Source of the DNA: Thermodesulfobacteriota bacterium | Lineage (GTDB): Bacteria; Desulfobacterota; Desulfobulbia; Desulfobulbales; JBFMBH01 | NCBI GenBank assembly: GCA_040755095.1 | Contig: JBFMBH010000019.1 | Location: 1 to 42,144, forward strand | Length of the DNA: 42,144 nucleotides | Direction of reading: 5' to 3' | Shown here: positions 1 through 42,144 of the stretch, piece by piece | Numbering within the stretch: the first letter of the stretch is position 1 | Layout: every line of letters starts with the position of its first letter | Program-made: the position numbers and the translations under genes | The notes under the pieces: model-generated | Database searches by the model: none | What the model saw: the letters and a program-made list of their open reading frames with translations, nothing else | Told to the model about the DNA's origin: nothing

Positions 1-204
1 GAGGCGGCGGTCATCCTCAAGGCGGCCCTGGGCGGCCAGCCTGGTCCCCGGGCGGACATGGCCGTGCTCAACGCCGGCGCCGCCTTTCTGGCGGCCGGCC
101 GGGCCGCCTCCCTGGCCGACGGCGTGGCCCTGGCCCGGAAGACCATCGCCTCCGGCGCCGCCCTGGCCAAGCTGGAGGACCTGGTGGCCTTCGGCCGGGG
201 CTGA
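1..204 (+). CDS. trpD: Anthranilate phosphoribosyltransferase, C-terminal fragment
   Basis: Open from the first base and ending at TGA 202-204; 67 residues are visible. The fragment has the alanine-rich helical end expected of TrpD (NAGAAFLAAG near the middle, then a helix ending LEDLVAFGRG). The enzyme transfers phosphoribose from PRPP to anthranilate, the second committed step of tryptophan synthesis, in the cytosol. The assignment rests on this tail and on the trpC and trpF genes that follow on the same strand, with only 2 bases before the trpC ATG. The catalytic part lies outside the window, so a fused trpGD cannot be excluded. Confidence 0.85.
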   Translation, partial: EAAVILKAALGGQPGPRADMAVLNAGAAFLAAGRAASLADGVALARKTIASGAALAKLEDLVAFGRG

Positions 205-206
205 GC

Positions 207-980
207 ATGGCGACCATTCTCGATCGCATCGTCGCCACCAAAAAAGAAGAGGTGGCCCGCCTGCGGCGGCAGGGGGTGCGGCCGCCCGCCGAGCCTGTGG
301 CGCCGCCCCGGGGCTTTGTCCGGGCCCTGACCGAGGGCTCGGACCTGGCCATCATCGGCGAGATCAAGCGGGCTTCACCGTCCAAGGGCCTCATCAGCTC
401 CGACTTCGAGCCGGTGGCCATTGCCAGGGCCTACCTGGACGGCGGGGCCCGGGCGATCAGCGTCCTGACCGATGCCGACTATTTCCAGGGCGACCTGGCC
501 TTCATCCCCCAGGTGCGGGGGGAGGTGCCGCTGCCGGTGCTGCGCAAGGATTTCATCATCCACGAGCTGCAGATCACCGAGGCCCGGGCCCATGGGGCGG
601 ACGCGGTGCTGCTCATTGCCGCCATCCTCGATGACGCTGCGCTCAGGGACCTCCTGGCCGTGGCCGAGGCCTGCGGTCTCGATGTCCTTCTCGAGGTCCA
701 CGACGAGTGGGAGCTGGAGCGGGCCATGGTGGCCGGCGCTCGCCTTCTGGGCATCAACAACCGCAACCTCAAGGACTTCACCGTGGACCTGGCCACCAGC
801 CTGCGGCTGAAAAGGCTCTTGCCCGAGGCGATCCCGGTGGTGAGCGAGTCCGGGATCCGCAGCCGGGACGACCTCCGGCGCCTGGCCGATGCCGGCATCC
901 GCGCCGCCCTCATCGGCGAGACCCTGATGCGGGCGGCGGACCGGGCCCAGGCCCTGCGGTCGCTCCTGGGCGCTGTCTAG
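207..980 (+). CDS. trpC: Indole-3-glycerol phosphate synthase
   Basis: 257 residues, the usual length of a monofunctional TrpC. It closes the ring of carboxyphenylamino-deoxyribulose phosphate to give indole-3-glycerol phosphate. Family hallmarks visible: N-terminal ILDRIVATKKEEV, the catalytic-lysine strand IGEIKRASPSKG (about residue 50), VLRKDFI (about 112), GINNRNLKDF (about 182) and SESGIRS with LIGETLM near the end, all in TIM-barrel order. The ATG follows the trpD stop by 2 bases, and trpF begins 5 bases after its stop, so the three genes should be one transcript with coupled translation. No strong Shine-Dalgarno is seen before the ATG, which also points to coupling. Confidence 0.96.
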   Translation: MATILDRIVATKKEEVARLRRQGVRPPAEPVAPPRGFVRALTEGSDLAIIGEIKRASPSKGLISSDFEPVAIARAYLDGGARAISVLTDADYFQGDLAFIPQVRGEVPLPVLRKDFIIHELQITEARAHGADAVLLIAAILDDAALRDLLAVAEACGLDVLLEVHDEWELERAMVAGARLLGINNRNLKDFTVDLATSLRLKRLLPEAIPVVSESGIRSRDDLRRLADAGIRAALIGETLMRAADRAQALRSLLGAV

Positions 981-985
981 AGCCC

Positions 986-1630
986 ATGGCTGCCGAGGTA
1001 CGCACCCGGATCAAGGTCTGCGGCATCACCCGTGCGGCCGACGCCCATTTCCTGGCTGCCGCTGGCGTCGATGCCCTGGGCTTCATCTTCGCCGCCAAGA
1101 GCCCCCGGCGGGTGAGCCCGGAGCAGGCCCGGGACATCATCCGGGGGCTGCCGCCCTTCGTGGCCCCGGTGGGGGTGTTCGTGGATGCCACCGCCGCCGA
1201 GGTGGCCCAGATCGCTGCCTTCTGCCGCCTGGCCGCGGTGCAGCTGCACGGCAGCGAGCCGCCGGAGCTGTGCCGGGCGCTTGCCCGGCCGGTGGTGAAG
1301 GCGATCCGGGTCGGCCCCCACACCCGGCGCCAGGATCTGGTGCCCTACCTGGGCGCCGTGGCAGGCCTCCTGTTCGACACCTACCAGCCTGGCCAGGCCG
1401 GTGGCACCGGCTTGGCCTTCGATTGGAGCCGGCTCGCCGACCTCGCCCCGCCCCTGCCCTGGATCCTGGCCGGTGGGCTTGCCCCCGCCAACGTTGGCCC
1501 GGCGGTGGCCCGCCTCCATCCGTACGGGGTGGATCTCAACTCCGGGGTCGAGCAGGCCCCGGGGATCAAGGATCCCGCCCTGGCCCTGGCCGCCCTGGCC
1601 GCCATCCGGCAGGCCGACCTCGCCCGCTGA
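986..1630 (+). CDS. trpF: Phosphoribosylanthranilate isomerase
   Basis: 214 residues from ATG 986, chosen because the family motif IKVCGITRAADA then falls at residue 9; an upstream in-frame extension only overlaps trpC. TrpF performs the Amadori rearrangement between the TrpD and TrpC reactions. Visible motifs: KVCGIT with the catalytic Cys, GFIFAAKSPRRV, VGVFVD, VQLHGSE, DTYQPGQAGGTG with the acidic residue of the active loop, ILAGGLAP and GVDLNSGVE. Separate trpC and trpF genes, rather than the enterobacterial trpC-F fusion, fit a deltaproteobacterial layout. It is followed 10 bases later by the ABC-F gene, which may be cotranscribed. Confidence 0.96.
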   Translation: MAAEVRTRIKVCGITRAADAHFLAAAGVDALGFIFAAKSPRRVSPEQARDIIRGLPPFVAPVGVFVDATAAEVAQIAAFCRLAAVQLHGSEPPELCRALARPVVKAIRVGPHTRRQDLVPYLGAVAGLLFDTYQPGQAGGTGLAFDWSRLADLAPPLPWILAGGLAPANVGPAVARLHPYGVDLNSGVEQAPGIKDPALALAALAAIRQADLAR

Positions 1631-1640
1631 GGGCCCCTCG

Positions 1641-3464
1641 ATGGCCCTGGTCGTCCTGCAAGACGTCTTTGTCAGCTACACCTCCCATCCCTTGCTGGAG
1701 CGGGTCTGCCTGCAGATCGAGGCCGGAGAGCGGATCTGCCTGGTGGGCCGCAACGGGGCCGGCAAATCGACCCTCCTTTCCATCCTCACCGGCCAGCTGG
1801 CGCCGGACCAGGGCCAGATCTTCCGGCAGCCCGGCCTGCGGGTCGCCTACCTGCCCCAGAAGGTCCCCGCCGGGCTGACCGGCAGCGTGCGGCAGGTGGT
1901 GGCCGGCGGGCTGGCACCGGCCGCCGGGGGGCCTGATCCGGCTTGCGCTCGCGACTGGCGGCACGAGCAGCCGGTGGCGGCCATCCTCTCCCGCATGGCG
2001 CTCCCGGCCGAGGCATCCTTCGGCGAGCTTTCCGGTGGCCTCAAGCGGCGGGTCCTGCTGGCCCGGGCCCTGGTGGGCGACCCGGACCTGGTGCTCCTGG
2101 ACGAGCCCACCAACCATCTGGACCTGAGCGCCATCACCTGGCTCGAAGAGCATCTCCTGGCCGGCCGGGCCACCGTGGTCTTCGTCACCCACGACCGCCA
2201 GCTCCTGCGCCGGTTGGCCACCCGCATCCTTGATCTGGAGCACGGTGCCCTCACCAGCTGGCCCGGCGACTACGCCGTCTACCTGCGGCGCAAGGAGGAG
2301 GCCCTGGCCGCCGCCTGCGGCCAGGACGCCAGATTCGACAAGAAGCTTGCCCAGGAGGAGGCCTGGATCCGCCAGGGGGTCAAGGCGCGGCGCACCCGCA
2401 ACGAGGGCCGGGTGCGGGCCCTTTTGGCCATGCGCCGGGAGCGGGCCAACCGCCGCCAGGAGCTGGGCCAGGTGCGCATGGCGATCACCAGCGCCGTTCT
2501 GTCCGGCCGGCTGGTGGCGGTGCTGGAGGACGTCTCCTTCAGCTACGGCGACCGGCCGGTCATTGCCCATCTCACCACCACCGTGCTGCGGGGCGACCGC
2601 ATCGGCATCATCGGCCCCAATGGCGCCGGCAAGACCACCCTGTTGCGCCTCCTCCTGGGAGAGCTGGCCCCGACCAGCGGCCACCTCCGCCTGGGCACCA
2701 ACCTTGAGCCCCTCTTTTTCGATCAGGAGCGGGCCCAGCTGGACGACGAGGCCAGCGTCATCGCCAACCTCACCGAGGGCGGCGATTCCGTGGAGATCAG
2801 CGGCGTACGCCGCCACGCCATCGGCTACCTGCAGGACTTCCTCTTCCCGCCGGCCCGAGTCCGCCAGCCGGTGCGGATCCTGTCGGGCGGCGAGCGCAAC
2901 CGCCTGCTCCTGGCCAAGCTCTTTGCCCGGCCGGCCAACGTCCTGGTGCTCGATGAGCCCACCAACGATCTCGATGTGGAGACCCTGGAGCTGTTGGAGG
3001 AGCTGCTCCAGGAGTATCCGGGCACCGTGCTGGTGGTCAGCCACGACCGGGCCTTCCTGGACAACGTGGTCACCAGCACCCTGGTCTTCGAGGGGAAGGG
3101 GCAGGTGGTGGAGTATGCCGGCGGCTACTCGGACTGGCAGAACCTGCGCCCCGCCGCCGCGCCGGTGCGGCCGTCCGCCAAGCCGTCCCGCCAGGAGCGG
3201 CCCCGGCCGGTGACGGCCGGCCGGCGCAAGCTCTCGTTCCGGGAGGAACAGGAGCTTACCGGGCTACCGGCCGCCATCGAGGCCCTGGAAGCGGAACAGA
3301 GCGCGCTGGCAGCTGCAATGGCCGATCCCGGCTTCTTTCAGGGCAACGGCTCCCGGGTGAGTGCCGCCGCCGCCCGCCTGGCGGCGCTGGAGGACGAGAT
3401 CGGCCGGGCCTACCAGCGCTGGCAGGAGCTGGAAGCGCTCCGGGAGCAGGCCTTGGAGCGGTAG
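1641..3464 (+). CDS. ABC-F family ATPase, Uup/EttA-like
   Basis: 607 residues from ATG 1641. It carries two ABC cassettes and no membrane segments: Walker A GRNGAGKST (about residue 36) and GPNGAGKTT (about 328), signatures FGELSGG and LSGGERNR, and Walker B motifs LVLLDEPTNHLDL and VLVLDEPTNDLDV. The linker between cassettes (about 215-285) is charged and helical, as in ABC-F proteins. The C-terminal 100 residues form a basic, then coiled-coil-like extension (EEQELTGLPAAIEALE onward), as in Uup. Family members bind the ribosomal E site or DNA intermediates and hydrolyse ATP; they do not transport. Uup is the closest guess from the coiled-coil tail, but ABC-F subfamilies cannot be separated reliably by eye. 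Confidence 0.9.
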   Translation: MALVVLQDVFVSYTSHPLLERVCLQIEAGERICLVGRNGAGKSTLLSILTGQLAPDQGQIFRQPGLRVAYLPQKVPAGLTGSVRQVVAGGLAPAAGGPDPACARDWRHEQPVAAILSRMALPAEASFGELSGGLKRRVLLARALVGDPDLVLLDEPTNHLDLSAITWLEEHLLAGRATVVFVTHDRQLLRRLATRILDLEHGALTSWPGDYAVYLRRKEEALAAACGQDARFDKKLAQEEAWIRQGVKARRTRNEGRVRALLAMRRERANRRQELGQVRMAITSAVLSGRLVAVLEDVSFSYGDRPVIAHLTTTVLRGDRIGIIGPNGAGKTTLLRLLLGELAPTSGHLRLGTNLEPLFFDQERAQLDDEASVIANLTEGGDSVEISGVRRHAIGYLQDFLFPPARVRQPVRILSGGERNRLLLAKLFARPANVLVLDEPTNDLDVETLELLEELLQEYPGTVLVVSHDRAFLDNVVTSTLVFEGKGQVVEYAGGYSDWQNLRPAAAPVRPSAKPSRQERPRPVTAGRRKLSFREEQELTGLPAAIEALEAEQSALAAAMADPGFFQGNGSRVSAAAARLAALEDEIGRAYQRWQELEALREQALER

Positions 3465-3482
3465 CGGGCGGGGTCGGGGTCT

Positions 3483-6400
3483 CTAGACAACCTGGTCCGG
3501 GGGGGGCGGACACTGGGGGCCCAGAACCTCCCCGATCCGGCGGCTGGAGGCGGCCAGGGAGACCCGGAGCTCTTCGACCAGGGCGGACAGGGTGTCGCGG
3601 TCGGCCTTTTCGGCCGCCTCTTCCAGTTGGCCGGCCACCGTGGCCACGGCCTCGGCCCCGATGTAGGCAGCCGCCCCTTTGAGGCCGTGGGCCTCCCGGC
3701 CGATCCCTTCCCGGTTGCCCTGGCCCAAGTCGGCCTGCAAGCGGGCCACTGTTTCTTGCCCGCTCGTCAGGTATGCCTCGCAGAGGGCCTTCGTCTTGTC
3801 CTTGCCCAAGAGGGCCAACAGGCTGACCAGCCGCTCCCGGTCCAGGCCGCCCGCGCCCCCGGGGTGGGGCGGCTCGTCCCAGGCGGGCAGGCAGGCGGCG
3901 ACCGGGTCCAGCAGCCGGCCGTGGAGGGAGGCGAAGAGCTCGTGCAGCCGCTGGATTTGCAGGGGCTTGGCCAGGGCGCCCTCCATGCCGGCGTCCAGGC
4001 AGGCCTGGATCTCCGCTGGGCCGGCGTTGGCGGTCAGGGCGATGATGGGCAGAAAGGCATCCTGGTCGCGGATGATCCGGGTCGCCTCCAGACCGTCCAT
4101 CTCCGGCATGCGGACATCCATCAGCACCAGGTCGTAATCGCCGTTTGCCACCGCAGCCACCGCCTCCCGGCCGTTGGCCACCGCCACCACATCGTGGCCG
4201 AGCCGGCGCACCATCTCGCAGGCCACCATGCGGCTGACCTCGTGGTCATCGGCCACCAGAACCCGGAAACGCCGGCCCTGGACGGCTGGCGCCGCCGGGC
4301 CGGACGGACCGGCGGCGGCGGTCGCCTCGGCCGAGCGCACCAGGCCCAGGCTGACGGCCATGCCCCGGAACAGGCTCTTGTGGAGCACCGGCTTGGTGAG
4401 GATGGTCTCCCCCGCGAGGTCCGGATAGATGCTGAGCAGCTCGGCCACCGCCACCGGGGAAAGAAGGAGGGCGGGCAGGCGGCGGAGGTTGGGGTGGCCC
4501 CGCACCTCCCGCAGCAGAGCCGGTCCAGGCACATCGGCCATCAGAACGTCGGCGAGCAGGAGATCGTAGGGCCGGCCGCTGGCCGCCGCCTCGGTCAAGG
4601 CCGCCATGGCCTCGCCGACCGCCGCCGCCGGCCGCACCGTCATGCCCCAGCCGGCCAGCACCTGCTCCAGGATCTCCCGGCTCATCGGATGGCCGGCCGC
4701 CACCAGGATCCGGCGGCCCTGGAGGAGGATGGCGGGGACCTCCCGATCCGCCGTCTGCTCGCCGGCCACGGTGCCCAAGGGGATCGCGAACCAGAAGGTG
4801 CTGCCCCGCCCCGGGGCGCTGGCAAGACCGATCTCGCCCCCCATGGCCTCCACCAGGCCCTTGCAGATGGCGAGGCCCAGCCCGGTGCCGCCGGTGCGGC
4901 GCGCCGGCGAGGCGTCCACCTGGTGGAAGCGCTGGAAGAGCCGGGACTGGGCCTCCGGCGGGATGCCGACCCCGGTATCGTGGATCGCAAAGCGGATGCG
5001 CTCCTCGCCGCCAGCGCTCCCCTGGCCATCCACCCGGATCCACACCCCGCCTTGTTCCGTGAACCGGATGGCATTGGCCACCAGGTTCATGAGGATCTGC
5101 CGGAGGCGCCCGGGATCGCCCACAAAGCTGCGCTGGCAGTCCGGGGAGACCAGGTACAGCAGCTCGAGACCGCCGCTGGCGGCCCGGGGGCCCAGGACCA
5201 TGACCACCCCTTCCACCAGGTCCAGGAGGCGGAACTCCTCCCGGGCCAGCTCAATCCGGGCCGCCTCCAGCTTCGAGTAGTCCAGAATATCGTTGATGAT
5301 GGTGAGCAGGGCCTCCCCCGACCGGCGGATGGTCTCGGCCAGGTGGCGCTGATCCGGATCCAGCCGGGAATCGAGAAGGAGATCCGTCAGCCCAATGACC
5401 CCGTTCATGGGGGTGCGGATCTCGTGGCTCATGGTGGCCAGGAACTCGGACTTGGCCTGGGCGGCCGCCTCGGCGATATCCTTGGCCGCCAGGCTTTCCC
5501 GCACCCCGGCCTCGCGCATCAGGAGCGCGCTGCGGAAGGCCTCCACCCCCTCGCCCAGCCGGACCATCTCCCGGGCATCCCCCAGGGGGGGCAGCCGGGT
5601 TTCCAGGTCGCCGTCCTTGAAGGACTGGAGGGCACGGATGATGCCCTCGACGGGTCGCACCAGCCGGGTCAAGACATAGACCATGGTGAAGACGATGACC
5701 CCTGCGGCCGCAAGGGTCCCGCCCCAGGACAGGGCCAGGACCGCGGTGGCCTGCCGCCGTAGGCTGGCGATGCGGGCCCGGAGCAGCCGGGCCAGACCGG
5801 TATCCAGCTCGGCGATCGCCGCCAGCACCCGCTCCTGCTGCAGGACAAAATCCCGCTCCTCCACCCCGTGCTCCCGGGCGGGCGGCGCCGCCAGAATGGT
5901 CTCCAGGATGGGGAGCACCTCGTAGATCACGGTGCCCACCACCCGATCCAGGGATGCCTGCAGCTGACTGCTGCCGACGTCCGGTCCCATGCGCCGCATC
6001 CCCGCAAGCAGAACCCGGATCTCGGCCATGGCCTGGAGCAGGCGCACCGATTCCGGCCCGGGCCGGCCCCGGCCGAGCCGGGCGCCGATGTGGGCGTTGC
6101 TGGTGGCGGTGAGGATCGCCCGCTCCAGATTGACGGCATCGAGCTGCAGCTGGCGCAGCTGGACGATCCGGGACTCGCCGATGAAGCCCTTGGGGGCATC
6201 CAGGTAGACCAGGTCGACCAGAAGGATGTGGAGGGTCTCCACCAGCCGGCCAGCCCGGCCCACCCAGCTCCAGACCTGCTCGTGATCCGCCGGCGCCCCC
6301 CCCTCCATGCCCAACAGGGCGAAGATCCCCTGGCGGGCATCCAGAAGCTCCGCCACCTCCCGCCGCAGATGGTCCAGCTCCGGCCGCTCCTGGGCCTGCC

Positions 6401-6716
6401 AGTCGATGGCCAAGGCGGCCACCAGGTGCTCTCTGGCCAGCTCGGCATTCTGCCGCAGGAACTGCTCGTCCATGGGGGAGGGCAGGCTGCCGCTGCCCAG
6501 GATCACGGTAAGCCGGGCCAGGAAGAAGTTGAGGCCCTCGAAGCCCCTGAGGAGCTGGGCAAAGGCGGTGTTGCCCTTTTGCAGCTGGCTGACGGTGCGG
6601 TAGGTGCCGGTCGCCTCCCAGATGAGGTGTGCCGAAAAAGCGGCCAGGATCCCGCCCAGAACGACCAGACAGGAGACGAGGACCCAGCGGACAGACAGGC
6701 GGCTTGCGAGGGACAC
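3483..6716 (-). CDS. Membrane hybrid histidine kinase with two receiver domains and HPt
   Basis: 1077 residues from a GTG start at 6716. Order: TM1 (about 11-32), a long helical periplasmic domain (about 35-325, TorS-like in character), TM2 (about 327-350), HAMP (about 350-405), HisKA with phospho-His 431 in [10 protein letters not shown], HATPase (about 540-650, with [13 protein letters not shown]), receiver 1 (about 672-790), receiver 2 (about 822-940, [11 protein letters not shown]) and HPt (about 980-1060, phospho-His in [12 protein letters not shown]). The layout supports a four-step phosphorelay. Receiver 1 keeps its Asp (LLADVLM) but starts RILVAAGHP, so the usual acidic pair that binds Mg2+ is missing and it is probably not phosphorylated. 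The gene diverges from kdp; no dedicated output regulator adjoins it. The signal sensed is unknown. Confidence 0.9.
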
Positions 6717-6799
6717 CGGAAAGAATCCTTGCTTCCGAGGCAGGTCATGAGACCCCGGCGGATTGGCCAGGGGAAGGCAGACCGATAGACCGACTCACC

Positions 6800-6829
6800 A
6801 CCATACGCCACCAGCCCAAAAACCGTCAA
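6800..6829 (-). promoter_or_regulatory. Sigma70-type promoter of the hybrid kinase gene
   Basis: On the minus strand TTGACG (6829-6824) and TATGGT (6805-6800) are 18 bases apart, about 85 bases upstream of the GTG at 6716. TTGACG-N17/18-TAT recurs before other genes here (24929-24957, 28150-28179), which supports the reading. Confidence 0.5.
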
Positions 6830-6906
6830 GATCGACCCCGGCCAGGCCCCGGAGCGGCATGAGCCGGCGCTCGGCTTCAGCCGCCGGCCATCCCCGGATC
6901 GCTCTT

Positions 6907-6972
6907 CTTGATCCCTTCTTGATGTCCGCCCCCCTCTTCTTGACGCCGTCTTGATGCCCAGGCCGGTATGAT
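6907..6972 (+). promoter_or_regulatory. Putative KdpE operator and kdp promoter
   Basis: Two pairs of direct repeats: CTTGAT at 6907 and 6918, and CTTGAC at 6939 with CTTGAT at 6950. Within each pair the copies start 11 bases apart (6 bp plus 5 bp spacer), the geometry bound head-to-tail by OmpR/PhoB-family regulators. The second pair ends 11 bases before a -10 hexamer TATGAT (6967-6972), taking the place of a -35 box as at PhoB-activated promoters. KdpE is encoded by the last gene of this operon and belongs to that family. The rest of the 343-base gap (6717-7059) holds the divergent kinase promoter and a leader of about 80 bases with a strong ribosome site (GAGGAGGAAAG, 7045-7055). Binding is inferred, not shown. 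Confidence 0.6.
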
Positions 6973-7059
6973 GGCCACATTTCCCGTGGACAGGCGAAAG
7001 CCGGCCGTGCTGGACTACAAGAGGTCAGGACAGCGCTTCACAACGAGGAGGAAAGCATC

Positions 7060-8811
7060 ATGGATGGGTATGCCTGGCTGCAGACCGGGCTGTTCTTTGC
7101 GGTGCTGCTGGCGCTGGTGAAGCCCCTGGGCGGGTTCATGGCCAGGGTCTACCAGGGGGAGCGCACCTGGCTGTCCCCGGCCCTTGCCCCCGTCGAGAGC
7201 CTCATCTACCGGATCTCCGGGGTGGCGCCGGAGGAGGAGATGGACTGGAAGCGGTATGCCCGGGCCATGCTGCTGTCGAACCTGCTGCTCTTTGCCGGCC
7301 TTTTGGCGCTCCTTCTTCTCCAGCATCGGCTGCCGGGAAACCCCCAGGGACGGCCGGGCTTCTCCTGGCCACTGGCGCTTTGCACCGCGGTGAGCTTCAC
7401 GACCAACACCAACTGGCAGGCCTACAGCGGCGAGGCGGCAAGCTACCTGACCCAGATGCTGGGGCTCACCGTCCACAACTTCCTCTCCGCCGCCACCGGC
7501 ATGGCCGTGGCCGTGGCCCTCATCCGCGGCGTTGTTCGGCGCCAGACCGCCACGGTTGGCAACTTCTGGGTGGACCTTGTCCGCGGCACCCTCTACATCC
7601 TGTTGCCCCTCGCCTTCCTGGCCGCCATCGTCCTGGTCTCCCAGGGCGTGATTCAAAGCTTCCGCCCCTACCGTCCGGTGCCGCTCCTGGAGCCGACCCG
7701 CTCTGAGCAACCGCGACCGGACGCGGCCGGCAGCCCGGTGACCGGAACCGTCGCAGTGCCGGGGGTGCTGCTGCCCATGGGGCCGGTGGCCTCCCAGGAA
7801 GCGATCAAGGAGCTGGGCACCAATGGCGGCGGCTTCTTCAACGCCAATTCCGCCCACCCCTTCGAGAACCCGACCCCGCTGTCCAACCTCCTGGAGATCC
7901 TGCTCATCCTCCTCATCCCCAGCAGCCTCACCTGCACCTTCGGGGTCCTGGTCGGCAACCCCCGGCAGGGCTGGGCGCTCCTGGCAGTCATGCTCCTGGT
8001 GCTGGTGGCCTCGTTCGCTCTGCTGCAGGGGCTGGAAGCGGCCGGCAATCCGCAGCTGGCCCAGCTGGGGGTGGCGGGCGGCAATCTCGAGGGCAAGGAG
8101 GCCCGCTTCGGGCTGGCGGCCAGCTCCCTTTTCACGGTGTCGACCACAGGCACCTCCTGCGGCGCCGTGAGCACCATGCATGACTCCCTGACCCCGCTGG
8201 CCGGGATGATCCCGTTGGGCCTCATCCTCCTGGGCGAGATCATCTTCGGCGGCGTGGGCTCGGGCCTCTACACCATGCTGGCCTTCGCGGTCATCGCCGT
8301 CTTTGTCTCCGGCCTCATGATCGGCCGCACGCCGGAGTATCTGGGCAAGAAGATCGAGGTGCGGGAGATGTGGATGGCGATCCTGGCCATCCTCACGGCA
8401 GGGGTCCTGGTTCTGATCGGCTCCGGCGTCGCCATGCTCACCCCGGCAGCGACGGCCGCCATGGCCAACCCCGGCGCCCATGGCCTCACCGAGGTGCTCT
8501 ACGCCTTTGCCTCCATGGCCAACAACAACGGCTCCGCCTTCGCCGGCCTCAACGCTGCCACCGATTTCTATACCCTGCTGGGCGCCTTGGTCATGCTCCT
8601 GGGCCGCTACGTGCCCGCGGTGGCCGTGCTGTGCCTGGCCGGCGGCCTGGCCGAAAAGAGATACGTGCCGCCCAGCATCGGCACCCTGCCCACGGATCGG
8701 GCGCCCTTTGCCCTGTGGCTTCTGCTCGTCATCCTCATCGTCGGCGCCCTGACCTTCTTCCCGGCCCTGGCCCTGGGACCGGTGGCCGAGCACCTGCGTC
8801 TGATCGGCTAG
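7060..8811 (+). CDS. kdpA: Potassium-transporting ATPase, K+-binding subunit KdpA
   Basis: 583 residues, slightly longer than the E. coli protein (557). It is the channel-like membrane subunit of the high-affinity KdpFABC pump. Selectivity-filter segments typical of the SKT superfamily are visible: [11 protein letters not shown] (about 110), [20 protein letters not shown] (about 255), [15 protein letters not shown] (about 365) and [12 protein letters not shown] (about 485), each between hydrophobic helices. The ATG has a strong Shine-Dalgarno. No kdpF-like short hydrophobic peptide is found just upstream. The gap to kdpB (8812-8967) is unusually long for this operon and contains a repeat hairpin. 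Confidence 0.97.
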
Positions 8812-8843
8812 ATCCGGGCCGAGGAGCGCGACGCTCCCCCTGG

Positions 8844-8946
8844 CTCCCACAGCTCCCACAGCTCCCATGGCTCCCATGATTCCCATAATTCCCATAAGCA
8901 GCCTCGCTCTCATGGGAGTTATGGGAATCATGGGAATGATGGGATC
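8844..8946 (+). repeat. 9-bp tandem repeats forming a long hairpin between kdpA and kdpB
   Basis: Six tandem nonamers related to CTCCCATGA run from 8844 to 8897. Four copies of the reverse-complement nonamer (CATGGGAAT type) run from 8911 to 8946. Pairing 8861-8896 with 8911-8946 gives 30 of 36 matches, 32 counting G-U pairs in RNA, around a 14-base loop. The hairpin ends about 20 bases before the kdpB ATG and 10 before its ribosome site (GGAGAAG, about 8957-8963). It may limit read-through from kdpA to kdpB, stabilise a cleavage product, or be a mobile repeat. I saw no other copy in the window. Confidence 0.85.
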
Positions 8947-8967
8947 AAAAAACCTTGGAGAAGCCCT

Positions 8968-11037
8968 ATGAGCAAGCACCCTCCGCAGCCGATCTCCCTG
9001 TTCAGCGCCCAGATCCTGCGGCCGGCGCTGGTGGAGGCGTTCCGGAAGCTCGACCCGCGCACCCTGTGGAAGAGTCCGGTGATGCTCTCGGTGGAGGTCG
9101 CAAGCTGCATCACCCTCATCACCTTCGTGCTGTCCCTCCTGGACCGGGTGGCCGAGCCGGCCTGGTTCACCGGCCTGGTGGCGCTCTGGCTCTGGATGAC
9201 CGTGCTCTTCGCCACCTTTGCCGAGGCCCTGGCCGAGGGCCGCGGCAAGGCGCGGGCTGCCTCGCTCCGCAAGACCCGCACCGAGGTCATGGCCAAGCGC
9301 CTTGCCCAGCCGTCCTTCGACGCCGCAGTCACCCAGGTGCCGGCCCACCGGCTGCGGGTGGATGACTGCATCCTGGTGGAGCCCGGAGAGCTGATCGCCG
9401 GCGACGGCGAGGTGGTGGCCGGCGCGGCGCTGGTGAACGAGGCGGCGGTGACCGGCGAGTCGGCGCCGGTGGTGCGCGAGTCGGGCGGCGACCGCAGCGC
9501 GGTCACCGGCGGCACCAAGGTCATGGCCAACGCCATCATCGTGCGCATCACCGCCAACCCTGGCGAGACCTTCCTCGACCGGATGATCTCCCTCATCGAG
9601 GGTGCCAAACGGCGCAAGACCCCCAACGAGGTGGCGCTGGAGGTGCTGCTCATCGCCCTCACCGTGGTCTTCCTCCTGGTCTGCGCCAACCTGAGCCCCC
9701 TGGCCATCTCCAGCGTCCGGGCAGCCGGCCAGGGGACGCCGGTCTCCTTGACCATGCTCGTGGCCCTGTTCGTCTGCCTGGCGCCCACCACCATCGCGGC
9801 CCTTCTGCCGGCCATCGGCATCGCCGGCATGGACCGGCTCTTCCAGAAGAACGTCATCGCCCTCTCCGGCCGGGCCATCGAGGCCGCCGGCGACGTCAAT
9901 GTGCTGCTGCTCGACAAGACCGGCACCATCACCCACGGCAACCGGGAAGCGGTGGCCTTCATCCCGGTGGGGGGACATGGGGAGCGGCAAGTGGCCGAGG
10001 CGGCCCTCCTGGCCTCCATGACCGACGAGACCCCGGAGGGACGGAGCATCGTCAAGCTCGCCACCCAGAAGTACGGGATCAAGCCGGCGCCCCTGCCGCC
10101 GGACGCCCGGTCCGTCCCGTTTGCCGCCGAGACCCGGCTGTCCGGCATCGATGCCGGGGGCAAGCGGTTCCGCAAGGGGGCGGCGGAATCGGTGGTGGCC
10201 TTTGCCAGGCAGGCAGGAGGACGCGCCGTCGTGGCCGGGCTGACGGACGCGGTGGACGCCATCGCCCGGGCCGGCGCCACCCCGCTCGCGGTCTGCTGCG
10301 ACCAGGAGATCCTGGGCGTCATCAACCTCAAGGACATCATCAAGAGCGGGATCCAGGAGCGGTTCCAGCAGCTCCGGAGCATGGGGATCAGAACCGTGAT
10401 GATCACCGGCGACAATCCCCTGACCGCCGCGGCCATCGCCGCCGAGGCCCAGGTGGACGACTTCCTCGCCCAGGCCCGGCCCGAAGACAAGCTCAAGCTC
10501 ATCCGGGAGAATCAGGAGGCCGGGCTCATGGTGGCCATGACCGGCGACGGCACCAACGACGCCCCGGCCCTGGCCCAGGCGGACGTGGCGGTGGCCATGA
10601 GCACCGGCACCCAGCCGGCCCGGGAGGCCGCGAACATCATCGACCTGGACTCGAATCCCACCAAGCTCCTGGACATCGTCGAGGTGGGCAAGCAGATCCT
10701 CATGACCCGGGGCAATCTCACCACCTTCAGCATCGCCAACGACATCGCCAAGTACTTCGCGATCGTCCCGGCCGCCCTGGTCTCCATCTATCCGGAGCTG
10801 GGGGCGCTCAATGTCATGGGGCTGGCCAGCCCGGAGAGCGCCATCCTCTCCGCCGTCATCTTCAACGCCATCGTCATCCCGCTCCTGGTGCCGCTGGCCC
10901 TCAAGGGCACGAAACTCCGGCCCCTGCCGGCGGAAAGGCTGCTCATCCACAACCTCGTGGTCTTCGGCCTGGGCGGCATCGTCGCCCCGTTCATCGGCAT
11001 CAAGGCCATCGACCTTCTGGTGGGGCTGTTCGTCTGA
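8968..11037 (+). CDS. kdpB: Potassium-transporting P-type ATPase, catalytic subunit KdpB
   Basis: 689 residues, the usual length. KdpB is the ATP-hydrolysing P-type subunit (class IA). Motifs: actuator TGES in AVTGESAPV (about residue 170), membrane segment with APTTIAALLPAIGIAG (about 270), phosphorylation motif DKTGTITHGN (about 315), nucleotide-binding FRKGAAE (about 398), hinge MTGDGTNDAPAL (about 528) and C-terminal membrane helices. The serine of TGES, the site of inhibitory phosphorylation in the E. coli enzyme, is conserved. Start ATG 8968 has GGAGAAG a few bases upstream, directly after the repeat hairpin. kdpC follows after 42 bases. Confidence 0.97.
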   Translation: MSKHPPQPISLFSAQILRPALVEAFRKLDPRTLWKSPVMLSVEVASCITLITFVLSLLDRVAEPAWFTGLVALWLWMTVLFATFAEALAEGRGKARAASLRKTRTEVMAKRLAQPSFDAAVTQVPAHRLRVDDCILVEPGELIAGDGEVVAGAALVNEAAVTGESAPVVRESGGDRSAVTGGTKVMANAIIVRITANPGETFLDRMISLIEGAKRRKTPNEVALEVLLIALTVVFLLVCANLSPLAISSVRAAGQGTPVSLTMLVALFVCLAPTTIAALLPAIGIAGMDRLFQKNVIALSGRAIEAAGDVNVLLLDKTGTITHGNREAVAFIPVGGHGERQVAEAALLASMTDETPEGRSIVKLATQKYGIKPAPLPPDARSVPFAAETRLSGIDAGGKRFRKGAAESVVAFARQAGGRAVVAGLTDAVDAIARAGATPLAVCCDQEILGVINLKDIIKSGIQERFQQLRSMGIRTVMITGDNPLTAAAIAAEAQVDDFLAQARPEDKLKLIRENQEAGLMVAMTGDGTNDAPALAQADVAVAMSTGTQPAREAANIIDLDSNPTKLLDIVEVGKQILMTRGNLTTFSIANDIAKYFAIVPAALVSIYPELGALNVMGLASPESAILSAVIFNAIVIPLLVPLALKGTKLRPLPAERLLIHNLVVFGLGGIVAPFIGIKAIDLLVGLFV

Positions 11038-11079
11038 AGCATTTTTGTGGATCGCCCTTTGCGGCAAGGAGAAGGCCTC

Positions 11080-11646
11080 ATGCAAGACCTCAAGCCAGCC
11101 ATCCTGCTTGTGCTTGTCCTGACCGTTCTGTGCGGCGGCATCTACCCGGCCCTGGTCACCGGCGCGGCCCAGGCCCTCTTTCCGGAGCAGGCAGCGGGCA
11201 GCCTGATCCGGGACCAGCGCGGCCAGGTCGTGGGCTCCCGCCTCATCGGCCAGCCCTTTGCCGATCCGCGCCACTTCTGGCCCCGGCCCTCGGCCACCGC
11301 ACCCTTCCCGTACAACCCGGAGGCCTCGGCCGGCTCCAACCTGGGCCCCAACAACCCGGCCTACCTCCGGCTGGTGGCGGCGCGGGTGGAGGCCCTGCGG
11401 CAGGCAGGCGTCACCGGGGCCATCCCGGCCGATCTCGTCCAGGCCTCGGCCAGCGGCCTCGACCCGCACCTGTCGGTGGCGGCGGCCCTGGCCCAGGTGC
11501 CCCGGGTGGCCAAGGCCCGGGGCCTGAGCGAAGACGCCGTCCGGCAGCTGGTGACCGCCCACACCATCGACCGCCAATGGGGCTTTCTCGGCGAGCCCCG
11601 GGTGACGGTGCTCCTCTTGAACCTGGCCCTGGACGGCCGCCAATGA
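11080..11646 (+). CDS. kdpC: Potassium-transporting ATPase subunit KdpC
   Basis: 188 residues from ATG 11080, chosen over an upstream in-frame start at 11047 because it has AAGGAGAAG just before it and gives the standard N-terminal membrane anchor (about residues 5-30). The rest is periplasmic and carries the family motifs GSRLIGQPF, FWPRPSAT, GSNLGPNN and the end WGFLGEPRVTVLLLNLAL. KdpC is thought to stabilise the KdpAB complex and raise ATP affinity. Its stop overlaps the kdpD start (ATGA), so translation of sensor and pump is coupled. Confidence 0.96.
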   Translation: MQDLKPAILLVLVLTVLCGGIYPALVTGAAQALFPEQAAGSLIRDQRGQVVGSRLIGQPFADPRHFWPRPSATAPFPYNPEASAGSNLGPNNPAYLRLVAARVEALRQAGVTGAIPADLVQASASGLDPHLSVAAALAQVPRVAKARGLSEDAVRQLVTAHTIDRQWGFLGEPRVTVLLLNLALDGRQ

Positions 11647-14336
11647 ACGACCACGACGACGAGCACCGGCCATCGCCGGAGGCCCTGCTCAAGCTGGCCC
11701 AGGCCGAAGAGGCCGAGACCGGCCAGGGGAGGCTCAAGATCTTCCTGGGCTATGCGGCCGGGGTGGGCAAGACCTATGCGATGCTGGCGGTGGCCCGGCA
11801 GCGCAAGAGTGAGGGCCGGGACGTGGTGGCCGCCTATGTCGAATCCCATGGCCGGCCGGAGACCGACGCCCTCTTGGCCGGCCTGGAGGTCCTGCCCAAG
11901 GCGCAGGTGAGCTACCAGGGGGTCCTGCTGCCGGAGCTGGATCTCGACGCCACCCTGGCCCGCCGGCCCCAGATCGCCCTGGTGGACGAGCTGGCCCACT
12001 CCAACGCCCCCGGCTGCCGGCACGAGAAGCGCTGGCAGGACATCGAAGAGCTGCTCCATGCCGGGATCGATGTCTACACCACGGTCAACATCCAGCACTT
12101 CGAGAGCCTCAATGACCTCGTGGCCCAGGTCACGGGGGTCACGGTCCGGGAGACGGTGCCGGACAGCATCCTCGACCGGGCGGTGGAGATCAGGCTGGTG
12201 GATATCTCCCCGGACGAGCTGTTGGACCGCCTCCGGGAGGGCAAGGTCTATGTGCCGGCCCAGGCCGCCCAGGCCATGGAGAAGTTCTTCCAGCCCGGCA
12301 ACCTCATGGCGCTGCGGGAGCTGTCCTTGCGCCGCGCCGCCGCCCGGGTGGACGGCCAGATGCGGGCCTACCTGGAAACCCGTGCCATCGCCGGTCCCTG
12401 GCCCACGGCCGAGCGCCTGCTGGTCTGCATCAGCGGCAGCCCCTTTTCCGAGCGGCTGATGCGCATCACCCGGCGCCTGGCCGACGAGATGAAGGCCTCG
12501 TGGCATGCGGTCTACATCGAGACCCCGGACGGCGGCCGCCAGGCCCGGGAGAACCGGGAGCGCATCTGGCGGGACATGCGGCTGGCGGAGAGCATGGGCG
12601 CCCAGGTGGCGACCCTCACCGCCACCTCGGTGCCCGAGGCGGTGGTGGAGTATGCCGAGCGGCACAACGTCACCAAGATCGTGGTCGGCAAACCGGCCAA
12701 GGCCCGCTGGCGGGAGCTCCTGCGGCCGCCCATCGTCGATCAGATCATCCGCCGGAGCGGCAGCATCGATGTCTACGTGGTGAGCATCAGCGCCACGGAA
12801 AGGACGCGGGCCCTGGCCGCCGGACGCCTGCGCCGCCCCTTTCCCTGGCCGCGCTCCCTGGCAGCCCTGGCCCTGGTGGCCGGGGCCACGCTCTTTGCCT
12901 GGCTGGCTCAGTCCGTGGTCACGCCGGTCAACCTGGTCATGGTCTATCTTTTGGCCGTGGTCCTGGCCGCGGTCCGGCTGGGCCGGCGGCCAGCCGCCCT
13001 CACCGCCTTCGCCAGTGTCCTGGCCTTCGATCTCTTCTTCGTGCCCCCCCGTTTCGCCCTGACCGTGGCGGACAAGGAATACTTCCTCACCTTTGCCGGC
13101 CTTCTCACCGTCGGTCTCGTCATCAGCTCCCTGGTCGCCCAGAGCCGGGAGCGCGCCGAATCCCTGCGCGCCCGCGAGGTGCAGACCGCCAGCCTCTACT
13201 ACCTCTCCCGGGACCTGGCCGTGGCCGCCGACACGGTGGCCATCCTCAAGGCAGTGGTGCAGCACATCAAGGAGAGCGCCGGTGCCGAGCTGGTGATCTT
13301 TCTGGCGGAAGGCGAGCGCCTGGAGGTGATGGCCGTGGACGGGGCGGTCAAGCTGTCCGCCAAAGAGCAGGCGGTAGCGGACTGGGCCTTCCGGAACCGC
13401 CAGCCGGCGGGCCAGGGCACCGGCACCCTGGGCTCGGCGGATTTCTTGTATCTGCCGCTCCAGACTGCGGCCAGCACCCTGGGCGTTCTGGGCATCCGCT
13501 TTGCCGACGCGGCGGCTTTCAGCTCCCAGCAGCACCGGCTGCTCCTGGACGCCTTCGCCGGCCAGACGGCCATGGCCCTGGAGCGGGTTCGCTTCTCCCG
13601 GGACGCCGAGCAGGCCCAGATCCTGCAAGCCCGGGAGAACCTGGAGCGGGCGCTTCTGAACTCCATCTCCCATGATCTCCGGACGCCCCTGGCCACCATC
13701 ACCGGCATCCTGGGCAGCCTGCACAGCGAGCGGGCCAGGCTGACCGAGCGGCAGCAGGGCGAGCTGATCGCCACCGCCAGCGACGAGGCGGAGCGCCTGA
13801 ACCGCTTTGTCGGCAACCTCTTGGATATGACCCGGCTGGAGGCCGGGGCCCTCAAGGTGAAAGAGGAGCCCGCCGACGTGCAGGACCTTGTCGGCTGCGC
13901 CCTGGCGGCTGTGGATCAGCGGCTGGGCGACCGGAAGGTCGAGGTGGGCCTGCCGCCGGATCTGCCGCTGGTGCCCATGGACATGGGGCTCATGACCCAG
14001 GTGCTGGTGAATCTCCTGGAGAACAGCGTCAAATATGCCCCGCCGGACAGCGCCATCGAGATCACCGCCCGGGCCGACGAGGCCGGCTTGCGCCTGGAGC
14101 TGGCCGACCGGGGTCCTGGGGTGCCCGAGTACGACCTCAAGCGGATCTTCGACAAGTTCTACCGGATTCCGGTGCCCGAAGGCGCCGGCGGCACCGGCCT
14201 GGGGCTGTCCATCTGCAAGGGCGTGGTGGAGGCCCACGGCGGCAGGATCCGGGCCGAAAACCGGGCCGGTGGCGGCCTGCGGGTGATCATCCGGCTGCCC
14301 CTCTGGACTAAGGACGGCGAGGCAGAAAAGGCATGA
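11643..14336 (+). CDS. kdpD: Osmosensitive K+ channel sensor histidine kinase KdpD
   Basis: 897 residues from ATG 11643, overlapping kdpC by ATGA; the E. coli protein has 894. Order: N-terminal KdpD domain with Walker A GYAAGVGKT (36-44) and LVDELAHSN (about 114), a universal-stress-like domain (about 255-375), four membrane helices (about 400-500), a GAF-like region (about 515-650), HisKA with SHDLRTPLATITG and HATPase with GTGLGLSICKGVVEAHGG. It senses low K+ or osmotic stress and phosphorylates KdpE. A much longer reading extends upstream through kdpC in another frame; it is spurious. Confidence 0.96.
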   Translation: MNDHDDEHRPSPEALLKLAQAEEAETGQGRLKIFLGYAAGVGKTYAMLAVARQRKSEGRDVVAAYVESHGRPETDALLAGLEVLPKAQVSYQGVLLPELDLDATLARRPQIALVDELAHSNAPGCRHEKRWQDIEELLHAGIDVYTTVNIQHFESLNDLVAQVTGVTVRETVPDSILDRAVEIRLVDISPDELLDRLREGKVYVPAQAAQAMEKFFQPGNLMALRELSLRRAAARVDGQMRAYLETRAIAGPWPTAERLLVCISGSPFSERLMRITRRLADEMKASWHAVYIETPDGGRQARENRERIWRDMRLAESMGAQVATLTATSVPEAVVEYAERHNVTKIVVGKPAKARWRELLRPPIVDQIIRRSGSIDVYVVSISATERTRALAAGRLRRPFPWPRSLAALALVAGATLFAWLAQSVVTPVNLVMVYLLAVVLAAVRLGRRPAALTAFASVLAFDLFFVPPRFALTVADKEYFLTFAGLLTVGLVISSLVAQSRERAESLRAREVQTASLYYLSRDLAVAADTVAILKAVVQHIKESAGAELVIFLAEGERLEVMAVDGAVKLSAKEQAVADWAFRNRQPAGQGTGTLGSADFLYLPLQTAASTLGVLGIRFADAAAFSSQQHRLLLDAFAGQTAMALERVRFSRDAEQAQILQARENLERALLNSISHDLRTPLATITGILGSLHSERARLTERQQGELIATASDEAERLNRFVGNLLDMTRLEAGALKVKEEPADVQDLVGCALAAVDQRLGDRKVEVGLPPDLPLVPMDMGLMTQVLVNLLENSVKYAPPDSAIEITARADEAGLRLELADRGPGVPEYDLKRIFDKFYRIPVPEGAGGTGLGLSICKGVVEAHGGRIRAENRAGGGLRVIIRLPLWTKDGEAEKA

Positions 14337-15037
14337 GCGCAACCAGTGCCGCCAGCCCGCCCCGCATCCTGGTGGTGGACGACGACCGGGCCATCCAGCG
14401 CTTCCTCCAGACGGTGCTGGCCACGAGCGGCTTTGTCGTGCAGGTGGCGGAGAACGGCCACTTGGCGCTGTCGGCGGCCGCGGCCCTGCGACCGGCCTGC
14501 ATCCTCCTCGACCTGGGGCTGCCGGACATGGACGGGGTGGAGGTGATCCGGCGGCTGCGGGAGTGGTCGCGGTCGCCGATCATCGTGCTCTCGGTGCGGG
14601 AGCGGGAGGACGACAAGGTGGGGGCCCTGGACGCCGGTGCCGACGACTACCTCACCAAGCCCTTCGGCATCGGCGAGCTCTTGGCGCGGATCCGGGTGGT
14701 CCTGCGCCGGGCCGTGCAGCAGGCGCCGGCCCCGGTCTTCCGGCTGGGGCAGCTCACCGTCGATCTCGCCCGCCGCCGGGTGCTCGTCCACGGCGAGGCG
14801 GTGTCCCTCACCCCCACGGAGTACGAGCTGATGCGGCTCTTCGTCACCCATGCCGGCAAGGTCCTGACCCACCGGCAGCTGCTGAAGGCCATCTGGGGGG
14901 CCTCCCACCTGGAGCAGCCCCACGTGCTGCGGGTGAACGTCAGCAACCTCCGCCGCAAGATCGAGGCCGACCCCTCCCGGCCCCGCCTCCTCCTCACCGA
15001 GCCCGGGGTGGGCTACCGGCTGCGGGCCGAGGAGTGA
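14333..15037 (+). CDS. kdpE: KDP operon transcriptional response regulator KdpE
   Basis: 234 residues; its ATG overlaps the kdpD stop (ATGA). The receiver domain (about 12-125) has the acidic pair in VVDDDRAI, phospho-Asp in LLDLGLPDMDG, and the Thr/Lys positions (IIVLSVRE, DDYLTKPFG). The winged-helix DNA-binding domain (about 135-232) is of the OmpR/PhoB type: SLTPTEYELMRLF, VLTHRQLLKAIWG, LRVNVSNLRRKIE and GVGYRL. It probably activates kdpA through the 11-bp-spaced repeats at 6907-6955. Confidence 0.96.
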   Translation: MSATSAASPPRILVVDDDRAIQRFLQTVLATSGFVVQVAENGHLALSAAAALRPACILLDLGLPDMDGVEVIRRLREWSRSPIIVLSVREREDDKVGALDAGADDYLTKPFGIGELLARIRVVLRRAVQQAPAPVFRLGQLTVDLARRRVLVHGEAVSLTPTEYELMRLFVTHAGKVLTHRQLLKAIWGASHLEQPHVLRVNVSNLRRKIEADPSRPRLLLTEPGVGYRLRAEE

Positions 15038-15171
15038 CCCTGCCCTGTCTTGTCCTCGTCCCGCCGCCTGTGCGATCATGGAAGGTGGCGGTGCCGCACC
15101 GGCGGCGCCGGGTCCGGTGGTCTCCGTGCGTCTTCGTGCACGGCCTTTCAGGGTCCCGGGAGGACTTTCGC

Positions 15172-16569
15172 ATGGACGAGCTTGGCAAGCGACAGACGGT
15201 GACAATCGGCTTGGGTCTGCTGGTGCTGGGTGCGGTGGCGCCAGCCGGCGCCCTCGCAGCAGACGCGGTGTGCAAGCCCCAGCACTGGATCTGCGCGGTC
15301 TCGGGCCCCAGCGGCAGCACGGTGGAGTGCCCCCTCAACGTGGTGGCGGCCGAGGAGGCCGCGCCCCGGGCCGCTGGCCTTGAGCAGGTCCTCAAATGGG
15401 ACCCTGGCAAGGCCACCCTGGCGGGGTTTACCGAGGAGTACTGTTACGAGGGCAGCTGCTACGACATTCCAGTGCCCGACTGCTCGGGCTCCAGCCCCGA
15501 CTGCACCTGGCAGCCGCTTCTCTACGCCGGTCACACCATTGCCACCGCCCCCATGAATCTGGCCAACTGGAACGGGGCCGGCGGCATGATCCTCTTCAAC
15601 ATGGGCAACCCGGCCACCCCCCTCACCGATGCCTGGCTGGACGGCTCGGGCGCCGTGCAGGGCGACCATCCGGCCTATCTCACCGCCCGCTTCACCCTGG
15701 GCACCGACATCCCGGCGCAGGCCCCCATGCATGTCTGGCTGTCGGACCTGACCGTGGACAACAACGCCAATCCGGTGGCCTTCCAGGTGCGGGACCTGCC
15801 CGGCGGCCGCGGGGTGGTGACCATGGCAGGGCCGAGCGCGCCGGCTCCCGATCTCTTCCTCGCCCCGGCGGCCACCACGCTCCCCTTCCCGGATACCTTC
15901 ACCGAGGGGGCCTCGCCGCCGGTGATCATCACCCTGGCCAACACCGGTGATGCCGACCTGGTGGTGGCGCCCTTCGAGGTGGCCGGCGACTGGCAGCAGT
16001 TCACGGTGGACGTCGAGGCGGGGAACAGCCCGTGCGGCAGCCGGAATCCGACCCTGGCGCCCTGCGAGGTCTGCACCTTCGGGGTGGCCTTCGCCCCCGG
16101 CCAGGCGGGTGAGGCCAACATGACCCTCACCATCCCCTCCAACGACCCCGACCAGCCGGCCCCGGTCCTGTCCTTCACCGGCAACGGCATCGGTATCCCG
16201 CGGCCGGACGTCAAGGCCAATGGCGAGGACACCTACATCGTCGTCGACAAGACCCAGACCGTGACTGTCACCGTGGAGCTCACCTCCTGGGGCAACACCC
16301 TGCCCGCCGACTGGTGGATGATCCTGGGCTCCCGCTCCTTCACCGCCTCTTGTGACCTTGCCGGCGAAGCGCCGGCCTGGCAGCTCGGTGTCGCCCCCGC
16401 CTTGCAGGGGCCGATCGCCGATCTGGCGCCGCTGGAGATCTTCAAGGGCCGGCTGCGGCCCGGCATCTACGCCTTCCAGTTCGGGGTGGACCTCGACATG
16501 AACGGCCTCCCCGGCCCGCCTCTGTTCGGGGATGTGGTCTACGTGGTGGTGACCAAGCAGCCCCTGTAG
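15172..16569 (+). CDS. Secreted beta-sandwich protein with HYDIN-like / choice-of-anchor D domain
   Basis: 465 residues from ATG 15172, supported by GGGAGG 9-14 bases upstream; the reading frame is open far upstream but that part has no protein-like character. Residues 1-31 form a signal peptide (hydrophobic core TIGLGLLVLGAVAP, then ALAADA). Four cysteines in a short stretch (about 99-112) and two more near 300 suggest disulfides. Residues about 220-345 resemble the ASPM-SPD-2-Hydin / choice-of-anchor D repeat: VIITLANTGDADLVV, FGVAFAPGQAGE and LTIPSNDPD. A further beta-rich domain closes the protein. No anchor is seen, so it is probably exported or outer-surface. It follows kdpE by 134 bases; a functional link to kdp is doubtful. 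Confidence 0.75.
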   Translation: MDELGKRQTVTIGLGLLVLGAVAPAGALAADAVCKPQHWICAVSGPSGSTVECPLNVVAAEEAAPRAAGLEQVLKWDPGKATLAGFTEEYCYEGSCYDIPVPDCSGSSPDCTWQPLLYAGHTIATAPMNLANWNGAGGMILFNMGNPATPLTDAWLDGSGAVQGDHPAYLTARFTLGTDIPAQAPMHVWLSDLTVDNNANPVAFQVRDLPGGRGVVTMAGPSAPAPDLFLAPAATTLPFPDTFTEGASPPVIITLANTGDADLVVAPFEVAGDWQQFTVDVEAGNSPCGSRNPTLAPCEVCTFGVAFAPGQAGEANMTLTIPSNDPDQPAPVLSFTGNGIGIPRPDVKANGEDTYIVVDKTQTVTVTVELTSWGNTLPADWWMILGSRSFTASCDLAGEAPAWQLGVAPALQGPIADLAPLEIFKGRLRPGIYAFQFGVDLDMNGLPGPPLFGDVVYVVVTKQPL

Positions 16570-16585
16570 TGCCAGCCCCCACCCT

Positions 16586-16622
16586 CCGGGGCTGCCCGCC
16601 GGCTCGGCAGGGGCAGCCCCGG
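16586..16622. terminator. Strong GC hairpin between convergent genes
   Basis: A perfect 12-bp stem (16586-16597 with 16611-16622) around a 13-base loop lies between the stop of the secreted protein and the stop of moaA. It has no T-tract on either side, so it could be a weak bidirectional terminator or an RNA 3' end stabiliser. Confidence 0.55.
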
Positions 16623-16685
16623 GGGGCGGCCCCTTGCGGTGCCGTCCGATCCGCCATCCCACACGAAACCGCCTGCCGGGGCAGA

Positions 16686-17660
16686 TCAGCCGCCGATGGC
16701 CTGCATGGATGCGGCGATGCGGCCGGAGTCCTCGGCCAGGGGCGGGCGGCGGTCGGGCTTGGCCAGGACGATCCCGCGAATCGCCTCGGCCAACTCCGCC
16801 TCCTGGCCGGGACCCAGGAAGGGCGCGAGATCGAAGGTCTGGTTGGCAAAAAGGCAGCCCCGGGCACGGCCGGCGGCGTCCACCCGGATGCGGTTGCAGG
16901 TCTCGCAGAAGCCGCAGCTCATGGCGGTGATGAGGCCCAAAGCGCCCCTGGCCCCCGGGATCCGGAAGGGCCGCGCCGGACCGGAGAGATCGCTGGCCTC
17001 CTCGGCCAGCACCGGGAAGCGCTGCCGGAGCCGGGCCAGGATCTCAGCGCCCGGCACCACCAGCCGCTCCCAGTCCCGGCAGCCGGCCACCGGCATCAGC
17101 TCGATGAAGCGGACGATGAGCGGCCGCTCGATGGTGAGCGCCGCCAGGTCCGCCACCTCCTCTTCGTTCACGCCCCGCATCACCACGGTGTTGAGCTTCA
17201 CCGAGGCAAAGCCGGCGGCCTCGGCGGCAGCGACACCGGCCAGGACCCGTTCCAGTTCGCCACCGCCGGTGAGGGTGCGGAAGGTTGCCGGGTCCAGGCT
17301 GTCCAGGCTGATGTTGAGGCGCTGCACCCCGGCCTGCCGCAGATCCCGGGCAAAGTCGGCCAACAGGGTGCCGTTGGTGGTCAGCACCAGGGCATCGAGG
17401 CCCGGAATGGCCGCCACCTTGGCCAGAAACGGCAGGATGCCCGGCCGCAGGAGCGGCTCGCCGCCGGTGATGCGCACCTTCTGGAACCCCAGGCCCACCG
17501 CAGTGCGCACCAGCCGCAAGCCCGCCGCAAGATCCAGCAGCGGCCCCGGCACCCTGGCCCGGCGCTCCGGCCGGCAATAGCGGCATGCCAGGTTGCAGCG
17601 GTCGGTCACCGACAGCCGCAGGTAGTTGATCCGCCGGCCATGGCGGTCGGTCAGGGACAT
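16686..17660 (-). CDS. moaA: GTP 3',8-cyclase, molybdenum cofactor biosynthesis protein MoaA
   Basis: 324 residues from ATG 17660. The radical-SAM motif CNLACRYC (CX3CX2C) lies near residue 22, and ITGGEPLLRPG near 66. The C-terminal second 4Fe-4S cluster ligands CGFCETC and a third Cys 14 residues later are present, and the protein ends in the conserved Gly-Gly needed for activity. MoaA starts molybdopterin synthesis by converting GTP to 3',8-cyclo-7,8-dihydro-GTP, processed next by MoaC. Its start overlaps the end of the fdhD-mobA fusion by 10 bases, so the two are translationally coupled. A longer in-frame extension to 17948 runs under that gene and is rejected. Confidence 0.95.
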   Translation of the reverse strand: MSLTDRHGRRINYLRLSVTDRCNLACRYCRPERRARVPGPLLDLAAGLRLVRTAVGLGFQKVRITGGEPLLRPGILPFLAKVAAIPGLDALVLTTNGTLLADFARDLRQAGVQRLNISLDSLDPATFRTLTGGGELERVLAGVAAAEAAGFASVKLNTVVMRGVNEEEVADLAALTIERPLIVRFIELMPVAGCRDWERLVVPGAEILARLRQRFPVLAEEASDLSGPARPFRIPGARGALGLITAMSCGFCETCNRIRVDAAGRARGCLFANQTFDLAPFLGPGQEAELAEAIRGIVLAKPDRRPPLAEDSGRIAASMQAIGG

Positions 17661-19069
17661 GGGAGGTCGTCCGCCAAGGCGCCAGGGTCTGCCCCGGGCA
17701 GGGCCAGGTAGTCTGCCGGGGTGTTCAGGTTGCGGAAGGAAGCGAAGCCCGGATCCAGGCGGGCCACCTCCTGCCGGGGCATGACCGCCACCGTCACCCG
17801 GGGGAAGAAGGACTGCACCCGGCGCTCGCCTCCGGCCAGAGCAGCGGCGATGGCCGGCAGTGCCCGCCGGCTGTAGACGGCGTGGAGGGGCTCCAGGCCC
17901 TCCGTGCCCTCGGGGACCACCACTGCCGCCTCCTGGCTCCAGGCGCACAGTGCCCGGATGAGGGCTGGGTTCAGGGCCGGCATGTCGCAGGCGGCCACGA
18001 AGATCCGCTCAGTGGGGCTGGCAGCCAGCGCCGCCTGGATCCCGGCCAGGGCGCCCAGGCCGGGCCGGAAGTCGCCGGCCAACGGGCAGCCCAGGAAGGC
18101 GAAGCGCTCCGGGGTGTTGGTGACCAGCACCAGGTGCCGGAAGATGCCGGCCAGGGTCCGGTGGACTTGTGCCACCAGCGGCTCGCCGGCCAGGGGCAGG
18201 AAGGCCTTGTCCCGGCCCATGCGGCGGGAGGCGCCGCCGGCGAGGATGACGCCGGTGACCTCGTCCAGCAAGGCGGGGGCCGGCGCCGCCAGGAGCCGCT
18301 CGGCATGGCTGTAGACGGTGAAGCGCCGGCCCCGAAGATAGCCAATGAGGGTGATGCCCAGGCGCCGGGCCGCAGCCACCGCCAGGTCGGTGGGCGAGGT
18401 GCGGGAGGCCAGGCAGGAGATGCCCAGGGTATAGGCCTTGGCCAGCATCTCCGAGGAGACCCGGCCGGAGGCCACCAGGGTGGCGCCGGCAAGATCCTCC
18501 CCGGCCAGGAGGGCGGCGCCGGCCAGGCGGTCCAGGGTGTTGTGGCGGCCGATATCCTCGGCCCAGAGCAGGAGCCGGTCGCCCCGGCCCACCCCGGCGG
18601 AGTGGATGCCGCCGTGGGCCCGGTAGCCCTCGGCGTGCCGGCCCAGCGCGGCCATGAGGGCAAAAAGGTCCGCCGGCCGCACCGGCCCGCCGGCCACCGG
18701 CACCGCCTCGCCTTCCACCCCGGGCAGGTGAAAGACCAGGCCGCTGCCGCAGCCCGAGGTGAGGACCGGGGAAAGGCCCTCCGGCACCGGCCGCGTCAGG
18801 ATGATATCGGCGAGGCCAAAGGCCTGGCAGATCTCAAGCTGCCGGATCTCGGCCCGCTCCCGCACCAGGCCCTGGGTGCGCAGAAAGCCCACCACCAGGG
18901 CCTCCGGATCGTGGGGCGAGGCCACCAGGGTCGCCAGCTCCTGGCCGTTGACCCGCAAGGTGAGAGGGAATTCCCGCACCGGCTGGTGGTCGTCCGGCAC
19001 GAGCCTGCCGTCCTGCCACAGCAGCACCGCCCCTTCCTCTTCCTGCCGCCCTGCCCGGTCTGCCGCCAT
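17651..19069 (-). CDS. Fused formate dehydrogenase sulfurtransferase FdhD and Mo-cofactor guanylyltransferase MobA
   Basis: 472 residues from ATG 19069; 19138 is an alternative in-frame ATG without a visible ribosome site. Residues about 20-280 match FdhD: FPLTLRVNGQELATLVASP, GFLRTQGLV, LTSGCGSG, GGIHSAGV, EDIGRHNTLDRLAG, SGRVSSEMLAKA and ASRTSPTDLAV. Residues about 285-470 match MobA: GVILAGGASRRMGRDKAFLPL (the GTP-binding signature) and AACDMPALN. FdhD passes sulfur to the Mo/W cofactor of formate dehydrogenase; MobA adds GMP to molybdopterin to make the bis-MGD form. Fusing them puts two late maturation steps of one cofactor in one chain. E. coli FdhD has two cysteines in this loop; only one is present here. 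Confidence 0.9.
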   Translation of the reverse strand: MAADRAGRQEEEGAVLLWQDGRLVPDDHQPVREFPLTLRVNGQELATLVASPHDPEALVVGFLRTQGLVRERAEIRQLEICQAFGLADIILTRPVPEGLSPVLTSGCGSGLVFHLPGVEGEAVPVAGGPVRPADLFALMAALGRHAEGYRAHGGIHSAGVGRGDRLLLWAEDIGRHNTLDRLAGAALLAGEDLAGATLVASGRVSSEMLAKAYTLGISCLASRTSPTDLAVAAARRLGITLIGYLRGRRFTVYSHAERLLAAPAPALLDEVTGVILAGGASRRMGRDKAFLPLAGEPLVAQVHRTLAGIFRHLVLVTNTPERFAFLGCPLAGDFRPGLGALAGIQAALAASPTERIFVAACDMPALNPALIRALCAWSQEAAVVVPEGTEGLEPLHAVYSRRALPAIAAALAGGERRVQSFFPRVTVAVMPRQEVARLDPGFASFRNLNTPADYLALPGADPGALADDLPCP

Positions 19070-19188
19070 CGCCTTGGCTCTCCCTGGCTCCCGGCCGCGC
19101 AGCCCGGCCGGAGCCCGTGCCTGGACATCATACGGCATTCCACGACCAGAGACGACAAGAAGGGGCCAGGGGGGATAAGGCGGCCCGG

Positions 19189-22080
19189 TCAGCCCAGAAC
19201 CTCCTGGATCTTGGCCCCGAGATCCTCCATGGAGAACGGCTTCGGCAAAAAGCAGATGCCCTCGTCCAGGACGCCCTGCTGGGCGATGACGTTGGCCGTG
19301 TAGCCGGACATGAAGAGCGACTTGAGGCCCGGACAAAGGGCCTGCAGCCGAACCGCCAGCTCGCGGCCGTTCATCTCCGGCATGACCACGTCGGCCAGGA
19401 GGAGCCGGATGGCCCCGACCTCTTCCTCGGCCAGACGGATGGCCTCGCCCGGGGTGGCTGCCGCCAGCACCCGGTAGCCCAAGAGGGTGAGCATCCGCCG
19501 GACCATGTCCAGGAGGATCGGCTCGTCCTCCACCACCAGGATGGTCTCGGAGCCGCGTGCCTGCTGCCGGTCCGGCCGGACCGCGGCGGGCCGGCTCGGC
19601 CCCTCGTCATGGCACGGCAGGAAGATGCGAAAGGTGGTCCCCTGCAGCGGCGCGCTGGACACCGTGATGAAGCCACGGTTCTGCTGGACGATGCCGTAGA
19701 CCGTGGCCAGCCCCAGACCGGTGCCCTTGCCGACGTCCTTGGTCGTGAAGAACGGCTCGAAGATCTGGGCCACGGTACCCTTGTCCATGCCGCAGCCGTC
19801 GTCGCTCACCGCCAGGAGCACATAGGGGCCGGGCGAGCACCCGGCATGCTCGGCGCAGTCGGCTTCGTCGCAGACGAGCGTATCGGTCTCGATGAAGATC
19901 CGGCCGCCATCGGTGATGGCATCCCGGGCATTGACGCACAGGTTGGCCAGGATCTGATCGAGCTGGGAGGGATCCATCTTCACCGGCGGCAGGCCCGCCC
20001 TGGGCCGCCAGACGAGCTCAATGTCCTCGCCGATCAGCCGCCGGAGCATGGTGAGCATGCGCGCCACCGCCTCATTGAGGCAGAGCACCCGGGGGACGAT
20101 GGTCTGGCGCCGGGCAAAGGCCAGGAGCTGGCGGGTGATGTCGGCGGAGCGCCGGGCCGCTGCCAGAGCGTGGGTCAGATGGTCGTGGAGCGGGCTGCCC
20201 GGCGGCAGGTCGGCCAGGGCCATCTCGGTGGAGCCGATGATCACGGACAGCATATTGTTGTAGTCGTGGGCCACCCCACCGGCCAGCCGCCCCACCGACT
20301 CCAGCTTCTGGGCCTGCACCAGCTGCTCCTGCAGCCGGAGCCGCTCCGCTTCCGCCTCCTTCCGGGCACTGATGTCCTCCACCACAGCCAGGGAATACGC
20401 GGGCTCGCCAGAGGCCTGCCGGACCAGGGAGAGGGTCAGGTTGACCCAGATGAGCGTGCCGTCCCGGCGCCGGAAACGCCGCTCCTGGTGCGGTCCGACG
20501 GGCTCGCCTGCCCCCGGCCCCGGGGCTGTCGTCTGGCCTGCCGCCGGATCGTCGTCAGGGAGCAGGTCCTGGAGGGTCAGCCGCTGCAGATCCTCTTTGC
20601 CATAGCCGACAATGTCGCAGAGCTTGCCGTTCACCCGCAGCCAGCGGCCATCCGGTGCCAGGTGCCCCATGCCCACCGCGGCCTGCTCGAAAAAGGCCCG
20701 GAACCGCTCCTCGCTCTCCTGCACCTCCTGCAGGAACAGGACGCTGGACAGGCCATCGGCGAGCCGCCGGCCGATCTCCTGGAAGAGACGCTGCTCCTCG
20801 GCGGTCCACAGCCGGGGGTGGGAGCACTGGTGCAGGCCGAAGATCCAGGGCCGCCCCAACTTGGGATAGATGGCCGCGTACATCTGGGCCTGCACCCCGA
20901 ACTGGCTGGCGCTCTCCCGGGACACCGGCCGGTCGGTGCCGTTGGTATTGAGGATCGGCACCGGCGAGGCCAGGGCCTGCCGCATCTCCGCCGCCTGTCC
21001 CGGGCCGATGGGCACCTCCAGATTGAGGATCTCGGCGCCGGGATACTCCGGCCGGCAGACCTCCACCGGTACCCGGAAGGATGGCGCCTCCGGGTCGCAC
21101 GGGTAGAGCAGCCAGGCCCGGTCGCTGGCAAAGATCTCAAACACCGCCCGGATGACGCTCCACAGCATCGCCTCGACATTCGTCTCCCGGCGGATCGCCT
21201 GGTCAATCCGCTCCAGGCTTTCGAGAAAACGGATGTGGGCCTGCCGCTCCTCCTCGGCCTGCACCTCGTCGCTGATGTCGCGGTTGCTGGCGCGCAGGCC
21301 CAGAAGGGTCCCGTCCGCCCGCCGGATCTGCTGGCAGACATGGCCGATCCAGCGCAGCTCCCCGTCCCGGCGCCGGATGCGGAAGCGCAGCTCGTGCCGG
21401 CCCGGGCCATCGTGCTCCCGGACCCGGGCCTGATGGTCCGCCAAGAGCGGCCGGTCCTCGGGCACCACCATGGTGGCCAGCAGGTCCGGGGAGGCTGCCA
21501 GCTCTTCCGGATGATAGCCGGTGATCCGGTGACAGGACGGCGACATGTAGAGAACGGCGCCATCCGGGGCCAGCCAGTATTCCCAGGCAAAGGTGAAGTC
21601 CGCCACGGTCCGGTAGCGCTCTTCACTCTCCTGCAAGGCCAGCCGGCTCTGCCGCGCCGCGGTCTGGTCCCGGAAGACCAGCACCACACCGCCCACCCGG
21701 CCCTCCAGGTCCCGGATCGGGGCGCCGCTGTCGGCAATGGGCCGCTGGCTGCCGTCCCGGGCCACCAGCAGGGTATGGTTGGCCAGGTTCTTCACCTGTC
21801 CGTGCTGCAGCACCTCGGCCACCGGCGGCTCCACCGCGGCGCCAGTGGTCTCGTGCACGAGCTGCAGGATCTCCTTAACCGGCCGGCCCAGGGCGTCGGC
21901 CTCCGGCCAGCCGGTCAGCTCGCTGGCCACCGGGTTCATGCCGGTGATCCGGCCCAAAGCATCCGTGGCGATGACTCCATCGCCGATGCTGTAGAGCGTC
22001 GCCCGCAGCTCTTCCATGGTCTGCCGGGCATCCCGCCCGGCTGCGGCCGGCTGTCGTGTGTCCGTTCCCTCCAAGGCCAT
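19189..22080 (-). CDS. Soluble PAS-PAS-GAF-PAS hybrid histidine kinase with receiver domain
   Basis: 963 residues, no membrane helix. Order: PAS 1 (about 20-145), PAS 2 (about 150-275, with [14 protein letters not shown]), GAF-like (about 285-450), PAS 3 (about 455-590, [13 protein letters not shown]), HisKA with phospho-His in [14 protein letters not shown] (about 612), HATPase (N-box [25 protein letters not shown]) and a C-terminal receiver (about 845-960; acidic pair VVEDEP, phospho-Asp in [12 protein letters not shown], Lys in FLPKPFS). It is a cytosolic sensor of unknown ligand. It precedes fdhD-mobA and moaA on the same strand (gap about 120 bases), so cotranscription is possible; control of molybdenum enzymes is only a guess. 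Confidence 0.9.
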
Positions 22081-22197
22081 CCCCTATCCCCCCAGCACCA
22101 CGCCTGCCCGGTGCACAAGCCCCTTGTATCCTGGCGTCCCGGCGCCGCCGGCAACCCGCGGCCATCCCGCGGCCGGCAGCAGCCACACCATCTTGAA

Positions 22198-22228
22198 GGT
22201 ATACCACAGCGGCCATGGCTGTCGTCAA
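22198..22228 (-). promoter_or_regulatory. Possible promoter of the PAS/GAF kinase with 19-bp spacer and dyad
   Basis: Minus strand: TTGACG (22228-22223), 19-base spacer, TATACC (22203-22198). The spacer contains an inverted repeat ACAGC...GCTGT. A 19-bp spacer with a central dyad is the arrangement used by MerR-family activators, but no MerR gene is seen in the window. Confidence 0.35.
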
Positions 22229-22260
22229 GACACCGGGCTGGCCTGAGCGGAGGAGGGGGC

Positions 22261-22385
22261 AGCGAAACGACGGCAGGGGGAGGGAAACGGGGGCCAGCCT
22301 GGCGGCCGAACCGCCCGGGGCGGGGGCGGCCGCGGTCAGGCCTTGCTGATGGCCTCCTGGAGCTGGCGCACGTGGGCAAGCCTGG
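22261..22385 (-). repeat. Copy 1 of a duplicated gene-end / downstream segment
   Basis: This stretch, covering the last residues of the TPR gene and about 75 bases beyond its stop, is closely similar to 25022-25146 at and after the end of the CHAT-STAND-TPR gene. Both copies encode VRQLQEAISKA as C-terminus and share the noncoding AGGGGGAGGGAAACGGGGGC run. Similarity fades further into each TPR region. Confidence 0.85.
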
Positions 22386-23499
22386 CAGTGTTGCCGAGCT
22401 TGGCGAAGGCGGCCGCCGCCTGGTGGAGAACCGCCAGGGCTTCGTCGAGCTGACCGCGGGCCTGGAGGATGTCGGCGATTTTGCCCTGGGTTATGGCCAT
22501 AGATCGCACGTCTCCCAGACGCTCATAGACGGGCAGCTCTTCTTCCGTACGGATGCGAAGGGCTTCATCGAGCTGGCCGCGAACCTCAAGAATGTCGGCG
22601 AGTTGACCTTGCGTGAATGCCCTTCCTCGCACATCGCCAAGGGCATCAAATACCCCGTCAGCAGTCTGGAGTTCGGCAAGCGCCTTCTCCGGCTCCCCAC
22701 GTTGCCAGTGGATGCGAGCCATCTTGCTGTGAACCCGGGCTGCACCTCGGCGATCATCGAGTCGCTCACAAGCCGCCTGCGCTTGCTCAAAGGCTGTCTG
22801 CGCCTCCTTCCACTCCCCGAGCTGTTCAGCGAGGTCGCCGGTCTCGTCCCAGAGAGCTGCGCGATCCCGGTCACTGAGCTGGCCGTCGTGGCTGGCCAGA
22901 AACGCCCGCAGCTCGGAAAGTCGCGCCTGTCGCTGCTCCCGGTCGGCGACAACCAGATCCAGGCGTTGGGGCATGGCCAGCGGCGTCACCGGCATCTGCA
23001 CCTTGAAGTCCAGCACGCCGGCCCGCCATTCCCAGGCATCCGGGGCGTGGCGGGCAAAATCCCGGATCTGGTGCTCCAGCAGCCACAGGACCAGGGGCCG
23101 CTGGCAGAGGCTGGCGAGGAAGTCCCGGTGGCGGTTGAAGCCCTGGATACGCTCCAAGCCCTGGGGCCGGCGCTCATCGTGGGCCAGCCACTGGTCCAGG
23201 CCGACGAGGTGCAGGGGCGAGGTCTCCTCGCCGTGGTGCTGGAGCCAGCCCTCCAGCCCGGTGAGATTGGTCAGGGTGTTGGCGTCGAGCACCACGGCGG
23301 TGCCGCTCGACGGCTGGGCAGGGGAAAGGCTGGCGATAAGGTTGTCCCGGTAGGCGGGCCGGTTGTAGGCGGCAAAGATGAGGGCGAAGCGGCCAGCCGA
23401 TCCTTCCAGGAGCCGTTTCAGGCGGATGAGGTCGCCGGCATGTCCCGGCTCCGGCGACCAGGCGGGCGCCGCGCCGACGGCCTTGTCCGGCGCGTTCAC
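22336..23499 (-). CDS. TPR protein with N-terminal alpha/beta domain, partner of the adjacent NTPase
   Basis: 387 residues from GTG 23499, chosen because it overlaps the upstream stop as GTGA; an alternative upstream ATG (23565) would run 66 bases into the previous gene. Residues about 1-170 form a mixed alpha/beta domain (GRFALIFAAYNRPAYRDNL, VVLDANTLTNL, RPLVLWLLEHQI) that I cannot name. Residues about 214-375 are TPR-like repeats. Two are close copies: 288-328 and 329-368, both with the GDVR start, an ADIL segment and RGQLDEAL. The GQLDEAL type of TPR is common in STAND-type signalling proteins. The protein probably acts with the P-loop NTPase. Its C-terminus is nearly identical to that of the CHAT protein 2.7 kb away. 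Confidence 0.75.
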   Translation of the reverse strand: MNAPDKAVGAAPAWSPEPGHAGDLIRLKRLLEGSAGRFALIFAAYNRPAYRDNLIASLSPAQPSSGTAVVLDANTLTNLTGLEGWLQHHGEETSPLHLVGLDQWLAHDERRPQGLERIQGFNRHRDFLASLCQRPLVLWLLEHQIRDFARHAPDAWEWRAGVLDFKVQMPVTPLAMPQRLDLVVADREQRQARLSELRAFLASHDGQLSDRDRAALWDETGDLAEQLGEWKEAQTAFEQAQAACERLDDRRGAARVHSKMARIHWQRGEPEKALAELQTADGVFDALGDVRGRAFTQGQLADILEVRGQLDEALRIRTEEELPVYERLGDVRSMAITQGKIADILQARGQLDEALAVLHQAAAAFAKLGNTARLAHVRQLQEAISKA

Positions 23500-24848
23500 G
23501 GCGTGCCGCTGCCCTGGGCGTGCAGGTAGGCGGGCAGGGTGCGGACCAGGGGATGGGAGCGCCACCAGAAGCTGTTGTACTCCAGCAAGGCGCCGTAGTA
23601 GAGCAGCGCCCCCACCCGCTCCCGCTCCTGCGCCGACAGGCGGGAGGGATCATCGAGGCTGTCGACGCGTTGCAGGAGGGCAAAATCCTCGGCCGCCAGC
23701 TGGTAGCGGTAGTCGGTGGCATAACGCTGCACCGCCTTCTCGGCGGCCCGCCGGTCAAACCGCTCGCCCTCTGCCTCGGTGTACGAGTAGCTCAGAAGGC
23801 GCAGCAGGTGGCGGGGGTTGCCGCCAGAGTAGCGGATCAGGTAGTCGAGGGTGGCGTCGTCGTCGAAGAGCGCCCGCTCCACCCGGGCCAGGATCAGCCG
23901 GCGCATGGCCTCGTAGCCCGCCGGGCTCGGCTGGGCGTCGGCAAGATCCGTCTTCTCGCTCAGCTTGATCATGGGCAGGTGGAAGAGGTCGGTATAGATG
24001 TTGGGCAGAAAAGAGCGCTGGTCGAACACCAGCGAGATGGGCGCGCAGTACACAAAGACGGAATCGATCAACTGCAGCTGGTGGATATCCTCGATGAAGA
24101 AGGCCTTGCCATCCTCCCGGGAGAGACGGTCGGTGCCGTCGACGATGAAGAGCACCCGGCGGCCGGAATCGATCTGGCCGATGGCGCTGTCCGCGGCCAC
24201 GATCAGCTGGTTGAAGGCCCGGGCGAAGTCGGCGAAGCTGTTCTTCACCACGGTGCGCAGCTCCTGCTTGTACGTGGAATTGACCTTGAAAGAGGTGGTG
24301 AGCCGGGCGAAAACGTGACCCAGAAACGGGATGCCGGTGCGGCCCTCGGCTCCGGTCCGGATCTCCGCCGCCAGTTCCCGGGTCTGGTCGTGCTTCTCCA
24401 CCCGCTCAGCGAACCAGGTCTCCAGGTTGTGGAGGAAGATGGGATCCACCTGCCAGCCGTCCCGCTCCAGGACCGCCAGAAGCTCGGCGGCCAGGGCGAA
24501 GAGGACGTCGGGGTAGGACAGGTTGTGGGGGTCCAGCCGCTGCAGGGTGTCCAGCATGATGACCGAAAAGCCATCCGGCCGGTGCAGCTCCCTGGCCAGC
24601 CGCCGCAGCTCTGTGCTCTTGCCGCAGCCGACGTGGCCGGTGTAGAGAAAGTAGCTTCCCCCCTGCCCTGCCCCCTCCCCTCGCCACGCCATGAGGGCGC
24701 GGATCATCTTCTGCCGGTTGAAGTCGCCGCGAGCGGCGCTGGTATCCACGAAGCGCGGGTCGTCGCTGGCCAGGGCCTGGTCGAAGCGGAGCTGCTGGTA
24801 GGCGGCGGTGAGGGTGCGGGCTGGTGTGGGCGATGGCATCGGAGGCAA
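23496..24848 (-). CDS. P-loop NTPase (AAA/STAND-like ATP-binding protein)
   Basis: 450 residues from ATG 24848; ATG 24839 is equally possible. Walker A GHVGCGKST at 71-79 and Walker B VLFIVDGTDRL at about 232-242 are clear. Downstream YCAPISLVF (sensor-like), then GGNPRHLLRLLSYSY (about 350, similar to the GxP motif of STAND NTPases) and a helical C-terminal part. The N-terminus has DDPRFVDTSAARGDFNRQKMI before the P-loop, typical of stand-alone ATP-binding proteins that pair with an effector. No membrane segment. A promoter lies at 24929-24957, and the next gene starts inside its stop codon, so the pair is one unit. Biological role unknown; a signalling or defence switch is inferred. Confidence 0.75.
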   Translation of the reverse strand: MPPMPSPTPARTLTAAYQQLRFDQALASDDPRFVDTSAARGDFNRQKMIRALMAWRGEGAGQGGSYFLYTGHVGCGKSTELRRLARELHRPDGFSVIMLDTLQRLDPHNLSYPDVLFALAAELLAVLERDGWQVDPIFLHNLETWFAERVEKHDQTRELAAEIRTGAEGRTGIPFLGHVFARLTTSFKVNSTYKQELRTVVKNSFADFARAFNQLIVAADSAIGQIDSGRRVLFIVDGTDRLSREDGKAFFIEDIHQLQLIDSVFVYCAPISLVFDQRSFLPNIYTDLFHLPMIKLSEKTDLADAQPSPAGYEAMRRLILARVERALFDDDATLDYLIRYSGGNPRHLLRLLSYSYTEAEGERFDRRAAEKAVQRYATDYRYQLAAEDFALLQRVDSLDDPSRLSAQERERVGALLYYGALLEYNSFWWRSHPLVRTLPAYLHAQGSGTP

Positions 24849-24928
24849 GAATTCCGGGTGGGGGTTGGGAGGAACGGAGGACGCGGGGACGGCAAGAGTC
24901 TGGATCGGCCGGATCCGTCTTGTCCCTT

Positions 24929-24957
24929 CGTATACCTTTCGGGAGAGTAGGCGTCAA
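24929..24957 (-). promoter_or_regulatory. Promoter of the NTPase-TPR gene pair
   Basis: Minus strand TTGACG (24957-24952), exactly 17 bases, TATACG (24934-24929). It is the best sigma70-like promoter in this block and lies about 80 bases before the ATG at 24848, between the CHAT gene and the NTPase gene. The pair can therefore be expressed separately from the CHAT gene. Confidence 0.6.
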
Positions 24958-25021
24958 GCTTGGGCCGGAGGGATCAGAAGTGGCACCCCTTCCGGCCAAC
25001 GGCGCCTGCAGGCGACAGTCG

Positions 25022-25146
25022 AAAGAAACGACAGCAGGGGGAGGGAAACGGGGGCCAGTCTGGCGGCCGAACCGCTCTGGGCAGGGGCGGCAGCGGTCAG
25101 GCCTTGCTGATGGCCTCCTGGAGCTGGCGCACGTTGGCAAGCCCGC
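25022..25146 (-). repeat. Copy 2 of the duplicated gene-end / downstream segment
   Basis: Partner of 22261-22385. It includes the C-terminal codons of the CHAT-STAND-TPR gene (VRQLQEAISKA) and about 75 noncoding bases beyond the stop at 25097. Both copies lie in the same orientation, as expected from duplication or gene conversion between neighbouring modules. Confidence 0.85.
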
Positions 25147-27213
25147 CGGCATTGCCAATCTTGGCATAAGCCAACCCTGCCTTCCGCAGAACCGCCAAGG
25201 CCTCGTCCTTGTGGCCGGCCGCGGCAAAGACCTCGGCCAGGAGTTGACCGATGGCGCCTATGTAGTCAGGCCGGCCGAGCTTTTGGCTGATCGCGAAGGC
25301 CTGGAAGAGATCCTCACAGATCTGCTGCATGCCACCGGCCTCGTGGTCCCCCCGCTGCAGGCGCAGCAGGGCTGTGGCGTACTTGATATGGGCGATTTGG
25401 TCGATGTCGCCCAGTTGTTCCGCCACCGGCAAACGCGCCGCGTGCAAGGCCAGGGCTTCATCGAGCTGGTCGCGGGCGTGGAGGATGTCGGCCTCTCTCC
25501 CCCGGGCGATGGCCGCGTCCCTCTCGGCGCCCGCAGCCTGGAACAGGGCGGCGGCGGGGTGACGAGCACGGCCTGCAGGCCGGGGTTGCCCTCGGCCGCG
25601 GCCAGGGCCCGGCGGATGAGGTCCTCCGCCGGTTTGACAATCTCCTTTTTCTTCTTCTCGGCTTCCTTCTTCTCAGCCCGCACGGCGGCCCGGAGCTGCT
25701 TCTCCCGTTCGCCCTCGGGCATGGGCTGCAAGGGGATGGGCACCAGGCCCGCAGCCAAGTCGTTCCCCCGGCCGTCAGTCAGGGTGAAGCGGTAGCGGCT
25801 GGTGACCAGGAGGTGAGAGCGGCTCCGGGATCTGGTCTTGGCAAAGGCCCGGAGCACGGCGGCGAGAGTGGGCCGGAATCGCGCCCGCACCAGGCTCGGC
25901 TGGTCGGACTGCCGGGGCGTCTCCAGGATCTGCTCCAGGTCGTCGATGATGAGGAGCACCGGGTGCTCCTGCAAGGGGCCGGTGAGAAGATCCTCCAGGG
26001 CGTCAGCCAGGACCGCGGCATCGTCCACCAGCGCCTGGCGCCAGGTCTTCCGGATCCCGGCCCGCTCCCGGGCCGGCACGGCCTCCAGCAGCCGGTCGAA
26101 GATGGTGAGGCCATCGTAGGCCCGGAACACCACCACGGGGGCATGGCTGGTGAGCCGGCTGGGGATGCGGGCCGCCAGGCTCGATTTGCCCAGATTGCCC
26201 ATGCCATGGATGAGGGCGCCGGCAGCACCGTCCCGGAAGGCCCGGAGAATGTCCTGGGCCTGGCGCCGGCGGCCGACGAACTCCCAGCGCTTGGCCACCG
26301 GCACCTCGTGGCGCATGCTGTCCAGGAACTGCTCCTCATGGCCGGCCGACGGCGGAGTACGGCCGGGCAAGCCCTGGCCGGCCAGGGCGCCGCCCCCTTG
26401 GGGACCGAGATAGAGCCGGGCCAGATGCCAGTGCTGGCCCTGGCGGGGATCCTGCTGCCGGGCCTGGCGCAAAGCCAGCCGGGCCTGGGCCGCAGCCCGG
26501 GGCACCGGGGCGTAGGCAGCCAGCTCGTGGTAGAAATGCTCGGCAAAGGCGGTGGCATCGCTGCCGTAGACCGAGCCATCCCAGCCCAGCACATTGGCGG
26601 CACCGGCCCGCACCATCTCCCGGACCAGGGGCTCGGCGCGGCGCCTGCCGTCGCCAGCGGCCTGCGCCTCCTCGGCGGTGCGGCAGGCGGAGAGGAACAC
26701 CAGGGGCGTCCTCTTCAGATCGCCCAGGAGATCCACCACCTCGGCGGCAGTGGCCGGCGCCAGGTCGCCGGCCTCATCCTCCAGGGCCAGCACATGGCCG
26801 AGCCGGGGATGGACATCCCCGTGACAGGACAGGTGCAAGGCCTCGAAGGGGCCGTCCTGGGCCAGGCGCTCCTTCAGAAGCCTGGCCATCCCGCTCTCCT
26901 CCACCGCCAGGTGCAGGGGCAGGCGCTCGGTGGCGGCCAGGATCGCCGCCTCCTCGGCCTCGAAATCAAGGGCACTGGCGCCCCGGGGCGCTGCGGCCAT
27001 GAACAGGAGCTGCAGATCCCGGTGGCGGGGGGCGATGGCCTCCCGGGGCCGGTCGATCCGGCGGGCCACCTCGAAGATCTGCACGGCGTCGTCGGCCAGA
27101 AAGCCGTCCCTGTTGGCAAGAAGCTCCCAGGGCGCATCGAGCATGGCGTGGGCCAGGGGCTCGGCCGGGTCATCCACCTGGATGGCCAGCTGCCGGGGAG
27201 CAGACGCCCCAAT
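25097..27213 (-). CDS. CHAT protease - STAND NTPase - TPR protein, frameshifted and without a clear start
   Basis: The frame is recognisable from about 27213. The CHAT peptidase domain has DAPWELLANRDGFL, then catalytic His in LHLSCHGD and Cys in VFLSACRTA (119 and 165 counted from GTG 27177). An NTPase follows with Walker A GMGNLGKSS (about 325-333), Walker B VLLIIDDLEQIL and the STAND motifs LLVTSRYRF and EGNPGLQ. The frame shifts by -1 at a CCCC run (25556-25559), after which TPR-like repeats continue (DQLDEALALHAARLPVAEQLGDIDQ) to the stop at 25097. The winged-helix region normal between NTPase and TPR is missing. No ATG exists before the CHAT motif; ATT 27213, CTG 27189 or GTG 27177 are the only candidates. 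CHAT proteins are caspase-like proteases of bacterial defence and cell death; whether this one is functional is uncertain. Confidence 0.75.
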
Positions 27214-27251
27214 GGGCGGCGATCGGCGCCCTTCTCTCTGGCAGGCGGCGC

Positions 27252-28052
27252 TCAGGCCAGGGTCAGGCCGCCGATGTAGTCGGCCACGCCGGCGCCCAGG
27301 GCCTTGATCACCAAGTGCCGGTGCTGGGCATAGAAGGTGGTGTTCAGGGTCATCTTCTGAGCCGCGGTCCAGAACTGGATCTTCTGGGCGCCCCAGGAGA
27401 AGAACAGAAAGCGGCGCCGGGTATCGAGTCCCTGGACATGGAAGGCGCCCATGGCCATCCCCAGGGCGCCGTTGTCCGCCTTCTGCACGGCGCCGATCTG
27501 GAAATTGGCGCTGGCGCTGGCCGCGGTTTGGAAATCGAAGAGCCGGATGGTGCTGTCCTCCTCGGCCAGCTCCTCCAGGGCCTTCACCGCGGCGTTCAGC
27601 ACCGCCAGCTGGTTCTGGGTGGCAATGGCGGTGATGACCGCCAGGGCTGCCTGGTCCATGCGGATCTCGCCCTGGCTCTGGTCGTGCCGGACAAAGGCCA
27701 GCTGCTCGGCTGCCCAGCCCAGCCGGTTGAGGATATCCATATACTTGTTGTACCAGGCCTCGGTGTTGGTGAAGCGGTTGAAGGCGCCACTGGCGCCCCG
27801 GTGGGCGAGCTGTACCGAGAAGAGGACATCGTCCCGCTCCTGGGGAGAAAGGCCGTCCACAAAGGAGAGGAGGGTGCCGGCATCCACCGCTGCCTGGAGG
27901 TCTTCTGGCAGGGCCGCGGCTGGAAGCGGCGGCGGTGGCGGCCCTGGCTCGCCCCGGGTGACGGCACGGAAGGTCAGGGGCCGTTCTGCCAGGCGACCGG
28001 GCAGGGCTTCGCAGGCGATGGTCAGGGATTCGATGTAGCGGGCAACAGACAT
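27252..28052 (-). CDS. Protein of unknown family upstream of the CHAT protease
   Basis: 266 residues from ATG 28052, with AGGAGGTCCC just before it. I do not recognise a named domain. There is no signal peptide or clear membrane helix. After a proline-rich linker (about residues 35-45) come a helical part with LSFVDGLSPQERDDVLFSVQ and WYNKYMDILNRLGW (about 60-105), a second helical part (about 115-150), and a strand-rich end with RRFLFFSWGAQKIQFW (about 212-227). It ends 38 bases before the first candidate start of the CHAT protein, so it may be coexpressed. Being about 270 residues and paired with a caspase-like protease recalls bacterial gasdermin and other protease-substrate pairs, but I see no gasdermin motif; it could equally be a substrate, inhibitor or unrelated protein. 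Confidence 0.7.
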   Translation of the reverse strand: MSVARYIESLTIACEALPGRLAERPLTFRAVTRGEPGPPPPPLPAAALPEDLQAAVDAGTLLSFVDGLSPQERDDVLFSVQLAHRGASGAFNRFTNTEAWYNKYMDILNRLGWAAEQLAFVRHDQSQGEIRMDQAALAVITAIATQNQLAVLNAAVKALEELAEEDSTIRLFDFQTAASASANFQIGAVQKADNGALGMAMGAFHVQGLDTRRRFLFFSWGAQKIQFWTAAQKMTLNTTFYAQHRHLVIKALGAGVADYIGGLTLA

Positions 28053-28149
28053 GACGGGACCTCCTGATCCTGATGGCAGGTGACCGGAGAAGAAGCGGCC
28101 TCGCCACGGCGGTAATCCCGCTGAGCTGCCGGCCGTCTTTGCGGCTTAT

Positions 28150-28179
28150 CCCATACTATGCTGGCGAGGAGTCCGTCAA
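28150..28179 (-). promoter_or_regulatory. Possible promoter of the unknown gene / CHAT unit
   Basis: Minus strand TTGACG (28179-28174) with TATGGG (28155-28150) after 18 bases, or TAGTAT (28158-28153) after 15; about 100 bases upstream of ATG 28052. The remainder of the gene-free stretch 28053-28445 contains the plus-strand promoter at 28343-28371 and nothing else I can name. Confidence 0.4.
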
Positions 28180-28342
28180 GACCAGCGTCTGGCAGTCGGA
28201 ACAACAGCTATTGCCCGGTCATCAAGGGGAGAGGTGCGAGGAGGGATGACCGACGAAACCGTGGCCGGACGGAGACAGGGCGGGCATGGTGGCTGGAATG
28301 ACCTCCGGTGCGCCGGCCCCCCTTCCCGTGCAGCACCACTCC

Positions 28343-28371
28343 TCGACACCAGCCCGCCATTTTGGTACGGT
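28343..28371 (+). promoter_or_regulatory. Promoter conserved with the intact Rpn gene
   Basis: TCGACA (28343-28348), 17 bases, TACGGT (28366-28371). The surrounding bases, including CGACACC, GCCCG and TTTTGGTA, match the leader of the intact homologous gene at 41138-41166. Conservation between two diverged copies supports a real promoter. Confidence 0.55.
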
Positions 28372-28445
28372 GAGGCACCGTGGCAGCCCCTCAACACGCC
28401 GCCAAGGCCAGTTGCACTTCCTCCCCACGGAGACCGACCCCATTC

Positions 28446-28948
28446 ATGGCGGGCCAAGACGACTTCGACACCCCCTGGAAGGAGATCCTGACCCGGTACT
28501 TCCCGGAATTCATGGCCTTCTTCTTCCCCGAGGCCGCGGCCAATATCGACTGGTCCCGCCGCCATGTCTTCCTGGACAAGGAGCTGCGGCAGGTGACCCG
28601 AGACGCGCAGCAAGGCCTGCGGCTGGCGGACAAGCTGGCCAAGGTCTGGCGCCAGGACGGCGAGGAGACCTGGAGGAGACGACCATGCCCTATGTCAGCA
28701 GTGTCGAACGGATCGGGATGAAGCGTGGTCTTGAACAGGGCCTGGCCAAAGGTCTTGAGCAGGGCCTCGAACGAGGCCTGGAGCGGGGCCGCCAGGAAGG
28801 CCGCCGGGAGGCGCTGTTGGCGGTGGCGTCCAATCTTCTGGATCTTCTCGACGACACGGCCATCTCGGCCCGCACCGGCCTCCCCGTCGAGGAGGTGCGG
28901 CGGCGGCGCGACGTCGGATCACGTCCTGGGGGGGGCGCGAGCTCGTGA
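28446..28948 (+). pseudogene. Rpn-family nuclease gene with internal deletion
   Basis: From ATG 28446 the protein matches the first about 70 residues of the intact gene at 39974-40948 (DTPWKEILTRYFPEFMAFFF, VFLDKELRQVTRDA, ADKLAKVWR). At about 28670 it jumps to the C-terminal tail (EETTMPYVSSVERIG, then repeated KGLEQGLERG units and LPVEEVRRRR), which lies in another frame. About 160 residues of the nuclease core are lost. Repeated GAGGAGAC-like sequence at the junction (GAGGAGACCTGGAGGAGAC) suggests deletion by short-repeat recombination. Rpn/PD-(D/E)XK proteins are recombination-promoting nucleases; this copy lacks the core and should be inactive. Confidence 0.8.
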
Positions 28949-29220
28949 TGTGCGGCATCGGAGAAGATCGATGCCGTGGGCACCGGCCAGGTGCCGGTGC
29001 CCTGCCGCCTCAACAACCTCACCCGACGCCGCAAGGAGATCTCCCTCGGTCTCACCATCGACGAGAGCACCCCGGCCGAGGCCCACAAGGTCGTCGGCGG
29101 GTATGTGGCCACCATCGAGGGGTACCGGGACGGAGCCAGGCCCAGGCCAGCCCAGCCGCGGACAGCGGCTGAGGCGAAAACAGCGGGAGGCATGAGACGG
29201 TTGCGCCACCGCGACTGCCC
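28949..29220 (+). other. Degenerate stretch with a possible gene fragment
   Basis: From about 28955 to 29190 one plus-strand frame reads like protein (EKIDAVGTGQVPVPC, then KEISLGLTIDESTPAEAHKV and VVGGYVATIEGYR) but has no convincing start or end and no family I recognise. It lies between two damaged genes, so it is probably another remnant. Confidence 0.3.
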
Positions 29221-29400
29221 CCCTCCTGCGCCCGTTGGCCAGTGCCGCCGCACACCGGACAGGATCGCCGGCCCCCTCCACTCAGAGCTTCCCGGAAGCG
29301 CCCCCCCTTGAAGAGATCCCTGGCCACCGTCTGGGCCGCTTTCACCTTGATGAGGTCGGATCTCCTGGTCATGATCCAGGACCAGATCCGATACCGACCC
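29221..29400 (-). pseudogene. Remnant of the 3' end of a DUF4143-type ATPase gene
   Basis: On the minus strand the stretch encodes DLIKVKAAQTVARDLFKGG and RRSCPVCGGTG, matching DLIEVKGAQTVASDLFKG and RRSCLVYGGSG in the intact ATPase at 30307-31464. The DNA aligns over about 170 bases with 30355-30530. Frame breaks and loss of all upstream domains mark it as a pseudogene. Both copies lie in the same orientation and flank the Rossmann-fold gene. Confidence 0.75.
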
Positions 29401-29437
29401 CGATGACCGGGGGGAGCGGAGGGATGCGGGGAATGCC

Positions 29438-30277
29438 ATGCTGCGGGAATGGCTGCTGAGCCTTCTCACCCCGTGTCCCCGCCACCTGCGGGCCATGGGG
29501 TTTGTGGGCGAGCAGATCGCCATCGACAGCCGGCTGGATCGCAACCGGGCGGCCTGGCAGTCGCACCTGGCGGCCAGCCGGGCGGCTGTTCTGGAGGCGG
29601 CGGCCCTGTGCCCCGGGTCCGGGACGGCGTTTCTCCTGGGCGCCGGTGGCGGGCACGATCTGCCGGTGGCCGAGCTGGCCGGCCGCTGCCGGCAGCTGGT
29701 GCTGGTGGATCTGGTGATCCAGCCGTGGCACCGCCGCCGGCTGCGTCGCCTGGCGCCCAACCTCGCCTGGCTGGCCCTGGACCTCTCCGGGGCCCTCGCC
29801 GATCTGTGGCAGGCGGGGCCAACGATCCCGGACCAGACAGCCATCGACCTTTTTGCGGCCGCCCAGCCGCCCGCCCTTCCCGGTCTGGGGGACGAGGATC
29901 TGGTGGTCTCGGTGAGCCTGGCCTCCCAGCTGGGGAGTGTGCCGTCCACCTGGCTGGCCCGGGGCGGACGGCGGGGGCCGGGCTTCTCCCTGGCCTTGCG
30001 CCGGGCGGCGGCCAGGCGCCATGTCCGCTGGCTGCAAGGCCTGCCCGGTACCCGCTGCCTCATTGCCGACCAGGCGCACCTTGTTCTGGACCACCAGGGC
30101 CGGGAGATCTCCCGGGAAACCGTGCTGGACGGCGACCTGGCGGGGCCGGCCCTGCGGACCTGGCGCTGGGACCTGGCGCCGATCCCGGAGTGGGAGGCGG
30201 ACCGGGCCCTGGCCAACCAGGTGGGGGTCTGGATCTGGCCGGCGGGGGTGGTCGTTCCTGGCCGGTCCGGGGCCTGA
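29438..30277 (+). CDS. Rossmann-fold, methyltransferase-like protein of unknown function
   Basis: 279 residues from ATG 29438. Residues about 60-115 have the SAM-methyltransferase pattern: glycine-rich loop FLLGAGGGHDLPVAELA followed by an acidic strand end LVLVDLV. Conserved features further on (DEDLVVSVSLASQLGSVP, LIADQAHLVLD) are consistent with a methyltransferase-like fold, but catalytic motifs are not diagnostic and the substrate is unknown. A ribosome site is weak (GGAGGG about 14 bases upstream, CGGGGA closer). It sits alone between the two copies of the DUF4143 3' end, so it may have arrived with that duplication. Confidence 0.6.
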   Translation: MLREWLLSLLTPCPRHLRAMGFVGEQIAIDSRLDRNRAAWQSHLAASRAAVLEAAALCPGSGTAFLLGAGGGHDLPVAELAGRCRQLVLVDLVIQPWHRRRLRRLAPNLAWLALDLSGALADLWQAGPTIPDQTAIDLFAAAQPPALPGLGDEDLVVSVSLASQLGSVPSTWLARGGRRGPGFSLALRRAAARRHVRWLQGLPGTRCLIADQAHLVLDHQGREISRETVLDGDLAGPALRTWRWDLAPIPEWEADRALANQVGVWIWPAGVVVPGRSGA

Positions 30278-30306
30278 TGGCACAACCGTGGCGCGGTCGC
30301 CCGGCC

Positions 30307-31464
30307 TCAGGCTTCGAAATCGGCCAAGGCCTGCCAGCCGACGACCTCTACCCCTTCCTGCACCCGATGGCCACTGCCGCCGTATACCAGACAGGACCGC
30401 CTGGCCCGACCACTCAGGCCTTCCAGAAAGCGAAGCCCCTTGAAGAGGTCGCTGGCCACGGTCTGAGCACCCTTGACCTCGATGAGATCGATCTCCTGGC
30501 CGTGGTCCAGGACCAGATCGACCTCGTTGCCCTTGCTGTCCCGGAAGAAGTAGAGGTTGTCGGGCTGGCCGGCGTTGAACCGCTTCTTGAGCATCTCCGC
30601 GACCACCAGGGACTCGAAGAGCAAGCCACGCAAGGGGTGGCTGCCGAGCTGCCGGGTATCCTGAATGCCCAGGAGAAAGGCGGCAAGTCCGGTATCCAGG
30701 AAATACAGCTTCGGCGCCTTGATGAGCCGCTTGTTGAAGTTCCGGTAATAGGGAGGCACCAGCTTGACCAGGTAGCTCGCCTCCAGGATGGAGAGCCAAT
30801 TTTTGATCGTGTTGTGGTTGACGCCGCAATCGTTGCCCAGGGAGGATAGATTCACCACCTGGCCGGTCCGGCCGGCCGCCAGCTTGAGGAAGGCCTCGAA
30901 ACGGGACAGCTCCTTGATATTGACCAGCATTCTGAGATCCCGCTCCACATAGGTGGCGACGTAGAAGGCCATGGCCTCGCCGGGCGGCAGCTCCTGATCA
31001 TAGATGCGGGGAAAGCCACCGGTAAGAAGGACGTCGTCCAGGAGGGACAGCCCCCGGACCTTCCGGATCTCCGCCAGGGAGAAGGGCAGCAGGGTGGCCA
31101 GCGCGGTGCGGCCGGCCAGGGACTGACTGACCGAGGCCAGGAGGGCGAAGTTGTGGCTGCCGGTGACCACGAACATGCCGGGCGTTTGGCGCTCGTCGAC
31201 GATGCCCTGGATGAACGACAACAGGTCCGGTGCCCGCTGGATCTCATCGAGGACCGCTCCGGCGGGGAAGCGAGCGAGGAAGCCGTTGGGATCCGTCTCG
31301 GCAAACCGCCTCTCCTCGATGTTCTCCAGGGAGACGTAGGCCTTGTCGGGGAAGAGCATTCTGCACAGCGTGGTCTTTCCCGACTGGCGGGGGCCGGTGA
31401 TGGTGACCACCGGGTACTGGCGGCTGTACTGGAGAACCTTGGGAGCGATATCGCGCGGGATCAT
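30307..31464 (-). CDS. AAA ATPase with C-terminal DUF4143 domain (copy 1)
   Basis: 385 residues from ATG 31464. Walker A ITGPRQSGKTT (about 22-32), Walker B AVLDEIQRAPDLL (about 70), sensor VVTGSHNFAL, then LAEIRKVRGL and GGFPRIY, a winged-helix-like stretch (NDCGVNHNTIKNWLSILEAS), and the DUF4143 nuclease-like part with KLYFLDTGLAAFLL, LLFESLVVAEMLK, FFRDSKGNEVDLVL and IEVKGAQT. The E-V-D...E-V-K arrangement resembles a PD-(D/E)XK core. These proteins are frequent, patchily distributed accessory genes of unknown role. A promoter close to the ATG suggests a leaderless transcript. A damaged copy of its 3' end lies at 29221-29400. Confidence 0.85.
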   Translation of the reverse strand: MIPRDIAPKVLQYSRQYPVVTITGPRQSGKTTLCRMLFPDKAYVSLENIEERRFAETDPNGFLARFPAGAVLDEIQRAPDLLSFIQGIVDERQTPGMFVVTGSHNFALLASVSQSLAGRTALATLLPFSLAEIRKVRGLSLLDDVLLTGGFPRIYDQELPPGEAMAFYVATYVERDLRMLVNIKELSRFEAFLKLAAGRTGQVVNLSSLGNDCGVNHNTIKNWLSILEASYLVKLVPPYYRNFNKRLIKAPKLYFLDTGLAAFLLGIQDTRQLGSHPLRGLLFESLVVAEMLKKRFNAGQPDNLYFFRDSKGNEVDLVLDHGQEIDLIEVKGAQTVASDLFKGLRFLEGLSGRARRSCLVYGGSGHRVQEGVEVVGWQALADFEA

Positions 31465-31470
31465 GGCGCC

Positions 31471-31498
31471 ATGCTACCCGGCGAGAACAGATTGTCAA
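31471..31498 (-). promoter_or_regulatory. Promoter of DUF4143 copy 1, predicted leaderless
   Basis: Minus strand TTGACA (31498-31493), 16 bases, TAGCAT (31476-31471). Only six bases (31470-31465) separate the -10 box from the ATG at 31464, so transcription would begin at or next to the A of the start codon. No Shine-Dalgarno is present, which agrees. Confidence 0.55.
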
Positions 31499-31517
31499 TC
31501 CCAATAACAAAACATAC

Positions 31518-31535
31518 CAGTCCATGGTTGGACTG
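31518..31535. promoter_or_regulatory. Inverted repeat between DUF4143 copy 1 and pyk
   Basis: CAGTCCA (31518-31524) and TGGACTG (31529-31535) are perfect 7-base arms around TGGT. Its place just upstream of the -35 box of the minus-strand promoter suggests an operator, though no regulator is identified. Confidence 0.35.
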
Positions 31536-31608
31536 ACGTTGTCCGACGCGGCGGCATGTCGCCGGCAGTGGTAGGATCGGGCCAGGAACGTCAGAAAGGG
31601 GAAGAAGC

Positions 31609-33042
31609 ATGCTCAGCCGCACCAAGATCGTCGCCACCCTGGGGCCGGCCACCGACAGCCCGGCCATGCTGGACAAGATCATCGAGGCCGGGGTGGATGT
31701 GGTCCGTCTGAACTTCTCCCACGAGGCCGCAGAGCAGCAGCGGCAGCGGGTGGACCTGCTCCGGGAGCGGGCCGAGGCGGCGGGCCGCAGCGTCGGCGTG
31801 CTGGGGGATCTGCAAGGGCCCAAGATCCGCATCGGCGGCTTTGCCGCCGGCCGGGTGCAGCTGGCGGACGGGGCGGCCTTTGTCATCGACACCGGGCTCG
31901 ATCCCGAGGCGGGCACCGGGGAGCGGGTGGGCACCACCTATCCGGCCCTGGCCAACGATGTGGGGCCCGGGGATACCCTGCTCCTGGATGACGGCCTTAT
32001 CAGCCTGCGGGTGGAGAAGGTGGCGGGCAGCGCCATCCATTGCCGGGTGCTGTCCGGCGGCGAGCTGGGCAGCCGCAAGGGGCTGAACCGGCTGGGCGGG
32101 GGCCTGGCTGCGGCAGGCCTTACGGACAAGGACCGGGCCGATATCCGGCTGGCCGCCGAGATCGGCGTCGATTATCTCGCGGTGTCCTTTGTCCGGGAGG
32201 CGGCGGACGTGGTGGCGGCCCGTCACCACTTCGTGGCCGCCGGCGGCTTCGGGGGCCTGGTCGCCAAGATCGAGCGGGCCGAGGCCTTGCGGGGGGTGGA
32301 GGCGATCATCGACGCCAGCGACGCCATCATGATCGCCCGCGGGGATCTGGGGGTGGAGATCGGCGACGCCGCCCTGCCGCCGGTGCAAAAGCGGCTCATC
32401 CGCCTGGCCCGGGAACGGAACCGGGTGGTGATCACCGCCACCCAGATGATGCACTCCATGATGGACAGCCCCATCCCCACCCGGGCCGAGGTGTTCGACG
32501 TCGCCAACGCGGTCCTGGAGGGCACCGACGCGGTGATGCTCTCTGCCGAGACCGCCACCGGCCGCTTCCCGGACCGGGCGGTGGCGGCCATGAACCGGAT
32601 CTGCCACCAGACCGAGCGCCAGGCCGACCGCCTCGCCTGCCCGGAGCCTCAGGATCAGACCTTCAGCCGCATCGACGAGGCCATCGCCAAGGCGGCGATG
32701 TTCGCCGCCAACCACCTGCCGGTCAAGGCCATCCTCGCCCTCACCGAGAGCGGCTCCACAGCCTTGTGGATGTCCCGGGTCAATGCCTCGATCCCCATCT
32801 ACGCCCTCACGCCCCATCCCCAGACCCAGCGCCGGGTCACCCTCTACCGGGGGGTGGAGTCGGTGCCCTTTGTCTCCGATACCACCGACCAGACCGAGCT
32901 CAACCGCCAGGCGGTGACGGCCCTGGAGGTCCGGGGGCTCATCGAGCCCGGGGACCTGGTGGCCATCACCAAGGGGGATCTCATCGGCGTCCGGGGCAGC
33001 ACCAATGCCTTGAAGATCGTGCGGGTGGGGGAGCTGGTCTGA
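31609..33042 (+). CDS. pyk: Pyruvate kinase
   Basis: 477 residues, full length. It converts phosphoenolpyruvate and ADP to pyruvate and ATP in the cytosol. Motifs: N-terminal RTKIVATLGPATDS, VRLNFSHE (about 38), GDLQGPKIRIG (about 65), DYLAVSFVREAADV (about 185), LVAKIERAEAL with the catalytic lysine, IMIARGDLGVEIG, and the ATQMMHSMMDSPIPTRAEV stretch with the K+/Mg2+ site region. The C-terminal domain (about 350-475) keeps TESGSTALWMSR. ATG 31609 follows GGGGAAGA. The MFS gene begins 1 base after its stop, so both are cotranscribed. Confidence 0.97.
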   Translation: MLSRTKIVATLGPATDSPAMLDKIIEAGVDVVRLNFSHEAAEQQRQRVDLLRERAEAAGRSVGVLGDLQGPKIRIGGFAAGRVQLADGAAFVIDTGLDPEAGTGERVGTTYPALANDVGPGDTLLLDDGLISLRVEKVAGSAIHCRVLSGGELGSRKGLNRLGGGLAAAGLTDKDRADIRLAAEIGVDYLAVSFVREAADVVAARHHFVAAGGFGGLVAKIERAEALRGVEAIIDASDAIMIARGDLGVEIGDAALPPVQKRLIRLARERNRVVITATQMMHSMMDSPIPTRAEVFDVANAVLEGTDAVMLSAETATGRFPDRAVAAMNRICHQTERQADRLACPEPQDQTFSRIDEAIAKAAMFAANHLPVKAILALTESGSTALWMSRVNASIPIYALTPHPQTQRRVTLYRGVESVPFVSDTTDQTELNRQAVTALEVRGLIEPGDLVAITKGDLIGVRGSTNALKIVRVGELV

Positions 33043-33043
33043 G

Positions 33044-34261
33044 ATGCGGCAGGACCGGGACGTCATCCTTCTCTTCGCCACCCGCATCCTGCGCCTCTTC
33101 GCCTACGGCTTCCTGTCCGTGGTGCTGGCCCTGTATCTGGCGGCGATCGGCTTGGCCGAGGCCGGGATCGGCCTGCTCTTCTCCCTGACCCTGGCCGGCG
33201 ATGCCGTGATCTCGCTTCTCATCACCACCCGGGCCGACCGCTTCGGCCGGCGGCGGATGCTCCTTTTCGGCGCCGCCCTGATGGCCTTGGCGGGTGCGGC
33301 CTTTCTGGCCACCACCAGCCCCATCCTCCTGGGTCTGGCCGCCATCATTGGCGTCATCAGCCCCACCGGCTACGAGATCGGCCCCTTCCTGTCCCTGGAG
33401 CAAGCGGCGCTCTCCGGGCTGGTGCCGGATCGCCGGCGCACCGGCGTTTTTGCCTGGTACAACCTGGCCGGCTCCCTGGCCACCGCCGCCGGGGCCCTGG
33501 CTGGCGGCTGGCTGGCCCAGGCCCTCCAGGCGGGTGGCCTGCCGGAGGTGGCCTCCTTCCGGGTGGTCCTGGCCGGCTATTGCCTGGCCGGCCTGGGCCT
33601 GTTCATCCTCTTCACCCGCCTGTCGCCGGCGGTGGAGGTGGCACCAGCCGCGACCGCGGGCCGCCGCACCCTGGGCCTGCACCGCTCCCGGGGCACGGTG
33701 CTGCGCCTGTCCGCCCTGTTTGCCCTGGACGCCTTTGCCGGCGGCTTCATCGTCCAGAGCATGCTGGCCTACTGGCTGCACCTGCGCTTCGGTGTCGCCG
33801 CCGGCCCCCTGGGCAGCATCCTCTTCGGCGCCAACCTGCTGGCCGCCGCGTCGGCCCTGCTGGCGGCAGGCCTGGCCAGGCGCTTCGGACTCCTCAACAC
33901 CATGGTCTTCACCCACCTGCCCTCCAACGTCATGCTCCTCGCCGTGCCGCTCATGCCCAGCCTGGAGCTGACGGTGGCCCTGCTCCTGGCCCGCTTTGCC
34001 ATCTGCCAGATGGATGTCCCCACCCGCCAGTCCTACACCATGGCGGTGGTGGAGCCGGACGAGCGGGCTGCCGCCTCGGGGGTGACCACCATCGCCCGCT
34101 CGGTGGGCGCCGCCGCGTCGCCGCTGCTGGCCGGTCTCCTGCTGGCGCAGCCGGCCCTTGTGGGCGTGCCGTTCTTTCTGGCCGGCGGCTTGAAGATCGT
34201 CTACGACCTCGCCCTCTTCCGGGCATGCCGGGCCCTGCGGCCCCCGGAGGAGCGGCCATGA
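33044..34261 (+). CDS. Major facilitator superfamily transporter
   Basis: 405 residues with about 12 hydrophobic helices and the MFS loop-2 motif in DRFGRRRMLLFGAAL (about residue 65). Two six-helix halves are joined by a basic loop (about 200-225, RRTLGLHRSRGT). The second half contains MDVPTRQSYTMAVVEPDERAAASG, a motif common in drug/sugar efflux MFS proteins. Substrate unknown. It is coupled to pyk (1-base gap), but export of a glycolytic product is only a guess. Confidence 0.85.
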   Translation: MRQDRDVILLFATRILRLFAYGFLSVVLALYLAAIGLAEAGIGLLFSLTLAGDAVISLLITTRADRFGRRRMLLFGAALMALAGAAFLATTSPILLGLAAIIGVISPTGYEIGPFLSLEQAALSGLVPDRRRTGVFAWYNLAGSLATAAGALAGGWLAQALQAGGLPEVASFRVVLAGYCLAGLGLFILFTRLSPAVEVAPAATAGRRTLGLHRSRGTVLRLSALFALDAFAGGFIVQSMLAYWLHLRFGVAAGPLGSILFGANLLAAASALLAAGLARRFGLLNTMVFTHLPSNVMLLAVPLMPSLELTVALLLARFAICQMDVPTRQSYTMAVVEPDERAAASGVTTIARSVGAAASPLLAGLLLAQPALVGVPFFLAGGLKIVYDLALFRACRALRPPEERP

Positions 34262-34300
34262 CCGCTGCCGTGGAGCGCCGCTTGGCGATGGGGAAAAATT

Positions 34301-34353
34301 TTGCCCTCATCCGTCTGTTTTCGTTTATAGTTGGAATGAATTCCCAAATAAAC
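34301..34353 (+). promoter_or_regulatory. Putative promoter and operator of DUF4143 copy 2
   Basis: TTGCCC (34301-34306) and TTATAG (34325-34330) are 18 bases apart in a short AT-rich patch unlike the surroundings. An imperfect inverted repeat (GTTTAT and TTGGAA at 34323-34336 against TTCCCAA and ATAAAC at 34341-34353) covers the -10 box and predicted start, as expected for a repressor site, possibly autoregulatory. Confidence 0.35.
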
Positions 34354-34364
34354 GAGGAGCCCCG

Positions 34365-35588
34365 ATGATCGAGCGTACCCTCGGCAAAACCATCCGGCAC
34401 GTATCGAAGAGTTTCCCGGTCCTGCTTCTGACCGGCCCCCGCCAAGTCGGCAAAACCACCCTGCTTGCCGCCTGCGCTGAGCAGGAGAGAGGTTATGTCA
34501 CCCTCGACGATCTGGAGCAAAGGGAACTGGCCCGCAACGACCCTGCTCTTTTCTTGCAGGCCCACCCACCGCCACTGATCATTGATGAGATTCAGTACGC
34601 CCCCCAGCTGTTCGGCGGCATCAAAATGGCGGTAGACAGGGGCGGGCAGACCGGCATGTTCTGGTTGACCGGCTCGCAGAAGTTTCATCTGATGAAGGGG
34701 ATCAGCGAAAGCTTGGCCGGTCGGGTCGCGATCATTGATCTGCTCGGATTTTCGCAAGCTGAGAGAGAGGGGCGAGCCGAGGAGCAGGAGCCTTTCCGAC
34801 CCACTGCCGAGTGGTTGCAGCGGGCCCGGGCCCGGGCCGGTAGCTCCAAAAACGTTCTGGCGGTGTACCAGGATATCTGGCTTGGCTCCTATCCCAGGAT
34901 GGTCCTTGACCGCGATATGTCCAGGGATCTCTTTTACAACTCTTACGTGCAAACCTATATCCAGCGCGATGTCCGCGAAGCCATCAATCTTGGCGACAGC
35001 ACGGCTTTCGCTCGTTTTCTGCGGGCCGTGGCCGCAAGAACCGGGCAATTGCTCAACTATTCCGATCTCGCCCGCGATGTGGACATTGATCACAAAACAG
35101 CAAAATCATGGCTTGCGGCCCTCGAGACCTCCGGGCTCGTGTATCTGTTGCCGCCCTACCACAGCAATCTGACGAAACGGCTGGTCAAGACCCCGAAGCT
35201 CTACTTCCTGGACACCGGCCTTTGCAGCTACCTCACCCGCTGGCCGTCGCCGGAGGCCCTGGAAGCCGGGGCGATGTCCGGGGCGATTTTTGAAACCTAT
35301 CTGCTGGCGGAAATCCTGAAAAGCTATTGGCACAACGGCAAGTCGGCCTACTTGTACTACTATCGGGATCTCGACCAGAAGGAAGTTGATCTGCTGCTGG
35401 AGGAGGGCGATACCCTCTATCCGGTGGAGCTCAAGAAAAGCGCCAGCCCGGCTGCGAGCGCCTCCAGGCATTTTTCGGTGCTGGCCCGACTGAAAAGGGA
35501 GATCGGCCACGGCGCTGTGATCTGCCTGCGGGAAACCGATGTGCCGCTTTCCCGTGAAGTCGATGCCGTCCCGGTCGGCTACCTGTAA
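34365..35588 (+). CDS. AAA ATPase with C-terminal DUF4143 domain (copy 2)
   Basis: 407 residues from ATG 34365 with GAGGAG six bases upstream. Walker A LTGPRQVGKTT (about 22-32), Walker B LIIDEIQYAPQLF (about 68), WLTGSQKFHLM, a winged-helix-like stretch (ARDVDIDHKTAKSWLAALE) and DUF4143 motifs KLYFLDTGLCSYL, IFETYLLAEILKSYW, YYYRDLDQKEVDLLLEEG and VELKKSASP. It differs from copy 1 by an insertion of about 30 residues after the sensor region and is only distantly similar. Its codons are visibly less GC-rich than those of pyk or the kinase downstream, and it starts in an AT-rich patch, so recent acquisition is likely. Confidence 0.85.
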   Translation: MIERTLGKTIRHVSKSFPVLLLTGPRQVGKTTLLAACAEQERGYVTLDDLEQRELARNDPALFLQAHPPPLIIDEIQYAPQLFGGIKMAVDRGGQTGMFWLTGSQKFHLMKGISESLAGRVAIIDLLGFSQAEREGRAEEQEPFRPTAEWLQRARARAGSSKNVLAVYQDIWLGSYPRMVLDRDMSRDLFYNSYVQTYIQRDVREAINLGDSTAFARFLRAVAARTGQLLNYSDLARDVDIDHKTAKSWLAALETSGLVYLLPPYHSNLTKRLVKTPKLYFLDTGLCSYLTRWPSPEALEAGAMSGAIFETYLLAEILKSYWHNGKSAYLYYYRDLDQKEVDLLLEEGDTLYPVELKKSASPAASASRHFSVLARLKREIGHGAVICLRETDVPLSREVDAVPVGYL

Positions 35589-35619
35589 CGAGAACGGCCG
35601 GACCCGGCCCGGAGGCACG

Positions 35620-37947
35620 ATGCGGATCCGTCACAAGATCCTCCTGGGGGTGCTCCTGAGCGCCCTCATCCCCTTGACCGCCGGCGGCGTCTACTATGCC
35701 ATCCATCTGCGGCTGAGCGCCGCTACCGCCAGCCTGCACGCCATCGATCAGGTCTTCCGGGCGGTGCTCGATCTCGCCATCCTCAGCAACAGCCTGGGAC
35801 ACGGCGACGAGGCGCAGACCCTCCGCCAGTGGCAGGAGCAGCATGCCGCCATGGCCTGCCTCATTCTGGCGATCGACCGGGACGAGCCGGAGATTGCCGC
35901 CTTGGCCGGCCAGCTCAGCCACAAGCATCTGGCCCTGGGCGGGCTCTTCGACTCCCTGGCCGGCAGTCAGGCCGCGGGGCCGGCGGAGGACGCCGCCACC
36001 CGGGAAAGGCGGGCTCGACGGGCCGAACAGCTCACCGGCCAGCTCCAATCCATGCTTGCCGACGCCCAGGACCTCAAGGACAGAAGCCACCTGCGGTTCA
36101 TGACGGTGCAGGAAGCGCTGAGCCGCCAGGGGCTCCTGACCCTGACCGTCATGGCGCTAGGCCTCATGGTGGTACTGGGCGTTCTGTACCGCGGCATGAC
36201 CCGGCCGCTTGCCGAGCTGCACCGGGGGGCGGTCCGGTTGGGGCAGGGCGAGCTTGCCTACCGGGTGCCGCTGGCCGCCGCGGACGAATTCGGGGAGATG
36301 GCTGGGGCCTTCAACCACATGGCGGCCCAGCTGGAGGCGGCCCGGGCGGTGCTGGACGAGGAAGCCGCAGCGCGCCGCCAGACCGAAGAAGAGCTGCGCC
36401 AGGCCAAGGATGAGCTGGAGCGGTATTTTGCCGTCATCCCGGACCTGTTGTGCGTCGCCGCCCCGGACGGCTCGTTCCAGAAGCTCAACCCGGCCTGGAC
36501 CACCACCCTGGGCTATCCCCTGGAAGAGCTTCTGGCCACGCCGCTTGCGGCCCGCATCCACCCGGACGACCTGGCCGAGATGGAGCGGCATCTGGCCGGC
36601 GAGCCTACCCGGGCCTTCACCAACCGCTACCGCCACCGGGATGGCTCGTGGCGCTGGCTGGAGTGGAACGCCACGCCGGCGGCCGGCGGCCGACTCTATG
36701 CCGCGGCCCGAGACATCACCGCTCGCCGGGCGGCCGAGGAGGCGCTCCGGGAAAGCCAGCAGATGTTTGCCCTCTTCATGCGCCACACACCGGTATACAC
36801 CTTCATCAAGCGCCTGGAGAACGGCGTCAGTCGCTCCCTGGCGGTGAGCGACAACTACCGGGACATGCTGGGCGTGTCCGCGCGGGAAATGATCGGCAAG
36901 ACCATGGAAGAGCTCTTCCCCCTGGACTTTGCCCGGAAGATCACGGCGGATGACTTCGCGGTGGTGGCCAGCGGCCAGGTGCTGGAGCTGGACGAAGACT
37001 TCGGCGGCCGGCATTACACCACCATCAAGTTCCCCATTGTCCGGCCGGACGGCTCGACCCTGCTGGCCGGCTTCACCATCGACATCACCCGCCGCCGCCG
37101 GGCCGAAGAACAGTTGCGGGAGCTGAACCGCACCCTGGAGGCCCGGGTGGAGGAGGAGACCCGGGCCCGTCTCGACAAGGAGCGGCTCCTGGTCCAGCAG
37201 TCCAAGCTGGCGGCCATGGGCGAGATGCTGGGCGCCATCGCCCACCAGTGGCGCCAGCCCCTGAACGCGGTGGCGGTGATCGTCCAGGACGTGCAAGACG
37301 CCTTTTCGGCCGGCTTGCTGGACGGGGCCTATCTCCGGCGGGCCACCACCCAGGCCATGGCCCAGATCTGCTTCATGTCCCGGACCATCGACGACTTCCG
37401 CAACTTCTTCCAGCCGGACAAGGCCAGGACCCTCTTCGACGCCAAGAAGGCGGTCGTGCGGGTGCTGGAGCTGCTCTCCCCGCAGCTGGCCAGCCACGAT
37501 ATCCTGTGGTCGCTCACCTGTCTCGTGCACCAGACAAGCTTCGGCCCCGGGGAGGAGGTGGAGGAGTGCCCGGCCATGCACCTGTACGGCTTCGAGAACG
37601 AGCTCAAGCAGGTATTCTTAAGCCTGCTGGGCAACGCCCAGGATGCCATTCTTGCCCGCCGCGCCGCCTGCGGCCAGCCGGAGCACGGCCGGGTGCAGGT
37701 GAGCTTCGCCCGGGAGGACAGCCGGGTTGTCATCCGGGTGGCCGACAACGGCGGTGGCATCCCGGACCTTCTCCTGGACCGGGTCTTCGAGCCCTATTTC
37801 TCCACCAAGGAGCCGGGCCAGGGCACCGGCATCGGCCTCTACATGGCCAAGATGATCATCGAAAAGAACATGGGCGGCAGTCTGTCGGTTCGGAACACCG
37901 GGGATGGGGCGGAGCTGCAAGTGGCGCTTGGGGGGCCGCAGTCATGA
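35620..37947 (+). CDS. Membrane sensor histidine kinase with HAMP and two PAS domains
   Basis: 775 residues from ATG 35620 (GGAGG just upstream); a longer in-frame reading overlaps the previous gene. Order: TM1 (about 8-28), extracytoplasmic sensor (about 30-170), TM2 (about 172-190), HAMP (about 190-245), coiled coil, PAS 1 (about 270-395, RYRHRDGSWRWLEW), PAS 2 (about 400-510), a HisKA-type segment with phospho-His in GAIAHQWRQPLNAVAV (about 545) and HATPase with GNAQDAI and GTGIGLYMAKMIIEKNMGG. The HQWRQPLN variant of the H box is common in deltaproteobacterial kinases. Its stop overlaps the start of the response regulator (ATGA), which is therefore its likely partner. Confidence 0.92.
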   Translation: MRIRHKILLGVLLSALIPLTAGGVYYAIHLRLSAATASLHAIDQVFRAVLDLAILSNSLGHGDEAQTLRQWQEQHAAMACLILAIDRDEPEIAALAGQLSHKHLALGGLFDSLAGSQAAGPAEDAATRERRARRAEQLTGQLQSMLADAQDLKDRSHLRFMTVQEALSRQGLLTLTVMALGLMVVLGVLYRGMTRPLAELHRGAVRLGQGELAYRVPLAAADEFGEMAGAFNHMAAQLEAARAVLDEEAAARRQTEEELRQAKDELERYFAVIPDLLCVAAPDGSFQKLNPAWTTTLGYPLEELLATPLAARIHPDDLAEMERHLAGEPTRAFTNRYRHRDGSWRWLEWNATPAAGGRLYAAARDITARRAAEEALRESQQMFALFMRHTPVYTFIKRLENGVSRSLAVSDNYRDMLGVSAREMIGKTMEELFPLDFARKITADDFAVVASGQVLELDEDFGGRHYTTIKFPIVRPDGSTLLAGFTIDITRRRRAEEQLRELNRTLEARVEEETRARLDKERLLVQQSKLAAMGEMLGAIAHQWRQPLNAVAVIVQDVQDAFSAGLLDGAYLRRATTQAMAQICFMSRTIDDFRNFFQPDKARTLFDAKKAVVRVLELLSPQLASHDILWSLTCLVHQTSFGPGEEVEECPAMHLYGFENELKQVFLSLLGNAQDAILARRAACGQPEHGRVQVSFAREDSRVVIRVADNGGGIPDLLLDRVFEPYFSTKEPGQGTGIGLYMAKMIIEKNMGGSLSVRNTGDGAELQVALGGPQS

Positions 37948-38612
37948 ATGACAAGACCGCTGTGGATCGGACAGACCATGGACTGGCGGACGTCTCGGTG
38001 CTCTATGTGGAGGACGAGGCCATTACCCGGGAACGGCTCGCTGCCCTCCTGCGGCGCCGGGTCCGGGAGGTCCACCTGGCGGCCGACGGCAGGGAGGGTC
38101 TGGAGGCCTTCCAGGAAATGCGGCCGGACATTGTCGTCTCCGACATCCGCATGCCCCGAATGGATGGCCTGGCGATGATCGCCCAGATGAAGCGCCTGGA
38201 GCCCACCATGCGGGCCATCGTCACCTCGGCGTTCAGTGAGGTCGATCTCCTGTTGACCGCCATCGAGCTGGGAGTCGACGGCTATATCCCGAAGCCGGTG
38301 GACTCGAAGCGGCTCCTTTCCCTCATCATGCGCTGCTCGGAGACCATCCGCCTCCGCCGCGCGATCGAGGAGCGGGACCGGGCGCAGCAGCACCTCATCA
38401 CCGAGCTGCGGCAAGCCCTGGCCGAGATCAAGACCCTGCAGGGCATCCTGCCCATCTGCTGCTCCTGCAAGAAGATTCGGGACGATCAGGGCTACTGGAC
38501 CCAGGTGGAGGCCTACCTGAGCCAGCACTCCGGCCTGCTCTTCTCCCACGGCATCTGTCCGGACTGCGCCGCCAAGCTCTACCCGGAGGTCTTCAACAGC
38601 TCCGCCAGGTAG
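37944..38612 (+). CDS. Response regulator with C-terminal CxxC...CxxC module
   Basis: 222 residues from ATG 37944, overlapping the kinase stop. The receiver domain (about 17-135) has the acidic pair in LYVEDEA, phospho-Asp in VVSDIRMPRMDG, and Thr and Lys in AIVTSAF and YIPKPV. After a coiled coil (about 140-170) comes a compact tail with ILPICCSCKKIRDDQGYW, a helix, then SHGICPDCAAKLYPE: four cysteines in CxxC pairs 40 residues apart, probably a zinc or other metal site. There is no DNA-binding or enzymatic domain, so output is presumably by protein contact. Confidence 0.9.
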   Translation: MNDKTAVDRTDHGLADVSVLYVEDEAITRERLAALLRRRVREVHLAADGREGLEAFQEMRPDIVVSDIRMPRMDGLAMIAQMKRLEPTMRAIVTSAFSEVDLLLTAIELGVDGYIPKPVDSKRLLSLIMRCSETIRLRRAIEERDRAQQHLITELRQALAEIKTLQGILPICCSCKKIRDDQGYWTQVEAYLSQHSGLLFSHGICPDCAAKLYPEVFNSSAR

Positions 38613-38802
38613 CCCCGACCAGGGACCGCTTGGGCAAAGCGCCGAGGAAGGAGTTGCCATGTGCCGGGCACACCCAACTGGGTGAAACGCCGGGAGTCCG
38701 CTCTGGTGGCCGTTGTTTCTTGAGGGAGTACGCGCGGGGGGTACGGCGGGGCGACCGCTTGCCTGCTCTCCGGCCGCCCGCCAAGGTCTGGGGACCGCCG
38801 CC
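38613..38802. other. Intergenic stretch between convergent genes
   Basis: No gene, clear terminator or riboswitch recognised. The stretch contains GGGCACACCCAACTGGGTG-like imperfect pairing near 38670 only. Confidence 0.3.
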
Positions 38803-39508
38803 TCAGGAGCGGCGGCGATGGCGGAGGCCCGCCAGCCCCAGGAGGCCGGAGCCTACGAGCAGCAGGGAGGCCGGCACTGGCACCGGCTGGGCCTCGATGG
38901 CCAGATCGATCCCCACGAAATGGGGGGGTGCCGTTGCCCCAGGTGGTAAAGGCGATGACATCCCCGGCCTGCACCGCCTGAGTGAGGGTGCCCCAGTCAA
39001 ACGGGTTGTCCCGGCTCCAGGGATCGCCGTCCCAGACGTCGCCGCTGGCCAGGACTGCGCCGTTCAGGGAGACCTGCCAGTGGTTGCTCCGGCCCAGGCC
39101 GCCCGCCATCCACACCTGACCGGAAATGGCCGCTGTGCCGGTGAGGGGGCTGGTCCAGGTGATGTTGGCCGCGCCGTTCCCCAGGGTGTTGTGCGGGTCG
39201 GTGCCGTGCACCGTCACGTCCCCGGCCAGCACGTCCAGCCCAGCGGCGTGATCGCCGGCCGCCTGCATCAGGATCGGCGTGTGGCCGAACCCCGGCCACT
39301 GCACCCAGGTCCAGGCAGGCTGGCCCGGCAGGAAATCCGGGATGTTGGGCAAGAGGGTATCCCCCTGGCGGTAAGCCCAGGGACCGTTGGGGTTGGCAGC
39401 GTCGCTCCAGTCGGCACCGAGATCGAAGGTCGCGGCGCCGGCGGCCAGAGGAGCACTCAGCATGGCCAGCACCGCCGTAGCGGCCAAGCAGATCGTCGTC
39501 TTCTTCAT
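38803..39508 (-). pseudogene. PEP-CTERM surface protein interrupted by one base in a G7 tract
   Basis: Start ATG 39508 has a strong AGGAGGTCC site. Residues 1-27 form a signal peptide (KKTTICLAATAVLAMLSAPL). The mature part is Trp/Gly-rich and beta-like (DLGADWSDAANPNGPWAY, GQVWMAGGLGRSNHWQ). The frame breaks at G7 (38922-38928); removing one base joins TTWGNGTPP to HFVGIDLAIEAQPVPVPAS and a classical PEP-CTERM tail: VPVPAS motif, hydrophobic helix LLLVGSGLLGLAGL and RHRRRS. The repaired protein would have 234 residues. PEP-CTERM proteins are cut and anchored by exosortase during export with exopolysaccharide. Causes may be mutation, phase variation in the tract, or a sequencing error. Confidence 0.8.
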
Positions 39509-39570
39509 GGGCTGGACCTCCTTTCTTCCGGGAAAGTGTTGATTCACGCCAGCAGTCATGACGAGGCGAA

Positions 39571-39586
39571 TGCACAAATCAAGCCA
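39571..39586 (-). promoter_or_regulatory. Possible sigma54-type promoter of the PEP-CTERM gene
   Basis: Minus strand reads TGGCTTGATTTGTGCA, with GG and GC separated by 10 bases, close to the TGGCACG-N4-TTGCA consensus. It lies about 63 bases before ATG 39508. PEP-CTERM genes are often under sigma54 control with a PrsK/PrsR pair, though neither is in this window. Elsewhere in the gap 39509-39973 only the Rpn tail vestige is seen. Confidence 0.4.
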
Positions 39587-39842
39587 CGGCCAGACCCAGG
39601 CCATGATCACCCGGAAAAGCGTGCAATATCCACGAGAAGCGAAGAGGCGACGGCCGCAGCCTGCAGCCGTTTGTGGTTCTTTCCAGACGAACCGTCCGGA
39701 AATCCGAAGGACTTTCCGCCCTGCCGGACGCATCCCCCGGGCCAGCGGGGCTGCCGCTGCCGGAGTCCGGCGCTGGGGGCAGCCCCTCTCGGTCCCACGC
39801 CGCTGCCGAGCATCCTGCGACGAATCACTGCCCCCGCAGCCG

Positions 39843-39966
39843 GCAGGCCGCTCACCCGCTGCTGCCGGACCTCTTTCGTTGGCAGGCCGAGGCGGCGGAC
39901 GATACGGCCGTCCTGCTCATGCCCCTGGGCCAACCCCTTCTGCAGGCCGATCCGCCACGCCGGCCC
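39843..39966 (-). pseudogene. Vestige of an Rpn-gene C-terminal tail
   Basis: The minus strand encodes AWRIGLQKGLAQGHEQDG and RRLGLPTKEVRQQR, like the tail of the intact gene just upstream on the same strand (VERIGRKKGLEQGLAQG and TGLSVEEVRKLR). It is short, lacks a start and shows no other domain. It is the third piece of this family in the window. Confidence 0.5.
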
Positions 39967-39973
39967 CTTCTTG

Positions 39974-40948
39974 TTATGATCCGCCTCCCCCCGACTCCGA
40001 CAAGCCTTCAGCGCGCAGCTTCCGCACCTCCTCCACCGACAACCCGGTGCTGGTGGCAATCGCCTCGTCGTCCAATATCCCCAGCAGCCTGGACGCCACC
40101 GCCAGCTGGGTCTCACGACGACCCTGGGAAAGACCTTGGGAAAGACCTTGGGAAAGACCCTGCTCAAGACCCTGGGCCAACCCCTGCTCAAGACCCTTCT
40201 TCCTTCCGATCCGCTCCACACTGGATACATACGGCATGGTCGTTTCCTCCTCGAACGCCACCAGCTGCTGAAAAAATCCCTGCTCCAGCTCCTCCGGCAG
40301 TTGCATCAGCCAGTCGATGAAACGAAAAAGATCGATCACCTGCTGCCGAGCATACCCCCGGTCGTAGAGCCGACGCACCAGATCGAACTTCCACCGCGCC
40401 CGTTCGATCGCTGCATCCCGCGTCTCCCGGGCCTTCAGATGCGCCATCACCACCACCGCGAAAGGATTGCGGTCCTGCTCCAGGGCCTCCCAGCGGTCCG
40501 CGTAGTCCAACACCTTCGCCACCGGGAAGCGGAAGCCCAGCTCGCAGCCCCACAGCTCGTATCCGTACCGGTCCGGGCGCCAGTCGGCCCGGTCATCCGT
40601 CAACACCGCGCAGCTCATCACCCGGCGATCATAACGGTCGAAGATCCGGTAGTTGTACACATACATCCGCTTGGCAAAGACCTCCTGGGGCTGGCCCTGG
40701 ATCTCCGGATGCACCAGCACCCAGGCCTCGCCGCCGTCTCGGCGCCACACCTGGGCCAGCTTGTCCGCCAGCCGCCGGCCAAGCTTGGCGTCCCGGGTCA
40801 CCTGCCGCAGCTCCTTGTCCAGGAAGACATGGCCCCGGGACCAGTCGATGCCGCCATGGGCCACGGGGAAGAAGAAGGCCATGAATTCCGGAAAGTATCG
40901 GGTCAGGATCTCCTTCCACGGCGTATCGTAATCAGCGGATGAAGGCAT
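39974..40948 (-). CDS. Rpn-family recombination-promoting nuclease / putative transposase
   Basis: 324 residues from ATG 40948, chosen for GCGAGGAGCCC just upstream; 40963 is an alternative. The N-terminus DTPWKEILTRYFPEFMAFFF and VLVHPEIQGQ (about residue 85, the PD-(D/E)XK-type E-x-Q core) identify it. The middle holds MYVYNYRIFDRYDRRVMSCAVLTDD and FPVAKVLDY; a helical region with YDRGYARQQVIDLFRFIDWLM follows. The tail has four-residue repeats (KGLEQGLAQGLEQGLSQGLSQG), then LSVEEVRKLRAEGL. Rpn proteins cut DNA and raise recA-independent recombination in E. coli, and some act as phage-defence toxins. The gene shares promoter and tail with the deleted copy at 28446-28948. Confidence 0.85.
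   Translation of the reverse strand: MPSSADYDTPWKEILTRYFPEFMAFFFPVAHGGIDWSRGHVFLDKELRQVTRDAKLGRRLADKLAQVWRRDGGEAWVLVHPEIQGQPQEVFAKRMYVYNYRIFDRYDRRVMSCAVLTDDRADWRPDRYGYELWGCELGFRFPVAKVLDYADRWEALEQDRNPFAVVVMAHLKARETRDAAIERARWKFDLVRRLYDRGYARQQVIDLFRFIDWLMQLPEELEQGFFQQLVAFEEETTMPYVSSVERIGRKKGLEQGLAQGLEQGLSQGLSQGLSQGRRETQLAVASRLLGILDDEAIATSTGLSVEEVRKLRAEGLSESGGGGS
40125..40200 (-). repeat. 12-base tandem repeat in the Rpn tail
   Basis: Plus-strand units of the form GGGAAAGACCTT occur in tandem near 40125-40160, followed by related units with CTGCTCAAGACC. They encode the GL(S/E)QG repeats. Exact units near 40127-40160 make copy-number change by slippage likely. Confidence 0.7.
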
Positions 40949-41046
40949 GGGCTCCTCGCACACGAAGGAAGGAATGGCGGTCGCCGCTCGGCCGGCGGAT
41001 GGGCAGTTGGATTGCCACCGCTGGCGGCTGCTGCCCCCCTCCCGGC

Positions 41047-41077
41047 CTCCCCCCGCTGGGGCCCCCCGGCGGGGGAG
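41047..41077. other. Long GC hairpin in the Rpn leader
   Basis: CTCCCCCCGC (41047-41056) pairs with GCGGGGGAG (41069-41077), with one bulged base, around a 12-base loop. It lies in the 5' leader of the Rpn gene, between its promoter (41138-41166) and ATG 40948. It could attenuate transcription or block read-through from the reverse-transcriptase gene. Confidence 0.5.
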
Positions 41078-41137
41078 GGCTGGTGTGGGGGCATGGTCGC
41101 CTCCGGTTCTCGGTACCCCTGTAGCCGATGGTTACCT

Positions 41138-41166
41138 ACCCTACCAAAACACCGGGCGGGTGTCGA
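41138..41166 (-). promoter_or_regulatory. Promoter of the intact Rpn gene
   Basis: Minus strand TCGACA (41166-41161), 17 bases, TAGGGT (41143-41138). The same spacing, both hexamers and flanking bases recur before the deleted copy at 28343-28371. A small ACACC/GGTGT stem followed by TTTT overlaps it and could serve as a terminator for the upstream reverse transcriptase, but that stem is not conserved in the other copy. Confidence 0.55.
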
Positions 41167-41190
41167 GCCGCTGGGCCAGCGGGCCAGGCG

Positions 41191-42144
41191 TCAGGCGGCC
41201 AGCCGGGGCTCGTCCAGCCAGAGCGGCAGGCGGGGCTTGATGGCGGGATGCGCTACCGCCACCGGCGGGGCGATGCCGGACTGGAGGGCGTTGGCGGGGG
41301 CGGTGCCCACCCCGCGCTCCGGTCCGGCGTGCCAGGGGACGGCCTCGGCCACGAAGAGGACGGGGCGGCCGAAGGCCAGCACCGCAGCCCGACGGCGGGG
41401 AAACTGGGCGAGGGGGAAGCCGTAGCGGGCGCCCCGGCGGTTGGCGGCCAGGGGGGACAGGCCCAGGCAGGACGAAAGCGCCTCGTCCCGGGCCGAATAG
41501 AACTCGACAAAGGCGCCGACCTGGAGGAAAACCACCGTCTCCGGGAACCGCCAGCGAAAGAAGCGGTACTGGCTGGCCACGCGCCCCAGGCCGGCCGGTG
41601 GCCGGAAACGGGGGACGAGGCGATAAAGATCGGGGGTCAGCAGAAAAAAGCGGCCAAGAAAGGCGTGGCGCTCCCAGAGGGCGGCCACCAGGCGACGGCT
41701 GTTGGCATGGCGGGCATGGCCCAGGAAGGAGGCGATGGTCGCGGCCAGGCGGTCGAGGGCGGGCAGGTCGAAGGAGAAGCGGGTGGCGTCGGGGAGGATG
41801 CGGACCAGGTGCTGCTCGGCGGCGCGCAGCCGCGCGGTCAGGTTACCCACCACCCGGCGCCGGACGAGAGAGTAGTCGGCCCGGACGATGTAGCCCACGA
41901 AGTCGATGCCGCCATGGGCCGGTGCCAGCCGCTGGCGGGGGTTCAGGTTCAGGGCCAGGGCGGAGGCGAGGAACAAGGCGATGGCCGCCCGCCAGGCCAG
42001 AAGCTGGTCGCGGCTGGCGGCCAGAAGGACGAAGTCGTCGCAGTAGCGCAGGTAGAAGCGGCAGCGCAAGGAGTGCTTCACGAACTGGTCGAGAAGGTTC
42101 AGGTAGACGTTGGCGAAGAACTGGCTGGTCAGGTTGCCGATGGG
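41191..42144 (-). CDS. Reverse transcriptase of DGR type with C-terminal MutS domain I-like region, 5' partial
   Basis: 317 residues are visible and the frame stays open to the window edge, so the N-terminal fingers are missing. Residue 1-8 is PIGNLTSQ, the (I/V/L)GxxxSQ form of motif 4 typical of diversity-generating retroelement RTs rather than the QGxxxSP of group II introns. FANVYLN follows, then the catalytic YCDD box (34-37), ALNLNPRQR (64-72) and IDFVGYIV (80-87). A helical thumb extends to about 180. Residues about 190-268 (SQYRFFRWRFPETVVFLQVGAF start, LGL, YGFPLAQFP, VLFVAEA) resemble MutS mismatch-recognition domain I, comparable with the MutS-like accessory proteins described for DGRs. 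Function: mutagenic copying of a template repeat, if DGR. No template or variable repeat is seen in the window. Confidence 0.75.
   Translation of the reverse strand, partial: PIGNLTSQFFANVYLNLLDQFVKHSLRCRFYLRYCDDFVLLAASRDQLLAWRAAIALFLASALALNLNPRQRLAPAHGGIDFVGYIVRADYSLVRRRVVGNLTARLRAAEQHLVRILPDATRFSFDLPALDRLAATIASFLGHARHANSRRLVAALWERHAFLGRFFLLTPDLYRLVPRFRPPAGLGRVASQYRFFRWRFPETVVFLQVGAFVEFYSARDEALSSCLGLSPLAANRRGARYGFPLAQFPRRRAAVLAFGRPVLFVAEAVPWHAGPERGVGTAPANALQSGIAPPVAVAHPAIKPRLPLWLDEPRLAA

Follow-up and report, generated by a model that had tools for sequence, protein, structure and literature searches.

We find that the hairpin of repeated nonamers between kdpA and kdpB in a Thermodesulfobacteriota bacterium is probably a gene-less ("solo") copy of an element that consists of inverted tandem-oligomer arrays and is associated with S23 genes. 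In several bacterial phyla, inverted arrays surround or interrupt S23/four-helix-bundle genes (TIGR02436/PF05635 and TIGR04258, which has two domains) far above their frequency in other DNA. The stretch analyzed is 42,144 nucleotides long (the window), and its features around the hairpin are as follows:

7060 to 8811, plus strand: kdpA, the upstream neighbor (TIGR00680, 713 bits, cut-off 387.7)
8823 to 8837, plus strand: small separate hairpin GGAGCG-CGA-CGCTCC in the interval between kdpA and the array (sequence; paired in the fold)
8845 to 8898, plus strand: 5′ arm, six tandem nonamers TCCCAYNNN (sequence and unit search)
8899 to 8911, plus strand: loop of 13 nt separating the two arms (sequence and folds)
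8912 to 8944, minus strand: 3′ arm, four inverted nonamers, ATGGGA on the plus strand (sequence; pairs with the 5′ arm in the folds)
8957 to 8960, plus strand: GGAG, likely kdpB ribosome-binding site (sequence and spacing only)
8968 to 11037, plus strand: kdpB, the downstream neighbor (TIGR01497, 938.8 bits, cut-off 527.9)

The original prediction described tandem nonamers followed by inverted nonamers inside the kdp operon. We confirmed both sets, six units beginning TCCCAC or TCCCAT at 8845, 8854, 8863, 8872, 8881, and 8890 (a 9-bp pitch) and four ATGGGA units at 8912, 8921, 8930, and 8939, with a gap of 13 nt. The hairpin was also placed correctly before the kdpB ribosome site, as the likely site, GGAG, is 7 nt upstream of the kdpB ATG (8968). 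In profile searches, kdpA, kdpB, and kdpC all passed their NCBIfam cut-offs, and the kdpA stop and kdpB start are 156 nt apart. Fold prediction, proposed as a check, revealed a hairpin far more stable than expected by chance: RNA from 8820 to 8970 folded with −74.3 kcal/mol, compared to −44.0 ± 3.9 for 200 dinucleotide-preserving shuffles (z −7.85), none of which matched the native energy. In the fold of 8844–8950, the longest uninterrupted helix is 24 bp (39 pairs in total, 4 of them in a separate small hairpin), and the proposed stem of up to 36 bp roughly holds once small mismatches are tolerated. The hairpin at 8823–8837 could be part of the array element or independent of it.

An intrinsic terminator at the kdp hairpin was ruled out, as the stem is followed on the plus strand by an A-run instead of a T-run and a pattern scan of 8700–9100 revealed no terminator-like match. 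The same scan detected no sigma-70-like promoter. Rfam had no match anywhere in the window, and no target-site duplication was visible by eye at 8812–8967. Elsewhere in the window, a tandem repeat of GACCTTGGGAAA/GACCCTGGGAAAGACCCTGCTCAA (12/24 bp) occupies 40120–40197.

We asked how this junction is organized in close relatives, defined by KdpB at least 76% identical (23 rows besides the window, leaving 21 after the duplicates L178, equal to L054, and L179, equal to L051, were dropped). In 15 of the 21, the kdpA-kdpB gap was at most 14 nt and mostly 2–6 nt. The nonamer array was found at the junction in none of the 21, which is one of the two observations that the original prediction had named as counting against it. 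Longer gaps were present in six relatives (L039, L043, L044, L052, L172, and L174). By eye, L039 and L044 carry a GTAG-type palindrome pair, L052 carries a different inverted repeat, and the 341-nt junction of L172, from the TCCYAT-rich genome G020, contains several repeats. The CGCAGAT and CTGCGG arrays that also occupy kdp junctions were absent from every S23 locus among those checked. Because the junction is tight in most relatives, lacks the array in all of them, and in some holds other hairpin repeats, we conclude that the kdp array is an insertion. The other repeats further imply that kdpA-kdpB tolerates, and has repeatedly received, hairpin repeats.

The original prediction had also suggested a mobile repeat family, and the genome search that it proposed bears this out. 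Searching the 4.52-Mb draft genome with three TCCCATNNN units and at most 2 mismatches yielded 74 forward and 73 reverse matches, while the same pattern read backward yielded 0 and 0. The kdp nonamer is thus dispersed over ~50 loci, nearly all intergenic, and array abundance is patchy across lineages and families. The kdp copy fits a TCCYATNNN family, as its 9-bp pitch and core recur at many unlinked sites and the core is also carried by a gene of the four helix bundle suffix type (4helix_suffix, TIGR04258). A second dispersed repeat family, GTCCATNNN, is present in the genome. Longer homogeneous TCCCATAAG and TCCCATAGG arrays with several exact units were seen in other phylum members (G387:C1:912731-912799 and G292:C1:57941-58009).

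To describe the context of these copies, we used 49 stretches fetched from the genome match places, together with the window. According to a crude gene caller trained on kdpA and kdpB only, 53 of 54 TCCYAT clusters lay between predicted genes, and the 42 with a gene on both sides comprised 29 co-directional, 10 convergent, and 3 divergent pairs; for GTCCAY clusters, 19 of 21 were between predicted genes, with 2 of 19 divergent. Arm order is fixed per family. Among two-armed TCCYAT clusters (n = 36), 33 were TCCC-first, two GGGA-first, and one mixed, while two-armed GTCCAY clusters were GGAC-first in 11 of 11 cases, the order also found in the gene at L183. By eye, the two arms are often unlike (TCCCATRRC versus TCCTATAGG), a difference that results in G-U pairs on one strand only. 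At 25 of 50 loci (L119–L167, for example L128:116-336), the array lies within a composite repeat of ~200 bp, with a direct unit of ~60 bp on both sides. The kdp copy lacks these flanks. At L159, several GTAG-type palindromes beside the composite repeat resemble sequence beside the Y1 transposase gene of L168. A 1-kb repeat shared by L120, L140, L145, and L156 was considered as a transposase and rejected, as the copies at L120, L140, and L145 read as paralogous response-regulator genes.

A PF05635 profile search of the genome revealed three intact genes, each of which carries tandem 9- to 10-mer arrays. All three (L182, L183, and L184) pass the cut-offs of both TIGR04258 and TIGR02436. In L184 (also L230), a short TCCYATAGG array lies in the N-terminal coding part; in L183, GTCCAT arrays in inverted orientation flank the S23 domain at both ends; and in L182, a decamer is found in the linker, with an inverted copy past the stop. 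From reading alone, the L182 gene (L182:1450-2073) is flanked by MlaE-type permease-like and ABC ATPase-like genes. A fourth TIGR04258 copy, at L239, is truncated and had no detectable array; it reads as a remnant whose 5′ half has been replaced by a methyltransferase-like gene (L239:1320-1670). No sequence in the PDB matched the L184 protein. In relatives, every 4helix_suffix subgroup has its own unit. The TIGR04258 genes of G185 (L253) and G292 (L265) carry TCCCATGAT-type arrays resembling the kdp units, with GGGA-first arms, while solo copies in the genome studied here mostly have the opposite order.

We quantified this association with a detector that requires three units with at least 6 identical columns (more above period 9) and a period of 7–11 within ~1.2 kb. 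Arrays were detected at 36 of 47 TIGR04258 loci, with an inverted partner at 20; the remaining 11, including L239, had no detected array. These 47 comprise 18 places (one of them, L238, below the cut-off) and 29 further loci returned from a longer list, and two of them, L266 and L267, have much sequence in common. The 30 ordinary S23 loci that a search of relatives returned, first picked as a negative control for TIGR04258, also had arrays (23 of 30, with an inverted partner at 15), nearly all 7- and 8-mers and typically located upstream of the gene with the inverted array downstream. We therefore made controls from kdp-locus and plasmid tiles. Unrelated kdp-locus tiles had arrays in 95 of 1193 cases and inverted arrays in 4, and the Desulfuromonadia-like subset in 16 and 3 of 238. 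When each upstream region was compared with all 30 downstream regions, a locus's own downstream region was the best inverted match of its upstream array at 16 of the 30 ordinary S23 loci (~1 expected).

Similar results were obtained on named plasmids, for which 16 of 38 records with an S23 match were fetched (hosts Anabaena, Nostoc, Calothrix, Picosynechococcus, Stanieria, Pseudanabaena, Geminocystis, Trichormus, Leptolyngbya, Gemmatirosa, and Azospirillum). Arrays were present at 14 of the 16 S23 loci and a strict inverted partner at 12, and the own downstream region was the best match at 14 (~1 expected). Tiles lacking S23 genes from three of the same plasmids had arrays in 9 of 107 cases and inverted arrays in 0. 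At L298, an AGTAGGG array precedes the S23 gene and CCCTACT units follow directly; this S23 gene sits between two ribonucleotide reductase subunit genes. Others lie inside CRISPR-cas clusters of cyanobacterial plasmids, between cas6 and cas4 (L297 and L306) or cas10 and cmr3 (L304), where inverted arrays of heptamers or octamers adjoin the S23 gene. Phages yielded no ordinary S23 match. One viral contig encodes a 4helix_suffix relative, and the detector found no array in its positions 3501–5000.

We tested a prediction with GTCCAYNNN, which is carried by L183 and related genes: this unit should be dispersed in genomes that contain TIGR04258. At least three matches were present in nine of ten genomes with TIGR04258, compared to 0 of 48 without (Fisher 9e-10, with shared ancestry not corrected). 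Totals in the ten, with at most 1 mismatch, were 81, 29, 24, 16, 14, 6, 6, 3, 3, and 1, while the 48 had at most 2. Some of these matches fall in the 4helix_suffix gene itself (four of the six in G014) or at its remnant (all three in G036). The match between the unit of the gene and the dispersed unit is imperfect. GTCCAY arrays occur in G012 and G033, yet no gene with this unit was found in either genome. For TCCYATNNN, with one mismatch allowed, at least two matches occurred in seven genomes, six of which have TIGR04258; the exception is G015. No TCCYAT-bearing gene was found in G020 (39 matches) or G015 (six). In a larger sample of the phylum, scored for exact units, TIGR04258 was present in 7 of 14 genomes with TCCYAT arrays versus 45 of 381 others.

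We considered whether a nucleoid or global regulator, either IHF/HU or the S23-type protein, instead binds the arrays as functional sites that selection keeps near regulated genes. The authors of the Geobacter metallireducens study, in the part of it consulted, read paired tandem 7- to 9-mers on opposite strands in this way (PMC2700814), a fixed arm order and pitch would suit a protein footprint, and arrays within genes could allow autoregulation. Nonetheless, this explanation is unlikely, as the kdp insertion is missing from the junction in every close relative examined, array numbers are uneven from family to family, divergent gene pairs, the expected place for promoters, have few copies between them, and the units differ wholly between lineages while the link to S23 persists.

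We judge it improbable, and somewhat more so, that the arrays are REP/REPIN-type or MITE elements mobilized by a transposase, whether Y1 (RAYT) or another. They are small, intergenic, palindromic, and multi-copy, half of the loci examined form the composite repeat, in which direct units of ~60 bp flank the array, and palindromes of the GTAG type lie near one composite locus and near a Y1 gene. However, the genome has three Y1_Tnp genes and none of their loci contains the nonamer array, and we rejected Y1_Tnp/RAYT as the array's partner on this ground. Moreover, the kdp copy has neither a GTAG tag nor composite flanks, and the arrays track S23-type genes instead.

The original prediction had raised control of RNA processing or transcription elongation as one possibility; a control device specific to kdp is very unlikely. 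Here the stem would set the KdpA:KdpB ratio through processing, stalling, or re-initiation, as could be imagined for a very stable stem between both cistrons; for the tandem 7-mer hairpin that separates hupS from hupL in Nostoc-type cyanobacteria, a role in transcript stability or coupling has been proposed (PMC2670836, from the portion consulted). Against such a device, none of the 21 distinct close relatives has the array at its junction, and the array is present beside unrelated genes at ~50 other loci. Least probable of all is growth of the arrays in intergenic DNA by replication slippage and templated inversion, with no trans-acting element: unit number and spacer bases do vary, and quasi-palindromes are known to undergo repair toward symmetry, but this process would not be expected to place an identical unit at tens of unlinked positions, to make the units of genes agree with those of dispersed copies, or to yield inverted arrays at 12 of 16 plasmid S23 loci versus 0 of 107 control tiles.

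A model that we favor is that the kdp hairpin is a solo copy of the S23-associated element. The unit of array, S23 gene, and inverted array would be the gene-bearing form, the S23-type protein would recognize its cognate array or hairpin and promote its spread in trans, and solo hairpins, the kdp copy among them, would be derivatives without the gene. Array, S23 gene, inverted array, and gene-less hairpins of the same unit together resemble an element with non-autonomous derivatives. At the loci examined, we saw neither transposition of the arrays nor target-site duplications or excision products, and the TIGR04258 protein might just as well be a binding protein or a regulator. We know of no function or enzymatic activity for S23p/IVS proteins. 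Six S23 proteins gave weak, below-cut-off scores on the Avd model, and PF05635 is described, in the excerpt consulted, as resembling Avd of diversity-generating retroelements (PMC10053308). At kdp, the array would be largely a passenger that widens the distance between kdpA stop and kdpB start and would remove direct translational coupling. By analogy with 23S rRNA intervening sequences (IVSs), the long RNA stem between the cistrons is a plausible RNase III substrate, and its processing may plausibly be a by-product.

Several known systems share parts of this arrangement, as they are described in those portions of the source papers that were consulted. In Coxiella, the 23S rRNA IVS contains an S23p ORF between inverted repeats that form a 28-bp stem, is cut mid-stem by RNase III, and has been called a selfish element (PMC4990558). 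Array-S23 loci are like the IVSs of Coxiella and Leptospira in having an S23-family ORF between stem-forming inverted repeats. However, IVSs lie in 23S rRNA helices, while the kdp copy lies between two protein genes; the arms described here are tandem oligomer arrays; and the kdp copy has a 13-nt loop and no ORF, with S23 ORFs found between inverted arrays at other loci. Filamentous cyanobacteria have hairpins of 7-bp STRRs, one of them between hupS and hupL, with function unknown (PMC2670836). These are also tandem short-unit hairpins between genes, even between the two subunit genes of one enzyme, and the hupS-hupL hairpin is, by analogy, a close parallel of kdpA-kdpB. Unlike the 7-mers of STRRs, the kdp units are 9 bp. 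The STRR account, in the portion consulted, gives no link to S23, whereas the cyanobacterial plasmid S23 genes analyzed here occur with 7- to 8-mer arrays.

Classes 1–3 of G. metallireducens are multi-copy tandem 7- to 9-mers, paired on opposite strands and read as IHF/HU sites (PMC2700814). They share multi-copy tandem units and pairing on opposite strands with our arrays but differ in unit sequence, a comparison made with sections of the main text. As in REP/REPIN systems with RAYT, dispersed palindromes coexist with a protein gene that has copies of them on both sides; here, however, the partner is an S23-type four-helix bundle and not a Y1 transposase. The defining tag of REP/RAYT, GTAG or CGTC beside the palindrome (PMC3733652, consulted in part), was not found by reading beside the kdp palindrome. 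Among open-access titles and abstract openings, none listed revealed a link between S23-type genes and such tandem arrays, and the unit letters turned up in papers whose titles look unrelated.

More tentatively, and at rather less than an even chance, S23/four-helix-bundle (bAvd-like) proteins may be the trans-acting partners of phylum-crossing mobile elements with inverted-tandem-array ends. Unit length would track protein type (mostly 7- to 8-mers for ordinary S23 and 9- to 10-mers for 4helix_suffix), the cyanobacterial STRRs, the Geobacter "global regulator" sites, and the kdp hairpin would be gene-less relics, and rRNA IVSs would be a specialized branch. With arrays and S23 genes found together, their units in agreement and the backgrounds low, two separate puzzles, the role of S23p/IVS proteins and the origin of the cyanobacterial and Geobacter hairpins, reduce to a single testable hypothesis, that the protein recognizes the array. 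If true, this would explain the unconserved long RNA stems inside operons such as kdp, hup, and cas.

Follow-up and report, generated by a model that had tools for sequence, protein, structure and literature searches.

Why would a reverse transcriptase (RT) end in a domain resembling the one with which MutS reads mismatches? The question is raised by the last 954 bases of the window, which is the whole stretch of DNA analysed, contig G000:C19 (42144 bp) of a genome assembled in 255 contigs. These bases form a minus-strand frame free of stops whose 5' side is cut by the contig edge. The gene is, with near certainty, made up of the last 317 codons of the RT gene of a diversity-generating retroelement (DGR), with a MutS domain I at its C-terminus.

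The truncated reverse transcriptase gene

The gene, 317 aa long and without its 5' end, which lies beyond the contig, occupies positions 41191..42144 of the minus strand, on which all its parts lie. The frame starts at PIGNLTSQ, the DGR-type SQ motif of RT region 4 (residues 1–8, 42121..42144), so that the fingers and the first half of the palm are absent. The YCDD catalytic box is found at residues 34–37 (42034..42045), with D36 and D37 invariant in the alignment. The C-terminal part of the palm and the thumb take up residues 1 to about 175 (41620..42144), as placed by comparing the AlphaFold2 model with 8ub7_A. MutS domain I covers residues about 184–271 (41332..41595), delimited by Pfam scans of tails, profile comparison and the predicted model, and displays the motif series VFLQVGAFVEFY...LGL...GFP...VLFVAE; within it, F212-V213-E214 (41503..41511) align with the Phe-x-Glu by which MutS reads mismatches. 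A non-conserved extension follows (residues 275–317, 41194..41322; dN/dS about 1.1 with respect to a paralogue, see below) and the frame stops about 45 residues past domain I, leaving domains II–V and the Walker ATPase absent. Pfam matches to the window protein, RVT_1 (E 0.0074, residues 3–68) and MutS_I (E 0.037, residues 190–253), both fell below the cut-off. A 329-aa gene adjoins the RT gene at 39974-40963 (minus); it carries QGL(S/A/E)QG repeats near its C-terminus, has no Pfam match over cut-off, and presumably is of the Rpn/YhgA transposase-nuclease kind, which it resembles.

Both the (I/V/L)GxxxSQ motif, characteristic of DGR RTs in region 4 (PMC3521204), and the YxDD box are present in the window RT, as PIGNLTSQ and YCDD. 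The initial annotation had assigned the RT to the DGRs or a close group on these motifs, and the phylogeny agreed: in a tree of 46 rows the group II RTs stood apart (100/100) and the window RT fell inside the DGRs. A clade of 13 rows (98/94), nested in the DGRs including BPP-1, comprised 10 complete fusions together with L008, L007 and L087; L008 is labelled in the tree as a fused row, and the fusions G303, G164 and G397, found later, are absent from it. The structural comparison placed the protein likewise. The BPP-1 DGR RT (8ub7) was the best PDB match of both the window model (Foldseek rank 1, 1.4e-4) and the model of the full-length relative L006 (E 8.3e-24, TM 0.89), and residues 1–174 of the window model superposed on 8ub7_A with a VIA-align Z of 8.7. 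An RT of group II intron or defence (UG/DRT) type would be suggested by the best library matches, an NCBIfam group II RT model (32.7 bits, cut-off 300) and PADLOC RT_UG26, with no DGR model among the matches listed. However, the NCBIfam scores are all far under their cut-off, and that reading, contradicted by the 100/100 separation in the tree, by the fold and by the TR/VR data of the relatives (below), deserves almost no credence and was dropped.

The C-terminal tail and its relatives

The tail of the window protein scanned alone scored 14.7–16.8 bits against PF01624, under the Pfam curated cut-off of 20.6. PF01624 was matched by 11 of 12 related tails scanned singly (best E 3.9e-15), and in the genome search three related fused tails exceeded the Pfam cut-off (56.5, 36.9 and 34.4 bits). 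An hhalign comparison of the 12 tails with 29 MutS domains I of the same order gave a probability of 97.65 and an E of 2.6e-12 over 97 columns, with a score of 71.4; 20 column shuffles scored no higher than 15.9, and the reversed profile scored 15.5. This profile comparison bears out the initial reading of the approximately 80 residues after the thumb as MutS domain I. Against PDB sequences, the tail profile recovered Taq MutS (E 4.7e-16), E. coli MutS (E 5.5e-9) and MSH6 (E 3.5e-7). On 395 genomes of the phylum it gave matches at E <= 0.001 in 356, most of those listed falling in reading frames as long as that of a MutS protein.

In the AlphaFold2 model of the window protein, with a mean pLDDT of 70 and most tail blocks at 68–84 (the last block lower), the tail has the order helix-strand-strand-helix-strand-strand-helix-strand and the wedge lies in a strand pair. 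Taq MutS in complex with heteroduplex DNA was the Foldseek match of rank 4 (3.2e-3, probability 1.00), and residues 186–269 aligned on MutSbeta 8om9_B with a VIA-align Z of 9.2. The VIA-align Z values alone are moderate, and the assignment to MutS domain I is carried by the sequence evidence. Alignment A2 was poor at the last strands of the tail, and alignment A1 together with a separate tail alignment was used for this region.

The tail is under purifying selection. Its dN/dS was 0.234 between the window copy and the paralogue on contig C42 of the same genome, a pair in which the RT part reached 0.55 and the stretch beyond the tail 1.08; two further pairs gave 0.121 and 0.126 for the tail, similar to the values of the RT itself. 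The best-kept columns coincide with the signature positions of MutS, namely Q192, G210, E214, the aromatic residue at 212, G242, P244 and E267. In the wedge of MutS the Phe stacks on the mispaired base and the Glu contacts the same base. Residues 212 and 214 of the window protein align with these mismatch-reading Phe and Glu residues of Taq MutS, and the aromatic-x-Glu wedge (FVE in the window) is retained in all complete fusions. Among 13 non-redundant aligned tails, Glu214 is kept in 12 and an aromatic residue at 212 in all 13, with Tyr in place of Phe in several of them. Selection on these two residues argues for a retained wedge. L008 and L087 have lost the wedge from their RT tails.

Including the window, 13 complete fusions were found, in Methylococcales, Planctomycetota and the phylum of the window. 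The scan of one genome per species yielded tail-covering relatives in a Methylococcales MAG (L005, 53%), a Planctomycetota MAG (L006) and a Geobacter MAG (L008), as well as a Brocadiaceae MAG (L007) whose RT keeps only a short tail remnant. Complete fusions occur in the same order in G049, G002, G012, G088 (two copies) and G090, and in the wider phylum in G303, G164 and G397. Eroded tails are those of L007, L008 and L087 (the latter in G030); tail fragments were seen in G005 and G383, and G048 has a short frame containing stops. Weak MutS_I matches on G035:C67 and G035:C100 were rejected as chance frames. In the phage and plasmid collections the RT relatives among the matches listed lack the tail; coverage of the fused query reaches 80% or more in one plasmid record and in none of 153 phage records. 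The fusion of a DGR RT with MutS domain I is maintained by selection in several bacterial groups.

Fused loci and the copies in the host genome

The fused loci behave as DGRs. Ten complete fused loci have sufficient sequence, and they yielded 14 A-only pairs of template repeat (TR) and variable repeat (VR), in which 260 of 590 TR adenines and 14 of 1237 other bases are changed; L006 starts inside its TR-like sequence and so allows no VR comparison. Among the fused loci outside G303, G164 and G397, Avd lies between VR and TR in every one examined, and it scored over the Pfam bAvd (PF22296) cut-off in both loci tested (L005 and L083). The fused clade keeps the canonical DGR order of target gene with VR, avd, TR and RT. 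No separate MutS-like protein was found in the fused loci scanned, the domain sitting in cis on the RT. The fraction of adenines changed is 44% with intact fusions, 41% in the clade members that lost the wedge or the domain (L007, L008 and L087) and 52% in DGRs without a tail. Since those three members keep the same adenine specificity, the wedge is dispensable for A-mutagenesis itself; their loss of the tail may be recent.

Two further features of these loci were observed. The distance from the TR end to the first conserved RT residue is only 4–28 nt in L008, L083–L086, L088, L186, L187 and L189, compared with 177 nt in BPP-1 and over 400 in some other DGRs, which leaves no room for the RNA spacer known from BPP-1; in L008, L083, L187 and L189 no stop interrupts the RT frame across the TR, and no ATG lies between. 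In L005 (about 110–930) and L081 (10583-10972) the variable region lies immediately 5' of a PEP-CTERM sorting signal, which makes export of the diversified proteins and their sorting at the cell surface probable.

The genome of the window contains a second copy of the fused gene, a paralogue of 529 aa and 90% identity on contig C42 (L081 8846-10432). This copy lacks about 30 N-terminal residues of the RT and directly abuts a PEP-CTERM target gene, whose product ends in a variable-type segment (SYWYWPGTEY...VRPGD) like the VR target of L005, also a PEP-CTERM protein. No TR/VR pair is present in the window, where the contig ends inside the RT gene, or on C42, which has the VR-type gene and no TR. 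A DNA search of the assembly with the C42 VR did not find a TR, and the search for further VR proteins in this genome returned the C42 target only; avd was not found in the assembly either, in a search that had no positive control in this genome and shows little. A short RT match on C26, considered as the missing 5' half, was ruled out (26% identity). On C42 the arrangement reflects a true deletion or, alternatively, near-identical repeats that collapsed into one; an assembly break is favoured by the fact that the window contig stops at a point of near identity between the two copies.

Around the C42 copy, a 498-bp direct repeat of 97% identity (L081 6581-7075 and 11074-11571), corresponding to the 3' end of a polysaccharide pyruvyl transferase-like gene, flanks the RT and the VR target. 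Synonymous divergence between the window and L081 8846-10432 is 0.057 in the RT part and 0.274 in the MutS tail, a pattern that gene conversion homogenising the RT part, or a mosaic assembly, would produce. The genome also carries an intact MutS. A second, unrelated DGR is located on G000:C86 (L091, 3803-5301), with an RT of 402 aa that has no MutS tail, a TR at 5174-5301 and a VR at 3803-3930; 72% of the mismatches between them are at A.

The role of the tail and its known counterparts

In mutagenic retrohoming, RT-Avd makes cDNA on the TR RNA and introduces substitutions where the template has adenines. The mutated cDNA would pair with the VR and create a duplex rich in mismatches, on which host MutS can act. 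Domain I, tethered to the RT and held by the thumb, would most likely put its wedge into the cDNA:VR mispairs, so that the RT complex would stay on the heteroduplex and host MutS would be kept off; the new sequence could then be fixed rather than repaired back. This mechanism, in which the tail reads heteroduplex mismatches, holds the RT complex and excludes host MutS, is put forward tentatively. The initial annotation had proposed that such a module handles mismatched cDNA at the target, a plausible role with which the preserved wedge residues agree. A conflict with mismatch repair is possible because the host has an intact MutS and because work with the reconstituted BPP-1 system used a mutS deletion so that the DGR substitutions persist (PMC12875486). 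In the E. coli repair assay of the same work mutS had no effect, but the scored change was an 18-nt insertion, which is not a MutS substrate (PMC12875486). Against the mechanism count the unchanged adenine specificity of L007, L008 and L087, the Tyr in place of Phe in several tails and the fact that BPP-1 functions without such a domain. Besides, a MutS domain I deprived of the clamp may bind DNA weakly.

The same tail could instead be a structural extension of the thumb that binds nucleic acid or protein (TR RNA, the RNA:cDNA hybrid or Avd) through a MutS fold without reading mismatches. Its position directly after the thumb fits such a role, as do the loss of the wedge from the tails of the L008 and L087 RTs, the free-standing MutS-like protein of L007, whose domain is preserved (33 bits) except for the wedge loop, and an adenine specificity that is the same with or without the tail. 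However, a purely structural role does not predict that the wedge Glu and aromatic residue are conserved in all complete fusions, and the tail recurs in distant taxa with the wedge motif intact; we regard this explanation as doubtful, yet one to be taken seriously. The tail adjoins the end of the thumb, the part that grips the primer-template duplex, and could also assist the RT by binding the new RNA:cDNA duplex behind the active site and letting mispaired ends at template adenines be extended; misincorporation at adenines is the defining activity of DGRs. Yet the fraction of adenines changed is not higher with the tail (0.44) than without it (0.52), and MutS domain I reads a B-form DNA duplex whereas RNA:cDNA is nearer to A-form, which makes this assistance quite improbable.

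In the window the tail might also be a decaying relic, with this copy and the C42 paralogue as remnants of a broken DGR, given that neither avd nor TR was found in the assembly and that the C42 copy, short at its N-terminus by about 30 residues, lies directly against the target gene. We consider this unlikely: between the two copies dN/dS is 0.23 in the tail and 0.55 in the RT, the YCDD box is intact and there are no stops, and in a MAG of 255 contigs, in which near-identical repeats break assemblies, a missing short region is weak evidence. Taken as a whole, the best explanation is a fused DGR RT whose selected domain handles mismatches in retrohoming, to which we assign a little less than an even chance. 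Still more speculatively, this DGR lineage might possess a built-in mismatch reader that binds the mispairs created by the RT and blocks or redirects host repair at the target, so that the RT would produce the mutations and also protect them.

Among the open steps of retrohoming is the installation of a DGR cDNA that deliberately differs from its target and yet escapes reversal by repair; a DGR RT with selected MutS wedge residues points to a protein handle on this step. The fused domain may also be of use to targeted-mutagenesis tools that are hampered by mismatch repair.

MutS-like accessory proteins (MSL, PF01624) are already reported for DGRs in PMC10053308, citing Wu et al. 2018, as the initial annotation had stated; the same paper mentions domains, unnamed, fused to the RT. 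These proteins share the Pfam domain and the association with DGRs, whereas the window and 12 other loci have the domain in cis on the RT. No description of an RT-MutS fusion in DGRs was found in the literature covered, outside of which lies the Wu 2018 survey, which may list it; the cis fusion thus seems to be the new element. Free-standing MutS-I-like proteins were also seen beside DGR RTs at L094 9077-9628, L147 9714-10193 and L007 383-730. The L094 and L147 proteins keep the aromatic residue (FYK, FYT) and not the Glu, and that of L007 (116 aa, between VR and avd) has no wedge loop and accompanies an eroded RT tail, which suggests that the module may move between cis and trans. A non-wedge role of domain I in some DGRs is possible.

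With bacterial MutS (Taq 1ewq/1fw6; E. coli 1e3m) and MSH6/MSH3 the tail aligns over the whole of domain I, sharing the QY start, the G-x-[FY]-x-E wedge, LGL, GFP/GVP, the Glu and the final KRR/VKRE. Unlike MutS, the fused RTs have neither domains II–V nor ATPase nor clamp, and some tails show Tyr for Phe. The closest annotated phage RTs, the DGR-type RT of Pseudomonas phage Haboob (OR683404) and its relatives, are 43.8% identical over the RT part, have a four-helix-bundle protein encoded upstream and carry no MutS tail. The BPP-1 DGR (mtd-avd-TR-brt, 8ub7) has in common with the fused relatives the palm and thumb fold of the RT, the order VR, avd, TR, RT and the A-only mutation; its bRT of 328 aa ends after the thumb, whereas the fused RTs continue into MutS domain I.
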